Source: a virus
Virus record (IMG/VR): IMGVR_UViG_3300013132_005642
Span: 1-39,622 of that record
Reading direction: 5' to 3' (one strand)
DNA length: 39,622 bases
Shown here: in pieces, positions 1 to 39,622 of the stretch
How the letters are laid out: each line of letters opens with the position of its first letter
How positions within the stretch are numbered: position 1 is the first letter of the stretch
Translations under genes and position numbers: made by a program
Notes under the pieces: generated by a model
What the model saw: the letters and a program-made list of their open reading frames with translations, nothing else
The model's database searches: none
What the model was told of the DNA's origin: nothing

Positions 1-221
1 CCATTAGCAAGTTCTATGTTTTGTGCTTGAATTTGCTTTGTGATGTCCAGTCTTTTTCTCCTAGTTTCCTTGTCTTTCTCTGTTGCATCCTGCAAATATT
101 TTTTGAATTCATCATCACCTTCTTCTGCCACCATGAATTTTAGAATGCTCCCTTCTATGGCAATACTTCTCCTTTTGTAGAGATCCAAAAGACAATCTCT
201 CGTAATTTTATCTATCTTCAT
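1..221 (-). CDS. Hypothetical charged helical protein, C-terminus cut by window edge
   Basis: An open frame starts with ATG at 221 and runs off the left edge; about 73 codons are visible, beginning MKIDKITRDCLLDLYKRR. The visible part is rich in Lys, Arg, Glu and Asp with regularly spaced hydrophobic residues, so it is probably helical or coiled coil. It lies 6 bases downstream of the response regulator stop, so it is likely the third gene of the two-component operon. No family is recognised, and the length is unknown because the 3' end is missing. Confidence 0.6.
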   Translation of the reverse strand, partial: MKIDKITRDCLLDLYKRRSIAIEGSILKFMVAEEGDDEFKKYLQDATEKDKETRRKRLDITKQIQAQNIELAN

Positions 222-227
222 TATAGT

Positions 228-671
228 TTATTTGTATACCTTAAAGGGTGAGGTTCTATTTACAAATCCGGAATAATCTCTTCTGAATTCTTCCAGTCTT
301 GGTTCTATGTTATCGGACTTTATGATCCAGAATTGAGCTCCAGCTTTCACTGCTTTAGCCTGTTCTACTGAATCATTAGATGATGATATAATTCCAATTA
401 CGACGCCATCGCCATATTCGAAATTTATTTTTCTGACCAATTCAATGCCATCGAAGGAGGATCCGATGATATTAAGATCAACAAAAACACATTCTGGCTT
501 TTCTGCTTTCCCATTCATGATTTTTCTGAATAGTTCAGCAGCTTCATCTGAGCTTGATATACATTGGAGGCTCAAAGATATGTCCAGAAGACTACATGCG
601 TCTTCAAAAACAAGATGGAAGAGATCCTCGTCGTCAACTAATAGTATAGAGTCTATCATTTTTCGGTTCAT
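228..671 (-). CDS. Receiver-only response regulator (CheY-like)
   Basis: This is a single receiver domain of 147 residues with no output domain. The acidic pair D14-D15 (LVDDED), the phospho-acceptor D65 in FVDLN, the Ser at 97-98 in place of the switch Thr, and K118 in IIKSD are all present, so it should accept phosphate. It follows the histidine kinase with a 4-base ATGA-type overlap and is almost surely its partner. Lacking a DNA-binding domain, it probably acts by protein contact, like CheY or Spo0F. Whether the target is host or phage cannot be read from sequence. The receiver assignment is firm; partnership with the kinase is inferred from overlap. Confidence 0.9.
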   Translation of the reverse strand: MNRKMIDSILLVDDEDLFHLVFEDACSLLDISLSLQCISSSDEAAELFRKIMNGKAEKPECVFVDLNIIGSSFDGIELVRKINFEYGDGVVIGIISSSNDSVEQAKAVKAGAQFWIIKSDNIEPRLEEFRRDYSGFVNRTSPFKVYK

Positions 672-2251
672 TTTATTTTAATGGAGATTATGGTTCCACC
701 AGATTTAGATTTTTTACACGAAACATCGAATTCATGTTCATTTAAAATTGCAACGCAAATATTTAGGCCAAGTCCGGATCCACTTTCAACCTGATCTTTC
801 TTTCTAGCATATGGCTTAGAAAGATTATCAAAGTCTTCCTGCGTCATTCCCCTTCCATTATCCTCAACATTAATAACGTTTTCGGTTTTATATATCTTAA
901 CGCATTTCGTGGAATTGTCATTATATTTTAATCCATTTCTTATAAGATTGTCTATTGCTGTGCAGAATAGCGATTCATTAACTTGGGATATGCCGAGATC
1001 TTCTATAATTACCGAATCTGAATATGATGTTGAACGTAAATAGTCGGCGAGTATACTTTTCAAATTAAGCTCTTGAGTTTCCAGAATAGTGTCTTTTTTA
1101 ACAAGATTAGTAAACTCATAAACCCCTTTATAAACCTTTTGGGTGTGTGAAAGACCTTCTTTAAGAAGCCTAAAAGGCATATCAAGTTTATACTGCTTCA
1201 TCAGCTCAGGGGTAAGTCTTCTTTCCAGAGAAGAAATTCCTCTGGGAATATAAGTGTTGATTCCACTGTGCATATCATGTCTAAGAATCTTTGCTGCATG
1301 TTCAAGATACGCGTTCTTCTTTTCAATCTCCATTTGCTGATTAACACTTTGAGTAATGTCAGTAGCAATTTTCATAACACTGTAAGGTTTACCGTCTTCA
1401 CCAATAATAGGATTGTATGTTGCCCGTAGATAAACTAGCGTTCCGTCTTTTTTCTTTCTAACTATATCCCCACTAAAATAGTTACCGGCTTTTAAGGTTT
1501 TCCAAAAATCGGTGTAACTTTCTGACCCCTTTTCTTCATCAACAACAAAGATACTATGATGCTTTCCGACCAATTCTTCTGAGTTATATCCCATTGTCTT
1601 TAAGAAAGCAGAATTTGCGTACATGATTATGCCATCTAGGCTAAATTCAATAACAGCATTTGAACGATTGATAGCGTCCATTCTATTAGAAAGCTGTGAT
1701 TCTTTACCTTCTATGATGCTTATTAATTTGTTACTTTCTTTTACGGAATATGAAAATGAATAAAGAGACGAAAGTATTTGAGCAAAGTGAATCTCTTCAG
1801 TTTTCCAAGATCTTGTTGTTAAACTTTCAATACAAAAAACACCTATTATTCTTCCCCTGTGCCATATTGGAACATTCAGCATAGACTTTATTCCCAGAGG
1901 AATTAAGTATGAATTGAGAAAACATGAGGTAGCCGGATGGGATTCTGCATCGTCTGCAATAATGGGTTCGTCACCATTAAGATAAGAAAAATACTCTGGA
2001 TAGTCTCTTTCAAAAAGCTGCAGCCCCTCGTGAAAAAGACCTGTACTCTTAATGTAGATTTTATCACAAACTATTCCATCTCTATCGGAATTATAAGTCC
2101 AAATTGATGCTCGATCCACACCTAAAGAATCAACAACTTCTTTGGTTATTATCATGGATCCAGCGGCAACATTCCCTGTATAAAAAAGTTCATTTATGGA
2201 ATGTTTTACTAGTGTAGAAGTTAATTTTCTACAATATGAGGAATCATACAT
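668..2251 (-). CDS. Soluble GAF-PAS sensor histidine kinase
   Basis: The 527-residue protein has a GAF domain (about 20-170), a PAS domain with PAC motif (about 190-305), a dimerisation/phosphoacceptor helix with H325 in LRHDMHSGIN, and an HATPase domain. The N box (IDNLIRNGLKYND, N435/N439), G1 box (VEDNGRGM) and G2 box (GSGLGL, 491-496) are intact. There is no membrane segment, so it should sense a cytoplasmic ligand or redox state. The response regulator gene overlaps its 3' end by 4 bases. A GATATATA element sits 22 bases before the ATG. The kinase looks catalytically complete, which is unusual in a phage; the input signal is unknown. Confidence 0.93.
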   Translation of the reverse strand: MYDSSYCRKLTSTLVKHSINELFYTGNVAAGSMIITKEVVDSLGVDRASIWTYNSDRDGIVCDKIYIKSTGLFHEGLQLFERDYPEYFSYLNGDEPIIADDAESHPATSCFLNSYLIPLGIKSMLNVPIWHRGRIIGVFCIESLTTRSWKTEEIHFAQILSSLYSFSYSVKESNKLISIIEGKESQLSNRMDAINRSNAVIEFSLDGIIMYANSAFLKTMGYNSEELVGKHHSIFVVDEEKGSESYTDFWKTLKAGNYFSGDIVRKKKDGTLVYLRATYNPIIGEDGKPYSVMKIATDITQSVNQQMEIEKKNAYLEHAAKILRHDMHSGINTYIPRGISSLERRLTPELMKQYKLDMPFRLLKEGLSHTQKVYKGVYEFTNLVKKDTILETQELNLKSILADYLRSTSYSDSVIIEDLGISQVNESLFCTAIDNLIRNGLKYNDNSTKCVKIYKTENVINVEDNGRGMTQEDFDNLSKPYARKKDQVESGSGLGLNICVAILNEHEFDVSCKKSKSGGTIISIKIK

Positions 2252-2273
2252 TCAGTATTCTTAGTTATGAATG

Positions 2274-2281
2274 TATATATC
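2274..2281 (-). promoter_or_regulatory. GATATATA start-proximal element before the kinase gene
   Basis: A perfect GATATATA on the minus strand, 22 bases before the histidine kinase ATG. The same 8-mer recurs before at least 13 other genes in the window, which suggests a phage-specific promoter -10 box or leader element. Confidence 0.5.
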
Positions 2282-2331
2282 AAAAATCACTTTATAATAG
2301 TAGAAATTTCTCCAGCGACTAGGCTTTTTCT

Positions 2332-2460
2332 CTATTTTATAGGATTTAGGCTTTTCCTGCCGGTGTTTGGCTTTGGGATTGCCCTGGCCTCTACCAACTC
2401 AGATTTTGTCTGCATACTGGCTAGCGAACTTCTGAGATTTTGATCTCTGAACTTTGTCAT
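2332..2460 (-). CDS. Small basic hypothetical protein (42 aa)
   Basis: ATG at 2460 opens a 42-codon frame ending TAG at 2332. The product starts MTKFRDQNLRSSLASMQTKS and ends in a basic, Pro-rich tail (NTGRKSLNPIK). It lies between the initiator-type tRNA gene and the histidine kinase gene on the same strand. No family is recognised. Composition and position fit a small phage protein, but nothing confirms that it is expressed. Confidence 0.45.
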   Translation of the reverse strand: MTKFRDQNLRSSLASMQTKSELVEARAIPKPNTGRKSLNPIK

Positions 2461-2488
2461 TTTAGTACAGGTTTTATTTATTAATATT

Positions 2489-2565
2489 TGGTAGCGGGGG
2501 TGGGGCTCGAACCCACGACCTCCAGGTTATGAGCCTGGCGAGCTGACCAACTGCTCTACCCCGCA
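2489..2565 (-). tRNA. tRNA-fMet-like (CAT), initiator type
   Basis: The cloverleaf is complete and CCA is encoded. The anticodon loop is CTCATAA. Three initiator marks are visible: an unpaired 1-72 position (U1 opposite U72; bacterial initiators have C1-A72), A11-U24 in the D stem, and strong similarity to initiator sequence in the D arm (GAGCAG..GGT..GCTCG). The anticodon stem reads CCAGG/CCTGG, so only two of the three usual consecutive G-C pairs are kept. It could instead be read as elongator Met, but a second CAT tRNA at 5430-5506 looks like the elongator. Confidence 0.85.
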
Positions 2566-2628
2566 ATGTTTATATTTTGAGTGCCAATACAAGTCCTGTT
2601 ATCTCGGATGGTTCTGGGCCGGGCCCGG

Positions 2629-2701
2629 AGCGGAAGACGGGACTCGAACCCGCAACCCCCGACTTGGAAGGACGGTGCTCTACCAATTGAGCTACTTCCG
2701 C
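2629..2701 (-). tRNA. tRNA-Gly (TCC)
   Basis: Acceptor GCGGAAG pairs with CTTCCGC, the loop is CTTCCAA and the T-loop TTCGAGT. The anticodon stem has one U-U mismatch (CCGTC/GTCGG). The discriminator is T and the following bases are CCG, so CCA must be added after transcription. A GC-only palindrome (CCGGGCCCGG) begins right at the 3' end. A boxA-like sequence lies 14 bases upstream of the 5' end. Confidence 0.9.
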
Positions 2702-2714
2702 TTATTCTTTCTAG

Positions 2715-2732
2715 CCAATATGTCAAAGAGCT
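2715..2732 (-). promoter_or_regulatory. boxA-like antitermination sequence before tRNA genes
   Basis: On the minus strand the sequence reads AGCTCTTTGACATATTGG, close to bacterial rRNA boxA (E. coli TGCTCTTTAACA). It lies between a TAnnTTTG promoter box and the tRNA-Gly/tRNA-fMet pair. A near-identical copy precedes tRNA-Trp at 7472-7489, so it is not a chance match. Confidence 0.6.
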
Positions 2733-2755
2733 TGTCAATTATTTGATTGACAGTG

Positions 2756-2763
2756 CAAACGTA
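2756..2763 (-). promoter_or_regulatory. Bacteroidota-type -7 box (TACGTTTG)
   Basis: TACGTTTG on the minus strand matches the TAnnTTTG -7 element of Bacteroidota primary-sigma promoters. It lies 55 bases upstream of tRNA-Gly with a boxA-like leader in between, as in a stable-RNA promoter region. Confidence 0.55.
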
Positions 2764-2793
2764 AAAAACTTTTTTGAAAGAAAAACATTTACA

Positions 2794-2823
2794 TAAAAAA
2801 ACCGGGATTTTTTAGGTCCCGGT
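2794..2823 (-). terminator. Rho-independent terminator after the acidic small gene
   Basis: A 7-base-pair stem (2801-2807 with 2817-2823, ACCGGGA/TCCCGGT) is followed on the minus strand by a run of T residues. It lies 24 bases beyond the stop of the gene at 2847-3149 and separates it from the tRNA promoter downstream. Confidence 0.75.
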
Positions 2824-2846
2824 CTTTCTGTTTATTTTTATTCGTG

Positions 2847-3149
2847 TCAAACGACGACGAAAAAAGAATATTCAGGATCCGGGCAATCATATCTTCTCAC
2901 CTCCCCTAGAGATTCACCTATCGTTATAGAGGTTCTAATGTCTTCATCACCATCGGGAATTAGAACATATAGGAAATCATCCCAAGGAGAATCTGATGCT
3001 GTGTCGAAATCATCAAATGGATCATTATCGTCATCCAAGTCATCGTCCCATGATTTAGAAGATGCTTTCCCAAGGGCTGCTCCAAACTCAAAAATGTCTC
3101 TCTCTTGAGATTTGAGATCCTTAAGATCGGTATAGATTTTAACTCCCAT
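2847..3149 (-). CDS. Acidic hypothetical protein with Asp-rich linker
   Basis: The 100-residue protein starts MGVKIYTDLKDLKSQ. Residues about 33-57 form a highly acidic linker of Asp, Ser and Trp, and the C-terminal 40 residues are more hydrophobic and may form a small beta domain (FLYVLIPDGDED). No family is recognised. It is a stand-alone unit: a terminator follows it and more than 130 bases separate it from the sulfotransferase gene upstream. An A-rich leader in place of a Shine-Dalgarno site precedes the ATG, as for most genes here. Confidence 0.65.
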   Translation of the reverse strand: MGVKIYTDLKDLKSQERDIFEFGAALGKASSKSWDDDLDDDNDPFDDFDTASDSPWDDFLYVLIPDGDEDIRTSITIGESLGEVRRYDCPDPEYSFFVVV

Positions 3150-3286
3150 TTTGTTTTTGTTGTTTTGGTTTTATCCGGTTTTTTTTTAAAAGTTTCAGAA
3201 GTATGTATCTAAAACTAAATTTTTCCCTCCCATTAATAAAAATATCAGTTTAGGGATCTCCAAAGGTGCATTTATTTTATGTGAGA

Positions 3287-3853
3287 TTATGTTTTTAACC
3301 CAGCTGAATAAAAATCCATTATTCTCTTCCTTTGTCTCTCGCTAATCTCCTCGTTCTTCTGCGTTTTGAAGTGATGATGATTTCCCAATCCGGTCATTCC
3401 CAGGTATTGTTCAATCGCTTGGGAATCAAAATAATTGAAAATCTTGATTCTGGAATCTATCCTCCCACTTTTATCAATCAGAAAATCCGAATTGGGAAGA
3501 TTGTGATTGTCAAACAGATGAGAATTTTCCTTGTTTAAAAATAGATCTAGGAATTCATCAAAGTTGCTGAAAAAACGAATGACTTCGGCTTTTCTTTCTC
3601 TGAGCCAAAAATATTCAGAGATTGTTCTCTCAACATCAGGTCTTAACACAGTAAATATCTTATCAGTCAAAACCCCGAGATCGTTCAGCTCCCTAAATGT
3701 GCAGTGCTGTGGGGTGTGACCATTTATGAAAACCGATCCGTTATCTGAGTAGAGAGACATTCTTTTGCCGCATTCTCCCATAAAAAATTCAACGGATGTC
3801 CCGCCGGATTTGGGAATATGTATAAAGGTGTATTCGTTATTAAATATTGGCAT
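3287..3853 (-). CDS. Sulfotransferase family protein
   Basis: The 188-residue protein opens with the PAPS 5'-phosphosulfate-binding loop IHIPKSGGTS (11-20) and has a matching 3'-phosphate site around VLRPDVERTISEYF (about 69-82) with the expected Arg and Ser. This is the family 2 / carbohydrate sulfotransferase signature. It would move sulfate from PAPS to an acceptor, probably a sugar of host or phage glycans. The size is small but complete in both cofactor motifs. An APS kinase at 34997-35572 in the same genome could supply PAPS. The acceptor is unknown. Galactose or heparan-type specificity cannot be told apart by eye. Confidence 0.8.
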   Translation of the reverse strand: MPIFNNEYTFIHIPKSGGTSVEFFMGECGKRMSLYSDNGSVFINGHTPQHCTFRELNDLGVLTDKIFTVLRPDVERTISEYFWLRERKAEVIRFFSNFDEFLDLFLNKENSHLFDNHNLPNSDFLIDKSGRIDSRIKIFNYFDSQAIEQYLGMTGLGNHHHFKTQKNEEISERQRKRIMDFYSAGLKT

Positions 3854-3878
3854 ATTTCATTCAGATATTTGAACCCCG

Positions 3879-3894
3879 GTGAATTTGAATTCAC
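3879..3894. promoter_or_regulatory. Inverted repeat upstream of the sulfotransferase gene
   Basis: GTGAATT and AATTCAC form a 16-base near-palindrome with a 2-base spacer, 26 bases before the sulfotransferase ATG. It may be an operator. No other regulatory signal stands out between 3854 and 3968. Confidence 0.3.
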
Positions 3895-3968
3895 AGTAAA
3901 TGTTCATTTCTATATATGCAGAAAATATAAGAGGTCTTTACGATCGCTTGAAAGCAATTTTGTTTTAG

Positions 3969-4030
3969 AGCAGTAGAGAGTCCATCTCCACATTGGCAAT
4001 GTGGTGTAATAGCCATTATACGACTACTGC
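3969..4030 (-). tRNA. T-arm-deficient tRNA-Gly (GCC)
   Basis: Only 62 bases long. Acceptor strands GCAGTAG and CTACTGC pair perfectly, the D arm (TCGTATAATGG) closely matches T4 tRNA-Gly, and the anticodon stem-loop CCACA-TTGCCAA-TGTGG is perfect. Between it and the 3' acceptor strand there are just 11 bases (AGATGGACTCT) where a variable loop plus 17-base T arm should be. The discriminator is T and CCA is not encoded. It is either a recent deletion or a functional armless tRNA; the intact acceptor pairing argues against long decay. Confidence 0.6.
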
Positions 4031-4035
4031 ATTAC

Positions 4036-4111
4036 TGGTAGTACCTAGAGGATTCGAACCTCCATCCCACGATCCGTAGTCGTGTGTTCTAATCCATTGA
4101 ACTAAGGGACC
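4036..4111 (-). tRNA. tRNA-Arg (ACG)
   Basis: Anticodon loop CTACGGA, T-loop TTCGAAT and encoded CCA. The acceptor GGTCCCT/AGGTACT has a C-U mismatch at 4-69 and a G-U pair at 1-72. It lies 5 bases upstream of the short tRNA-Gly, so the two are probably one transcript. The small ORF at 4089-4322 overlaps its 5' end by 23 bases. Confidence 0.88.
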
Positions 4112-4322
4112 ATCGTATTCTTTCCATTGGTTCCCGCGATGGTTTTTCCATGATCTGTTTTCCCCTGCCTTTACTGTTTCCTTCTGGGCCACAATATGCG
4201 TGGTAAACTCCAGCTCTTCTGCAGCAAATGTAGCAGTACTGATCTGTGTTTTTAAGAACCATCGTGTAGGTTCTGCTGTCTGAAGCCTCGCTGAGACTCT
4301 TTCTCTTTTTGTTTTTTCTCAT
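4089..4322 (-). CDS. Small basic Cys-rich hypothetical protein
   Basis: A 77-residue frame starting MRKNKKRKSLSEASDS. The middle carries a Cys cluster (CYICC then YCGPEGN) that could be a minimal zinc-binding knuckle, flanked by basic segments. It would suit a nucleic-acid-binding phage protein. The last 23 bases overlap the 5' end of tRNA-Arg(ACG), so either the gene ends earlier in vivo or transcripts are processed competitively. A 6-base-pair hairpin (TTAGGT/ACCTAA) lies just before the ATG. No family is recognised; moderate confidence that it is real. Confidence 0.45.
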   Translation of the reverse strand: MRKNKKRKSLSEASDSRTYTMVLKNTDQYCYICCRRAGVYHAYCGPEGNSKGRGKQIMEKPSREPMERIRWSLSSMD

Positions 4323-4381
4323 TGGAATTAGGTTTGTTTACCTAATGCACATATTCTGTTTTTTTCATTTCTTATCTTTTT

Positions 4382-4457
4382 TGGTAGTTCCACCCAGACT
4401 CGAACTGGGATTAGAAGTTTAGGAAACTCCCGTTCTATCCTGTTGAACTATGGAACC
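4382..4457 (-). tRNA. tRNA-Arg (CCT)
   Basis: A clean cloverleaf with loop TTCCTAA, T-loop TTCGAGT and encoded CCA. The acceptor GGTTCCA/TGGAACT has a G-U pair at 1-72, as in the other Arg tRNA nearby. It reads the rare AGG codon. Confidence 0.9.
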
Positions 4458-4561
4458 ATCTTATTTTCTTCCCTCCGCCAGAAATAACTCCTCGTTTCCC
4501 CTTAGCGGGATGATATTATATCCTATATTCCCAGATATTGGAAAGAATTTCTATATTAAAT

Positions 4562-5272
4562 TTAATTTTCAAAATGATGATGACATATTATAATTTTATG
4601 TCCAAAAAACATTTTTTCATCTTTTCTTAATGAAGATCTACTAAACAGTCCGTAATAATATGAGTGATAGGATAATTTACATAATAATAATTTATTGCTA
4701 CCCAATGCAAAAGGTACTAATGTAGGTTTATGCTCTAAAAATTTTACGGTTCCTTCTAAAACACCTAGCCAATGAGGATGTAAAATATCATCAATAAATA
4801 CAATGCCTTCATTATTAATCATTGTATTTGCGAGTTTTAAGTCTGATATTGTATGTTCAGCCGTGTGTCCGCCATCTATTGAAATTAGTTTAAAGCATCC
4901 AGCATATTTTTCTAATTCCTTGCATAATTTAATATCAGTTGAATCAAAATTTAGTATTTTAGTATTTTTACCTTTATGAACGTCATATTTAACTAAATTA
5001 TCCTTAAATATCTCTAAATTCCCATATCCTGAAGAATCTATGTTTAAATGTTGATTCGAAAAAATATCAATAGCAATGCTAGTTTCTTTTTCATCAACCA
5101 AGCTGTTTAGCAAACAATAAAATTTACCATGATGTATACCTATTTCTAAACAACCACCATTCTTGTTAATTTCGGCTTTATCTAAAAGATTAAGAATATT
5201 ATATAATTCATTATTACACCAGCCGTGAATATTTTTAAATCCATCATTATAATATTGATCAATTAATTTCAT
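4562..5272 (-). CDS. Class I SAM-dependent methyltransferase (Methyltransf_24-like)
   Basis: The 236-residue protein has motif I CLEIGIHHGKF (about 40-50), an acidic residue ending the next strand (AIDIF), and the post-motif LISIDGGHT followed by IVFIDDI. This is the arrangement of Methyltransf_24 enzymes linked to glycan and cephalosporin-type biosynthesis. It would methylate a small molecule or sugar using SAM. It stands alone between tRNA clusters. Its DNA is clearly more A+T-rich than its neighbours, which suggests a separate origin. The acceptor is not predictable. Confidence 0.75.
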   Translation of the reverse strand: MKLIDQYYNDGFKNIHGWCNNELYNILNLLDKAEINKNGGCLEIGIHHGKFYCLLNSLVDEKETSIAIDIFSNQHLNIDSSGYGNLEIFKDNLVKYDVHKGKNTKILNFDSTDIKLCKELEKYAGCFKLISIDGGHTAEHTISDLKLANTMINNEGIVFIDDILHPHWLGVLEGTVKFLEHKPTLVPFALGSNKLLLCKLSYHSYYYGLFSRSSLRKDEKMFFGHKIIICHHHFEN

Positions 5273-5347
5273 AACTTACATCTTTACATTTATAGTACGC
5301 CTTTTAAGGGAGTTTCTAGGTTTAACTGCGTACATACTATTTGATTT

Positions 5348-5425
5348 TGGTAGTCCTGGAGGGATTCGAACCCCCGACCTTGACCTTGTAAGGATCCTGC
5401 TCTGAACCAACTGAGCTACAAGACT
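5348..5425 (-). tRNA. tRNA-Val (TAC)
   Basis: Acceptor AGTCTTG/CAGGACT, loop CTTACAA, T-loop TTCGAAT and encoded CCA. The anticodon stem has one mismatch at its outer pair. It is the first gene of a dense tRNA run that continues to 5943-6013 on the complementary order. Confidence 0.9.
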
Positions 5426-5429
5426 ATTT

Positions 5430-5506
5430 TGGTAGCGAGAGGGGGGCTTGAACCCCTGACCTCCGGGTTATGAATCCGACGCTCTAGCCGGCTGAGCTAC
5501 CTCGCC
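5430..5506 (-). tRNA. tRNA-Met (CAT), elongator type
   Basis: Loop TTCATAA, acceptor GGCGAGG/TCTCGCT with a closed G-U pair at 1-72, T-loop TTCAAGC and encoded CCA. A closed 1-72 pair and GCTC/GAGC D stem (C11-G24) mark an elongator. An Ile tRNA with modified CAT anticodon cannot be excluded by eye. Confidence 0.85.
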
Positions 5507-5539
5507 ATAATGATCAGAGAAAGGTTTCAAAGAATCTTT

Positions 5540-5568
5540 TTAGTGCTCTACCACTGAGCTAACGTCCC
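5540..5568 (-). pseudogene. 5' half of a tRNA (acceptor strand and D arm only)
   Basis: GGGACGT, TA, then a perfect D arm (GCTC AGTGGTA GAGC) is followed by A+T-rich sequence with no anticodon arm containing U33, no T arm and no 3' acceptor strand complementary to ACGTCCC. It is the leftover of a tRNA gene whose 3' half was lost next to tRNA-Met. Confidence 0.6.
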
Positions 5569-5583
5569 AGATAATTTTCTTAT

Positions 5584-5673
5584 TGGTGCGCCCGGCAGGA
5601 TTCGAACCTGCGACTCCCGAGTTAAAAGCTCGGTACTCTAAGGGTTTCCCTAAACCAGCTGAGTTACGAACGC
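5584..5673 (-). tRNA. tRNA-Lys (TTT) with a hairpin in an enlarged D loop
   Basis: All arms pair: acceptor GCGTTCG/CGGGCGC, anticodon arm CCGAG-CTTTTAA-CTCGG, T arm GCAGG-TTCGAAT-CCTGC, and CCA is encoded. The D stem ACTC/GAGT encloses a 22-base loop instead of the usual 8-10. The extra part contains AGGG-AAA-CCCT, a self-complementary mini-hairpin. The rest is intact, so the gene looks functional with an insertion. Confidence 0.82.
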
Positions 5674-5676
5674 ATT

Positions 5677-5761
5677 TGGTGGGAGCAGCAGGACTCGAAC
5701 CTGCGAAGCCGTAAGGCGGGGGATTTACAGTCCCCTGCAATTGCCGCTATGCGATACTCCC
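5677..5761 (-). tRNA. tRNA-Tyr (GTA), first copy
   Basis: Class II tRNA with loop CTGTAAA and a long variable arm (GCCTTACGGC). Acceptor GGGAGTA/TGCTCCC with G1-C72, the bacterial Tyr identity pair, A73 and encoded CCA. Confidence 0.9.
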
Positions 5762-5768
5762 AAAATTG

Positions 5769-5851
5769 TCGGCCAGGAAGGATTCGAACCTTCACCCCCC
5801 GAAGGGACCAGTTTTACAGACTGGCGAGCGGACCAATTGCTCAACTGACCG
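5769..5851 (-). tRNA. tRNA-Tyr (GTA), second copy with C1-G72
   Basis: Loop CTGTAAA and a class II variable arm (CCCTTCGGGG). The acceptor is CGGTCAG/CTGGCCG, so the first pair is C1-G72, the archaeal/eukaryotic rather than bacterial Tyr pair. A73 is followed by CAA, so CCA is not encoded. It is 8 bases from the first Tyr gene yet differs from it throughout. Confidence 0.82.
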
Positions 5852-5859
5852 AATTTTTG

Positions 5860-5933
5860 CTCCCCGGGCAGGACCCGAACCTGCGACTCCATGATTAACA
5901 GTCATGTGTTCTAACCAACTGAACTACCGAGGA
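5860..5933 (-). tRNA. tRNA-Asn (GTT)
   Basis: Acceptor TCCTCGG/CCGGGGA, loop CTGTTAA, T-loop TTCGGGT, discriminator G. The bases after the discriminator are CAA, so CCA must be added by an enzyme. Confidence 0.9.
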
Positions 5934-5942
5934 TTGTGTGGG

Positions 5943-6013
5943 AGCTGGTGGAGGGAGTCAAACCCCCGTACCTGGTTTTGCAGACCAGTGCCTAATCCCT
6001 CGGCCACACCAGC
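5943..6013 (-). tRNA. tRNA-Cys (GCA)
   Basis: Acceptor GCTGGTG/CACCAGC, loop CTGCAAA, T-loop TTTGACT. The discriminator T is followed by CCC, so CCA is not encoded. It is the most upstream gene of the contiguous minus-strand tRNA run. Confidence 0.88.
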
Positions 6014-6133
6014 ATTATTTTTAAGTTCCTCTAAGTACCTTAGATTCCTCTTCAATTTCTTTCGTTCTAAGGTGTTTTCGAAGTCTTTAAGGAACGATCC
6101 CGGGATTACTATGCCCTTTCTCTTGGAATTGAT

Positions 6134-6382
6134 CTAGAAGCTCGTCTTGAGTGAATAACCAATCCGTAATTCCATCAGTCCACTGATCCAGCCATAGCCC
6201 CAGCTTTTCTTTCCTATGATGACCGATTGAAGAACGTTAGGATGTCTTGATTTAATGGTCTTTCCCTTGAATTGCCCATCATCATACATCCTAAATCCCT
6301 CTCTCGAATCTGGTCCATTTGGATCATATTCTACGTCTACGGGAGATCCGCAGAAATCCAATAGTCCCTTTCTTTTTGACAT
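6134..6382 (-). CDS. Hypothetical protein, probably part of a larger broken gene
   Basis: An 82-residue frame starting MSKRKGLLDFCGSPVDVEYD with no recognised family. Two observations suggest it is the middle of a longer gene. First, the same frame stays open upstream to about 6492 without an ATG, encoding a basic helix (RIGTRHQRRLRKYSEG). The ATG at 6498 would join that frame if the C run at 6492-6496 were one base longer. Second, after the TAG at 6134 the frame stays open for about 40 codons of helical Lys/Glu-rich sequence up to tRNA-Cys. It could be decaying, mis-sequenced, or simply a short gene. Confidence 0.5.
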   Translation of the reverse strand: MSKRKGLLDFCGSPVDVEYDPNGPDSREGFRMYDDGQFKGKTIKSRHPNVLQSVIIGKKSWGYGWISGLMELRIGYSLKTSF

Positions 6383-6528
6383 CAGAAAGAAGTTGAATTT
6401 TTCGTGGAAGCCCTCTGAGTATTTTCTGAGTCTTCTCTGATGTCTTGTTCCTATCCTTCCGGATATTTCTCTTAGCTTCTCTTGCTTACTGCCCCCATGG
6501 TGATTGTTTTTTATTTGTTTTTAAATAG

Positions 6529-6605
6529 TGGAAGCTATGGCGGACGATGCCATCTGATTTTCTGAATGCAAATCAGACGCTCTCGGCCAGCTGAGCTACG
6601 TCTCC
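6529..6605 (-). pseudogene. Degenerate tRNA-Ala (TGC)
   Basis: The D arm (GTAGCTCAGCTGGCCGAGAGC) and anticodon arm (TCTGA-TTTGCAT-TCAGA) are good. The acceptor GGAGACG/AGCTTCC has mismatches at 5-68 and 7-66, and the T loop is ATCGTCC, lacking T54 and A58 of the consensus. CCA is not encoded. It is probably a decaying tRNA, though a divergent functional one is possible. Confidence 0.55.
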
Positions 6606-6612
6606 AAATTAG

Positions 6613-6686
6613 TAGTCGGAGCGGGACTTGAACCCACGACCCCCGCAGTATCAGTGCGGTGCTCTAACCAACTGAGCTACCCGACT
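6613..6686 (-). tRNA. tRNA-Ile (GAT)
   Basis: Acceptor AGTCGGG/TCCGACT, loop CTGATAC, T-loop TTCAAGT, A73. It is followed by CTA in place of CCA. The stop codon of the GIY-YIG endonuclease gene overlaps its first two bases. Confidence 0.9.
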
Positions 6687-7338
6687 ATTTTTTTGATGTT
6701 CTACCCCTTTTCCATCCTAAATTCAAATATTCTTCCAGCCGATCCTTTTTTATTTTCTTATCGAAATTTCCGTCGTTTATCCATGCCGTATTATATTGAG
6801 AATTTAATTCGCCCCTTTGATTTATTGAATTGGCAGAACCTATCTTTAATTTAGAATCCTCTTTGTGGGTCTTCCCGGTCCAATCTATGGCTTTTAGAAT
6901 TTTTTCCCTATATTCTGTATTCTTCCATAATTTTTTTAAGGTACTTGATGCAATATCTTTTCTTCTTTTATTATTTTCTGGAATTTTCCAATATACCTCA
7001 TTTAGATGTTTACATTTATCACCTCCTATAGAAACACCAGTGCAGCACCATCCTTCTCCTCCCAGTTTTATATTCATGCAGAGCGGGTCTTTCAGTAGAT
7101 TCTCGTTAATGATATTTCTTTCTCTTTCTACTAAAGCTTCCCTGGCGGTATGAAATTCAATGATATCTTTTCTGTGGGCATCTTTGCCGTGCTTCTTGAT
7201 AGAATTTTTAATTATCTTTCCCCCTCCCATATAACCATCTTCTAAGTTACTAGTGGAGTGCATTCCAATATAGTATCTGTTATTCTTAAGACATGTTATC
7301 TTATAGATGTAATGATACTTGTGTGGTTTTCTTGCCAT
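6685..7338 (-). CDS. GIY-YIG homing endonuclease with NUMOD3 motif
   Basis: The 217-residue protein begins with a GIY-YIG nuclease domain: YIYKITC (10-16) and YYIG (22-25), then conserved Arg and Glu positions (HRKDIIEF, EALVERERN). Around 150-185 is a NUMOD3-type DNA-binding motif (GKTHKEDSKLKIG), and the C-terminus carries the AWINDG..LGWKRGR pattern of Seg-like enzymes. It would cut DNA at a specific site and spread its own gene. It sits inside the tRNA array with its stop overlapping tRNA-Ile, a typical free-standing homing site. A GATATATA element lies 19 bases upstream. Confidence 0.88.
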   Translation of the reverse strand: MARKPHKYHYIYKITCLKNNRYYIGMHSTSNLEDGYMGGGKIIKNSIKKHGKDAHRKDIIEFHTAREALVERERNIINENLLKDPLCMNIKLGGEGWCCTGVSIGGDKCKHLNEVYWKIPENNKRRKDIASSTLKKLWKNTEYREKILKAIDWTGKTHKEDSKLKIGSANSINQRGELNSQYNTAWINDGNFDKKIKKDRLEEYLNLGWKRGRTSKK

Positions 7339-7357
7339 ATTCGTACGTTACTTAGAT

Positions 7358-7365
7358 TATATATC
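7358..7365 (-). promoter_or_regulatory. GATATATA element before the homing endonuclease
   Basis: A perfect 8-mer 19 bases before the ATG at 7338, the same motif as found upstream of many other genes in the window. Confidence 0.45.
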
Positions 7366-7391
7366 CAAGTAACGGTACGAAATAGGGGCTG

Positions 7392-7462
7392 CACGAGTGG
7401 AGGGATTCGAACCCCCATCGACGGTTTTGGAGACCGGTATGCTACCATTGCACCACACTCGT
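7392..7462 (-). tRNA. tRNA-Trp (CCA)
   Basis: Acceptor ACGAGTG/CACTCGT, loop CTCCAAA, T-loop TTCGAAT, and G73, the Trp discriminator. The following bases are CAG, so CCA is not encoded. A boxA-like leader begins 10 bases upstream of its 5' end. Confidence 0.9.
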
Positions 7463-7471
7463 GTTTAGGAA

Positions 7472-7489
7472 CCAATATGTCAAAGAACT
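7472..7489 (-). promoter_or_regulatory. boxA-like antitermination sequence, second copy
   Basis: AGTTCTTTGACATATTGG on the minus strand, differing at one position from the copy at 2715-2732. It lies between tRNA-Phe and tRNA-Trp, directly 5' of the latter. This fits Nus-factor antitermination of stable RNA transcripts. Confidence 0.6.
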
Positions 7490-7516
7490 TATATGCACTT
7501 TTTCGTGCATGTTCTG

Positions 7517-7589
7517 TGGTGCCTCCCGGTTTCGAACCGGGCTCTCAGGATCTTCAGTCCTGCGCTTTCACCAGATTAGCTTAGGCACC
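7517..7589 (-). tRNA. tRNA-Phe (GAA)
   Basis: Acceptor GGTGCCT/AGGCACC, loop CTGAAGA, T arm CCCGG-TTCGAAA-CCGGG, A73. It is followed by CAG, so CCA is not encoded. The D stem has one mismatch (GCTA/AAGC). Confidence 0.88.
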
Positions 7590-7602
7590 ATATAAAAATA
7601 AA

Positions 7603-7631
7603 AAACCCGAATCTTTTTGAGATCCGGGTTT
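7603..7631 (-). terminator. Rho-independent terminator between a small gene and the tRNAs
   Basis: The stem 7603-7613 with 7621-7631 (AAACCCG-A-ATC against GAT-C-CGGGTTT, one mismatch) is followed on the minus strand by a T-rich tract. It follows the small gene at 7655-7780 and may also limit read-through into tRNA-Phe. Confidence 0.7.
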
Positions 7632-7654
7632 AATTTCGTTTTATGAATTGTCGT

Positions 7655-7780
7655 TTAAGTCATCAATACGTTTAACTCCGGATCGTCAATAGCTTTATAA
7701 TTAAAGGCACAGATCATATTCCAGCCTTTAATCACGGCAGCTACTGCTTTGTTAAATCCTATGTTAAACTTCTTTTTCAT
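7655..7780 (-). CDS. Small hypothetical protein (41 aa)
   Basis: ATG at 7780, TAA at 7655. The product starts MKKKFNIGFNKAVAAVIKGW and is a basic, amphipathic helix with a short acidic tail. It is well placed: a GATATATA element lies 8 bases before the ATG, a TACATTTG host-type box lies 73 bases upstream, and a terminator follows. No family is recognised. Membrane association or interaction with a host enzyme is possible but speculative. Confidence 0.6.
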   Translation of the reverse strand: MKKKFNIGFNKAVAAVIKGWNMICAFNYKAIDDPELNVLMT

Positions 7781-7788
7781 TTGTTGTT

Positions 7789-7796
7789 TATATATC
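7789..7796 (-). promoter_or_regulatory. GATATATA element, 8 bases before the ATG
   Basis: A perfect motif immediately 5' of the 41-residue gene; at this spacing it lies where a ribosome-binding site would be. Confidence 0.5.
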
Positions 7797-7853
7797 AAGT
7801 TAGATAAAAGTTTTTCGTTTTCTTGAAATTATTTCCTTTTTGTTTTACAAGTG

Positions 7854-7861
7854 CAAATGTA
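7854..7861 (-). promoter_or_regulatory. Bacteroidota-type -7 box (TACATTTG)
   Basis: TACATTTGCA on the minus strand, 73 bases before the ATG at 7780 and just past the 3' end of the gene at 7914-8279. It would start a new transcript covering the small gene. Confidence 0.55.
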
Positions 7862-7913
7862 TGAATTCCTATCTAAATTAAAAAAATAAAAGTTGATTTT
7901 TTCTGAAAAAATT

Positions 7914-8279
7914 TTAGATCGACTCTATAGCGATGGATTTAAGAGACCAAAGATCTCCAAAAATTTCATCCGTCATTTTTTCATATTTTCCAACTGCTGA
8001 GTATTCTCTTCCATCAGTTGCAGTTCCTTCGACTACTCCCATTTTTCCGAATCCTTCTCCAGAAATAGGCTCGAGAGATCTTGTCAACTCGATGGTGATG
8101 TATTCTCCATCCTCATTGGTGAAAACTGCGCTATAATCTGCATCTTCGCTGGATTTCATTACCATGAAATCTTCCGTCTCCGTAGCAAATTCAGTTGCTA
8201 CCCCACCTACTTCATATTCAGAAGGCATGAATTGTCTGAACTCTTTAAGGTGTTTTAGTTTTTTGGCTTCTTTTTTCAT
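7914..8279 (-). CDS. Hypothetical protein with N-terminal head-targeting-like tag
   Basis: 121 residues. After a short basic lead, LKHLKEFRQFM matches the tag seen on many proteins in this window (hydrophobic, aromatic and Glu pattern like T4 MKTYQEF). The remainder looks like a compact beta-rich domain (DYSAVFTNEDGEYITIELTR, EGTATDGREYSAVGKYE) without a recognised family. It is probably co-transcribed with the basic 50-residue gene 12 bases upstream, which carries a GATATATA element. A packaged virion protein is plausible by analogy only. Confidence 0.65.
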   Translation of the reverse strand: MKKEAKKLKHLKEFRQFMPSEYEVGGVATEFATETEDFMVMKSSEDADYSAVFTNEDGEYITIELTRSLEPISGEGFGKMGVVEGTATDGREYSAVGKYEKMTDEIFGDLWSLKSIAIESI

Positions 8280-8291
8280 TAGTCAAATTAT

Positions 8292-8444
8292 TTATGATCT
8301 TCCCTGGCCTCTATACTTTTTCTTATAGTGCTTGGATAATTTATTGTTACTAGATTTCTTCTTGGATATAACTCCAGGATTCTTTCTTTTGGGTTTAGCT
8401 CTGTAAGAAGCTGAATAAGTTACCGCACTTTTAGATTTTGCCAT
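8292..8444 (-). CDS. Very basic small protein (50 aa)
   Basis: ATG at 8444, TAA at 8292. MAKSKSAVTYSASYRAKPKR followed by a Lys/Asn/Ser-rich tail, with about 15 Lys or Arg and no acidic residue. It probably binds nucleic acid, as small head-associated or ribosome-associated proteins do. A GATATATA element lies 19 bases upstream. The gene upstream of the same operon edge is the deoxyribosyltransferase-like enzyme, 49 bases away. Confidence 0.6.
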   Translation of the reverse strand: MAKSKSAVTYSASYRAKPKRKNPGVISKKKSSNNKLSKHYKKKYRGQGRS

Positions 8445-8463
8445 TGTCTTTCCTTTGGTCAAT

Positions 8464-8471
8464 TATATATC
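8464..8471 (-). promoter_or_regulatory. GATATATA element before the basic 50-aa gene
   Basis: A perfect motif 19 bases before the ATG at 8444. Confidence 0.5.
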
Positions 8472-8493
8472 CAAAAGAATGGCGAAATCTTTT

Positions 8494-8994
8494 TTAGTGC
8501 TCCGCCATCAAATTCACCTTGGTCATTAAAGCTCCTATGGCATCCTCGAGGTTATTAAACAGTGGAATGTTTAATCTCGTACAGAAGATGTCGACATTTC
8601 CCTTCCTCCAAAATCCTTCAGGGCAGCAAACTATCATTTTACCTATGTTCCCATATGCTCCCAATTCCAGAAGAGAGATTGGGCTTTTGGTTTGAGGTGA
8701 AAAATACATGAAAATAATATCAGCCTTCTCGAGGTGATTCATTTCCCAATTAACCTGATAGTTAAATTGTGGGTCCGATTGCTCTTGAACCCACGAAGAA
8801 TCCCAGTCATCCCTCCTTGGGTTAAATATCTCAACTTTATATTTGCTGAGCTCATTTTCAATTCTTTCCTGCCAATTTTCGGCCATTCCCATTTCGATAG
8901 AGCCAGCTAAAAAAATCCCAGGACAATCGCCCTGGGATTTAATTTCTGAATTTGGTTTAATTATTCTGTGCATCCTAGCTATTGATTTGTTCAT
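8494..8994 (-). CDS. Nucleoside 2-deoxyribosyltransferase-like enzyme
   Basis: The 166-residue protein has GIFLAGSIE (27-35), NPRRDDWD (about 58-65), a region with DIIFMYFSP and the catalytic-type SPISLLELGAYG with its Glu. This is the nucleoside 2-deoxyribosyltransferase-like 2 pattern, which cleaves or exchanges N-glycosidic bonds of nucleotides. It may salvage or modify nucleotides. The first ~20 codons coincide with a perfect terminator-like hairpin (8913-8940). Its ATG lies inside the last codons of a headless ORF remnant. Substrate unknown. Confidence 0.75.
   Translation of the reverse strand: MNKSIARMHRIIKPNSEIKSQGDCPGIFLAGSIEMGMAENWQERIENELSKYKVEIFNPRRDDWDSSWVQEQSDPQFNYQVNWEMNHLEKADIIFMYFSPQTKSPISLLELGAYGNIGKMIVCCPEGFWRKGNVDIFCTRLNIPLFNNLEDAIGALMTKVNLMAEH
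8906..8940 (-). terminator. Terminator-like hairpin inside the 5' part of a coding region
   Basis: AAATCCCAGG (8913-8922) and CCTGGGATTT (8931-8940) form a perfect 10-base-pair stem with an 8-base loop, followed on the minus strand by seven T residues. It falls in codons about 18-30 of the deoxyribosyltransferase-like gene. It could end transcripts of the upstream remnant or act as an attenuator. Confidence 0.55.
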
Positions 8995-9187
8995 CAGAAG
9001 ACTTATTTTTTGAAGCTTCGGCTTTTGATTCGTCTTCTTTCTTTTTAGATCTGATCTGGCCTAAAAGTTCCAAGCCTAATAGTCCATTGATTGGTGAGGC
9101 ATCGCTGCCGTTTCCGCCAGTGATCAGGATTTCAGGAATGATCTTGATCTTGTTAGTACCGATAGATTCAGTGAAAGATTTATTCTG
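8975..9187 (-). pseudogene. 3' remnant of an SPFH/band-7-like gene
   Basis: Seventy codons are open with no ATG, GTG or TTG near the start. The product includes IKIIPEILITGGNGSDASP and NGLLGLELLGQIRSKKKE, then a Lys/Glu-rich tail. This looks like the C-terminal end of flotillin/stomatin-type proteins (a Pro-Glu-Ile-hydrophobic-GG motif then a hydrophobic helix), but by eye only. The stop overlaps the next gene start, which is normal operon geometry, so the body of the gene was probably lost when the 9180-9440 gene arrived. Confidence 0.45.
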
Positions 9188-9440
9188 TTATTAAATGAGA
9201 AAGCTCGGAGGTTCTTTTGCGAATCTCTGTCAGGGAATCCTGGTTGAAAAATTTACCATCCTCGTAAATAGTCTGTAAAAGTCCGGTGGCTTCTTGTTCT
9301 GGTGTGCACTGGGTTTCAACGTGGAATCCATGTTTCATAAAGAAAATCTGTTCCCGTTGCCAGCATTTTTTTGTGGACAATTTTATACCATCGGTATAGT
9401 AAGGAGATGTTGCTCTGAATGTTCTTTTTAGCTTTTGCAT
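9180..9440 (-). CDS. Hypothetical protein (86 aa)
   Basis: Starts MQKLKRTFRATSPYYTDGIK and contains one His and several aromatic residues, with a helical C-terminus (TEIRKRTSELSHLITE). No family is recognised. It lies 10 bases downstream of the HAD phosphatase gene and its stop overlaps the headless remnant. It is probably part of the operon that starts with the PRPP synthetase-like gene at 10379. Confidence 0.6.
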   Translation of the reverse strand: MQKLKRTFRATSPYYTDGIKLSTKKCWQREQIFFMKHGFHVETQCTPEQEATGLLQTIYEDGKFFNQDSLTEIRKRTSELSHLITE

Positions 9441-9450
9441 ATTATATTGT

Positions 9451-9996
9451 TTAAGAGATTTTTTCTAATCTTTTCATAGTGAGATTCAAAATGGATAGGG
9501 ATTCCATTAAACCTCCCCTATCATCCAGGAAAATATTTGCATACACCTTAGAGTGGTTACCAAAAGGGAGTTCAACTGGGTTCTTATTAACCGAGTCCAC
9601 TCTGATCCCTTTTTCCGTGAGATATTGGGTCATATACTCGAATCTGTGGGGTTTTCCCGCGGTGAATATGACAAAGTGCGCTCCTATGGCTTGAGCTTTT
9701 ATAATGAGATCTATCACCTTCTGAAATTCGAAATCATTAAAGCTCCAGGGATGAACAGTGTCATCAAAGTCGCAAGCTATGATGATCTTTCCATGCTTTT
9801 TCCATTCTTTTTCCAAACGATCCACGTATCTCCATGATTCGAGATGGATGGATTCAAATGGACCGATTGGCAGCCAAATTTCTTCTCTATATTTTGCTAC
9901 AGTATCAGCCAGAGCTTCCTCCGCCTTTTGTGATTCCGATTTTTTCCAGAATTGCCACCATTTTCTTTTCCCGCCCACGGGAATTACAAATTTCAT
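9451..9996 (-). CDS. HAD-superfamily phosphatase-like protein
   Basis: 181 residues. HAD motif I is IIACDFDDT (72-80; D76 and D78), motif II is VIFTAG (Thr about 114), and motif III/IV is ANIFLDDRGG near residue 160. The N-terminal 70 residues are basic and helical and have no clear counterpart. It should hydrolyse a phosphate ester, perhaps a nucleotide or sugar phosphate. Its ATG overlaps the stop of the PRPP synthetase fragment, so the two are translated together. The cap domain is small, which fits a 5'-nucleotidase or polynucleotide-phosphatase-like subgroup. Confidence 0.75.
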   Translation of the reverse strand: MKFVIPVGGKRKWWQFWKKSESQKAEEALADTVAKYREEIWLPIGPFESIHLESWRYVDRLEKEWKKHGKIIIACDFDDTVHPWSFNDFEFQKVIDLIIKAQAIGAHFVIFTAGKPHRFEYMTQYLTEKGIRVDSVNKNPVELPFGNHSKVYANIFLDDRGGLMESLSILNLTMKRLEKIS

Positions 9997-10379
9997 TACG
10001 CGATTCTCTGTTTCTGTAAGTGTGGATCCAAAAGGGTGACTTTTTTGAAATTGCAGCTGTTAATAATCTGGGCCAAGACTTTAACGGAGAGTGGTTCGCC
10101 CTTCGACATAACCCGATCCTGACGGGCATAGGGAAGATATGGCATGTAGAGGCTGATCTCCTTGTGGCCTGCTCCCTCCAGTGCATCATTTGACATAACC
10201 ACCTTCATGAGATCTGCTGAATTATTTACTCGATGTACGATTGTGACCGGTTCGTAGGGAAAAAATTCCTTTAACTTAACATGGACTTCTCCGCCAGAGA
10301 ATATGAATGACTCGTGCTTGATCTCGCTGGTGCCCCAGCTGAATGGTTTAAAATTGGGGTCTAAGTTGAGGTATAACAT
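9996..10379 (-). CDS. Truncated ribose-phosphate pyrophosphokinase (N-terminal half)
   Basis: 127 residues match the first half of PRPP synthetase: FSGGEVHVKL, a nucleotide-binding segment, and the flexible-loop region YMPYLPYARQDRVMSKGEPL, ending at LLDPH. The family is about 300 residues. The C-terminal half with the PRPP-binding loop (VVxPDxGGxxR) is missing, and the frame stops 7 codons after DPH where the HAD gene begins. It cannot be a normal synthetase. It may be a relic or a regulator that mixes with host Prs. A TATATTTG host-type box lies 21 bases before the ATG. Confidence 0.72.
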   Translation of the reverse strand: MLYLNLDPNFKPFSWGTSEIKHESFIFSGGEVHVKLKEFFPYEPVTIVHRVNNSADLMKVVMSNDALEGAGHKEISLYMPYLPYARQDRVMSKGEPLSVKVLAQIINSCNFKKVTLLDPHLQKQRIA

Positions 10380-10400
10380 TTGCTCCTATTTTTATAGGTG

Positions 10401-10408
10401 CAAATATA
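10401..10408 (-). promoter_or_regulatory. Bacteroidota-type -7 box (TATATTTG)
   Basis: TATATTTGCACC on the minus strand, 21 bases before the ATG of the PRPP synthetase fragment, giving a short leader typical of this promoter class. Confidence 0.6.
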
Positions 10409-10431
10409 CGGGGATTTTTCAGAGAAAGAAA

Positions 10432-10710
10432 TTATACTGAATAATTTCTCAGAATAGCTCCTTTTTCCCTGAACATATTCTGATTGACTCTAGTGCCATC
10501 TAGAGGATCTCCATTAGGATCCTTGTGTAAAACAATAACATATTCATCGGGAACTATGACATACATCTGTGATCCATAATAAGTGACCTTATCACCCTTC
10601 TTTAATTGGGATAGTGGAAATGGTTCTCCATAATTCTTTAGAAATGGTGAATATGGATTAGTTGAATTCATATGAACCCCCCAGCTCTCGAATAGACTAA
10701 GATGTTTCAT
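10432..10710 (-). CDS. Tagged hypothetical protein (92 aa)
   Basis: Begins MKHLSLFESWGVHMNSTNPY; the first ten residues are one of the clearest examples of the shared head-targeting-like tag. The rest has an SH3-like small beta fold appearance (KKGDKVTYYGSQMYVIVPDE, EYVIVLHKDPNGDP). No family is recognised. It lies 2 bases downstream of the tagged FISUMP-domain gene, and a GATATATA element overlaps the 3' end of that gene, 14 bases before this ATG. Likely a virion-packaged protein by analogy. Confidence 0.7.
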   Translation of the reverse strand: MKHLSLFESWGVHMNSTNPYSPFLKNYGEPFPLSQLKKGDKVTYYGSQMYVIVPDEYVIVLHKDPNGDPLDGTRVNQNMFREKGAILRNYSV

Positions 10711-10712
10711 CC

Positions 10713-11345
10713 TTATTTTTTCTTTATATATCTAACACTCATTAAAGTGGACTCAGGATATCCCTGAGCACTAATGCTTCCATAATCTGTGAAGTAGTAG
10801 TAAAGCCTATAATTCGGCATTCGCGTTTGATCCGATGCCCAAAAAAAAGCATTTACCACATCCTCTTTCAGATACTCCGAATCCTTGGTATAATATCCTC
10901 CAGGGAGAGCATTAAATCCGCTTATACCCATTTCATCCCTATTAAATCTTTCATTTTCATAGTTGGGACTAGCCAGGTTTTTAAATGCCATCTGATATTT
11001 TTCATTACCGGTTTTACCTTCGGCAAATTCTATGATCAGTTCCTGCCAATCATATTCATTTGGGATTTCCCACCCTTTAGGTTTAGCCATTTGAGCTGCT
11101 GCGAAGTTGTAATGAAATCCATATTCAGGAACAACAGATTTTCTAATCTCGGGGGATTCAATTCCCAGCATATTCCAGAACCCGGAATGTTTGTTCGTAG
11201 ATTTCAAAGAGAAATCATGTCTAAAGTTCTCCGCCATCCATATAGTGTCATTAACTTTTATGGTTTTGTATTCTATTCCGTCTCTGTCATCTACGAAAGA
11301 TCCAAAATCAGTATCAAAATTTTCAAATAGCTTTATTCTTTTCAT
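10713..11345 (-). CDS. Tagged FISUMP (Fibrobacter paralogous) domain protein
   Basis: MKRIKLFENFDTDFG is the shared tag. It is followed by a domain with the FISUMP signature: RDGIEYKTIKVNDTIWMAENF, YNFAAAQ, PKGWEIPNEYDWQEL, GFNALPGGYY, FFWASDQ and SVRYIKK. The fold occurs in Fibrobacter and Bacteroidota surface proteins and resembles sulfatase-modifying / C-type lectin-like folds. In a phage it may bind glycans or a surface receptor. It overlaps the upstream gene by 4 bases, so it belongs to the operon starting at 11560. Domain identification is from conserved Trp, Gly and Pro positions. Confidence 0.78.
   Translation of the reverse strand: MKRIKLFENFDTDFGSFVDDRDGIEYKTIKVNDTIWMAENFRHDFSLKSTNKHSGFWNMLGIESPEIRKSVVPEYGFHYNFAAAQMAKPKGWEIPNEYDWQELIIEFAEGKTGNEKYQMAFKNLASPNYENERFNRDEMGISGFNALPGGYYTKDSEYLKEDVVNAFFWASDQTRMPNYRLYYYFTDYGSISAQGYPESTLMSVRYIKKK
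10725..10732 (-). promoter_or_regulatory. GATATATA element within the end of the FISUMP gene
   Basis: A perfect motif, 14 bases before the ATG at 10710. It is embedded in codons for RYIK near the FISUMP stop, so it may give the downstream gene its own start. Confidence 0.4.
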
Positions 11346-11560
11346 TTATTCATTATTTTTACACAATGGGAATAGAAGTTTTTGAAAACTATTTGTCCCA
11401 TCCATGCTTCCTCTAGATTTACCTCATCAAACTTCCAGGAATCAAAATCTATACCACAAGACGCTAGTTCTTTCTCAACATCCATATGAGGCGTACTCAT
11501 ATGGATGACTAGTATTTTTCTTCTAATCCACTCTTTATAGGAAGTAAAAAGACTTTTCAT
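11342..11560 (-). CDS. Hypothetical protein (72 aa), possible divergent tag
   Basis: Starts MKSLFTSYKEWIRRKILVIH. The first eleven residues loosely follow the tag pattern (MK, Leu, aromatic, Tyr-Lys-Glu-Trp) but without a cleavage-like Glu. The rest is unrecognised and includes a Trp and acidic segment (DFDSWKFDEVNLEEAW). A GATATATA element lies 6 bases before the ATG. It is the first gene of an operon with the FISUMP-domain protein. Confidence 0.6.
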   Translation of the reverse strand: MKSLFTSYKEWIRRKILVIHMSTPHMDVEKELASCGIDFDSWKFDEVNLEEAWMGQIVFKNFYSHCVKIMNK

Positions 11561-11566
11561 CGAATC

Positions 11567-11574
11567 TATATATC
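11567..11574 (-). promoter_or_regulatory. GATATATA element, 6 bases before the ATG
   Basis: A perfect motif between the terminator at 11577-11600 and the gene starting at 11560, exactly where a new transcript would begin. Confidence 0.55.
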
Positions 11575-11576
11575 AC

Positions 11577-11600
11577 AAAAAAAGAGCCTTAAGGACCTTT
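11577..11600 (-). terminator. Terminator after the thioredoxin gene
   Basis: On the minus strand AAAGG-T-CC, loop TTAA, GG-C-TCTTT forms a stem with one mismatch, followed by T residues. It lies 22 bases past the thioredoxin stop. Confidence 0.6.
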
Positions 11601-11621
11601 CCTGTATAAATCAGTTTAGTT

Positions 11622-11948
11622 TTAATTCATGCTGGATTTAATAAATTCCAGAATTTGTCCTTTGGATTTAGCACCTACAAATTTATCCTTTACCGATCCA
11701 CCGTTAAACATAATCACTGTGGGGACATTTTTAATTGAAAACCTTTCCAGAACATCTTTTATCTCTGCACTATCAACATCAATCTTAGCAAACTTAACAC
11801 CTGGCGTCTCTTGGCTCTTTTCAGCCTCCTCCAGTTGCGGCAGGAGAACTTTACAAGGTCCACACCACGAAGCAGAGAAATCCACTAAAACGTTTTTATT
11901 TTCGCTGATTAGCAGCTCGAATTGATCCTTACTTTCTATTTTTTGCAT
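11622..11948 (-). CDS. trxA: Thioredoxin
   Basis: 108 residues, the full length of a classic thioredoxin. The redox motif WCGPC is at 28-32 and the cis-Pro loop NVPT near 74. Buried Asp (VDFSASWCGPCK) and the FNGG turn are present. It would reduce disulfides, depending on host thioredoxin reductase. Phage thioredoxins can feed ribonucleotide reductase or act as polymerase processivity factors; neither partner is in the window. It is last in an operon with two small proteins upstream (11962-12183, 12170-12340). Confidence 0.92.
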   Translation of the reverse strand: MQKIESKDQFELLISENKNVLVDFSASWCGPCKVLLPQLEEAEKSQETPGVKFAKIDVDSAEIKDVLERFSIKNVPTVIMFNGGSVKDKFVGAKSKGQILEFIKSSMN

Positions 11949-11961
11949 ATCTATTATTTAT

Positions 11962-12183
11962 TTATTGAGGATCTGTTAATTCCTCCTTATTCTCGGAACT
12001 AGCCTCGACATTCTCAGAAATAATCTCTGGGGTTTCAGCGATCACCTCATTTTGCTGTGCAGCCTGCATGTTTTTAAGAAGCTCAGTTATCTTTTGAATG
12101 TCCTTCATTGAAAACTGTTTCTTCTTAGGAGCTTGGTATTTTACTTTTTTACCATTTTTCTTTCTTACTCTACTCTTTGGCAT
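11962..12183 (-). CDS. Small two-part protein, basic N-terminus and acidic C-terminus
   Basis: 73 residues: MPKSRVRKKNGKKVKYQAPK is strongly basic, the middle (MKDIQKITELLKNMQAAQQ) is a predicted helix, and the tail is Glu-rich. The layout fits a nucleic-acid-binding or scaffold-like protein. Its start overlaps the end of a small membrane-protein gene by 14 bases, and thioredoxin follows 13 bases later. No family is recognised. Confidence 0.6.
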   Translation of the reverse strand: MPKSRVRKKNGKKVKYQAPKKKQFSMKDIQKITELLKNMQAAQQNEVIAETPEIISENVEASSENKEELTDPQ

Positions 12184-12340
12184 TTTTGTGTTGTTTTACG
12201 TATTCTTTAAATCTGTCGAGAAGGTATTTCCTTTCTCTTTTTTCTTCTAGATATAATCCCCTATAATAATTCATGAAAATAAAACAAACAGAAAGCAGTA
12301 GTGCTAGAAAAAATTGTGTATAGAAGCTGTATGTTTCCAT
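12170..12340 (-). CDS. Small single-pass membrane protein (56 aa)
   Basis: ATG at 12340, TAG at 12170. METYSFYTQFFLALLLSVCF begins a hydrophobic segment of about 18 residues, followed by a charged helix (LEEKRERKYLLDRFKEYVKQ). This looks like a small inner-membrane protein with an N-out, C-in topology by the positive-inside rule. It may be an Rz/i-spanin-like or accessory lysis component, but no such motif is certain. The gene is followed by a 14-base overlap into the next small gene. Confidence 0.6.
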   Translation of the reverse strand: METYSFYTQFFLALLLSVCFIFMNYYRGLYLEEKRERKYLLDRFKEYVKQHKNAKE

Positions 12341-12399
12341 CTGAACTATTTATCTAGTAGTGGTAGAAAAAGAAAAAGGTCCGATTAAGAACCAATTTT

Positions 12400-12867
12400 C
12401 TATTTACATAGGGCATCCGCAACCCTGCTAGCAATAACTCCATCTGGCTTACATCTTGGGGTATATCCCATAGATGAAACAAATCCAAGAGCAGCTCTGA
12501 GCACAGTGTTCGATTGGAATTTGGGATCTGGATTAAGATCTATATCGATATACTTGGGCTTTTGAATATCGGCTTCTTTAAGCAATTCAGCAATATCCAC
12601 GCTGAGTTCAACTTCCCTGAAAAGTCGGGTAAACTTATCATGTATTCTCGGAAATGATTTTCTATCATACAGGACGTGACCTCCCCTGCAGCTTTCATGT
12701 AACACTATTACCGTTGCATAATGAGTTAATCTTCCGGTATTATGAGAGTCGCACCCAATCAATAGATCTGAGTTTGGATTCTTTTCTAAAAAATCCCTTA
12801 AATAGTAAACAACATCCACATCTTTACCATCTCCTAATTTTCTGAATCTCCATTCTTTCTTTTCCAT
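12400..12867 (-). CDS. YkuK-type RNase H-like protein (DUF458)
   Basis: 155 residues matching the YkuK/DUF458 family of ribonuclease H-like proteins: LIGCDSH (D40), THYATVIVLH, GRGGH-like turn, an EVELSVDIAELL helix, IDIDLNPDPKFQSN and KPDGVIASRVAD. The conserved acidic residues (D40, the DLNPDP Asp, KPD) match a two-metal nuclease centre. Its natural substrate is unknown even in Bacillus. It lies downstream of a strong terminator, so it has its own transcript. Confidence 0.8.
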   Translation of the reverse strand: MEKKEWRFRKLGDGKDVDVVYYLRDFLEKNPNSDLLIGCDSHNTGRLTHYATVIVLHESCRGGHVLYDRKSFPRIHDKFTRLFREVELSVDIAELLKEADIQKPKYIDIDLNPDPKFQSNTVLRAALGFVSSMGYTPRCKPDGVIASRVADALCK

Positions 12868-12875
12868 GATTCTAT

Positions 12876-12915
12876 TTATTTAAAATAAAAGGGCCTGATC
12901 TATGACCAGGCCCTT
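12876..12915 (-). terminator. Strong Rho-independent terminator
   Basis: A perfect 9-base-pair stem (AAGGGCCTG, 12889-12897, with CAGGCCCTT, 12907-12915) and a 9-base loop, followed on the minus strand by TTTTATTTTA. It closes the small gene at 12944-13063. Confidence 0.85.
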
Positions 12916-12943
12916 CAAAGTATATTTACCATTCAATTACTTA

Positions 12944-13063
12944 TTAAAGCCTGATCCCCACCATATCCGAGTTTGTCCAAATAAATTTACCCACTGGATA
13001 TGAAGCTAAACATTCATTTAGTGATCTTGTTAGATAATTCCCTATATGTGATCTATGAGTCAT
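12944..13063 (-). CDS. Small hypothetical protein (39 aa)
   Basis: ATG at 13063, TAA at 12944; starts MTHRSHIGNYLTRSLNECLA. A GATATATA element lies 7 bases upstream and a strong terminator 28 bases downstream, so it has complete expression signals as a single-gene unit. No family is recognised. It is divergent from the plus-strand tagged gene at 13160. Confidence 0.6.
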   Translation of the reverse strand: MTHRSHIGNYLTRSLNECLASYPVGKFIWTNSDMVGIRL

Positions 13064-13070
13064 TTCTCTT

Positions 13071-13078
13071 TATATATC
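13071..13078 (-). promoter_or_regulatory. GATATATA element, 7 bases before the ATG
   Basis: A perfect motif in the divergent region between the 39-residue gene and the plus-strand tagged gene. Confidence 0.55.
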
Positions 13079-13159
13079 AGCTTTACTAAAAAGGTTCGCG
13101 TCAATAACAACAAATATAATAATTTTAGAGCTGATGATATTTGACTGGATAAATATAGT

Positions 13160-13939
13160 ATGAAAAAAGTAAAATCCTTCGTCGACTTCGTTGCAGAGTC
13201 ATCAACATATTCTAATTATGATCTCAAAAAGGATCTGGAATGGAATGAAGAAATAGCTGGAAAAATAGATGTAATAGAAGAGCTGGCTAGATCGATGAGA
13301 AACGACTACGAATGGAACAGACACGGGAGGGATTATAGAGGAGACGGTTTTGAATTCAAAATAAAAGCCAGAAATTTTCCAGACATAGATGGGATAGCAA
13401 AGAAATATGATGTGTCCCAAGATGAAGTGTGGGATTTATGGGATGATTTTCTTAACGACAATTTAAGCGGATATGCAGATGGATATGTTGGGGATAATCC
13501 CGATCTCTTTAGGGAATGGCTTCAAGTCGGTAGATCCGGAGGATGGCTCGTTTTGATAGAAGAATTGGGCCTTGATGAGGAAAGAGTTCAGGAATTAATA
13601 CAGGACGACCTCCATTATGTGAATGATGCTGCATCTGATCTTTCAGAGGAAGATATCGAGTCCCTTAATTTCCAATATAAATATAAAGACGACGAGAAGA
13701 AAAAGAAGGGATTTGGACTTCTTACATCCTTAAAAATTTCTGATCTTTCAGATGATGCTAAATATTATCTAAAGAGAAAAGACGAGACCATAGAATCATT
13801 AGAATCTATGCTGAATGAATATAAAGAGATGGAAAAGAAACTTGGAGAAATTCAAAAAGATATAGATAATTTCTGGGAAAATGCCCCAAAGAATTTTACA
13901 ACATGGGCAGAAGAAGAAATACAGGAAAGAAATATCTAG
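13160..13939 (+). CDS. Tagged acidic hypothetical protein (259 aa)
   Basis: Begins MKKVKSFVDFVAESSTYSNY; MKKVKSFVDF is the shared tag and VAE-S is a candidate head-protease site of the T4 gp21 type. The body is acidic and helical with many Asp, Glu and Trp residues, and a predicted coiled coil near 210-245 (DETIESLESMLNEYKEMEKK). It is one of few plus-strand genes. A related GATAAATATA sequence lies just upstream. The stop overlaps the convergent gene at 13936 by 4 bases. No family is recognised. Confidence 0.75.
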   Translation: MKKVKSFVDFVAESSTYSNYDLKKDLEWNEEIAGKIDVIEELARSMRNDYEWNRHGRDYRGDGFEFKIKARNFPDIDGIAKKYDVSQDEVWDLWDDFLNDNLSGYADGYVGDNPDLFREWLQVGRSGGWLVLIEELGLDEERVQELIQDDLHYVNDAASDLSEEDIESLNFQYKYKDDEKKKKGFGLLTSLKISDLSDDAKYYLKRKDETIESLESMLNEYKEMEKKLGEIQKDIDNFWENAPKNFTTWAEEEIQERNI

Positions 13940-14547
13940 ATTAATCCCAGTTCTTTCCACTGATCCTTCCAGGTGGATCCTTCCTCTATAGGTGCCTCTA
14001 AGTGAGATTCTAAGCTATGATCTTTAAAATATATTTTTCCCTGTATTGAGTCGTTAACTAGAATTTTTTTACATCCCAGAATTGACGATATGGTCGAAGA
14101 TATCAAATCATCCTTCGGAGGCTTAATTCCCAGCGTTCTATGAAATATTGAGTATATCCCTCTCCTCCCATATTTACTAAGACTATATCCCATGTAAATC
14201 CTATCAGATGAGTCAATTATTTCAGATCTGTTCTTATCACTAGAAGACAACACTCTGTTTTTAACATTCCACCATTTATCGGTCGATTCCTCGCAGATCC
14301 ATACCGGTATTTTATTAGAGACTTCTTTTAGAAAAGCAGCTTGTATATTCTCGGGCGAGTCGAATGATTCTATGAAGTTTCTCCCGTCGGATGCGTTCAT
14401 ATAATATTTACCTTCATATATTCCAGTTATCGAGATTCCGTCTGAATATATTCCATCAATATCAAAAAGACAAAGATAACCCGGGATGTTTTTTCTGTGC
14501 AATTCGGAAAAAAGATTGTTTTTTCCCCACTTTCTTTCTTTTACCAT
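13936..14547 (-). CDS. Hypothetical protein (203 aa)
   Basis: Starts MVKERKWGKNNLFSELHRKN. It contains GYLCLFDIDGIYSDGISITG and WICEESTDKWWNVKNRVLSS, which resemble small alpha-beta enzyme folds (the DIDG segment recalls restriction-type or receiver strands), but no family can be named with confidence. It is convergent with the tagged plus-strand gene (4-base overlap). The upstream gap to the tagged small protein is 35 bases on its 5' side. Confidence 0.65.
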   Translation of the reverse strand: MVKERKWGKNNLFSELHRKNIPGYLCLFDIDGIYSDGISITGIYEGKYYMNASDGRNFIESFDSPENIQAAFLKEVSNKIPVWICEESTDKWWNVKNRVLSSSDKNRSEIIDSSDRIYMGYSLSKYGRRGIYSIFHRTLGIKPPKDDLISSTISSILGCKKILVNDSIQGKIYFKDHSLESHLEAPIEEGSTWKDQWKELGLI

Positions 14548-14582
14548 AAAAATTATAGATAAAAGATCAAAAATATTTCAAA

Positions 14583-14834
14583 TTAGTAGTTAGGAGGCAG
14601 AATTCCGGCTTCGTATCGACTTCTTCCGTTTTTAAGTAAATACTCTATTTCAATCCACTGCTTTTGTGTTAGCTGTTTTCTAGTGGTTATTTGCTTCCAT
14701 AATTTGGAGAAAAATGGATTGTTATGATATTTGATATTCAGCGAGTTCCACAATCTTGTCCAGTATGGAATTTCATCATCACTGAAATATTTTCTATTAT
14801 TGGAGAATTCCTCAAAGAGTATTAAATTTTTCAT
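14583..14834 (-). CDS. Tagged hypothetical protein (83 aa)
   Basis: MKNLILFEEFSNNRKYFSDD: the first ten residues are a textbook copy of the shared tag. The rest is helical and rich in Trp, Lys and Tyr (YWTRLWNSLNIKYHNN). It lies 3 bases downstream of another tagged gene (14838-15359), so two tagged proteins are co-expressed. No family is recognised beyond the tag. Confidence 0.68.
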   Translation of the reverse strand: MKNLILFEEFSNNRKYFSDDEIPYWTRLWNSLNIKYHNNPFFSKLWKQITTRKQLTQKQWIEIEYLLKNGRSRYEAGILPPNY

Positions 14835-14837
14835 CGG

Positions 14838-15359
14838 CTATTTTACTTCTATCCATCCCTGCATGGGAGGTATTCCTAGATTTTTAGGATCTATACTAAA
14901 TGTTTTAACCACATCATTCAAAGTTTCTGAATCCATTTTAATAAGATCAAAATCGCCGGATTCATAGTCATCAAATCCCTCGCCAACTTTTAATGTTGAA
15001 ACGTTATCATTCACATACCTCTCTATAACATCTGCAGTGACCTCGAAATTATCATAGTCATAATCATAATCAGGATTCCCGTCTTCATCCTTACCAATAT
15101 AACTCATTTCCACCTCACCGTAATCATACAGATCGCTTTTTTCTATATGACCACAATAAAAAGCATAATGGTCTTCGGTTCCTTTTTTCTTGAGAATGAC
15201 CATTTCAACATTCTTTTTGGGCCCATAAGCCACATGAAAATATTCGTTAGACTTAGGTTCTATTGGGGTAGTAGTATCTGGCTCCTTTTGATTCCATGGT
15301 GCACTTGGGTCATACTCTGTCCCTGGAGGATAATTTTCGTATAGGATAAGGTGTTTCAT
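14838..15359 (-). CDS. Tagged acidic hypothetical protein (173 aa)
   Basis: The ATG at 15359 is chosen over one 15 bases upstream because it opens with the tag MKHLILYENYPPGTEYDPSA, and a GATATATA element ends 5 bases before it. The tag is followed by a Pro/Asp-rich linker and a beta-rich domain (VEMVILKKKGTEDHYAFYCG). A run of Asp-Tyr repeats (PDYDYDYDNFE, about 107-117) stands out. No family is recognised. Likely a virion or head-internal protein by analogy with the other tagged genes. Confidence 0.72.
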   Translation of the reverse strand: MKHLILYENYPPGTEYDPSAPWNQKEPDTTTPIEPKSNEYFHVAYGPKKNVEMVILKKKGTEDHYAFYCGHIEKSDLYDYGEVEMSYIGKDEDGNPDYDYDYDNFEVTADVIERYVNDNVSTLKVGEGFDDYESGDFDLIKMDSETLNDVVKTFSIDPKNLGIPPMQGWIEVK

Positions 15360-15364
15360 TACAC

Positions 15365-15372
15365 TATATATC
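15365..15372 (-). promoter_or_regulatory. GATATATA element, 5 bases before the tagged gene
   Basis: A perfect motif; at this spacing transcription starting a few bases downstream would give an almost leaderless mRNA. Confidence 0.55.
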
Positions 15373-15467
15373 AAAGTAAATTCTTTGAAGTGTGATTTAT
15401 TACAACTACGCGACGAAAATAAAATGCCATATTTATTTTAGCAATTAAAGTAAATATGTTTATATTT

Positions 15468-15544
15468 TGGTGATCCGGGAGGGATTCGAACCCCCGACCC
15501 ACAGCTTAGAAGGCTGTTGCTCTATCCAACTGAGCTACCGGACC
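15468..15544 (-). tRNA. tRNA-Arg (TCT)
   Basis: Acceptor GGTCCGG/CCGGATC, loop CTTCTAA, T arm GGGGG-TTCGAAT-CCCTC and encoded CCA. It is isolated from the main tRNA cluster, between a tagged gene and Thg1, and reads AGA, a codon frequent in this window. Confidence 0.92.
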
Positions 15545-15593
15545 ATTTATTGTTTAGAAAATACTGAATGTATTGAGCTATTGAAATCACTGA

Positions 15594-16514
15594 TTATTCA
15601 TTGAATTTCATTTTTGATAAGATAAAGCTTCTATCCTGAGTGAAGATAGGAGTTTCAACAGAGACCCAAAATGATCTCTCAAAAAGATCCACCTTCGAGG
15701 AATCACCTAAAAGTTCTACTGCCTGCCTGGCCATTACTGCTTCACATGAATCTGACAGTCCTATAGCTTCCCCCTCTCCCTTAGTTCCTTTTTCTCTTTT
15801 GTAGAGTACACTTGCTTTAACTATAGCTGCTCCTCTCTTAAATCGAGTTGGATAGTCATTCCAATTAACTCCTTTTTCAGAGAACATCATTTCCTGCATT
15901 TCAGACCCGGATTTGCCCTGAAGTTGCTTGTGGGAAAACATAGACTGAGCCGCCATAGAAACGCTGTTTCTTGTGGCATCCTGCTGTCTCCATATAAAAT
16001 AGTTCGCAACCTCTTCGGCTTCTGGAATAATAAAAACGCGAGAATCGAAGGTGGCGAGCTTCTTGTTTAGGACCTCACTTGATATTGTCATATCATATGC
16101 AGTAGGTCCATGTTCTAAGGGGTCCACATTTATGTTCCAATATTCCCTCTGCATTCTAAGCTGGTTGAATTTTGCTGTTGCTAGAGAAGCCGAGATGGAG
16201 CATATCTTCTGAAGGTTGTTATCGAACCACGGAGATGTGTCCAGCGTATCATAATCCGTGACCAGTATGCTGATTTCATCGGATTGGACATATCCCAATT
16301 TTGCTCCCTGAATATTCTCGCAGAGAAATTTAGTGGTTTCGTCCATATCGTCAGAAAGTCCGGTATCGTAAGGTCTTTTCAACCCCTTGGTATACGAGTG
16401 AAAAGCTTTCCCGTCAATTCTCAAGAGAATATTTGTTCTCCTCGGAATGTTGATTCTATATCTGTCCTCGTAATAGGACTTCATCCTATCGCCTAATGAA
16501 TCTTTAGTTGCCAT
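15594..16514 (-). CDS. Thg1-like tRNA 3'-5' polymerase (tRNA-His guanylyltransferase family)
   Basis: 306 residues. LLRIDGKAFHSYTKGLKRPYD (D34) and KLGYVQSDEISIL (D79, E80) are the metal-binding motifs of the Thg1 palm domain. The following residues (ASLATAKFNQL) continue the family pattern. Thg1-type enzymes add nucleotides to tRNA 5' ends in the 3'-5' direction. Bacterial and phage members mainly repair 5'-truncated tRNAs. No tRNA-His gene is in the window, so a repair role for phage or host tRNAs is the better guess. It precedes tRNA-Arg(TCT) and follows the AAA ATPase gene by 3 bases. Confidence 0.88.
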   Translation of the reverse strand: MATKDSLGDRMKSYYEDRYRINIPRRTNILLRIDGKAFHSYTKGLKRPYDTGLSDDMDETTKFLCENIQGAKLGYVQSDEISILVTDYDTLDTSPWFDNNLQKICSISASLATAKFNQLRMQREYWNINVDPLEHGPTAYDMTISSEVLNKKLATFDSRVFIIPEAEEVANYFIWRQQDATRNSVSMAAQSMFSHKQLQGKSGSEMQEMMFSEKGVNWNDYPTRFKRGAAIVKASVLYKREKGTKGEGEAIGLSDSCEAVMARQAVELLGDSSKVDLFERSFWVSVETPIFTQDRSFILSKMKFNE

Positions 16515-16517
16515 TTT

Positions 16518-17597
16518 TTAAATTGAATATGAATAAAATACCCCATTTTTTCCGGCAACAGATTTGAATTTAAGAATTTCCATTACCTCATACTCCTTGT
16601 AGCCTTTTTTGCCAGGAGTTCCCTCTTCTACCGCTTTAGAAATCTGAACGGTATGGCTGTCTATAACATCGTTAATCTCGCCAAAGTATTTTTTATTGAT
16701 GTATAGGGAATCTCCTATTGAGTGTTCTTTGGAGAGATATAAAGGAGAGACATTGGCCTCTGAAAATATCTTCTCTTCCCTGTGCTTTCCTAATTTGTCT
16801 TTGGCGATCCTATAAACATCATGGCTTCCTCTAACCTTAGAGACATTGAAGACGCTTTCGAATACATCAGGAGCTTCCTGATGAATATTAACTTCCTGTA
16901 CCACCGCGGAAACTATATCAACTGTAATTAGTTCCAGCTGGGATATGAATTTAATGGTTTCATCTTTAAACTCTGGAAAATTTAGCTTATCCTCTACAAT
17001 CTCAAGAATGTTTTTCAATGTGAGATTGGAGAAGGTCTTAATATAACGGATTCTTCCTGGTCTCTGGATTAGGTTATCGTTTACGCGGAGGCTATTAGTG
17101 GTCAGAAGAAAGACCTTGCGGAACTCATTATTAAGTGCTCCGTCCATAATGGTGAGCATAGAATCGTCACCATTTTTAAAGATCTTTTCATATTCATCAA
17201 AAAATATAATCACGTCCTGCTCGATGTCCGCAATGAATTCCGCAACATTAGACATGTTCTCGAAAGCTTGATTGATCAAAATTACCGGGAGATTCAGTTC
17301 ATTACAGATCTGTTTAGCTGTAACCGTTTTCCCTGTACCTTTAATTCCGTTCAATAGAACCCCGAGATTGGTGTTCCCATATTGATATGTTCGTTTAACC
17401 CTATCGATCAGGCTTCTTTCGAGTCCATAGATCTTATAGGGAAATTCAAATTTTTCTTCGATCATCTCTAGATAATATCCAAACATTGATTGGCCTATGA
17501 GATAAACTGCTGCTGGCAATTTCTCTACTTGGTGTGAAAATTTTTCGGGCGAATAGATCTCTCCATTTACTCCCCATACTCTTTTTACCGCTTGCAT
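16518..17597 (-). CDS. AAA+ ATPase (BCS1-like)
   Basis: 359 residues. Walker A GIKGTGKT (84-91), Walker B IIFFDEYE (130-137), sensor 1 LLTTNS (about 164-169) and Arg finger region QRPGRIR (178-184) are intact. The Leu-rich lid follows. The first 70 residues form a unique N-terminal region. It would remodel or thread a protein or nucleic acid complex using ATP; the partner is unknown. It lies 3 bases upstream of Thg1, so the pair may work on tRNA. A TACATTTG host-type box lies 23 bases before its ATG. Confidence 0.85.
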   Translation of the reverse strand: MQAVKRVWGVNGEIYSPEKFSHQVEKLPAAVYLIGQSMFGYYLEMIEEKFEFPYKIYGLERSLIDRVKRTYQYGNTNLGVLLNGIKGTGKTVTAKQICNELNLPVILINQAFENMSNVAEFIADIEQDVIIFFDEYEKIFKNGDDSMLTIMDGALNNEFRKVFLLTTNSLRVNDNLIQRPGRIRYIKTFSNLTLKNILEIVEDKLNFPEFKDETIKFISQLELITVDIVSAVVQEVNIHQEAPDVFESVFNVSKVRGSHDVYRIAKDKLGKHREEKIFSEANVSPLYLSKEHSIGDSLYINKKYFGEINDVIDSHTVQISKAVEEGTPGKKGYKEYEVMEILKFKSVAGKNGVFYSYSI

Positions 17598-17620
17598 TTC
17601 GATTATATTTTTTGAGAATG

Positions 17621-17628
17621 CAAATGTA
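17621..17628 (-). promoter_or_regulatory. Bacteroidota-type -7 box (TACATTTG)
   Basis: TACATTTGCATTC on the minus strand, 23 bases before the AAA ATPase ATG. It would drive the AAA ATPase-Thg1-tRNA-Arg unit. Confidence 0.6.
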
Positions 17629-17675
17629 CGAAATCCCTCAATAGGAAAAAAATAAATTTGGAGAAATATTTTAGG

Positions 17676-17683
17676 GATATATA
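17676..17683 (+). promoter_or_regulatory. GATATATA element, plus strand, 4 bases before the ATG
   Basis: A perfect motif in the plus orientation, directly before the flavoprotein start. It supports the ATG at 17688 over the upstream TTG at 17658. Confidence 0.5.
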
Positions 17684-17687
17684 CAGA

Positions 17688-18440
17688 ATGAAGAACACCG
17701 AAGCACTTATAGATTATCTCTCAACGAAAAAGAGGGTTTTGTTTCTAACCACATCAAATAGATGGGAGGGATCAGAAGAAACCCCCAAGTCTACCATATT
17801 AGCATATCAAATTCAGGAAAATTTAAAAAATTCCACTGAAGTAGTTCTTTTGGAGGTACCAAAACTCAAGATTTATCCGTGTGAAGGAAACGTTTCCACA
17901 GCAAAAGGAAACTCGTGCGGTCTTAAAGATGCTTTGCTTAAGGATAAGGATAAAAATCCCAGTGGATTACACAGATGCTGGGCGTCCATAAATAATGAGG
18001 ACGACGAGCTCTGGAAGATTTCTAAGGAACTATTCGAGTCGGATGCCGTCGTATTTTTTATAAGTGTAAGATGGGGACAGGCAAATTCATTCTATCAAAA
18101 ATTAATAGAGAGACTTAACTGGATAGAAAATATGAAAACCACACTGGGGGAAAAGAATTCTGTGGAAGGCATAGATGCGGGATGCGTGGTTATAGGACAA
18201 AATTGGAATGGCGAGAATGTCATGGAAACTCAAAGAAAAGTATACGAATTCTATGGATTCAATACTCCGGACGAATTATTCGTTCAGTGGCAATTCACAG
18301 ATGACGAAAACGACGAATCCCAGGAATCATATAAAGAAGCTCCTAAGTCATTTGGAAAATATTTTGATATATCCCTTTCTATAATTTTTAAAGAAGCCAA
18401 AAGGATAATAGCAAGGCTATCCGATTTTCTGAAAATATAA
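17688..18440 (+). CDS. NAD(P)H-dependent FMN reductase / flavodoxin-like protein
   Basis: About 250 residues. RVLFLTTSNRWEGSEETPKS forms the first strand and phosphate-binding loop of a flavodoxin-like fold. Next come LLEVPKLKIYPCEGNVSTAK with a Cys, a SDAVVFFISVRWGQAN segment with a Gly-Gln-Ala, and Trp-rich NWIENMK. This matches NADPH-dependent FMN reductase-type proteins with a Cys-x-Gly-Asn-x-Ser motif. It would use FMN and NAD(P)H for redox chemistry. The start is set by the GATATATA element. It is a single plus-strand gene, ending directly against the convergent gene at 18441. Confidence 0.75.
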   Translation: MKNTEALIDYLSTKKRVLFLTTSNRWEGSEETPKSTILAYQIQENLKNSTEVVLLEVPKLKIYPCEGNVSTAKGNSCGLKDALLKDKDKNPSGLHRCWASINNEDDELWKISKELFESDAVVFFISVRWGQANSFYQKLIERLNWIENMKTTLGEKNSVEGIDAGCVVIGQNWNGENVMETQRKVYEFYGFNTPDELFVQWQFTDDENDESQESYKEAPKSFGKYFDISLSIIFKEAKRIIARLSDFLKI

Positions 18441-18725
18441 TCAGATATTTTTATAAAGATCGTGCGTGTCTATATTTGAATAGGTCTTCACTATTTTTCT
18501 CACATCTTCTCCGCATTTTTGTACCATATTTACTCGGTCCTCCATGCTCATATTTTCGTCGCTCTGAAGCTCCCATATTTTATCCATCATCGCGGACATA
18601 AATATTTTAATAGCTGCTCTGAATCCACCTTCGGAATAATTAGGCTTATCACCAATGCTGGCTTCAAATTCCCAAAGTGTCAATTCAATTTCCTCCAATA
18701 TTGGACTAATTTTTTCTCCTATCAT
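18441..18725 (-). CDS. Helical hypothetical protein (94 aa)
   Basis: Starts MIGEKISPILEEIELTLWEF and appears entirely helical, with acidic and amphipathic stretches (MSAMMDKIWELQSDENMSME). Its start overlaps the HD hydrolase stop by 4 bases, so it is translated with that gene and may regulate it. No family is recognised. It is convergent with the flavoprotein gene, with no bases between the two stops. Confidence 0.65.
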   Translation of the reverse strand: MIGEKISPILEEIELTLWEFEASIGDKPNYSEGGFRAAIKIFMSAMMDKIWELQSDENMSMEDRVNMVQKCGEDVRKIVKTYSNIDTHDLYKNI

Positions 18726-19234
18726 GACTCTAGTGTTCTTCTAATGTGAGCAAAAATTTCTTCGTAGAGAGGGGTGTAAAGTTTTTTCTCAAAATTAATG
18801 TTTTCTTTCTTGTATAGAGAAATCATTTTTCCGCCTTTCATTTTGGAATATTCAATATTTGCTACTCTGTCACATAATTTGACAAATGTAGCGAAAGGTG
18901 CGTTTCGTATTCCCAGATAGTACTTCTCGTTAGCTCTCTCGGCTCTATTCTTTCCTTTCTCGTTGGTTAGAGCATAAGCAATTTCTGCAACTTCCTCCGT
19001 CGTGTTGGATTTAACATCATTATAGGTTTGTCTAGTGTCTTCGATCGTATCATGTACCCAACAACCAGCTAAAACAATATCCTGATATTCGACAGGAACC
19101 AGATGGATAAACTTTTTGGCTGCATCCCTAACCATCTGAAGGTGAAATGAGTAAGGCTGATCATCATAAAAATGATTTGTTGATGAGTGGCAATATTCTG
19201 CATATTTTCTTGCTTTGACTTCTATTGGTCCCAT
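18722..19234 (-). CDS. HD-domain hydrolase, MESH1/SpoT-like
   Basis: 170 residues. H31 (YSFHL), H61-D62 in GCWVHDTIEDT, E65-D66, and D122 in KLCDRVANIE line up with the Mn-binding and catalytic residues of MESH1 and the SpoT hydrolase domain. The family removes pyrophosphate from (p)ppGpp. In a phage it could lower alarmone levels to keep transcription and translation going, or cut a cyclic or alarmone-like signal of a defence system. A TATATTTG host-type box lies 26 bases before the ATG. Activity on other nucleotides is possible. Confidence 0.82.
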   Translation of the reverse strand: MGPIEVKARKYAEYCHSSTNHFYDDQPYSFHLQMVRDAAKKFIHLVPVEYQDIVLAGCWVHDTIEDTRQTYNDVKSNTTEEVAEIAYALTNEKGKNRAERANEKYYLGIRNAPFATFVKLCDRVANIEYSKMKGGKMISLYKKENINFEKKLYTPLYEEIFAHIRRTLES

Positions 19235-19260
19235 AGATATTTTTGTTTTTGATTATTTCG

Positions 19261-19268
19261 CAAATATA
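19261..19268 (-). promoter_or_regulatory. Bacteroidota-type -7 box (TATATTTG)
   Basis: TATATTTGCG on the minus strand, 26 bases before the HD hydrolase ATG. Confidence 0.6.
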
Positions 19269-19377
19269 GAAAATTAAAATTAGAACCCAAATTCTTAACT
19301 TTCAAGCTTCTAAATAATTATAAATCAATTAATTAAGGACACCTTCATATATATGCGAGTTATAAGTAATAAAAAGA

Positions 19378-19686
19378 CTAGCCAATTCCAAAAAAACTAA
19401 AGTCGTCTTTATCAACATTTTCTCTTAAATACTTTATTTCATCATCAGAAAGATTATGTATAGCCCATTTGGCACCATTTATAAAAGCTCCTTGTTTAGT
19501 CATAGTCCCAAAAGTTTTAAGAGAATATGCAGCATCACTTATTTTAAGATTTATATCTTCTAATTTAGAATCTTTTTGTTTTTTTGAAAACCAACCCTCA
19601 TTAGTCTTTTTACTACTTATAACATCAGATATATTCAAGTTTTCTTGATGTTCGCTGAAACTTTCAATGTGTTTATTATTTTTCAT
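19378..19686 (-). CDS. Hypothetical protein with divergent tag (102 aa)
   Basis: MKNNKHIESFSEHQENLNIS has the aromatic and Glu spacing of the shared tag (MK..HIESF..HQE) but is a weaker match. The rest is Lys/Ser-rich with a helical C-terminal half (DDEIKYLRENVDKDDFSFFG). No family is recognised. Its DNA is very A+T-rich compared with neighbours. The variant motif AATATATACA precedes it by about 22 bases. Confidence 0.55.
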   Translation of the reverse strand: MKNNKHIESFSEHQENLNISDVISSKKTNEGWFSKKQKDSKLEDINLKISDAAYSLKTFGTMTKQGAFINGAKWAIHNLSDDEIKYLRENVDKDDFSFFGIG

Positions 19687-19747
19687 CTTCGTAAATTATT
19701 TTTTATGTATATATTAAAAATGAAAACCTAAATATATCTGAGGAACG

Positions 19748-19987
19748 TTAGCAGCCATTTATACGTCTATCAATATCGTGTAACTTTTCAACTTCACCTG
19801 TCTTAACAGCCTGTTCGTATGCAAAATCATAAAGCTCTACTAATAAATCTTTATAAATTTCAACTACCATTCTCTCCTGAACATCAGTTGTTTCATCAAA
19901 ACGGCTGCTAACAGCAGATATATTCAATGCCGAGTTTTTCGGCTCATTTACTTTTCTGCTCTTAAATAACTTTTGTATCCAATTCAT
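19748..19987 (-). CDS. Small hypothetical protein (79 aa)
   Basis: Starts MNWIQKLFKSRKVNEPKNSA: an amphipathic N-terminal helix, then a Ser/Asn linker and a helical acidic part (YKDLLVELYDFAYEQAVKTG). It could associate with membrane through the N-terminus. The family is unknown. It sits between two A+T-rich intergenic stretches, and a GATATATTTA variant lies about 28 bases upstream. Confidence 0.55.
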   Translation of the reverse strand: MNWIQKLFKSRKVNEPKNSALNISAVSSRFDETTDVQERMVVEIYKDLLVELYDFAYEQAVKTGEVEKLHDIDRRINGC

Positions 19988-20049
19988 AATTTTGTTCTTT
20001 TAATTCGGCACTAAATATATCTGCAAAACGTTATGTTTAATTGAAACGG

Positions 20050-21216
20050 CTAAAATCCTTTATTTAAAATTTCAGCGAAAATTTCAGTTTCCCTCCGGGT
20101 CATCTCCTCACCCAGTTCCTTCCCAGTTAACCCAAGGCCCAGAAGATCTTGTCCCTTGACAGAGATATCATAGTTCAAAAAAGCTTTAACCATCTTTTGG
20201 TCCATGCCGGTCTTCTCTGAAAAATCTCTAATCGATGGTATGGTGTCTCTCAGCTTATATTGTCTCTTTTTAAGCTCATATGCTGTGCCTACGGACAACT
20301 TTTGGAATGAGACAAGAAGAGATATGAATTGCACCTCATCGATCGTATACGTGAGCTTATTGAGCTTTTTTGAAAGCTCAGCAGGATCATTATCACGGAG
20401 GAGAAGTGAAACGCAGCAGAGAGGGACGGAGCTATCGGAATTATTGGGATTAACCTCGAGATCAGGAAAGATCTGAGACATAAATCCAAGATCCCAAAGC
20501 ATATTTATAGCTCCATCCACCGACTTGGCAGAGGTAAGGATCTTTAAGAACTCGTCCCTGATTCTTTCTCGGGAAACCCCCGAGATGTCATTGTTTCTCT
20601 CCAGAGATCTACGGGTTTTATCATCTATAGCATTTCCCATTCTGGACGCGAACCTTACGACCCTGAGTTTTCTGAGAGGATCTTCGGCTAATCTTTGGTC
20701 CGGATCCCCAACGGTTCTGACTATTCCCGATTCCAAATCGGAAAGACCTCCAACTAAATCTACAACCTCCCTTCTTTCTATATCATAGAAGAGAGCATTA
20801 ATTGTTAGATCCCGACGTTTAACATCGGTCTCTATATTCGTGAATTCGACACCTTCAGGCCTTCTTCCTGATCCTAAATCTTTTCTAAATGTGGCTACTT
20901 CTATTCCATCAGGAAATTCCGGAGTGATTACGACAACCACTCCGAATGCTTTTCCAACCTCCATCACCTTATATTTTCCCTTCAGCATCTCAATTACTTC
21001 ATCCGGTGTGGCTTCGGTTGCAACATCGAAATCCTTGGGACTCTTCCCGAGCACCGCATCCCTGACCGCACCTCCCACGAGATAGAGACTCTTTCCGCTA
21101 TTTTTAAAAATTTGGGAAAGGTCCATTATATCCTTGGGTAGATCTATATTCATGAGAATTCTAGATTCTGAGATCATCCGAGAAAATTCCTTGAATGTTT
21201 TTTTAATTACCCCCAT
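20050..21216 (-). CDS. cca: CCA-adding tRNA nucleotidyltransferase, N-terminally tagged
   Basis: 388 residues. LYLVGGAVRD (44-53) and DFD (D62, D64) are the catalytic motifs, followed by GSGRRPEG, KRRDLTINAL, DLVGGLSDLESG and DPLRKLRVVRF. All are typical of class II tRNA nucleotidyltransferase / poly(A) polymerase head and neck. It repairs or adds 3' CCA, needed because tRNA-Gly, -Tyr2, -Asn, -Cys, -Ile, -Trp and -Phe here lack encoded CCA. The start GVIKKTFKEFSRMISES looks like the shared tag with ISE-S cleavage-like site, which would be odd for a cytosolic enzyme unless it is packaged. It overlaps the upstream gene by 10 bases. Confidence 0.9.
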   Translation of the reverse strand: MGVIKKTFKEFSRMISESRILMNIDLPKDIMDLSQIFKNSGKSLYLVGGAVRDAVLGKSPKDFDVATEATPDEVIEMLKGKYKVMEVGKAFGVVVVITPEFPDGIEVATFRKDLGSGRRPEGVEFTNIETDVKRRDLTINALFYDIERREVVDLVGGLSDLESGIVRTVGDPDQRLAEDPLRKLRVVRFASRMGNAIDDKTRRSLERNNDISGVSRERIRDEFLKILTSAKSVDGAINMLWDLGFMSQIFPDLEVNPNNSDSSVPLCCVSLLLRDNDPAELSKKLNKLTYTIDEVQFISLLVSFQKLSVGTAYELKKRQYKLRDTIPSIRDFSEKTGMDQKMVKAFLNYDISVKGQDLLGLGLTGKELGEEMTRRETEIFAEILNKGF

Positions 21217-21470
21217 ATAAAATTATTTTTCGAAAAAACGGCAATTGCATTATACTCTGAATATACCACCCTAATATATTTCTCAGAAACCCCATCCTGA
21301 TCCGGATGAGTAAAAATTGGGGTATTAAATTCCACTGGAATGTTTGAGCTCTTGTTCCATCCCGCATCAATAAATGTTTTATTGGGAATTAACCTGGAGA
21401 GATTATTAGTACTTTCGTTATATTTTTTTATCCATGAGAGATTTACTTCCCTCTTTTTTTCTACGATCAT
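21207..21470 (-). CDS. Hypothetical protein (87 aa)
   Basis: Starts MIVEKKREVNLSWIKKYNES. The LSWIKKYNES segment resembles the start of the gene at 28889 (YSWLLHYNEY) and, loosely, the shared tag. The rest is a small beta-rich domain (PVEFNTPIFTHPDQDGVSEK). It overlaps the CCA-adding enzyme gene start by 10 bases, suggesting translational coupling. No family is recognised. Confidence 0.55.
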   Translation of the reverse strand: MIVEKKREVNLSWIKKYNESTNNLSRLIPNKTFIDAGWNKSSNIPVEFNTPIFTHPDQDGVSEKYIRVVYSEYNAIAVFSKNNFIWG

Positions 21471-21529
21471 TGCTTATATTTTTGCAATGTTAATAAAAAA
21501 TTCAAGAAATCCCGATAAAATAAAAAAAA

Positions 21530-21892
21530 TTATGACATGGCGATCAAGGATATGATTTTATCATCGTCCTCTATGTACTTGATCGGTATCGAATTTTTTA
21601 TGGCAAATTCTATTTCCTCTGCCACGCCAGAAGATTTATTCCATCCATCCATCTTAACAACCCAAAGCTCTGACGAATTTTGAAGAAAAGATAAACAGAA
21701 ATTTCTCCAGAATTCCCAGTCAGTAGGCATGGGAGTGTATGTTAATAGGGTGTGACCATAAGTTATAGGAGAAAGAGCCACTATTCCCTTTGAGTTTAGT
21801 ATGGATGCTATAAGGCTAATTCTATGGAATCTTTGATCCACTATATCTTTTTCTGAATGACTATATGGTGACGCCAGGTAAACTATTTTCAT
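21530..21892 (-). CDS. DUF1937 / nucleoside deoxyribosyltransferase-like protein
   Basis: 120 residues. MKIVYLASPYSHSEKDIVDQ, then a central SPITYGHTLL and LWVVKMDGWNKSSGVAEEIE with the Glu pair, closely follow the DUF1937 family, which has the nucleoside 2-deoxyribosyltransferase fold. It likely acts on the glycosidic bond of a nucleotide or a modified base precursor. It is the second such fold in the window (the other is at 8494-8994). It overlaps the glycosyltransferase stop by 4 bases, so they are co-translated. Confidence 0.72.
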   Translation of the reverse strand: MKIVYLASPYSHSEKDIVDQRFHRISLIASILNSKGIVALSPITYGHTLLTYTPMPTDWEFWRNFCLSFLQNSSELWVVKMDGWNKSSGVAEEIEFAIKNSIPIKYIEDDDKIISLIAMS

Positions 21893-23844
21893 ATCATTAT
21901 TATTTTATCTAGGAAGTATGATTTTTTAATGGACAAAACTTTAGGGGTCGAGTCCCAAACCGAATAATGGAATTCAAAATTATCATCAACTATATTCATT
22001 GAAAGACAGTATTCTATTTTTTGCCCTTCAAAAGAGAATGGCAACGAATAAAATATTGGCTTACCCTCAAGATCTGTAGCCACTATATAATGAAGATATG
22101 TTCTGGGAGATTCGTAATTCACACTATGAACCAAAAAATATTTTAAATTCCCGTCTTCTATTGAATTTGATGATCCCCTGAAATTTTTAAATATAAGGGG
22201 AGTCTTATAATCTCTAACTCTCATCAGAGAATCAAACGAATGTATGGATAGTGGAAACCATTCATAAATAAATTCATTATCATTTAAAAAGACCCAGTTT
22301 TTTTCACAGTCTCTTCCATAAGGACTTTCTAATACCCTATCAACATTAATTTCTCCAGCCTCGTGGTTATACCTTCCCGAGCACATTTTAATTTTTCCAT
22401 CCTCCGAATGATCTTTTCCGGTGGCGGTAAATATCACAGAGCCGTCCTTTCTTTCAAACAGTCTTATATCTTCAAGTCCTCTTATACTGGTATCGGTATT
22501 ATGGTAAACGTTTTGATGTTCAGCCATTAAAATTCCGTCTGACGAGTAATTAATAGTGGATACCGGATTGATCAGAGTTTCTTCAAAGCTCATGTGATTA
22601 CCATTCGAATTGTAATGATATGCTCCATTGGATCTATTAATTCTGTAATTTACGAATCTAATATTTCCAATCGTTTCCCCAGATTTTAATTTTATAAAGC
22701 AAGGTGAAGATGGTTTATAATCATTATAATCTTCAATTCGAATTTTTTCTATAAAATTACACTCATTGGAAAGGCTTGAAGTGTAAAATTTTAAGTTGCT
22801 GTAAATATTATCAAAGTTCTCCGAAATTCTATTCATGTATGAAACGGAGGATCTAAGTCCATCTGTTCTTCTCTCCGGAAATAAATAATAGTGAATTATG
22901 CTGTATTCATATTCAAAGAGCTTCTTGGTGTAAATTGAAGAATTGATAAAAAGTCTATCTCCCTTAGGATACGGTATTCCAGATCCGAGTTTATAAAACT
23001 TATAGGATTTTTCATGCATTCCCTTAATTCTATATGTTTTACACATTAGATACAATGCTTCGGATCTGACCGGGTAATACTTATGTCCTTCTATAGCCCA
23101 TCTTTCGGCCTCATCCAGATTATCAAGATGGACGTAGCATGATGAAATCATATAATAACTATACCAAACCTCTTCCCCCCATCCTCCAGCTTCAATCCTT
23201 TTTTTATACCAATCTATGGCATTTTGAAAATTACCAGTGTCCTTATAAGATTGGGCAAGATAGAACATATACCTTTCGTTATTAGGCTCATCCATTAATC
23301 CTTGAGTTAAAAGCTTAATGTCTCTTTCGAATTTATCTCCTTTAGAACCTCCATCTGAAATGTCATCAAACCAAAGGTGATCCATTGTTTCTCTCTCCGT
23401 AGATCCATCCGCACCATAATATTCATGGGTCACGCCTATACATTTCCATCTTAATCTGGAATTGACCAGTCTTAAATTATAGTAGGAAAGAGACCCATTT
23501 ACCTGAAGGATCTCGTAAGAATCGACAGAATTCTTTATCATTGATTTAGTAAATGACTCCTTGATTCTTAAAACCATATCAGCATCAACAAGAAGAAGGA
23601 AATCCCCCCATTTTCTGCCAAAATCAAGAGCCTCCTGTCTATTGTGGCCAAAATTAATCCATGGCCTTTCTATGAGTTCGCCAGGAAGATCCTTTAGAGT
23701 TTCTCTGATAATATCCTGTGTTCCATCGGTGGATCCCGTGTCCACTATGCAATAGGAATCAATAAGGGGAAGAACAGAATCCAAACATCTTTTGATAATT
23801 TTAGATTCATTTTTCACAATCATGTTAAGACATATCTTAGTCAT
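21889..23844 (-). CDS. GT2 glycosyltransferase with TPR and propeller-like domains
   Basis: 651 residues with three parts. Residues 1-180 are a family 2 glycosyltransferase: LNMIVKNESKIIKRCLDSV, DTGSTDGTQD and DADMVL (D87, D89). Residues about 190-300 are tetratricopeptide repeats (YMFYLAQSYKDTGNFQNAID, WYSYYMISSCYVHLDNLDEA). Residues about 350-651 look like a five-bladed beta-propeller of GH130 kind (GLEDIRLFE, EKNWVFL, FHYSVWDS). It probably adds or remodels sugars on host surface glycans or phage proteins. It overlaps the NADAR gene by 8 bases. The propeller call is tentative. Confidence 0.8.
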   Translation of the reverse strand: MTKICLNMIVKNESKIIKRCLDSVLPLIDSYCIVDTGSTDGTQDIIRETLKDLPGELIERPWINFGHNRQEALDFGRKWGDFLLLVDADMVLRIKESFTKSMIKNSVDSYEILQVNGSLSYYNLRLVNSRLRWKCIGVTHEYYGADGSTERETMDHLWFDDISDGGSKGDKFERDIKLLTQGLMDEPNNERYMFYLAQSYKDTGNFQNAIDWYKKRIEAGGWGEEVWYSYYMISSCYVHLDNLDEAERWAIEGHKYYPVRSEALYLMCKTYRIKGMHEKSYKFYKLGSGIPYPKGDRLFINSSIYTKKLFEYEYSIIHYYLFPERRTDGLRSSVSYMNRISENFDNIYSNLKFYTSSLSNECNFIEKIRIEDYNDYKPSSPCFIKLKSGETIGNIRFVNYRINRSNGAYHYNSNGNHMSFEETLINPVSTINYSSDGILMAEHQNVYHNTDTSIRGLEDIRLFERKDGSVIFTATGKDHSEDGKIKMCSGRYNHEAGEINVDRVLESPYGRDCEKNWVFLNDNEFIYEWFPLSIHSFDSLMRVRDYKTPLIFKNFRGSSNSIEDGNLKYFLVHSVNYESPRTYLHYIVATDLEGKPIFYSLPFSFEGQKIEYCLSMNIVDDNFEFHYSVWDSTPKVLSIKKSYFLDKIIMI

Positions 23845-24328
23845 TTTTTTCGAAATATTCTCTAAGCTCGGTCAATACCTCGCCGAGCCAATTTAACCCA
23901 TTCCAATTTAATGGTTCATGAATAGCAGGATCATCTTCACCTAGACCAATTCCCCAGATCCTGTCATATGGAGAAGCCTCGACCAGAAGAGTTCCCTTTG
24001 TTTCCATAAGCACCCTCTTCATCGAATGGTTTTGCGAGAATTTAAGTTTACACCCATCAAAAACTATCTGTTTGGCTTTGAAATCCCAAATTTTGGGATC
24101 AAAGTTTTTAACTCTTCTGCCTATCTCTTTTTGCTCTTTAGGATGCCCAGCAAATAGAATATCGTCAGCTGCATCAGAATCTCCAAAAATAATAGCTTTA
24201 TGATACATCATATATTGTTCTGAGCAATTATATTCAATCCCATTTTCATCCTTAAATTTAGCTGGATGCCAATTAGAGAACGGGTGTCGGGTTTTATAAA
24301 AAAATGTGTATTTGTCGTATTTTTTCAT
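23837..24328 (-). CDS. NADAR family protein (YbiA-like)
   Basis: 163 residues if started at the ATG at 24328; another ATG 21 bases upstream overlaps a decayed gene and is less likely. The NADAR signature is clear: FFYKTRHPFSNWHPAKFK, YNCSEQYMMYHKA, FAGHPKEQKEIGRRVKNFDP, LKFSQN, LLVEASPYDRIWGIG and NWNGLNWLG with the Trp-Gly-Ile-Gly motif. Members act on N-glycosidic or ADP-ribosyl bonds; some reverse guanine ADP-ribosylation as antitoxins of DarT-like enzymes. A macro-domain protein lies 1.3 kb away. A counter-defence role is likely but not shown. Confidence 0.85.
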   Translation of the reverse strand: MKKYDKYTFFYKTRHPFSNWHPAKFKDENGIEYNCSEQYMMYHKAIIFGDSDAADDILFAGHPKEQKEIGRRVKNFDPKIWDFKAKQIVFDGCKLKFSQNHSMKRVLMETKGTLLVEASPYDRIWGIGLGEDDPAIHEPLNWNGLNWLGEVLTELREYFEKND

Positions 24329-24332
24329 TCGA

Positions 24333-24638
24333 TCATTTTTTAACTTCATAGAGTCCTTTTTCTACAAGGACATCATATAGATTTTTAACGTTGAAATATT
24401 TGTATCCGTAAGTGACACTACCTCCATAATAATTTCCCTCAGATCTTATATCTGAACTTATGATTTGGTTACAGATATTTTTGTATTGCAAGAATGAAAT
24501 ATTCGGACAGGCCTATATGATCTACATGTTGGATTATATTCCATTCCTGCCTGTCTTTTTACCGTCCTTGTATGATTTGGCCCAGTCTGTCCTACCAGCT
24601 CCACGGAGCCCCATTGTTATATGAATAATCTTCCCCAT
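24333..24638 (-). pseudogene. Decayed P-loop kinase gene in three frames
   Basis: ATG at 24638 starts MGKIIHITMGLRGAGRTDWA, which has a Walker A-like loop (G-x-x-G-A-G-R-T, normally GK) then a stop after 34 codons. Coding-like sequence continues in a second frame (KDRQEWNIIQHVDHIGLSEY) and a third (ICNQIISSDIRSEGNYYGGS) up to TGA at 24333. The pieces appear contiguous and in order, with two frame changes. It may be a relic of a nucleoside or polynucleotide kinase, or reflect sequencing errors. Confidence 0.5.
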
Positions 24639-24642
24639 TCTG

Positions 24643-24650
24643 CAAATATA
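24643..24650 (-). promoter_or_regulatory. Bacteroidota-type -7 box (TATATTTG)
   Basis: TATATTTGCAGA on the minus strand, 4 bases from the ATG of the decayed kinase gene. Such close spacing would give a leaderless mRNA. Confidence 0.5.
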
Positions 24651-24652
24651 AT

Positions 24653-24660
24653 GATATATA
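24653..24660 (+). promoter_or_regulatory. GATATATA element, plus strand, before the lysozyme
   Basis: A perfect motif 13 bases before the lysozyme ATG. It lies back to back with the minus-strand -7 box, forming a divergent control region. Confidence 0.5.
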
Positions 24661-24673
24661 GATAAAAACAACG

Positions 24674-25486
24674 ATGAGCCGAATAAAAAACTGGAGGTCT
24701 TTTAATGAAGGAATGATGCTGGATCTTCTCACTGCACAACTTACAGGGGCTAATAATCCCAGCGAGGTAGCAAAAAAAGAGCTTGGCGATCCTGCAGTTA
24801 CTGGATCCGTCGAAGTTAGGGATTTAAGTGGAGAGACATCGAAAAATGCAGAACTAGTAAAAAAGTATCTGAACAAATATGGAATGACAAATCCATATCT
24901 CCAGGTAGCAGTTTTGGGGTGTATAGGAAAAGAATGTGGATTCATTCCAAAAAATGAGTATTCATATTCTGGAACTTCGAATAACAGGCTAAGACAGATT
25001 TTTGGAAAAAGAATAGAGGACCTTACCGATGTTGAACTTGACCAGTTAAAGAAAAGCGATAAGGACTTCTATGAAAAAATTTACGGGGGAAGATTCGGCA
25101 ACACTGAATATGGAGACGGATATAAATATAGAGGCAGAGGGTTCAACGGAATAACATTTAAAGCAAACTATGAAAATATGCAGAAAATGCTTGCGGGTGC
25201 TGGTGTTAATGTCGATATAGTAAATAATCCAGATAAGCTTAATGATCCGGAAATCGCCGCGGAAGCCGCAGTTTTATTTTTTAAATCGGGATTAGAAAAT
25301 CCAAAACTTTACCAAAATTTTGGTATAAAAGATCCAAATCAATTTAAGAGTAAAGATGATGCCATACAAGCGGTGGTCAACGTAAATGCGGGGTGGCAAG
25401 ACGTATCCAAATCAAACGACAACTATATTAAAGCAGTTGCGTATGCTAATAAATTCGATCTGGAAGCCGGACCTGCTATGGCATAA
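24674..25486 (+). CDS. GH19-type lysozyme/endolysin with N-terminal tag
   Basis: 270 residues. The C-terminal 200 residues match chitinase-like GH19 lysozymes: GCIGKECGFIPKNEYSYSGT with the catalytic Glu, LRQIFGKR, GDGYKYRGRGFNGITFKANY and AVVNVNAGWQD. It would hydrolyse peptidoglycan. The first 14 residues MSRIKNWRSFNEGM resemble the shared tag with FNE-G as a possible protease site. That suggests this lysozyme is packaged or virion-associated rather than a pure end-of-cycle lysin. There is no signal peptide and no obvious holin next to it. It stands alone on the plus strand. Confidence 0.85.
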   Translation: MSRIKNWRSFNEGMMLDLLTAQLTGANNPSEVAKKELGDPAVTGSVEVRDLSGETSKNAELVKKYLNKYGMTNPYLQVAVLGCIGKECGFIPKNEYSYSGTSNNRLRQIFGKRIEDLTDVELDQLKKSDKDFYEKIYGGRFGNTEYGDGYKYRGRGFNGITFKANYENMQKMLAGAGVNVDIVNNPDKLNDPEIAAEAAVLFFKSGLENPKLYQNFGIKDPNQFKSKDDAIQAVVNVNAGWQDVSKSNDNYIKAVAYANKFDLEAGPAMA

Positions 25487-25711
25487 TTACCAATCGTAGT
25501 TTCCCCAATCTATAATGCTAGTGACTCCCTTGGTTTTAATGTAGTTGTCTGGATCATCTATAACAGAGACTTTAACATCGGTGCTCATTGACTGCGGAAT
25601 AACTTCCGCCATAAAACTCATAGGTCTTCCCTCAGGAGGATTTCCTGCGTTATAATTGCTCTCAATATAGTTCTTGGGATTTTCCAGTTCCTTCTCGTTT
25701 AGTAGATTCAT
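25487..25711 (-). CDS. Hypothetical protein (74 aa)
   Basis: Starts MNLLNEKELENPKNYIESNY. It is acidic with a Pro/Gly-rich middle (NAGNPPEGRPMSFMAEVIPQ) and ends in WGNYDW. It overlaps the macro-like gene by 50 bases, unusually long, so the true start may be an internal ATG. No family is recognised. It is convergent with the lysozyme gene, with adjacent stops. Confidence 0.5.
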   Translation of the reverse strand: MNLLNEKELENPKNYIESNYNAGNPPEGRPMSFMAEVIPQSMSTDVKVSVIDDPDNYIKTKGVTSIIDWGNYDW

Positions 25712-26117
25712 CTTCTTTCTTTAATTTGTGCCAAAATCTTACAGGCAGGTGTATATTTGATATCTCAACAGCGCTCTCGAAAAGAGGTGCTATCTGTTTA
25801 GGTTTCATTCCGGCAAGACCGCAGCCTATTTCAGTGACCAAAAAAGTCATCTCGGGATGATCCTTAGCGAACTTGATGAAATTATCCACATAGGGTTTGA
25901 TCTCATTCAACGAAAGTGTTCTTCTAATTGCAGAATCCTTGGTTGGTATTCCATAGGTTCTTCCCTGTAATCCCTGGGCTTGTCCCCATTTTGCTCCCCA
26001 TGTCAGAGCAGTCTTTGCTGCGCCGGCTCCATGCTTTCCTCCTTCATTGGATCCAAAGACGAATATCTGACCTTCGATAAGATTTGATATATTATCGGGG
26101 GTAGTTCTATTTTCCAT
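25662..26117 (-). CDS. Macro-domain-like protein
   Basis: 151 residues. IFVFGSNEGGKHGAGAAKTA, the loop GAKWGQAQGLQGRTYGIPTK, a helix-rich middle and FLVTEIGCGLAGMKPKQIAP follow a macro-domain family common in Bacteroidota and phages: an N-terminal Gly-Ser-Asn and a second Gly-Cys-Gly-x-Ala-Gly loop binding ADP-ribose. It may bind or remove ADP-ribose or a related NAD signal. It is near the NADAR gene. The catalytic Asn and Asp typical of hydrolases are not certain by eye, so it may be a binder only. Confidence 0.78.
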   Translation of the reverse strand: MENRTTPDNISNLIEGQIFVFGSNEGGKHGAGAAKTALTWGAKWGQAQGLQGRTYGIPTKDSAIRRTLSLNEIKPYVDNFIKFAKDHPEMTFLVTEIGCGLAGMKPKQIAPLFESAVEISNIHLPVRFWHKLKKEDESTKREGTGKSQELY

Positions 26118-26269
26118 TTTTATTTCTTAATAGCTTTAGATTTTGAGAGCATTTATCACACTTCCTGAATTTGTCTTCATTCTTGTCTTTATAATACCCC
26201 GCATTTATCTCCCAAATTCGGATCGAAAATTCTAGTGGATCTTTAATTTAAGCTCTTATGTATGGGCAT
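26107..26269 (-). pseudogene. Frameshifted small gene with a Cys pair
   Basis: ATG at 26269 gives MPIHKSLN then TAA. One base less in the A run would continue as KDPLEFSIRIWEINAGYYKD and end with RKCDKCSQNLKLLRNKNGK at the TAG at 26107, which overlaps the macro-like gene start. The Cys-x-x-Cys and basic tail suggest half a zinc ribbon. Decay and sequencing error are both possible. Confidence 0.4.
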
Positions 26270-26367
26270 GCAAAAGGGTATTATCCAGCAAAAATAATCA
26301 AAAAAATGAAACTTCAGATGTTTTTTCGGTATAAAAGAAGTATATTAATCAAATAAATATTTTAAAG

Positions 26368-26577
26368 ATGAGTACAACAACAAAAAGAGCTAAAAAAGCT
26401 CAAATCAGATCAAGTGCTACTCCGGTAGTCATTTTGAACTCTAAGGGTAATCCAAAGAGAAAATTTGCCTCTATCTACCAGGCTGCCACTAAAACTGGCG
26501 TAAACAGTGGATCTATCTCTAAAGCAGTTAGAGGTATCGTTAACACTGCAGGTGGATTCCGTTGGAAACTTGCTTAA
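26368..26577 (+). CDS. Stand-alone NUMOD1-type DNA-binding protein (69 aa)
   Basis: After a basic start (MSTTTKRAKKAQIRSS), residues about 18-69 match the NUMOD1 repeat found next to homing endonucleases: VVILNSKGNPKRKFASIYQA, GVNSGSISKAVRG and GGFRWKL. No nuclease domain is attached. It would bind DNA with a helix-turn-helix-like unit. A perfect terminator follows 24 bases later and an A+T-rich promoter-like region precedes it, so it is a self-contained and probably strongly expressed unit on the plus strand. It may be a repressor or nucleoid-like protein. Confidence 0.75.
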   Translation: MSTTTKRAKKAQIRSSATPVVILNSKGNPKRKFASIYQAATKTGVNSGSISKAVRGIVNTAGGFRWKLA

Positions 26578-26600
26578 TAGCAAACACACAACAAAAAAGA

Positions 26601-26629
26601 AAGCCTTATCGAAAGATAAGGCTTTTTTA
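26601..26629 (+). terminator. Perfect bidirectional terminator between convergent genes
   Basis: A 10-base-pair stem (AAGCCTTATC with GATAAGGCTT) and GAAA tetraloop, followed by T residues on the plus strand. An A run on the other side serves the minus-strand SmpB gene too. Confidence 0.9.
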
Positions 26630-26641
26630 TTGCGCACATTT

Positions 26642-27091
26642 TTAATATTCGCCATCTCTAATTTTACGATCAGATTCCCTATTTTTAATTGTTTCTCTTT
26701 TGTCGTAGTTTTTCTTACCTTTCGCCAATCCTATCTCCACCTTAATTAGGCCTTTTTCATTTTTAAAAACTCTACATGGAATTATAGTCATTCCTTTAAC
26801 TAGATCCTTCTCCATTTTTTTAATCTCTCCTTTTTTGAGAAGTAATTTTTTAATTCTCATTGGATCATGCTGAAAATGATTTTTGTTGATTGGTATATTC
26901 AATCCGCGTACAAAAACTTCTCCCTTTTCTATTGTGCAATATGAATCGACGAGTGAAATATTTCCCCCCTTTATAGCCTTGACTTCAGTTCCGACGAGTT
27001 GTATACCAGCAATTTCGGTTCTCTCTATGAAATAATCGAAACTGGCCCTCTTGTTTACAACATTCAAGGATTCCTTTTTCTTTTTTTCCAT
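26642..27091 (-). CDS. smpB: SmpB (tmRNA-binding protein)
   Basis: 149 residues, the usual SmpB length. The OB-fold signature is clear: NKRASFDYFIERTEIAGIQL, GTEVKAIKGGNISLVDSYC, HDPMRIKKLLLKK, IIPCRVF, KVEIGLAKGKKNYDKRE and the C-terminal NRESDRKIRD. SmpB delivers tmRNA to stalled ribosomes. No tmRNA gene is visible in the window, so it probably works with host tmRNA or interferes with rescue. It shares the bidirectional terminator with the NUMOD1 protein. A very short ORF (27108-27164) lies just upstream. Phage SmpB genes are rare. Confidence 0.92.
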   Translation of the reverse strand: MEKKKKESLNVVNKRASFDYFIERTEIAGIQLVGTEVKAIKGGNISLVDSYCTIEKGEVFVRGLNIPINKNHFQHDPMRIKKLLLKKGEIKKMEKDLVKGMTIIPCRVFKNEKGLIKVEIGLAKGKKNYDKRETIKNRESDRKIRDGEY

Positions 27092-27107
27092 GTCTAAATT
27101 ATAGTTT

Positions 27108-27164
27108 TTATTTCCCGAATAATCTCTCTACGAAAACACCCGCGATTTTATCAAATATCCCCAT
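27108..27164 (-). CDS. Possible 18-aa microprotein
   Basis: ATG at 27164 and TAA at 27108 encode MGIFDKIAGVFVERLFGK, an amphipathic helix with one hydrophobic face. It lies 16 bases upstream of the SmpB ATG and could be a leader peptide or a tiny membrane-active peptide. The only support is a good A-rich start context and the amphipathic pattern. Confidence 0.3.
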   Translation of the reverse strand: MGIFDKIAGVFVERLFGK

Positions 27165-27184
27165 TTTTATGATTTTATTATTAA

Positions 27185-27676
27185 TTAAGAAAAGATTAGT
27201 ACTCCAGAATCCTTGGCAATTTCAAAGCCTTTAGTGAAATCGTCATAGATTCTTATAGCATATCCAGATTCAGAAAATCCTCCCGAATCCTTGCCATATC
27301 GGGATTCCATAACAGAAACGAATTTATCTCGGTTCTTAGCGAAGTCGTTATAAAGCTTGGCTGAAACCTTAGGACCAAAAAATCCTTCGCAATCTGAGAA
27401 GTTTATGATCTCAATGAATTCTTTTCCGTCGTATTTCTCGGGTGAGTTCCAGATGATAGATGGCATTACTCCATGAATACTCGTTGCTAAATTTTCCCTC
27501 CATCTGTTATATTCTGAATAAGATCCTGCACGAAATTCATGGTAGATTGTATCACTGGATTCTGCATATTCCCCGTCAGTAAGATCATGGAGGGTTCCGA
27601 ATTCATCGCGGCCGATGTAAATTCCGCCGTTTTCTTCGGGTTTGATTTTGCTGTAAGCTGAAATGTCTAAGCCCAT
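27185..27676 (-). CDS. Conserved-looking hypothetical protein (163 aa)
   Basis: Starts MGLDISAYSKIKPEENGGIY. Mixed alpha-beta composition with SYSEYNRWRENLATSIHGVM and INFSDCEGFFGPKVSAKLYN, which looks like a single folded domain. The MGLDISAY opening is reminiscent of proteins found in many phages and plasmids, but no function is known to me. A TACATTTG host-type box lies 20 bases before the ATG, giving its own transcript. Confidence 0.65.
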   Translation of the reverse strand: MGLDISAYSKIKPEENGGIYIGRDEFGTLHDLTDGEYAESSDTIYHEFRAGSYSEYNRWRENLATSIHGVMPSIIWNSPEKYDGKEFIEIINFSDCEGFFGPKVSAKLYNDFAKNRDKFVSVMESRYGKDSGGFSESGYAIRIYDDFTKGFEIAKDSGVLIFS

Positions 27677-27696
27677 GTATTTTTCGTTTTATAGGG

Positions 27697-27704
27697 CAAA
27701 TGTA
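27697..27704 (-). promoter_or_regulatory. Bacteroidota-type -7 box (TACATTTG)
   Basis: TACATTTGCCC on the minus strand, 20 bases before the ATG at 27676. Confidence 0.6.
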
Positions 27705-27731
27705 GATTATTCCCGAATAGGGAAAAAATTA

Positions 27732-27920
27732 TTACTGATTCTTTTTATTGTTCTCCATCCACTTGATGGCTGCAGCACTCATGGCTCCAAAAAAGTCAAT
27801 TTGATCTAGATCTCTTTGTTGCTTTTTAACCTCTCCGGGACTCGCTGGTCTTCCCTCTGCAACGTTCATTGCTTCGAGATTCTTCTTTATTGAATCTAAA
27901 TATTCCTTAGATGGTTTCAT
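27732..27920 (-). CDS. Small helical hypothetical protein (62 aa)
   Basis: The ATG at 27920 is preferred over one at 27959 because it lies one base beyond the stop of the ParB-like gene, avoiding a 38-base overlap. The product MKPSKEYLDSIKKNLEAMNV is helical, with a Pro/Gly turn and a C-terminal hydrophobic helix (FFGAMSAAAIKWMENN). No family is recognised. It is co-transcribed with the tagged ParB-like gene upstream. Confidence 0.55.
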   Translation of the reverse strand: MKPSKEYLDSIKKNLEAMNVAEGRPASPGEVKKQQRDLDQIDFFGAMSAAAIKWMENNKKNQ

Positions 27921-27921
27921 A

Positions 27922-28308
27922 TTATTCATGTACATACGCGGAGACGATGAAATCTCCATTCCTATAATTTATTAGACTTCTGTTGTATCCATCCAGAACC
28001 ATTCCTTTATATACCACTATAGGGAGATAGAGATCATCCGGATCTAAATCTTCCTCTTCCATGAAATCCTCGTCTTCATATCTGGATTCATCTCCGTCAA
28101 TATACTCCTTAAGATCCGGATCTGATTCCAGAAGATCTCTGATGTCCACCTCTTTTCTGGTGTAATCGTTTGGCAGGATGTATTTTTCAATGAAATAGTC
28201 GGGGACTGCTCCTTCCGGTGAAATATCGGTGACGTATCGTGCTACTTCTTTCCCTGATATTGAATCTCCCTCAAATAAAAATGACTCAAAAGTTCTAACG
28301 TGTTCCAT
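27922..28308 (-). CDS. Tagged ParB/Srx-fold-like protein (128 aa)
   Basis: MEHVRTFESFLFEGDSISGK carries the shared tag, with LFE-G as a possible protease site. Residues about 95-128 (LPIVVYKGMVLDGYNRSLIN) match the ParB N-terminal / sulfiredoxin fold motif with the DGxxR signature. The middle is strongly acidic (DESRYEDEDFMEEEDLDPDD). ParB-fold proteins use CTP or ATP and may bind DNA. If packaged, it would enter the host with the genome. The upstream 100 bases hold repeats and a perfect palindrome (see 28309-28406). Confidence 0.7.
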   Translation of the reverse strand: MEHVRTFESFLFEGDSISGKEVARYVTDISPEGAVPDYFIEKYILPNDYTRKEVDIRDLLESDPDLKEYIDGDESRYEDEDFMEEEDLDPDDLYLPIVVYKGMVLDGYNRSLINYRNGDFIVSAYVHE

Positions 28309-28406
28309 GGTGGAAAATATTTGTTCATATTAACCTCTTAGTGGAAAAAATTCTCTATATAGAGAATTTTCATTGATACTAGTGGAAAATATTCACTCTA
28401 TATATC
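28309..28406. promoter_or_regulatory. Operator-like region: three GTGGAAAA repeats, a 24-base palindrome and a GATATATA box
   Basis: GTGGAAAATATT occurs at 28310 and 28382, and a close copy (GTGGAAAAAATTC) at 28341, spaced 31 and 41 bases, about three and four helical turns. A perfect 24-base palindrome centred on CTCTATATAGAG lies at 28347-28370. GATATATA (minus strand) is at 28399-28406, 90 bases before the ATG, an unusually long leader for this motif. The region likely binds a regulator of the ParB-like operon. Confidence 0.5.
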
Positions 28407-28408
28407 CT

Positions 28409-28566
28409 CTACTTGGGGTATTTGATCACGAAATCAAATCTGTAGTCATATGGTCTTATGCTCTGATAAAGGTATGATGGATATGTTTGTACGATAGTTT
28501 CATTTCCTATTGACCGGAGAGTATTTCACAGAATCCTGAGCATATGATCCAAGAGCAAATCATAGG
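28409..28566 (-). pseudogene. Decayed coding remnant in two frames
   Basis: No intact ORF exists between 28409 and 28599. Two coding-like pieces follow each other: FALGSYAQDSVKYSPVNRK in one frame, then SIGNETIVQTYPSYLYQSIR and YDYRFDFVIKYPK in another, ending TAG at 28409. The second piece has no start codon and looks like a natural protein C-terminus. The family is unknown. Confidence 0.35.
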
Positions 28567-28599
28567 ATCGCCATAATAAATATGAATTTGCGGATTATA

Positions 28600-28821
28600 T
28601 TACTTTACGAGGGTTTCAAGTGTATAGTAGTTTCTTGTGTTTTTTCTGATACGAAAAACCCTGTGAGAATTTCCATCATGATCGATATGGATTTTTCCAG
28701 TGTCCTCTAATACAACATCGGATCCAGATTTGATCTTGGTGATTCCTTTTTCCATAAATTTAAGACTCGAGTAAAGCTTAAGTGGACCGTTTAGAGTCTT
28801 TTTGATTGTGCTGTGTGCCAT
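28600..28821 (-). CDS. Small basic hypothetical protein (73 aa)
   Basis: Starts MAHSTIKKTLNGPLKLYSSL and looks like a small beta-barrel (DVVLEDTGKIHIDHDGNSHR, VFRIRKNTRNYYTLETLVK). It is a complete unit with a TATATTTG host-type box 33 bases before the ATG. No family is recognised. Basic charge suggests nucleic-acid or ribosome contact. Confidence 0.65.
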   Translation of the reverse strand: MAHSTIKKTLNGPLKLYSSLKFMEKGITKIKSGSDVVLEDTGKIHIDHDGNSHRVFRIRKNTRNYYTLETLVK

Positions 28822-28854
28822 TGCTGAATTGTTTTAAGTTTATAAATAACAGTG

Positions 28855-28862
28855 CAAATATA
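28855..28862 (-). promoter_or_regulatory. Bacteroidota-type -7 box (TATATTTG)
   Basis: TATATTTGCACTG on the minus strand, 33 bases before the ATG at 28821. Confidence 0.6.
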
Positions 28863-28888
28863 TGGATCTTTCTACAATTAAAAAAATT

Positions 28889-29110
28889 TTAGGCGATTTT
28901 TTCTGTAGAAAATTTATCATTGGCCTTTTTATAACATTCGGATGGTGAAGACCCAAAAACTACCCGGAGATTAGCAAATCCCTGATCTGTGCTTCCATTT
29001 TTATAGCTATTCAGATCTTCCTGCGGAAAATAAGCGTATCTTTGGCTCTCCTCCTTATATTCATTATAATGTAAGAGCCAGCTGTAATGTGGATGTGTTT
29101 TTTTAGACAT
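28889..29110 (-). CDS. Small hypothetical protein (73 aa)
   Basis: Starts MSKKTHPHYSWLLHYNEYKE. The start shares SW..xYNE with the gene at 21207 and may be a divergent form of the shared tag. The rest has FPQEDLNSYKNGSTDQGFAN and a Lys-rich helix (SECYKKANDKFSTEKIA). No family is recognised; the gene lies between two short intergenic spacers on the minus strand. Confidence 0.55.
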   Translation of the reverse strand: MSKKTHPHYSWLLHYNEYKEESQRYAYFPQEDLNSYKNGSTDQGFANLRVVFGSSPSECYKKANDKFSTEKIA

Positions 29111-29138
29111 TTGAATTTATTTTTTTATTGTTAATAAT

Positions 29139-29480
29139 TTATCTTCCAGAAAGAATCCACCAGTCAGGACCGGACATATTAGGACCATCTAGTCCATCAT
29201 CCAAATGGATTTTCATTTTCCATCCTGCTTTTTTGTAACGGGATTCAAGCTCCTTGGACATTATGGTAGTTCTAGCTGATGGAAGCTCTATTACTTTCTT
29301 TTTTATTGGATCCCACGTGAACTTTGCCACTTGCAAAGGTATGTAAACCTCGCCGCCTTTGAATTTTTGGCGAATCTCATCATCTATATAGTTCTCCGCC
29401 CTATCAATTAATTCCAGTTCTTCTTTGGATAAAGTTGGATCTTCCAACTTAGCTTTTAGGTCTTTGTATTTAATAGCCAT
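29139..29480 (-). CDS. Hypothetical protein (113 aa)
   Basis: I chose ATG at 29480 (MAIKYKDLKAKLEDPTLSKE). A GTG at 29537 in the same frame overlaps the kinase-like gene stop by 4 bases and would add 19 residues; either start may be used. The N-terminal half is a charged coiled coil (KEELELIDRAENYIDDEIRQ). The C-terminal half has an LxxAG-Trp motif and ends GPNMSGPDWWILSGR. No family is recognised. Confidence 0.6.
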   Translation of the reverse strand: MAIKYKDLKAKLEDPTLSKEELELIDRAENYIDDEIRQKFKGGEVYIPLQVAKFTWDPIKKKVIELPSARTTIMSKELESRYKKAGWKMKIHLDDGLDGPNMSGPDWWILSGR

Positions 29481-29533
29481 ATCTTTTAATTTTCCGTAAA
29501 TGTAAGAATAATCTACAGAATAAAAAATATTTC

Positions 29534-30097
29534 TCACTGTTTAATGACGGAGTTTATGATATATTGGGTTCTATCATCCAAAGATATTTCTCCCAGATCC
29601 TCGTGAGTTATTCCCTCCATCTCTAAATAAGATTTTATCCATCTATCCAATCTTTCTATCTGCTCGCGATCGTGATATCTGATACCATCTTCTATATTTG
29701 AAAAAATAGGGGGAACATAAAAGACGTGAGACCACTGGTTTATGGTTTTAAGAATTTCTTTCTGTAAATGATTTATGATCGCAATATCTTTATTAGATAA
29801 TCTATTTGGGAATAGGCCTCTAAAATAGAAATAATTTAGAATTGTACTGGAATCACAGACTACGAAATCCTTGGAATCCAAATACATTCTTTCCCTGTTC
29901 AACTGTTTATAAAATATTACCACCTGGTCAACCGGTGTGTTTGGAATACCATATTCTGCTATATAATCGGTAGCGGCCTCCCCAACAAATATAGAATTCT
30001 TACCCATTTTTTTAAGCTCAGTGTGGACAGAAGTCGCAAGAGTGCTTTTACCGGAGGCTGGTGCTCCTATGATCGTGATTAATTTGGAATTTTTCAT
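29534..30097 (-). CDS. P-loop kinase, AAA_28 / NadR-like
   Basis: 187 residues. Walker A IIGAPASGKST (9-19) is followed by IFVGEAATDYIAEYGIP and FVVCDSSTILNYFYFRGLFP. The FVGEAATDY and VCDSS segments match the AAA_28 family, which includes the ribosylnicotinamide kinase domain of NadR. It would phosphorylate nicotinamide riboside or another nucleoside. The nucleotidyltransferase at 34564-34986 could be the next step of an NAD salvage route, but the genes are 4.5 kb apart. The substrate is inferred, not proven. Confidence 0.75.
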   Translation of the reverse strand: MKNSKLITIIGAPASGKSTLATSVHTELKKMGKNSIFVGEAATDYIAEYGIPNTPVDQVVIFYKQLNRERMYLDSKDFVVCDSSTILNYFYFRGLFPNRLSNKDIAIINHLQKEILKTINQWSHVFYVPPIFSNIEDGIRYHDREQIERLDRWIKSYLEMEGITHEDLGEISLDDRTQYIINSVIKQ

Positions 30098-30192
30098 TCA
30101 GTATTTTAGACTTTAGCATAAAAGGGTTTCATAATAAATTCTACTCCACCAAAGAGTCATCAAAGGATATTCCTATTTTCATACGTATATAA

Positions 30193-30999
30193 TTAATAAA
30201 CTGTTGGTTTAAACCACATGTACCAATTCTTTTGCGTCCTATTCCATCCAATAAGCCAGGATGTTAATTCATCAATGTTGGAATTATTGATATTTCTAGT
30301 GATCTCTAACATGATTGATCCGGGAAGCATTCTCCTGGCACTTTCTTCTTTTTCCACGCTCTGAGAAAAATTGTGATATAAATCCCAAGCTCCATATAGG
30401 TGGAGGGTTTCATGAGCTATAGAGCCAGATATTATTGGATCTTTCTCATACAATATTGCTCCCTCGACAAAATTATAATCACCCATGTCCGTGCTATATG
30501 GCATCGCATATCCATTTCCATTCCCCTTAACAAAAATCAAAACATGAACCTGATCGCAGTCGGTATTTGATAAAACCCAATTATAAAAATTTAGGGATGA
30601 AGTATACCCCGCTTTTCTCAAGACCTTTTCTATTACTAAATTATCTTCCCTTCCCGTGGCTCCGCCTCTTTCTATACCATTGAATTCAATATCTTCATCA
30701 ATACCAAAACATCCATATTGAAAATTAAGATCTACACCATACTTTTTAGATTGTGCTGATATCCAATTCATTCCCTTATTGGTTTCAGAAAGAATCTGGA
30801 TCTTTTGATCTTTGGACCATCTATCGTGGCTTTCTGATATAAAACAGCTTAAAACATATATTTTACCCCTTAGTTCTTTTGCGCTTCCTGATTTCCACTT
30901 GCTAATATTTTGTGAGAAACACACGGGGGTAAAAGAGATCGAGAAAATAATTAATCCTAGAGCATTTAATATTACGGAAAAGATTTTGTGCTTTTTCAT
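30193..30999 (-). CDS. Secreted zinc metalloprotease (metzincin-like)
   Basis: 268 residues. The first 30 (KKHKIFSVILNALGLIIFSI then FTPVCFSQ) are a Sec signal peptide without a clear lipobox. HETLHLYGAWD (196-206) is an extended HExxHxxGxxD zinc site. A Cys pair may stabilise the fold. It would be exported by the infected cell and cut extracellular or surface proteins, unusual for a phage. Nothing next to it suggests an inhibitor. A TACATTTG host-type box lies 16 bases before the ATG, and a terminator separates it from the gene upstream. Confidence 0.8.
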   Translation of the reverse strand: MKKHKIFSVILNALGLIIFSISFTPVCFSQNISKWKSGSAKELRGKIYVLSCFISESHDRWSKDQKIQILSETNKGMNWISAQSKKYGVDLNFQYGCFGIDEDIEFNGIERGGATGREDNLVIEKVLRKAGYTSSLNFYNWVLSNTDCDQVHVLIFVKGNGNGYAMPYSTDMGDYNFVEGAILYEKDPIISGSIAHETLHLYGAWDLYHNFSQSVEKEESARRMLPGSIMLEITRNINNSNIDELTSWLIGWNRTQKNWYMWFKPTVY

Positions 31000-31015
31000 C
31001 TTTTTAAATTTTATA

Positions 31016-31023
31016 CAAATGTA
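31016..31023 (-). promoter_or_regulatory. Bacteroidota-type -7 box (TACATTTG)
   Basis: TACATTTGTAT on the minus strand, 16 bases before the metalloprotease ATG. Confidence 0.6.
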
Positions 31024-31040
31024 ATGGAAATTTCTAAGAT

Positions 31041-31075
31041 AAAAAAATAAAGGCCGGAAAAATTTTCCAGCCTTT
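31041..31075 (-). terminator. Terminator after the ferritin operon
   Basis: AAAGGC-C-GGAAAA and TTTTCC-A-GCCTTT (31049-31075, one mismatch) form a stem followed on the minus strand by a T run. It separates the tagged genes at 31100-31989 from the metalloprotease promoter. Confidence 0.75.
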
Positions 31076-31099
31076 CAAATATTTTCGAGATATAAATTA

Positions 31100-31315
31100 T
31101 TATGAATTTTTTTCTATATAAAAAATATACATATCAAGATCTCTCATCCCGTAATAATCTACGTCGTTCTGATTAAACCAGTCTAGCACCGCCTGCCATG
31201 GAATTTCAGAATTGACTTTCTTCAGATGTGGAAGACATTCAACGATTTCTTGGGAAATTTCCTCCCCGTGCTCCTCATTGAGAAAATTATTATATCTTTT
31301 TAGTTCTGTTTTCAT
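31100..31315 (-). CDS. Tagged small hypothetical protein (71 aa)
   Basis: MKTELKRYNNFLNEEHGEEI matches the shared tag and closely resembles T4 MKTYQEFIAEA; FLNE-E is a candidate cleavage site. The rest is acidic and helical with a Trp-rich patch (IPWQAVLDWFNQNDVDYYGM). Its ATG overlaps the stop of the ferritin-like gene by one base, so the two tagged proteins are co-translated. No family is recognised. Confidence 0.7.
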   Translation of the reverse strand: MKTELKRYNNFLNEEHGEEISQEIVECLPHLKKVNSEIPWQAVLDWFNQNDVDYYGMRDLDMYIFYIEKNS

Positions 31316-31989
31316 TATCCCTCGAAGTATTCTTTTTCATAGATAAGTACCGATAGCTTATCTTGTGGATTTATTAATTTAACGGCATTCAATAGATCCG
31401 AATATTCCGCAACCGAACCTGTCTGAATATCTCTAAGTTGTTTTAAGAAATCAAATGTTGCCAAACAAATTGGAAATATTGCATGCGAATCTGCCATATA
31501 GGCTTTAAATAAATCATACTCTAGTACATATGCTTTGTTAACTATATCAACAAGTCCAGTAAATTCAAATGCTGTTTCCTGTTTAGGTACAGTAGGGATA
31601 ACATTCCAATCAACCAGATAATCCCTAACCATTTTTGCATGTGCTAGTTCGTCCATGCTTTCCTTTTCGAAAAATTCAGCGGCTTTAAAATATCCAGCAT
31701 CTTTGCAGTAGTCTGTCGCTTCCCTGTAAAAATAGTGAGCTTTATATTCGCTGCCTATTCTTTCAGTCAATCTTTGTATAACTTCATCCGGCAGTGTATT
31801 TGGATTAATCCCAGATTCAAATGAAATTCCTTCCGTCTTATCAACAGGGTGCTTTTCAATATTAGATTGATCTATAGTTTGCTTAGGAGGTTCTGGATTA
31901 TCTCCAAAATCCATTTCTCCCGTTAAGTCAAGATCTTCTTGCTCATTCAGAATCTTTTTTGTTCTTTTGTATTTATTAAAATCTTCCAT
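31315..31989 (-). CDS. Tagged ferritin-like diiron protein
   Basis: 224 residues. The tag region MEDFNKYKRTKKILNEQEDL (with ILNE-Q as possible cleavage site) is followed by an acidic, Pro-rich linker to about residue 62. A four-helix ferritin-like domain then has diiron ligands E81 (helix 1, SEYKAHYF), E114 and H117 (DELAHAK), and later helices (LEYDLFKAYM, LRDIQTG). It would oxidise or store iron, or protect DNA from iron-driven damage. If packaged, it would be delivered on infection. A GATATATA element ends 4 bases before the ATG. Ferritins in phages are unusual, and this tag even more so. Confidence 0.82.
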   Translation of the reverse strand: MEDFNKYKRTKKILNEQEDLDLTGEMDFGDNPEPPKQTIDQSNIEKHPVDKTEGISFESGINPNTLPDEVIQRLTERIGSEYKAHYFYREATDYCKDAGYFKAAEFFEKESMDELAHAKMVRDYLVDWNVIPTVPKQETAFEFTGLVDIVNKAYVLEYDLFKAYMADSHAIFPICLATFDFLKQLRDIQTGSVAEYSDLLNAVKLINPQDKLSVLIYEKEYFEG

Positions 31990-31993
31990 ATCC

Positions 31994-32001
31994 TATATAT
32001 C
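31994..32001 (-). promoter_or_regulatory. GATATATA element, 4 bases before the ferritin ATG
   Basis: A perfect motif at the shortest spacing seen, supporting either a near-leaderless transcript or a translation-related role. Confidence 0.55.
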
Positions 32002-32004
32002 TTT

Positions 32005-32271
32005 TTATAGTTTGTCTATTCTTATTTTTAGATCTCCAGATCCTTTTATTACTCTGTGCCAGACCCCGCTGGGAATTTTAATCATTCCTTTTATCTGACG
32101 GGGAAGCTCGTTATCCAATTGTATCATCCAGTCGGTTTCTTCTAGCGATTCAACTATTCGATCCTCCCTATCTCTATGCCATTTTAGCTCCTCTGATTCG
32201 ACATCAGATTTGAATATCCTTATGGAATATGATTCTCCTGACTCTTTCTCTTCAAATGGAAGGTTTACCAT
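32005..32271 (-). CDS. Cupin-like small protein (88 aa)
   Basis: Starts MVNLPFEEKESGESYSIRIF. The pattern ELKWHRDREDRIVESLEETD, then KIPSGVWHRVIKGSG, suggests a single small cupin: a His-containing strand and the Pro-x-Gly-x-x-His loop. Metal ligands could be His at about 31 and 72. The substrate is unknown. It overlaps the tagged gene at 32265 by 7 bases, so it belongs to that operon. Confidence 0.6.
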   Translation of the reverse strand: MVNLPFEEKESGESYSIRIFKSDVESEELKWHRDREDRIVESLEETDWMIQLDNELPRQIKGMIKIPSGVWHRVIKGSGDLKIRIDKL

Positions 32272-32843
32272 GGGTTGCTTGATTTTATTCCTAGCAGTTT
32301 TCTATATCTTGCGACATTACAAGACCAGTATTTCGCCTTCCATTTAGGTCCAGGAGAATCGCATCTCATTCTTTTTCTAAAGGATCTCGCTTTTTTTGGA
32401 TCTGCATTATTAACTCTCATTCCCGGCTGGCCAAATCCAACCTTTACTATATTTCCACTCTCATTTTTAGTATAAACTCCAAATTTTCTAGGTCCCCCCG
32501 GCGTTCTAAAAGGCTTATTAAGATCTACTTTTCTGCCTCTATACTCTGCCTCATCGATCTCTTCATCAATAAAGGGAATGTCAAGCAAAACCTCTTGTCC
32601 CTCAAAGATTCCAATTTTTCCTGCGTCGGTAGAAATAAGAAAGAGATCGTCATCACTTAGATTTAGATCCCCAGATTCCCATAAGGATCTGGCCTCGTTA
32701 ACTAGATCAAGCCATGCTTCAGACTCTATTCTATAAACGCTCTCCATTAGAGACAGTGAATTGTCCAAATGATATTTTAATCCCTCGCTAAGGGGAACGT
32801 TCTTTTTTTTAAAAAATTCTTGAAATTCAAAAAGGTGATTCAT
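32265..32843 (-). CDS. Tagged DUF5872-like phage protein (192 aa)
   Basis: MNHLFEFQEFFKKKNVPLSE is the shared tag with LSE-G as candidate cleavage site. Residues about 105-185 (NKPFRTPGGPRKFGVYTKNE, then VKVGFGQPGMRVNNADPKKA and KWKAKYWSCNVARYR) follow a Cys- and Trp-containing domain (DUF5872-type) that I recall from T4-like and marine phages. A virion or prohead-core role is plausible. A GATATATA element ends 4 bases before the ATG. The cupin and membrane genes flank it. Confidence 0.7.
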   Translation of the reverse strand: MNHLFEFQEFFKKKNVPLSEGLKYHLDNSLSLMESVYRIESEAWLDLVNEARSLWESGDLNLSDDDLFLISTDAGKIGIFEGQEVLLDIPFIDEEIDEAEYRGRKVDLNKPFRTPGGPRKFGVYTKNESGNIVKVGFGQPGMRVNNADPKKARSFRKRMRCDSPGPKWKAKYWSCNVARYRKLLGIKSSNPW

Positions 32844-32846
32844 GCT

Positions 32847-33137
32847 TTATATATCCCTTAATTTTGAAAAAGGATTATGCTTATAAATCCATTTAGCAGT
32901 GAGTAATCCTCCAATTCCCATAAATATGTGGGCAATATAAAGGGGAGATCCAGCTAGTTCATGAAGCATCCAAAAAACATTCATGAGGACCCAGCATGTT
33001 AATATTAGATTTAGGAGAATCTCTTTTTCCCCTTTTAATAATATTATGAATGTTAGAATAACGGTGGGAAATACCATAGGAATTGCTAAATGTGGTAAAT
33101 GTAGACACCAAAAGGCATCTTTTAATAGCCAGCATAT
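32847..33137 (-). CDS. Polytopic membrane protein (about 96 aa)
   Basis: Start is uncertain: GTG at 33137 is used here; a TTG at 33170 would add 11 residues and overlap the decarboxylase gene. Three to four hydrophobic segments (LPHLAIPMVFPTVILTFIIL, ILLNLILTCWVLMNVFWMLH, YIAHIFMGIGGLLTAKWIY) separated by short charged loops indicate an integral membrane protein with little soluble part. The function is unknown. It could be a small transporter, holin or exclusion protein; the segment count is more than usual for a holin. Confidence 0.55.
   Translation of the reverse strand: MCWLLKDAFWCLHLPHLAIPMVFPTVILTFIILLKGEKEILLNLILTCWVLMNVFWMLHELAGSPLYIAHIFMGIGGLLTAKWIYKHNPFSKLRDI
32848..32855 (-). promoter_or_regulatory. 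GATATATA element, 4 bases before the ATG at 32843
   Basis: A perfect motif overlapping the 3' end of the membrane-protein gene at 32847-33137. Confidence 0.5.
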
Positions 33138-33151
33138 CACATGAAGGCCGT

Positions 33152-33547
33152 TTAATCTTGAGCTTCCCAAGTCCCCCGAGATTTTGCTTTGATTCCGTCA
33201 TTTCTCTCTATGAATACCCATTCACATGAGATTAATTCAAATTCATTTAAGTGTTCTATAACTTCTTCAACTCCAAAGCAAGAACATGAATAGAGATCGA
33301 ACTGAAACATAGGCGGCGAATACTTCTCCCATATATGTATGGAAGAATGACTTGTTGCCAATGTAACTGTTCCTGTAAGGCCCTCGTTTCCCGGATCACT
33401 AACATAAACGCTGGTAGGACCAGCGACAACTTTCATTCGAACTTTTTCTACTAATTTTATGAACCACTCATTCAGAATTTGTGGATCACTAGGTGGTGTT
33501 TTAGCGTAGCCTTTTACTAATAAATGTTGGTGATCTGGTATAAACAT
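33152..33547 (-). CDS. speH: S-adenosylmethionine decarboxylase family protein (SpeH-like)
   Basis: 131 residues from ATG at 33547 (a TTG at 33580 is in frame). TLATSHSSIHIWEKYSPPMF followed by FDLYSC is the pyruvoyl-enzyme core: Ser66 becomes the pyruvoyl group, with His71 and Cys88. The Glu before the Ser in bacterial SpeH is Thr65 here, so self-cleavage would occur at Thr-Ser. Bacterial AdoMet decarboxylases make decarboxylated SAM for spermidine; some related enzymes decarboxylate ornithine or arginine instead. Which one applies is not decidable by eye. It lies just upstream of the membrane-protein gene. Confidence 0.8.
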   Translation of the reverse strand: MFIPDHQHLLVKGYAKTPPSDPQILNEWFIKLVEKVRMKVVAGPTSVYVSDPGNEGLTGTVTLATSHSSIHIWEKYSPPMFQFDLYSCSCFGVEEVIEHLNEFELISCEWVFIERNDGIKAKSRGTWEAQD

Positions 33548-33620
33548 ATGTACGTCTTTTAATTCTGAATTACCATTCAAAATTTAAGACTATATATTCA
33601 ATACGTTGGATTAATTGCTT

Positions 33621-34124
33621 TCATATCGATATTCCCAGACCCCTTAAAAGTTTGCTCCCTCTTTCAACTTTTCTAAGTCTTTTCATATTACCGCCCTTTT
33701 CTTCTATTAGTTCATCATATTTATGATCTATTTTCTCATAAACCTTTATCGGTAAAATATCCATACTATTAGATGACTTGGCAAGATATAGGGAAGCTAT
33801 TTCGCTCTGGTGGTAATTTTCGGAAATTAAGGAAGCATGACTGATCTGATCTTGTATAAGAAATTTTATAAAGTCAAGGGAGACATCCATTCTCTCGGGG
33901 TGTCTTCCATCGTAATGTCCAATCTGATAACCCAATATAGTGTCGACAAAAAGTTCGGTTCCTAAGGATTTTTCTTCGTCGTGTATAATAACACTGGATC
34001 TACCGAGCGTGAACCTGTTACCCATGTGTATTATGTCCATAGAATCCAATTTAACTCCATCAATGGATTTTATGGCTTCGAGTCTTTCCAGATCCTTTAT
34101 ATGTGTAAGATCTTTTATTTTCAT
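33621..34124 (-). CDS. Hypothetical protein (167 aa)
   Basis: Starts MKIKDLTHIKDLERLEAIKS, then a beta-strand-rich middle (MGNRFTLGRSSVIIHDEEKS, HYDGRHPERMDVSLDFIKFL) and a basic tail (NMKRLRKVERGSKLLRGLGI). No family is recognised. The gene begins 6 bases after the stop of the DUF2061 gene and ends 74 bases before the SpeH start; it may close the sulfate-related operon. Confidence 0.6.
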   Translation of the reverse strand: MKIKDLTHIKDLERLEAIKSIDGVKLDSMDIIHMGNRFTLGRSSVIIHDEEKSLGTELFVDTILGYQIGHYDGRHPERMDVSLDFIKFLIQDQISHASLISENYHQSEIASLYLAKSSNSMDILPIKVYEKIDHKYDELIEEKGGNMKRLRKVERGSKLLRGLGISI

Positions 34125-34130
34125 ATGGTG

Positions 34131-34574
34131 TTATTTGCCTCGGAGGACTCCCGTACTGTACCATATTCTCTCATGTATAAAATATAGTACCGGTTTAAAA
34201 ATAAGCTCCCCAATTCCTATTGCTCCACTAACATTAAGATCTCCCGTCATTATATAAGCAGCCGTAAATGTGGTCAATGTTCCCAAAATTCTATATGTAA
34301 TCGTTTTTAGTATATGCCTAATTACAGCATCATCTTCTTTTTTAACAGTGATATGGGCTATCCCATTTTCTACCATTAAATTACCCGTACATGATATGTG
34401 CCATTTATCTCCGACGTCTTCTATATGGTCTTTGGTGGTATATGTTTTGGAATCTATAATAATATTAGAGACTAAAATTTCACCACTGTCGCTTACAATC
34501 CTCCACTTATCTGAATCTAATTTGGACTGGGTGTTGAATCTTATCTGAAATTTTTTATTGGCTCTAGATTTCAT
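34131..34574 (-). CDS. DUF2061 membrane protein with N-terminal cytosolic part
   Basis: 147 residues. Residues about 85-140 match DUF2061: HILKTITYRILGTLTTFTAA, TGDLNVSGAIGIGELIFKPV and YFIHERIWY, with two membrane helices. DUF2061 genes often neighbour or fuse to APS kinase in sulfur assimilation clusters, consistent with the order here. The N-terminal 80 residues look like a soluble beta domain. It may anchor or channel intermediates for the APS kinase/nucleotidyltransferase pair upstream, which it overlaps by 11 bases. That role is unproven. Confidence 0.75.
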   Translation of the reverse strand: MKSRANKKFQIRFNTQSKLDSDKWRIVSDSGEILVSNIIIDSKTYTTKDHIEDVGDKWHISCTGNLMVENGIAHITVKKEDDAVIRHILKTITYRILGTLTTFTAAYIMTGDLNVSGAIGIGELIFKPVLYFIHERIWYSTGVLRGK

Positions 34575-34986
34575 AGAATTTTATGAGATAATTATAAACA
34601 TCGCTGTGTATAGACTCTGGCACATATTCCTTCCATGAATCTGATCCTTTCTTAATGGAATTTCTAATTGATGTTGCAGATATCATTTTTATGTCGTCGG
34701 GCGGAAAAAATTCATTCGCCTCGTATCCAACACCCCTGCCCCAATTAACGGATTCTATATCAGGTATTATCATTGCGGTAAGGTCTCTGCCAGAAAAAAC
34801 CTTTTCGATCAATCTAACCGTTTCCTCTGTAGTGAAAGGGTTTTTTTCATCTGGCTCAATATCTCTAACCATTATTAAAACGGGAATACCCAAATCCAAT
34901 TTTTGATTTATTAACCAAATGTGGCCAAAATGAAGAGGCTGCCACCTCCCAATAAATACCGCATATTTCTTTTTGCTATTTTTCAT
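34564..34986 (-). CDS. NMN adenylyltransferase-like nucleotidyltransferase
   Basis: 140 residues. FIGRWQPLHFGH (11-22) carries the HxGH-type nucleotidyltransferase motif, and KMISATSIRNSI (about 106-117) matches ISATSIR of NadM and related enzymes. VNWGRGVGYE is consistent with NadM-type. It could make NAD from nicotinamide mononucleotide, or be a related cytidylyl- or adenylyltransferase working on a sugar or sulfur compound because APS kinase lies 10 bases upstream. A NadR-like kinase at 29534 supports NAD, and the neighbours support sulfation; both remain open. Confidence 0.75.
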   Translation of the reverse strand: MKNSKKKYAVFIGRWQPLHFGHIWLINQKLDLGIPVLIMVRDIEPDEKNPFTTEETVRLIEKVFSGRDLTAMIIPDIESVNWGRGVGYEANEFFPPDDIKMISATSIRNSIKKGSDSWKEYVPESIHSDVYNYLIKFYEI

Positions 34987-34996
34987 AATCTTATTC

Positions 34997-35572
34997 TTAT
35001 TTTAGTAGATTAAAAAGTTCATTGACATTTCTATCTATATCTAAAGGATCATTATTTTTCAATATGACTCCAGAACTTGACGCCTCAAAGGGAGCAGATA
35101 TCCCAGTGAAATTCGCAATCTTTCCATCCATAGCTTTACGATAAAGTCCCTTTGGATCTCTATCTATACAAGTTGATAAATCAGCGTCTACGAAAACTTC
35201 TATTAGATTGTTTCCTAGAATCTCCCTCACTGATTTTCTGTTCTTCTCCAGCGGGGTTATGAAACAGGCAATAACTATAATTCCGGAATCATTTATTAGT
35301 CTGCACACTTCAGCACATCTTCTGATATTTTCATCCCTATCATTTTCAGTGAATCCCAAATCTTTATTCAGTCCAGATCTGACTGAGTCACCGTCGAGAA
35401 CATATGAATGAAAACCATTCTCAAAAAGAATAAGGTCCAATCTGTTTGCTATTGTTGTCTTTCCCGATCCAGAAAGTCCATACATCCAGATGGTTTTTGC
35501 CCTCTGATTCTTTATGGACTCTCTCATCTCTCTAGAGACAAGTGGATCAATAGGATATAAATTCCTCTCCAT
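34997..35572 (-). CDS. cysC: APS kinase (adenylylsulfate kinase)
   Basis: 191 residues, the usual CysC length. Walker A GLSGSGKT (32-39), LDGDSVRSGLNKDLGFTEND, ENIRRCAEV, CFITPLEKNRKSVRE, RDPKGLYRKA and FTGISAPFE all match the family. It phosphorylates APS to PAPS, the sulfate donor for the sulfotransferase at 3287-3853. No ATP sulfurylase is present, so APS must come from the host. It is the first gene of a cluster with the nucleotidyltransferase and DUF2061 protein. Cj1415-type kinases in Campylobacter look similar but act on other substrates, an alternative to keep in mind. Confidence 0.9.
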   Translation of the reverse strand: MERNLYPIDPLVSREMRESIKNQRAKTIWMYGLSGSGKTTIANRLDLILFENGFHSYVLDGDSVRSGLNKDLGFTENDRDENIRRCAEVCRLINDSGIIVIACFITPLEKNRKSVREILGNNLIEVFVDADLSTCIDRDPKGLYRKAMDGKIANFTGISAPFEASSSGVILKNNDPLDIDRNVNELFNLLK

Positions 35573-35622
35573 ATACTAAATTTATATGAATTATATTAGC
35601 TAAAAAGATTATGTTCCCGGAT

Positions 35623-36123
35623 TCAAGACAGCTTACCCTTTCTAAAGAGATATGATGGAATTTCGCCATAAACTCCGGTTTCTCTTAGAATATTCCAAAG
35701 TGATTCATAGTCAAGCTCTATGAGTTGGACGTGCGAGCTTTTTTCTTTGGATGGATCCCATAAATGACTAGTGGCATCAAAATGTTTTCCTTTATATGAA
35801 TTCCACGCATGTTCTATTGGAATTGAGTTCCATAGCATCATTATACCCTCCACGTACTTTATTTCGGGATCCAGATTCATGACCTGTGTGGCATTTTTAT
35901 AGCAGTCTTTTACTCTTAATTTTTTTCGTACCCACTCCTGAGTCAATTCTGGAATAACAGATTCGGGTGAATGAATTTCAACTTGTATAGCAGATCTTCT
36001 CTGCCATTCATACCACTCTCTTTGTTTTCCACTGGTCATGGAAATTATCTGATCCAGATATTTGGAATATGCGTTTGGTTCGGAGGAATTTTCATTCAGA
36101 AAATCGGAGAGTCTTAGGATCAT
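35623..36123 (-). CDS. Tagged protein with Cys-His-Asp protease/transglutaminase-like fold
   Basis: 166 residues. MILRLSDFLNENSSEPNAYS carries a short form of the shared tag with FLNE-N as candidate cleavage site. C74 (KDCYKNA), H105 (PIEHAWN) and D116 (HFDATSH) form a catalytic triad order seen in papain/transglutaminase-like folds. It may cleave or crosslink a peptide, or be a dead relative. A GATATATA element ends 4 bases before the ATG. Together with the tag this suggests a head-borne enzyme delivered into the host. Confidence 0.72.
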   Translation of the reverse strand: MILRLSDFLNENSSEPNAYSKYLDQIISMTSGKQREWYEWQRRSAIQVEIHSPESVIPELTQEWVRKKLRVKDCYKNATQVMNLDPEIKYVEGIMMLWNSIPIEHAWNSYKGKHFDATSHLWDPSKEKSSHVQLIELDYESLWNILRETGVYGEIPSYLFRKGKLS

Positions 36124-36127
36124 AGTT

Positions 36128-36135
36128 TATATATC
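36128..36135 (-). promoter_or_regulatory. GATATATA element, 4 bases before the ATG at 36123
   Basis: A perfect motif in the short gap between the receiver-like gene and the tagged C-H-D protein. Confidence 0.55.
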
Positions 36136-36138
36136 CGA

Positions 36139-36525
36139 TCATTTCCCCAAGTCATCGTGATATCCATTTAGAAGAGCAAGGATGTTTTCTTTTCCGCCGG
36201 GATTTAGGGAATGTACCAAAAAACGAGGCAGATTCATGTTGTTATTCCTGCAGTATTCTGTTAGCCACAAGGCACAGTCTAGTCCTGTTTTGTCGTGATA
36301 CGAAAATGATTCCCGACAAGTCATCGGGTCATAATGAACGTCAGCTAGGTCATGGTCGAATGAAACAAGTTCCGGTAGTCCTCTCTCCAATATAATGTAA
36401 ATAAAGGAATCATAACTTCTTACTATTTCCCATTCCCCCAATCTATATAGGGGTTTTATATCTACTGGATATATGTAATTTCCAACTTCCCCCGGAAGTC
36501 TGACATCATCAAGAAAGAGATTGTA
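36139..36525 (-). CDS. Receiver-like protein (cyclic-phosphate processing type) with disrupted start
   Basis: The open frame begins after a TGA at 36526-36528 that directly follows an ATG at 36529-36531. It reads YNLFLDDVRLPGEVGNYIYP at the start, the LDDxRxP opening of small cyclic-phosphate processing receiver proteins, then LVSFDHDLADVHYD, KTGLDCALW, LPRFLVHSLNPGGKENILAL. A TACATTTG box 17 bases before the ATG shows that the ATG is the expected start. So codon 2 is a stop. Initiation at an internal TTG (36441) would lose the acidic motif. It may be a mutation, recoding or sequencing error. Confidence 0.65.
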   Translation of the reverse strand, partial: YNLFLDDVRLPGEVGNYIYPVDIKPLYRLGEWEIVRSYDSFIYIILERGLPELVSFDHDLADVHYDPMTCRESFSYHDKTGLDCALWLTEYCRNNNMNLPRFLVHSLNPGGKENILALLNGYHDDLGK

Positions 36526-36547
36526 TCACATAAGAATATTTTATACG

Positions 36548-36555
36548 CAAATGTA
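36548..36555 (-). promoter_or_regulatory. Bacteroidota-type -7 box (TACATTTG)
   Basis: TACATTTGCGTAT on the minus strand, 16 bases from the ATG at 36531. The correct spacing supports that ATG as the original start of the receiver-like gene. Confidence 0.6.
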
Positions 36556-36576
36556 ATTGAAAAATACTTCTAGAAT

Positions 36577-37275
36577 CTATTGAAGATTTTTCAGATCCTC
36601 TGGTGAATCAATTCCATGACTTTTCATGGTTGTAATAAAGGTTTCTATCTGATATCCATTATCGATCCATCTCAGCTGTTCGAGATTCTCCTCTATCTCA
36701 TTCTTACTTTGAGGAAGAGTCGATAAAATAGGTAACACGTTTTTCTTGAAGGCATAGATTCCCACGTGGATGAATCTTGGAATGGGAGGATCCGTTAAAT
36801 TTATGGAGAGATTTCTAGTGAAATATGATGTGCCCATTCTGCCAGTTATTACCTTAACAGAATTTTTAGATAGAAGAATTCTCGGGTCATTCTCTCTTCT
36901 CATTAGGGTTCCTATTAGACCATCAGATTTCGAAGAATTGATAACGAATAAATTTATTTCTTTTGGGTCAATAAATGGTTCATCCCCCTGAAGATTAACA
37001 ACTATATCATATTCAGAGCCAATGGATTTTAGGACTTCTGCGCATCTATCAGTTCCTGAATTACATTCCGAAGTCATAACACATTCTCCGAATTCTCTCA
37101 CGTGATCAAATATTCTTTGGTCATCGGTGCCCACTATTATTCTATCAAAACATTCAGACATTTTAGCCGCTTCATAAACCATGCTGATCATGGATTTACC
37201 CTTGATATCTGCCAGGGGTTTACCTGGAAATCTGGAACTTCCCCATCTGGCTGGAATTACACATAGTGACTTCAT
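36577..37275 (-). CDS. kdsB: CMP-KDO synthetase (3-deoxy-manno-octulosonate cytidylyltransferase)
   Basis: 232 residues, slightly shorter than the usual 245-255. VIPARWGSSRFPGKPLADI (N-terminal CTP loop), IIVGTDDQRI, SGTDRCAEV, VVNLQGDEPFI, FIHVGIYAF, and EENLEQLRWIDNGYQIETFI all match KdsB. It activates KDO (or a related ketosugar) as CMP-KDO for lipopolysaccharide or capsule. A phage copy suggests remodelling of host surface glycans or decoration of virion glycans, in line with the glycosyltransferase at 21889. No KDO transferase is in the window. The alternative is activation of another 2-keto sugar. Confidence 0.88.
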   Translation of the reverse strand: MKSLCVIPARWGSSRFPGKPLADIKGKSMISMVYEAAKMSECFDRIIVGTDDQRIFDHVREFGECVMTSECNSGTDRCAEVLKSIGSEYDIVVNLQGDEPFIDPKEINLFVINSSKSDGLIGTLMRRENDPRILLSKNSVKVITGRMGTSYFTRNLSINLTDPPIPRFIHVGIYAFKKNVLPILSTLPQSKNEIEENLEQLRWIDNGYQIETFITTMKSHGIDSPEDLKNLQ

Positions 37276-37292
37276 TAAAATTATAGATTTGA

Positions 37293-38447
37293 CTAACGAA
37301 TGTTTTCAGTATCCGGGGATTTTATCTTGAAAATACCCAATCCAAATACGTTTGCAGATGGATTTGCTTCGAGAGTGATTTTTTCCATTTGTCTCTGTGT
37401 GTTTCCGCCCGTAACGAAGTCATCGACTAAAAGAATTCTTGATCCTGATGGTATGTCAGACTTTCCGGTCTCTGTTAATCTCATAAATCTATCCACAAGA
37501 TATCTATATCTTTTATGGAGAGGCCCTCCTTGGAATTTTACTTTCTCGCCGGGAATATTTCTCATTATTTTGTCTATATTAGATTCAAGTTCGATTTTAA
37601 CTCGGGGCTGTAGATTTTCTATTTTATTCCAATACCATTCAGCATCTCTCCACTTAAGTTTCTCAAATGCTCCAGCAGAAACCTTTGGTAATTTTTTGGC
37701 CATACCAAAGCTGTCCTGCTGCCTCTCTATTTCAACGAGAATCTCCTCTATAAATATAGGCAGGATTTTAGACGAACTTAATGGTGAAGCTATAAGATCA
37801 TATCCAACAAGATCCAATTTGGAATTAATAACACCAGTTCTAATCATTTTTCGTGTTAGATCCTCTCCGAATCTCATATATTTAATATCCTCTAGAGTCT
37901 TATCCTCTTCATTAGGATAATCCCATAGCGTAAATGTTTTGGTTCTTTTTCCGAGTTCTTTTATTGTGGGTCTAAGAATATTAAAGGGAGGGTCTAATGG
38001 AATCCCATATTCTTCGGCTTCCTCTGATTCTATTATTTTTTTAATATGTTCCAATGAAGAATTATAGAGATCCATAAAATACTGTGGTAGTTCACGATTG
38101 TCTACCTCCCTACCCATAGAAACATCAATAAAATATTTGCCCATTTTATTTATTATGCGATTAAGAGCGCTAACAGGAACTCCCATCTTAGCCGCTAGGT
38201 CATCAATCCAAAGAGAATATTCCCTTCTCTTCCATCCATCACCAAATATCATATTCATTATCTGGTGATCTGGAAGCCCATATTTTCTATAGATGAGTCT
38301 ATTTTCATTTTCGGTTGGACTATCATCAGCTCTATGAACCCCCAGGATATAAGCAATTGCAGCGGGTTTTCTCCTGCTAAAATGAGCAGCCTCATTCAGA
38401 TGTTCTGTAGATTCAAAAAATTGTAGGTATGGCTTGATGTGTATCAT
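37293..38447 (-). CDS. Tagged phosphoribosyltransferase-domain protein (384 aa)
   Basis: MIHIKPYLQFFESTEHLNEA carries the tag with HLNE-A as a strong cleavage-like site. A helical central region (about 30-330) has no family recognised, and the C-terminal part contains RILLVDDFVTGGNTQRQ (about 343-359), the PRPP-binding loop of type I phosphoribosyltransferases. Activity on a base or nucleotide, or ComF-like function, is possible. A GATATATA element ends 7 bases before the ATG. If the tag works as proposed, this enzyme is packaged and delivered. It lies downstream of the fibre-like gene. Confidence 0.78.
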   Translation of the reverse strand: MIHIKPYLQFFESTEHLNEAAHFSRRKPAAIAYILGVHRADDSPTENENRLIYRKYGLPDHQIMNMIFGDGWKRREYSLWIDDLAAKMGVPVSALNRIINKMGKYFIDVSMGREVDNRELPQYFMDLYNSSLEHIKKIIESEEAEEYGIPLDPPFNILRPTIKELGKRTKTFTLWDYPNEEDKTLEDIKYMRFGEDLTRKMIRTGVINSKLDLVGYDLIASPLSSSKILPIFIEEILVEIERQQDSFGMAKKLPKVSAGAFEKLKWRDAEWYWNKIENLQPRVKIELESNIDKIMRNIPGEKVKFQGGPLHKRYRYLVDRFMRLTETGKSDIPSGSRILLVDDFVTGGNTQRQMEKITLEANPSANVFGLGIFKIKSPDTENIR

Positions 38448-38454
38448 ACAAGTC

Positions 38455-38462
38455 TATATATC
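38455..38462 (-). promoter_or_regulatory. GATATATA element, 7 bases before the PRTase ATG
   Basis: A perfect motif in the gap between the fibre-like gene and the phosphoribosyltransferase gene. Nothing else is clear between 38463 and 38548 except a short hairpin (GATGAA/TTCATC). Confidence 0.55.
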
Positions 38463-38548
38463 TTGTTATAGCGGATGAAAAATTCATCTGTGATTTGTAG
38501 ATTTATTATTGCGGCTATTAAGTAATAGGTACACCTGTATGAATCAGT

Positions 38549-39367
38549 TTATTTTTCACATGTATATCCAGGATTCTCAGTGACGGTAAAGATAATATTT
38601 TCACCATACGAATTATACGTGAAAACACCGGTGGGAATTTGATCGTTATTAGCTCCCACCGCTTGTCCCCAGACCATATTAAATCCGGGCTGGGTTGGAG
38701 AGAGATAATAGAATTCATATCCTATCTCATAATTTCCAGTCAAATTATTTAAAAGCACAGGTAAATCACCCATTGAAATGGCAGAGTCCCCACCGAGCGC
38801 TAAATATGTATAAAATTTTGTATTACCAAAAGTGTACACGACTGGAATCCAAGACTGAGTTTCTGAATATCCATTAACAGAATCTTCGATATTAATACAT
38901 CTCGGAATATAGGGTCCGCATTCAAACTGTAGAGATGGATCCTCCGCAATGCCGAAATCACCGTACATGGTATCAAGTGTCCATGGGCCCGTTAGCTCTG
39001 GTGCACTTCCTGATATGGTCTCCGTATCAAAAAAGTTAGACGCTATGAATATCCACTGCGATCCGTCCCACTCCACAACTAAGGTATTTGGTCCAAATTG
39101 GGTTTCGAATTTTGGTGTTCCTGAATAACTTCCAATATATTCCAACCAATAATAAATGGATATTGTTGCTCCACCAAGATCTATAGCTTCAGAAGTAATA
39201 TTGAGATTGAATATCATATTTATGCCGCCATTTGTAATGTAATCACAAACTGGGGTTGGACAGCATGAGTGTTCCCACATACATCCATCCCAGACCCACG
39301 CTCCTCCAAAATAAGCTTCAATTGAATCCCCTATCTGAGGGTTTTTGGGCCATTGTATTTTTGCCAT
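38549..39367 (-). CDS. Fibre- or adhesin-like virion protein (272 aa)
   Basis: Starts MAKIQWPKNPQIGDSIEAYF, then GAWVWDGCMWEHSCCPTPVC, a short Trp/Cys-rich opening seen in phage tail-fibre and appendage proteins. The rest is Gly-, Ser-, Thr- and Tyr-rich, with repeated beta-type segments (EWDGSQWIFIASNFFDTETI) and few charges. There is no signal peptide, no membrane segment and no tag. It likely forms part of a receptor-binding or decoration structure. No enzymatic motif is seen. Confidence 0.65.
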   Translation of the reverse strand: MAKIQWPKNPQIGDSIEAYFGGAWVWDGCMWEHSCCPTPVCDYITNGGINMIFNLNITSEAIDLGGATISIYYWLEYIGSYSGTPKFETQFGPNTLVVEWDGSQWIFIASNFFDTETISGSAPELTGPWTLDTMYGDFGIAEDPSLQFECGPYIPRCINIEDSVNGYSETQSWIPVVYTFGNTKFYTYLALGGDSAISMGDLPVLLNNLTGNYEIGYEFYYLSPTQPGFNMVWGQAVGANNDQIPTGVFTYNSYGENIIFTVTENPGYTCEK

Positions 39368-39408
39368 ACTTCTTGATGTTTTATTGTGTTATATATATTT
39401 ATAGAGAA

Positions 39409-39622
39409 TTATTTAGACATATTTCTTTTCTCCTCTGAATTCATCATACAATCTCTTATCTGTGAAATAGGGAGAAAAGTGTTGTGCCAGTGATCCAGTC
39501 CGGATTCGTCGGGATCCCTATTTAATATTTCCCTATAAAGAGAAGTGATCCGTCTTATTCTAATATTGTCTCTATAAAGTTTTCCCTCCCTCCATAAGTT
39601 ATGATAATATTTTTTGGATGAA
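39409..39622 (-). CDS. DUF4214-like protein, N-terminus cut by window edge
   Basis: An open frame runs in from the right edge and ends TAA at 39409, about 70 codons. LYREILNRDPDESGLDHWHN and PISQIRDCMMNSEEKR match DUF4214, a small helical repeat common in bacterial surface and S-layer-associated proteins. It may be a C-terminal cell-surface or glycan-associated module. The start lies outside the window. It precedes the fibre-like gene in transcription order, with a 41-base gap. Confidence 0.6.
   Translation of the reverse strand, partial: SSKKYYHNLWREGKLYRDNIRIRRITSLYREILNRDPDESGLDHWHNTFLPISQIRDCMMNSEEKRNMSK

What the first reader, a model, noticed from the sequence alone, without database searches (positions are those of the whole stretch)
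228..2251. Complete two-component system carried by a phage
Seen: an intact soluble GAF-PAS histidine kinase overlapping a receiver-only response regulator by 4 bases, with all catalytic residues present. Known: phage genomes very rarely carry both partners. Inference: the phage may sense a cell state (redox, energy, small molecule) and signal through a CheY-like output to a host or phage target.
Basis: partly seen in the sequence, partly recalled or inferred. Interest (0 to 1): 0.75.

Follow-up and report, generated by a model that had tools for sequence, protein, structure and literature searches.

The report
Phage signalling system wired to lysis genes
Many uncultured, mostly large freshwater phages carry a complete bacterial-style sensor kinase and response regulator in one operon with a membrane protein that sits beside the genes that burst the host cell, which suggests that these viruses sense the state of the cell to decide when to lyse it.

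Summary
The pair is real: a soluble GAF-PAS histidine kinase (668-2251, -) and a receiver-only regulator (228-659, -), catalytic residues intact. It is not a stray host insertion: a viral-contig scan gave 525 candidate regulator loci (contigs up to 430 kb), and the regulator is 77-81% identical across divergent phages (dN/dS about 0.04). In 74 non-redundant loci, regulator and X are adjacent in 73, a kinase lies upstream in 70, and endolysin genes are enriched beside the module (48/415 genes within three positions versus 4/821 further out). The window phage's near-identical relative has an endolysin-family gene right after X. Kinase sensor domains come and go while the regulator and X stay fixed; the regulator-X pair survives loss of the kinase. 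One Bacteroidota chromosome carries the operon with X's N-terminus on a histidine kinase instead of the hairpin; that copy nests inside the phage trees. Best reading: a phage-specific two-component system whose regulator gates a membrane lysis protein (holin, antiholin or lysis regulator). Lysis control is inferred from anatomy and linkage, not shown.

The parts
668..2251 (-). HK: soluble sensor histidine kinase, 527 aa (GAF - PAS - DHp - HATPase_c)
   Evidence: ORF; Pfam; 99% identical copy in L001, 69-36% identical relatives
1763..2152 (-). GAF sensor domain of HK (residues 34-163)
   Evidence: PF01590 E 5.6e-16
1349..1642 (-). PAS sensor domain of HK (residues 204-301)
   Evidence: PF08447/PF13426
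1256..1282 (-). H-box RHDMHSGIN with the phosphoacceptor His325 (residues 324-332)
   Evidence: invariant in alignment A3 and in 164/164 kinases
674..970 (-). HATPase_c catalytic domain of HK (residues 428-526)
   Evidence: PF02518 E 1.3e-15
228..659 (-).
   Evidence: PF00072; start; invariant D9 D10 D61 S92 K114
3..221 (-). X (5' part only; window edge cuts it): conserved N-terminal domain and start of coiled coil of the putative RR-controlled membrane lysis protein; complete 190-aa copy is L001:11608-12180
   Evidence: complete gene; directly follows RR in 73 of 74 non-redundant loci; two TM helices by hydropathy; AlphaFold2 long helix + hairpin, pLDDT 83.8

Best explanation
This is a phage-specific two-component system that controls host lysis. 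A cytoplasmic sensor kinase (HK) reads an intracellular signal through exchangeable GAF/PAS domains, autophosphorylates on the His of RHDMHSGIN and passes the phosphate to Asp61 of the single-domain regulator RR. RR has no DNA-binding domain; its conserved partner is X, a protein with a small N-terminal domain, a long cytoplasmic coiled coil and a two-helix membrane hairpin. RR (phosphorylated or not) docks on the N-terminal part of X and changes the state of the hairpin in the inner membrane, so that X permits or blocks release of the neighbouring endolysin. Shown: gene content, intact catalytic residues, conservation, synteny, domain architecture, endolysin linkage. Inferred: phosphotransfer, RR-X contact, membrane insertion, lysis role, and whether X is the holin itself, an antiholin or another lysis regulator.
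For: Intact catalytic residues kept under purifying selection (median dN/dS RR 0.04, HK 0.11, X 0.13). RR and X adjacent in 73/74 non-redundant loci, mostly overlapping by 4 or 1 bases, and still together where HK is separated by a homing endonuclease, a patatin or a YceI gene, where HK is missing from the locus (L241/L249/L258) or from a 242-kb record. X: two hydrophobic helices after a 100-150-aa helical region, nearly invariant hairpin GILLTNAFSIVGTIMG.KY. Endolysin families (GH19 with PG-binding domain, M15, phrog_33083 type, Phage_lysozyme) are enriched next to the module: 48/415 genes within 3 positions vs 4/821 beyond, Fisher p 1.7e-19, 40/74 loci; in large records the main GH19 endolysin lies within 5 kb of HK in 10 of 12 that hold one. 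L228 cassette: M15 endolysin, Phage_holin_4_1-like gene, HK, RR, TM gene, X. Bacterial copy L120: X's N-terminal domain sits on a second histidine kinase in place of the hairpin, in the same HK-RR-third gene order, which marks that N-terminus as a transferable signal-receiving module.
Against: X has no recognisable holin signature in Pfam, PHROGs or NCBIfam and no solved fold match. 34 of 74 loci show no recognised endolysin within 3 genes (some are cut by contig ends, and only four endolysin classes were scored). Loci are related by descent, so the Fisher value overstates independence. Some loci carry other holin-like genes. No phosphotransfer, interaction or lysis data exist, and no cultured phage carries the system.
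Confidence: 0.6

Rival explanations
1. X is not the holin but a kinase-controlled antiholin or lysis inhibitor: the system delays lysis (analogous in effect to T4 lysis inhibition) while another protein makes the hole. This is a sub-version of the lysis-control reading.
For: Some cassettes hold separate holin-like genes: L228 Phage_holin_4_1-like (E 2.7e-4) and a two-helix protein cluster next to X in several loci. A long cytoplasmic coiled coil is unusual for a holin (own knowledge).
Against: In most loci no other holin candidate was recognised near the module, although holins are hard to recognise and this was not searched genome-wide.
Confidence: 0.35
2. The system rewires host physiology: RR, like CheY or Rcp1-type regulators, acts on a host protein, and proximity to lysis genes only reflects a late-gene or cargo region.
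For: RR's nearest folds are bacteriophytochrome-type single-domain regulators; some neighbourhoods carry dnaK and other unrelated genes.
Against: Near-absolute RR-X adjacency and persistence of RR-X without HK; endolysin enrichment peaks at the positions directly flanking the module.
Confidence: 0.2
3. X is a membrane effector against competitors (superinfection exclusion or abortive pore) triggered by the kinase on a second infection or on host collapse.
For: A membrane protein controlled by a stress-type sensor would suit such a role; sensor exchange is compatible with changing triggers.
Against: No convincing PADLOC match (only a weak 2.2e-4 coiled-coil hit); the linkage is to endolysins rather than to defence genes.
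Confidence: 0.12
4. Host contamination or a chance host insertion.
For: Kinases and regulators are abundant in bacteria.
Against: The window copy is repeated at 99.9% identity over 11.8 kb in an independent contig; the operon is conserved in many large viral contigs that also hold a T4-like terminase; it was found in 1 of 395, 1 of 390 and 1 of 241 sampled bacterial genomes, each time the same genome.
Confidence: 0.01

Closest known systems
Bacterial two-component systems with single-domain regulators (Rcp1/DrRR bacteriophytochrome regulators; CheY; DivK type)
   Same: Receiver-only regulator of about 143 aa; best fold matches are 6xvu (Deinococcus bacteriophytochrome regulator), 4zyl and Rcp1; PAS/GAF soluble kinase; closest sequence match to a natural solved regulator is 3ilh
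   Different: Encoded by phages; fixed third partner X is a membrane-hairpin protein; H-box RHDMHSGIN is unmatched by Pfam HisKA models
Phage phiCDHM1 agr genes (PMC3901668)
   Same: A phage-borne histidine kinase homologue (AgrC)
   Different: No response regulator was found in that phage genome; recent host acquisition in one phage; Gram-positive quorum system; no link to lysis proteins shown
T4 and ICP1 lysis inhibition (RI/T; ArrA/TeaA)
   Same: A phage senses conditions and adjusts lysis through membrane proteins (PMC7182436)
   Different: Known systems act by direct antiholin-holin contact, with no kinase, regulator or phosphorelay
VP882 VqmA-Qtip and arbitrium (phage quorum sensing, PMC7790227)
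   Same: A phage senses a chemical state to set the timing of host killing
   Different: One-component transcriptional control of the lysis-lysogeny switch in temperate phages; no two-component pair
Divergent Receiver (cREC) domain of jumbo phages (PMC7824862)
   Same: A receiver-fold domain in jumbo phages
   Different: Reported as never found with histidine kinases but with NAD/ADP-ribose enzymes; here it is a classical receiver paired with a kinase

Membership tests
Sensor histidine kinase | HATPase_c domain with N, G1 and G2 boxes | tested here: met
   PF02518 1.3e-15; invariant N435/N439, D464-G466-G468, G493-L-G495
Sensor histidine kinase | Phosphoacceptor histidine in a dimerisation helix | tested here: met
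   RHDMHSGIN in 164/164; no Pfam HisKA family matched, so the H-box is assigned by position and invariance
Sensor histidine kinase | Autophosphorylation | not testable with these tools
   needs an enzyme assay
Response regulator (receiver) | Receiver fold with acidic pair, phospho-Asp, Ser/Thr and Lys | tested here: met
   PF00072 2.7e-8; D9 D10 D61 S92 K114 invariant; fold matches E down to 1.5e-8, although the model is of modest confidence
Cognate two-component pair | HK and RR conserved next to each other | tested here: met
   HK upstream in 70/74, directly adjacent in 62
Cognate two-component pair | Specific phosphotransfer | not testable with these tools
   needs an enzyme assay
Holin (gene X) | One to three TM helices, small membrane protein | tested here: met
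   two hydrophobic helices, hairpin in the model
Holin (gene X) | Gene next to an endolysin | tested here: met
   enriched, 40/74 loci within 3 genes
Holin (gene X) | Match to a known holin family | tested here: not met
   none in Pfam, PHROGs or NCBIfam; only weak similarity to phrog_1544 of unknown function
Holin (gene X) | Lethal membrane permeabilisation | not testable with these tools
   needs expression
T4-type lysis inhibition | RI-like or RIII-like antiholin acting on a T holin | tested here: not met
   no such family matched by X

The most novel reading that the evidence does not exclude
A lysis clock run by a phosphorelay: the first viral two-component system with its own dedicated membrane effector, in which phosphorylated RR directly gates a holin-like hairpin so that the phage lyses in response to the metabolic state of its host, with sensor domains exchanged between phages to suit different hosts or habitats.
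Probability: 0.4. Interest if true: 0.92.

Novelty: new variant of a known kind. Interest (0 to 1): 0.8.

Why it matters
If true, lytic phages do not only time lysis by holin accumulation or superinfection; they can run a full sense-and-respond circuit post-translationally and couple it to the cell-bursting machinery. It makes the question of whether and how virulent phages sense host physiology to set lysis time directly testable with three small genes, and offers a family of natural sensors with swapped inputs and one fixed output.

Tried and rejected
Host-insertion and contamination: rejected. Named relatives in cultured phages: none for RR or X, and HK matches are bacterial-type PAS regions only. 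The weak X relative phrog_1544 was sought in 12 named large phages without a match, so it did not help to place X. Solved-structure fold search with X: nothing significant; viral predicted structures: one uncharacterised homologue. A terminase-based test of how universal the module is was uninformative: 16 terminase-bearing contigs had no RR, but 15 of them also lack the module's usual full-length GH19 endolysin and the 16th has it 233 bases from its end, so the lysis region is probably simply missing from these fragments. The idea that the phage took the operon from Bacteroidota was dropped because the one bacterial copy nests inside the phage trees; the trees are unrooted and partly weak, so direction is likely, not proven. 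Defence systems: no convincing PADLOC match.

Full report
What is in the window. The minus strand reads HK (2251 to 668), RR (659 to 228) and the first 73 codons of a third gene, X (221 to 3, cut by the window edge). HK has GAF, PAS and HATPase_c domains and no obvious membrane helix, so it should sense something inside the cell. RR is a receiver domain with no output domain. The window is a 39.6-kb viral record with 15 tRNA genes. A second contig, L001, is 99.9% identical over 11.8 kb and contains all of X and the gene after it.

The start of RR. In L001 that stop is TAA, which abolishes the ATG without disturbing anything else, and relatives start at the inner ATG. RR is therefore 143 aa and begins 8 bases after HK. 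In other loci the HK-RR gap is usually 1-19 bases, sometimes a small overlap.

It is a conserved phage system. A viral-contig scan with RR found 539 pattern-matching stretches, 525 encoding a relative; the 80 kept are 76-99% identical and lie on contigs of up to 430 kb. Not all 525 were inspected. A scan with the N-terminal domain of X gave 438 candidates, the best 80 being kept. Large carriers hold a T4-like terminase whose nearest named relatives are uncultured huge phages and Bacteroidota phages (Tenacibaculum PTm1, Flavobacterium immuto, Prevotella Lak), together with Sphingomonas phage PAU. None of 50,697 cultured or deposited phage records matches RR or X. Selection is purifying: median dN/dS 0.04 (RR), 0.11 (HK), 0.13 (X).

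Three genes, not two. In 74 non-redundant loci RR and X are adjacent in 73, with 4-base or 1-base overlaps in 56; HK lies upstream in 70, and 11 loci have two kinases. Of the four loci without an upstream HK, two start at RR because the contig begins there. The HK-RR junction tolerates insertions (GIY-YIG endonuclease, patatin, YceI). HK is missing between endolysin and RR in L241, L249 and L258, and one 242-kb record has RR-X but no HATPase_c domain anywhere. The RR-X unit is thus tighter than the HK-RR unit, which points to X as the target of RR.

Anatomy of X. X is 182-245 aa: a small helical N-terminal domain, one very long helix (coiled coil) and a C-terminal hairpin of two hydrophobic helices with a nearly invariant second helix, GILLTNAFSIVGTIMG.KY. 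Lysines flank both ends of the hairpin, consistent with both termini being cytoplasmic (inference). No library names it a holin.

The lysis link. Gene families near the module include a GH19 endolysin with a peptidoglycan-binding domain, an M15 endolysin, a phrog_33083-type endolysin relative and a phage lysozyme. In the window's relative L001 the gene after X is the phrog_33083 type. Across non-redundant loci, endolysin genes make up 48 of 415 genes within three positions of the module but 4 of 821 further away (Fisher 1.7e-19; 40 of 74 loci). In large records the main GH19 endolysin is within 5 kb of HK in 10 of the 12 that have one, on either strand and either side, so the linkage survives rearrangement. 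L228 has the order M15 endolysin, Phage_holin_4_1-like gene, short TM gene, HK, RR, TM gene, X. Relatedness of the loci means these statistics overstate independence.

Inputs are exchangeable. Kinase lengths run from 293 to 728 aa. Pairs of phages with X 99-100%, RR 99-100% and kinase core 100% identical differ by about 112 aa of sensor (L027 against L044 and others), about the size of one PAS domain. All 43 tested kinases have HATPase_c; 32 have a PAS match and 17 a GAF match.

A telling exception. The single bacterial chromosome found (L120, a Bacteroidetes MAG contig with ordinary bacterial neighbours) has HK, RR and a third gene whose first 85 residues align with X but which continues as HisKA plus HATPase_c instead of the membrane hairpin. 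In trees of HK and RR it nests among phage sequences (HK sister to L207, support 97/98; RR with L207 and L219, 96/96), so transfer from phage to bacterium is more likely than the reverse. It shows that the X N-terminus can be placed on a different output, as expected for a signal-receiving domain. The system is otherwise absent from sampled Bacteroidota (1 of 395, 1 of 390, 1 of 241 genomes, each time this one).

Mechanism. Most likely HK autophosphorylates in response to an internal signal, RR is phosphorylated, and RR changes the coiled coil and membrane hairpin of X so that endolysin is released or held back. Direction (trigger or brake), signal and contacts are inferred.

Comparison. Papers searched gave no phage two-component system tied to lysis. 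phiCDHM1 carries AgrC without a regulator (PMC3901668). The receiver-like domain reported in jumbo phages is said never to occur with histidine kinases (PMC7824862). Lysis inhibition in T4 and ICP1 uses antiholins only (PMC7182436). The literature tools hold open-licence papers only, so an unseen report is possible.

Noticed in passing
window 2489-7589 and 15468-15544: Fifteen tRNA genes, together with a tRNA-His guanylyltransferase (15594-16514) and a CCA-adding/poly(A) polymerase-type tRNA nucleotidyltransferase (20050-21216): an extensive phage-owned tRNA maturation set.
   Followed up: partly
window 9996-10379: A 127-aa N-terminal piece of ribose-phosphate pyrophosphokinase only; may be a split or truncated enzyme.
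   Followed up: no
window 6685-7338; L015, L047, L080: GIY-YIG-type genes; in L015, L047 and L080 (and related loci) a GIY-YIG homing endonuclease-like gene sits exactly between HK and RR.
   Followed up: partly
L237:4600-5592, L238:4591-5565: A patatin-like phospholipase lies between HK and RR in some phages, a possible extra envelope-lysis enzyme.
   Followed up: partly
L213:2770-3294, L217:5030-5554, L236, L265, L274: A cytosolic YceI-family (isoprenoid-binding) gene sits directly beside HK in 8 of 74 loci; may relate to the sensed signal.
   Followed up: partly
L016:6165-6752 and 12 relatives: Secreted coiled-coil protein without Pfam match between tandem kinases; spanin-like by anatomy only.
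   Followed up: no
L283 (G008), L241, L249, L258: RR-X pairs without a kinase; RR may be served by host kinases or act unphosphorylated.
   Followed up: partly
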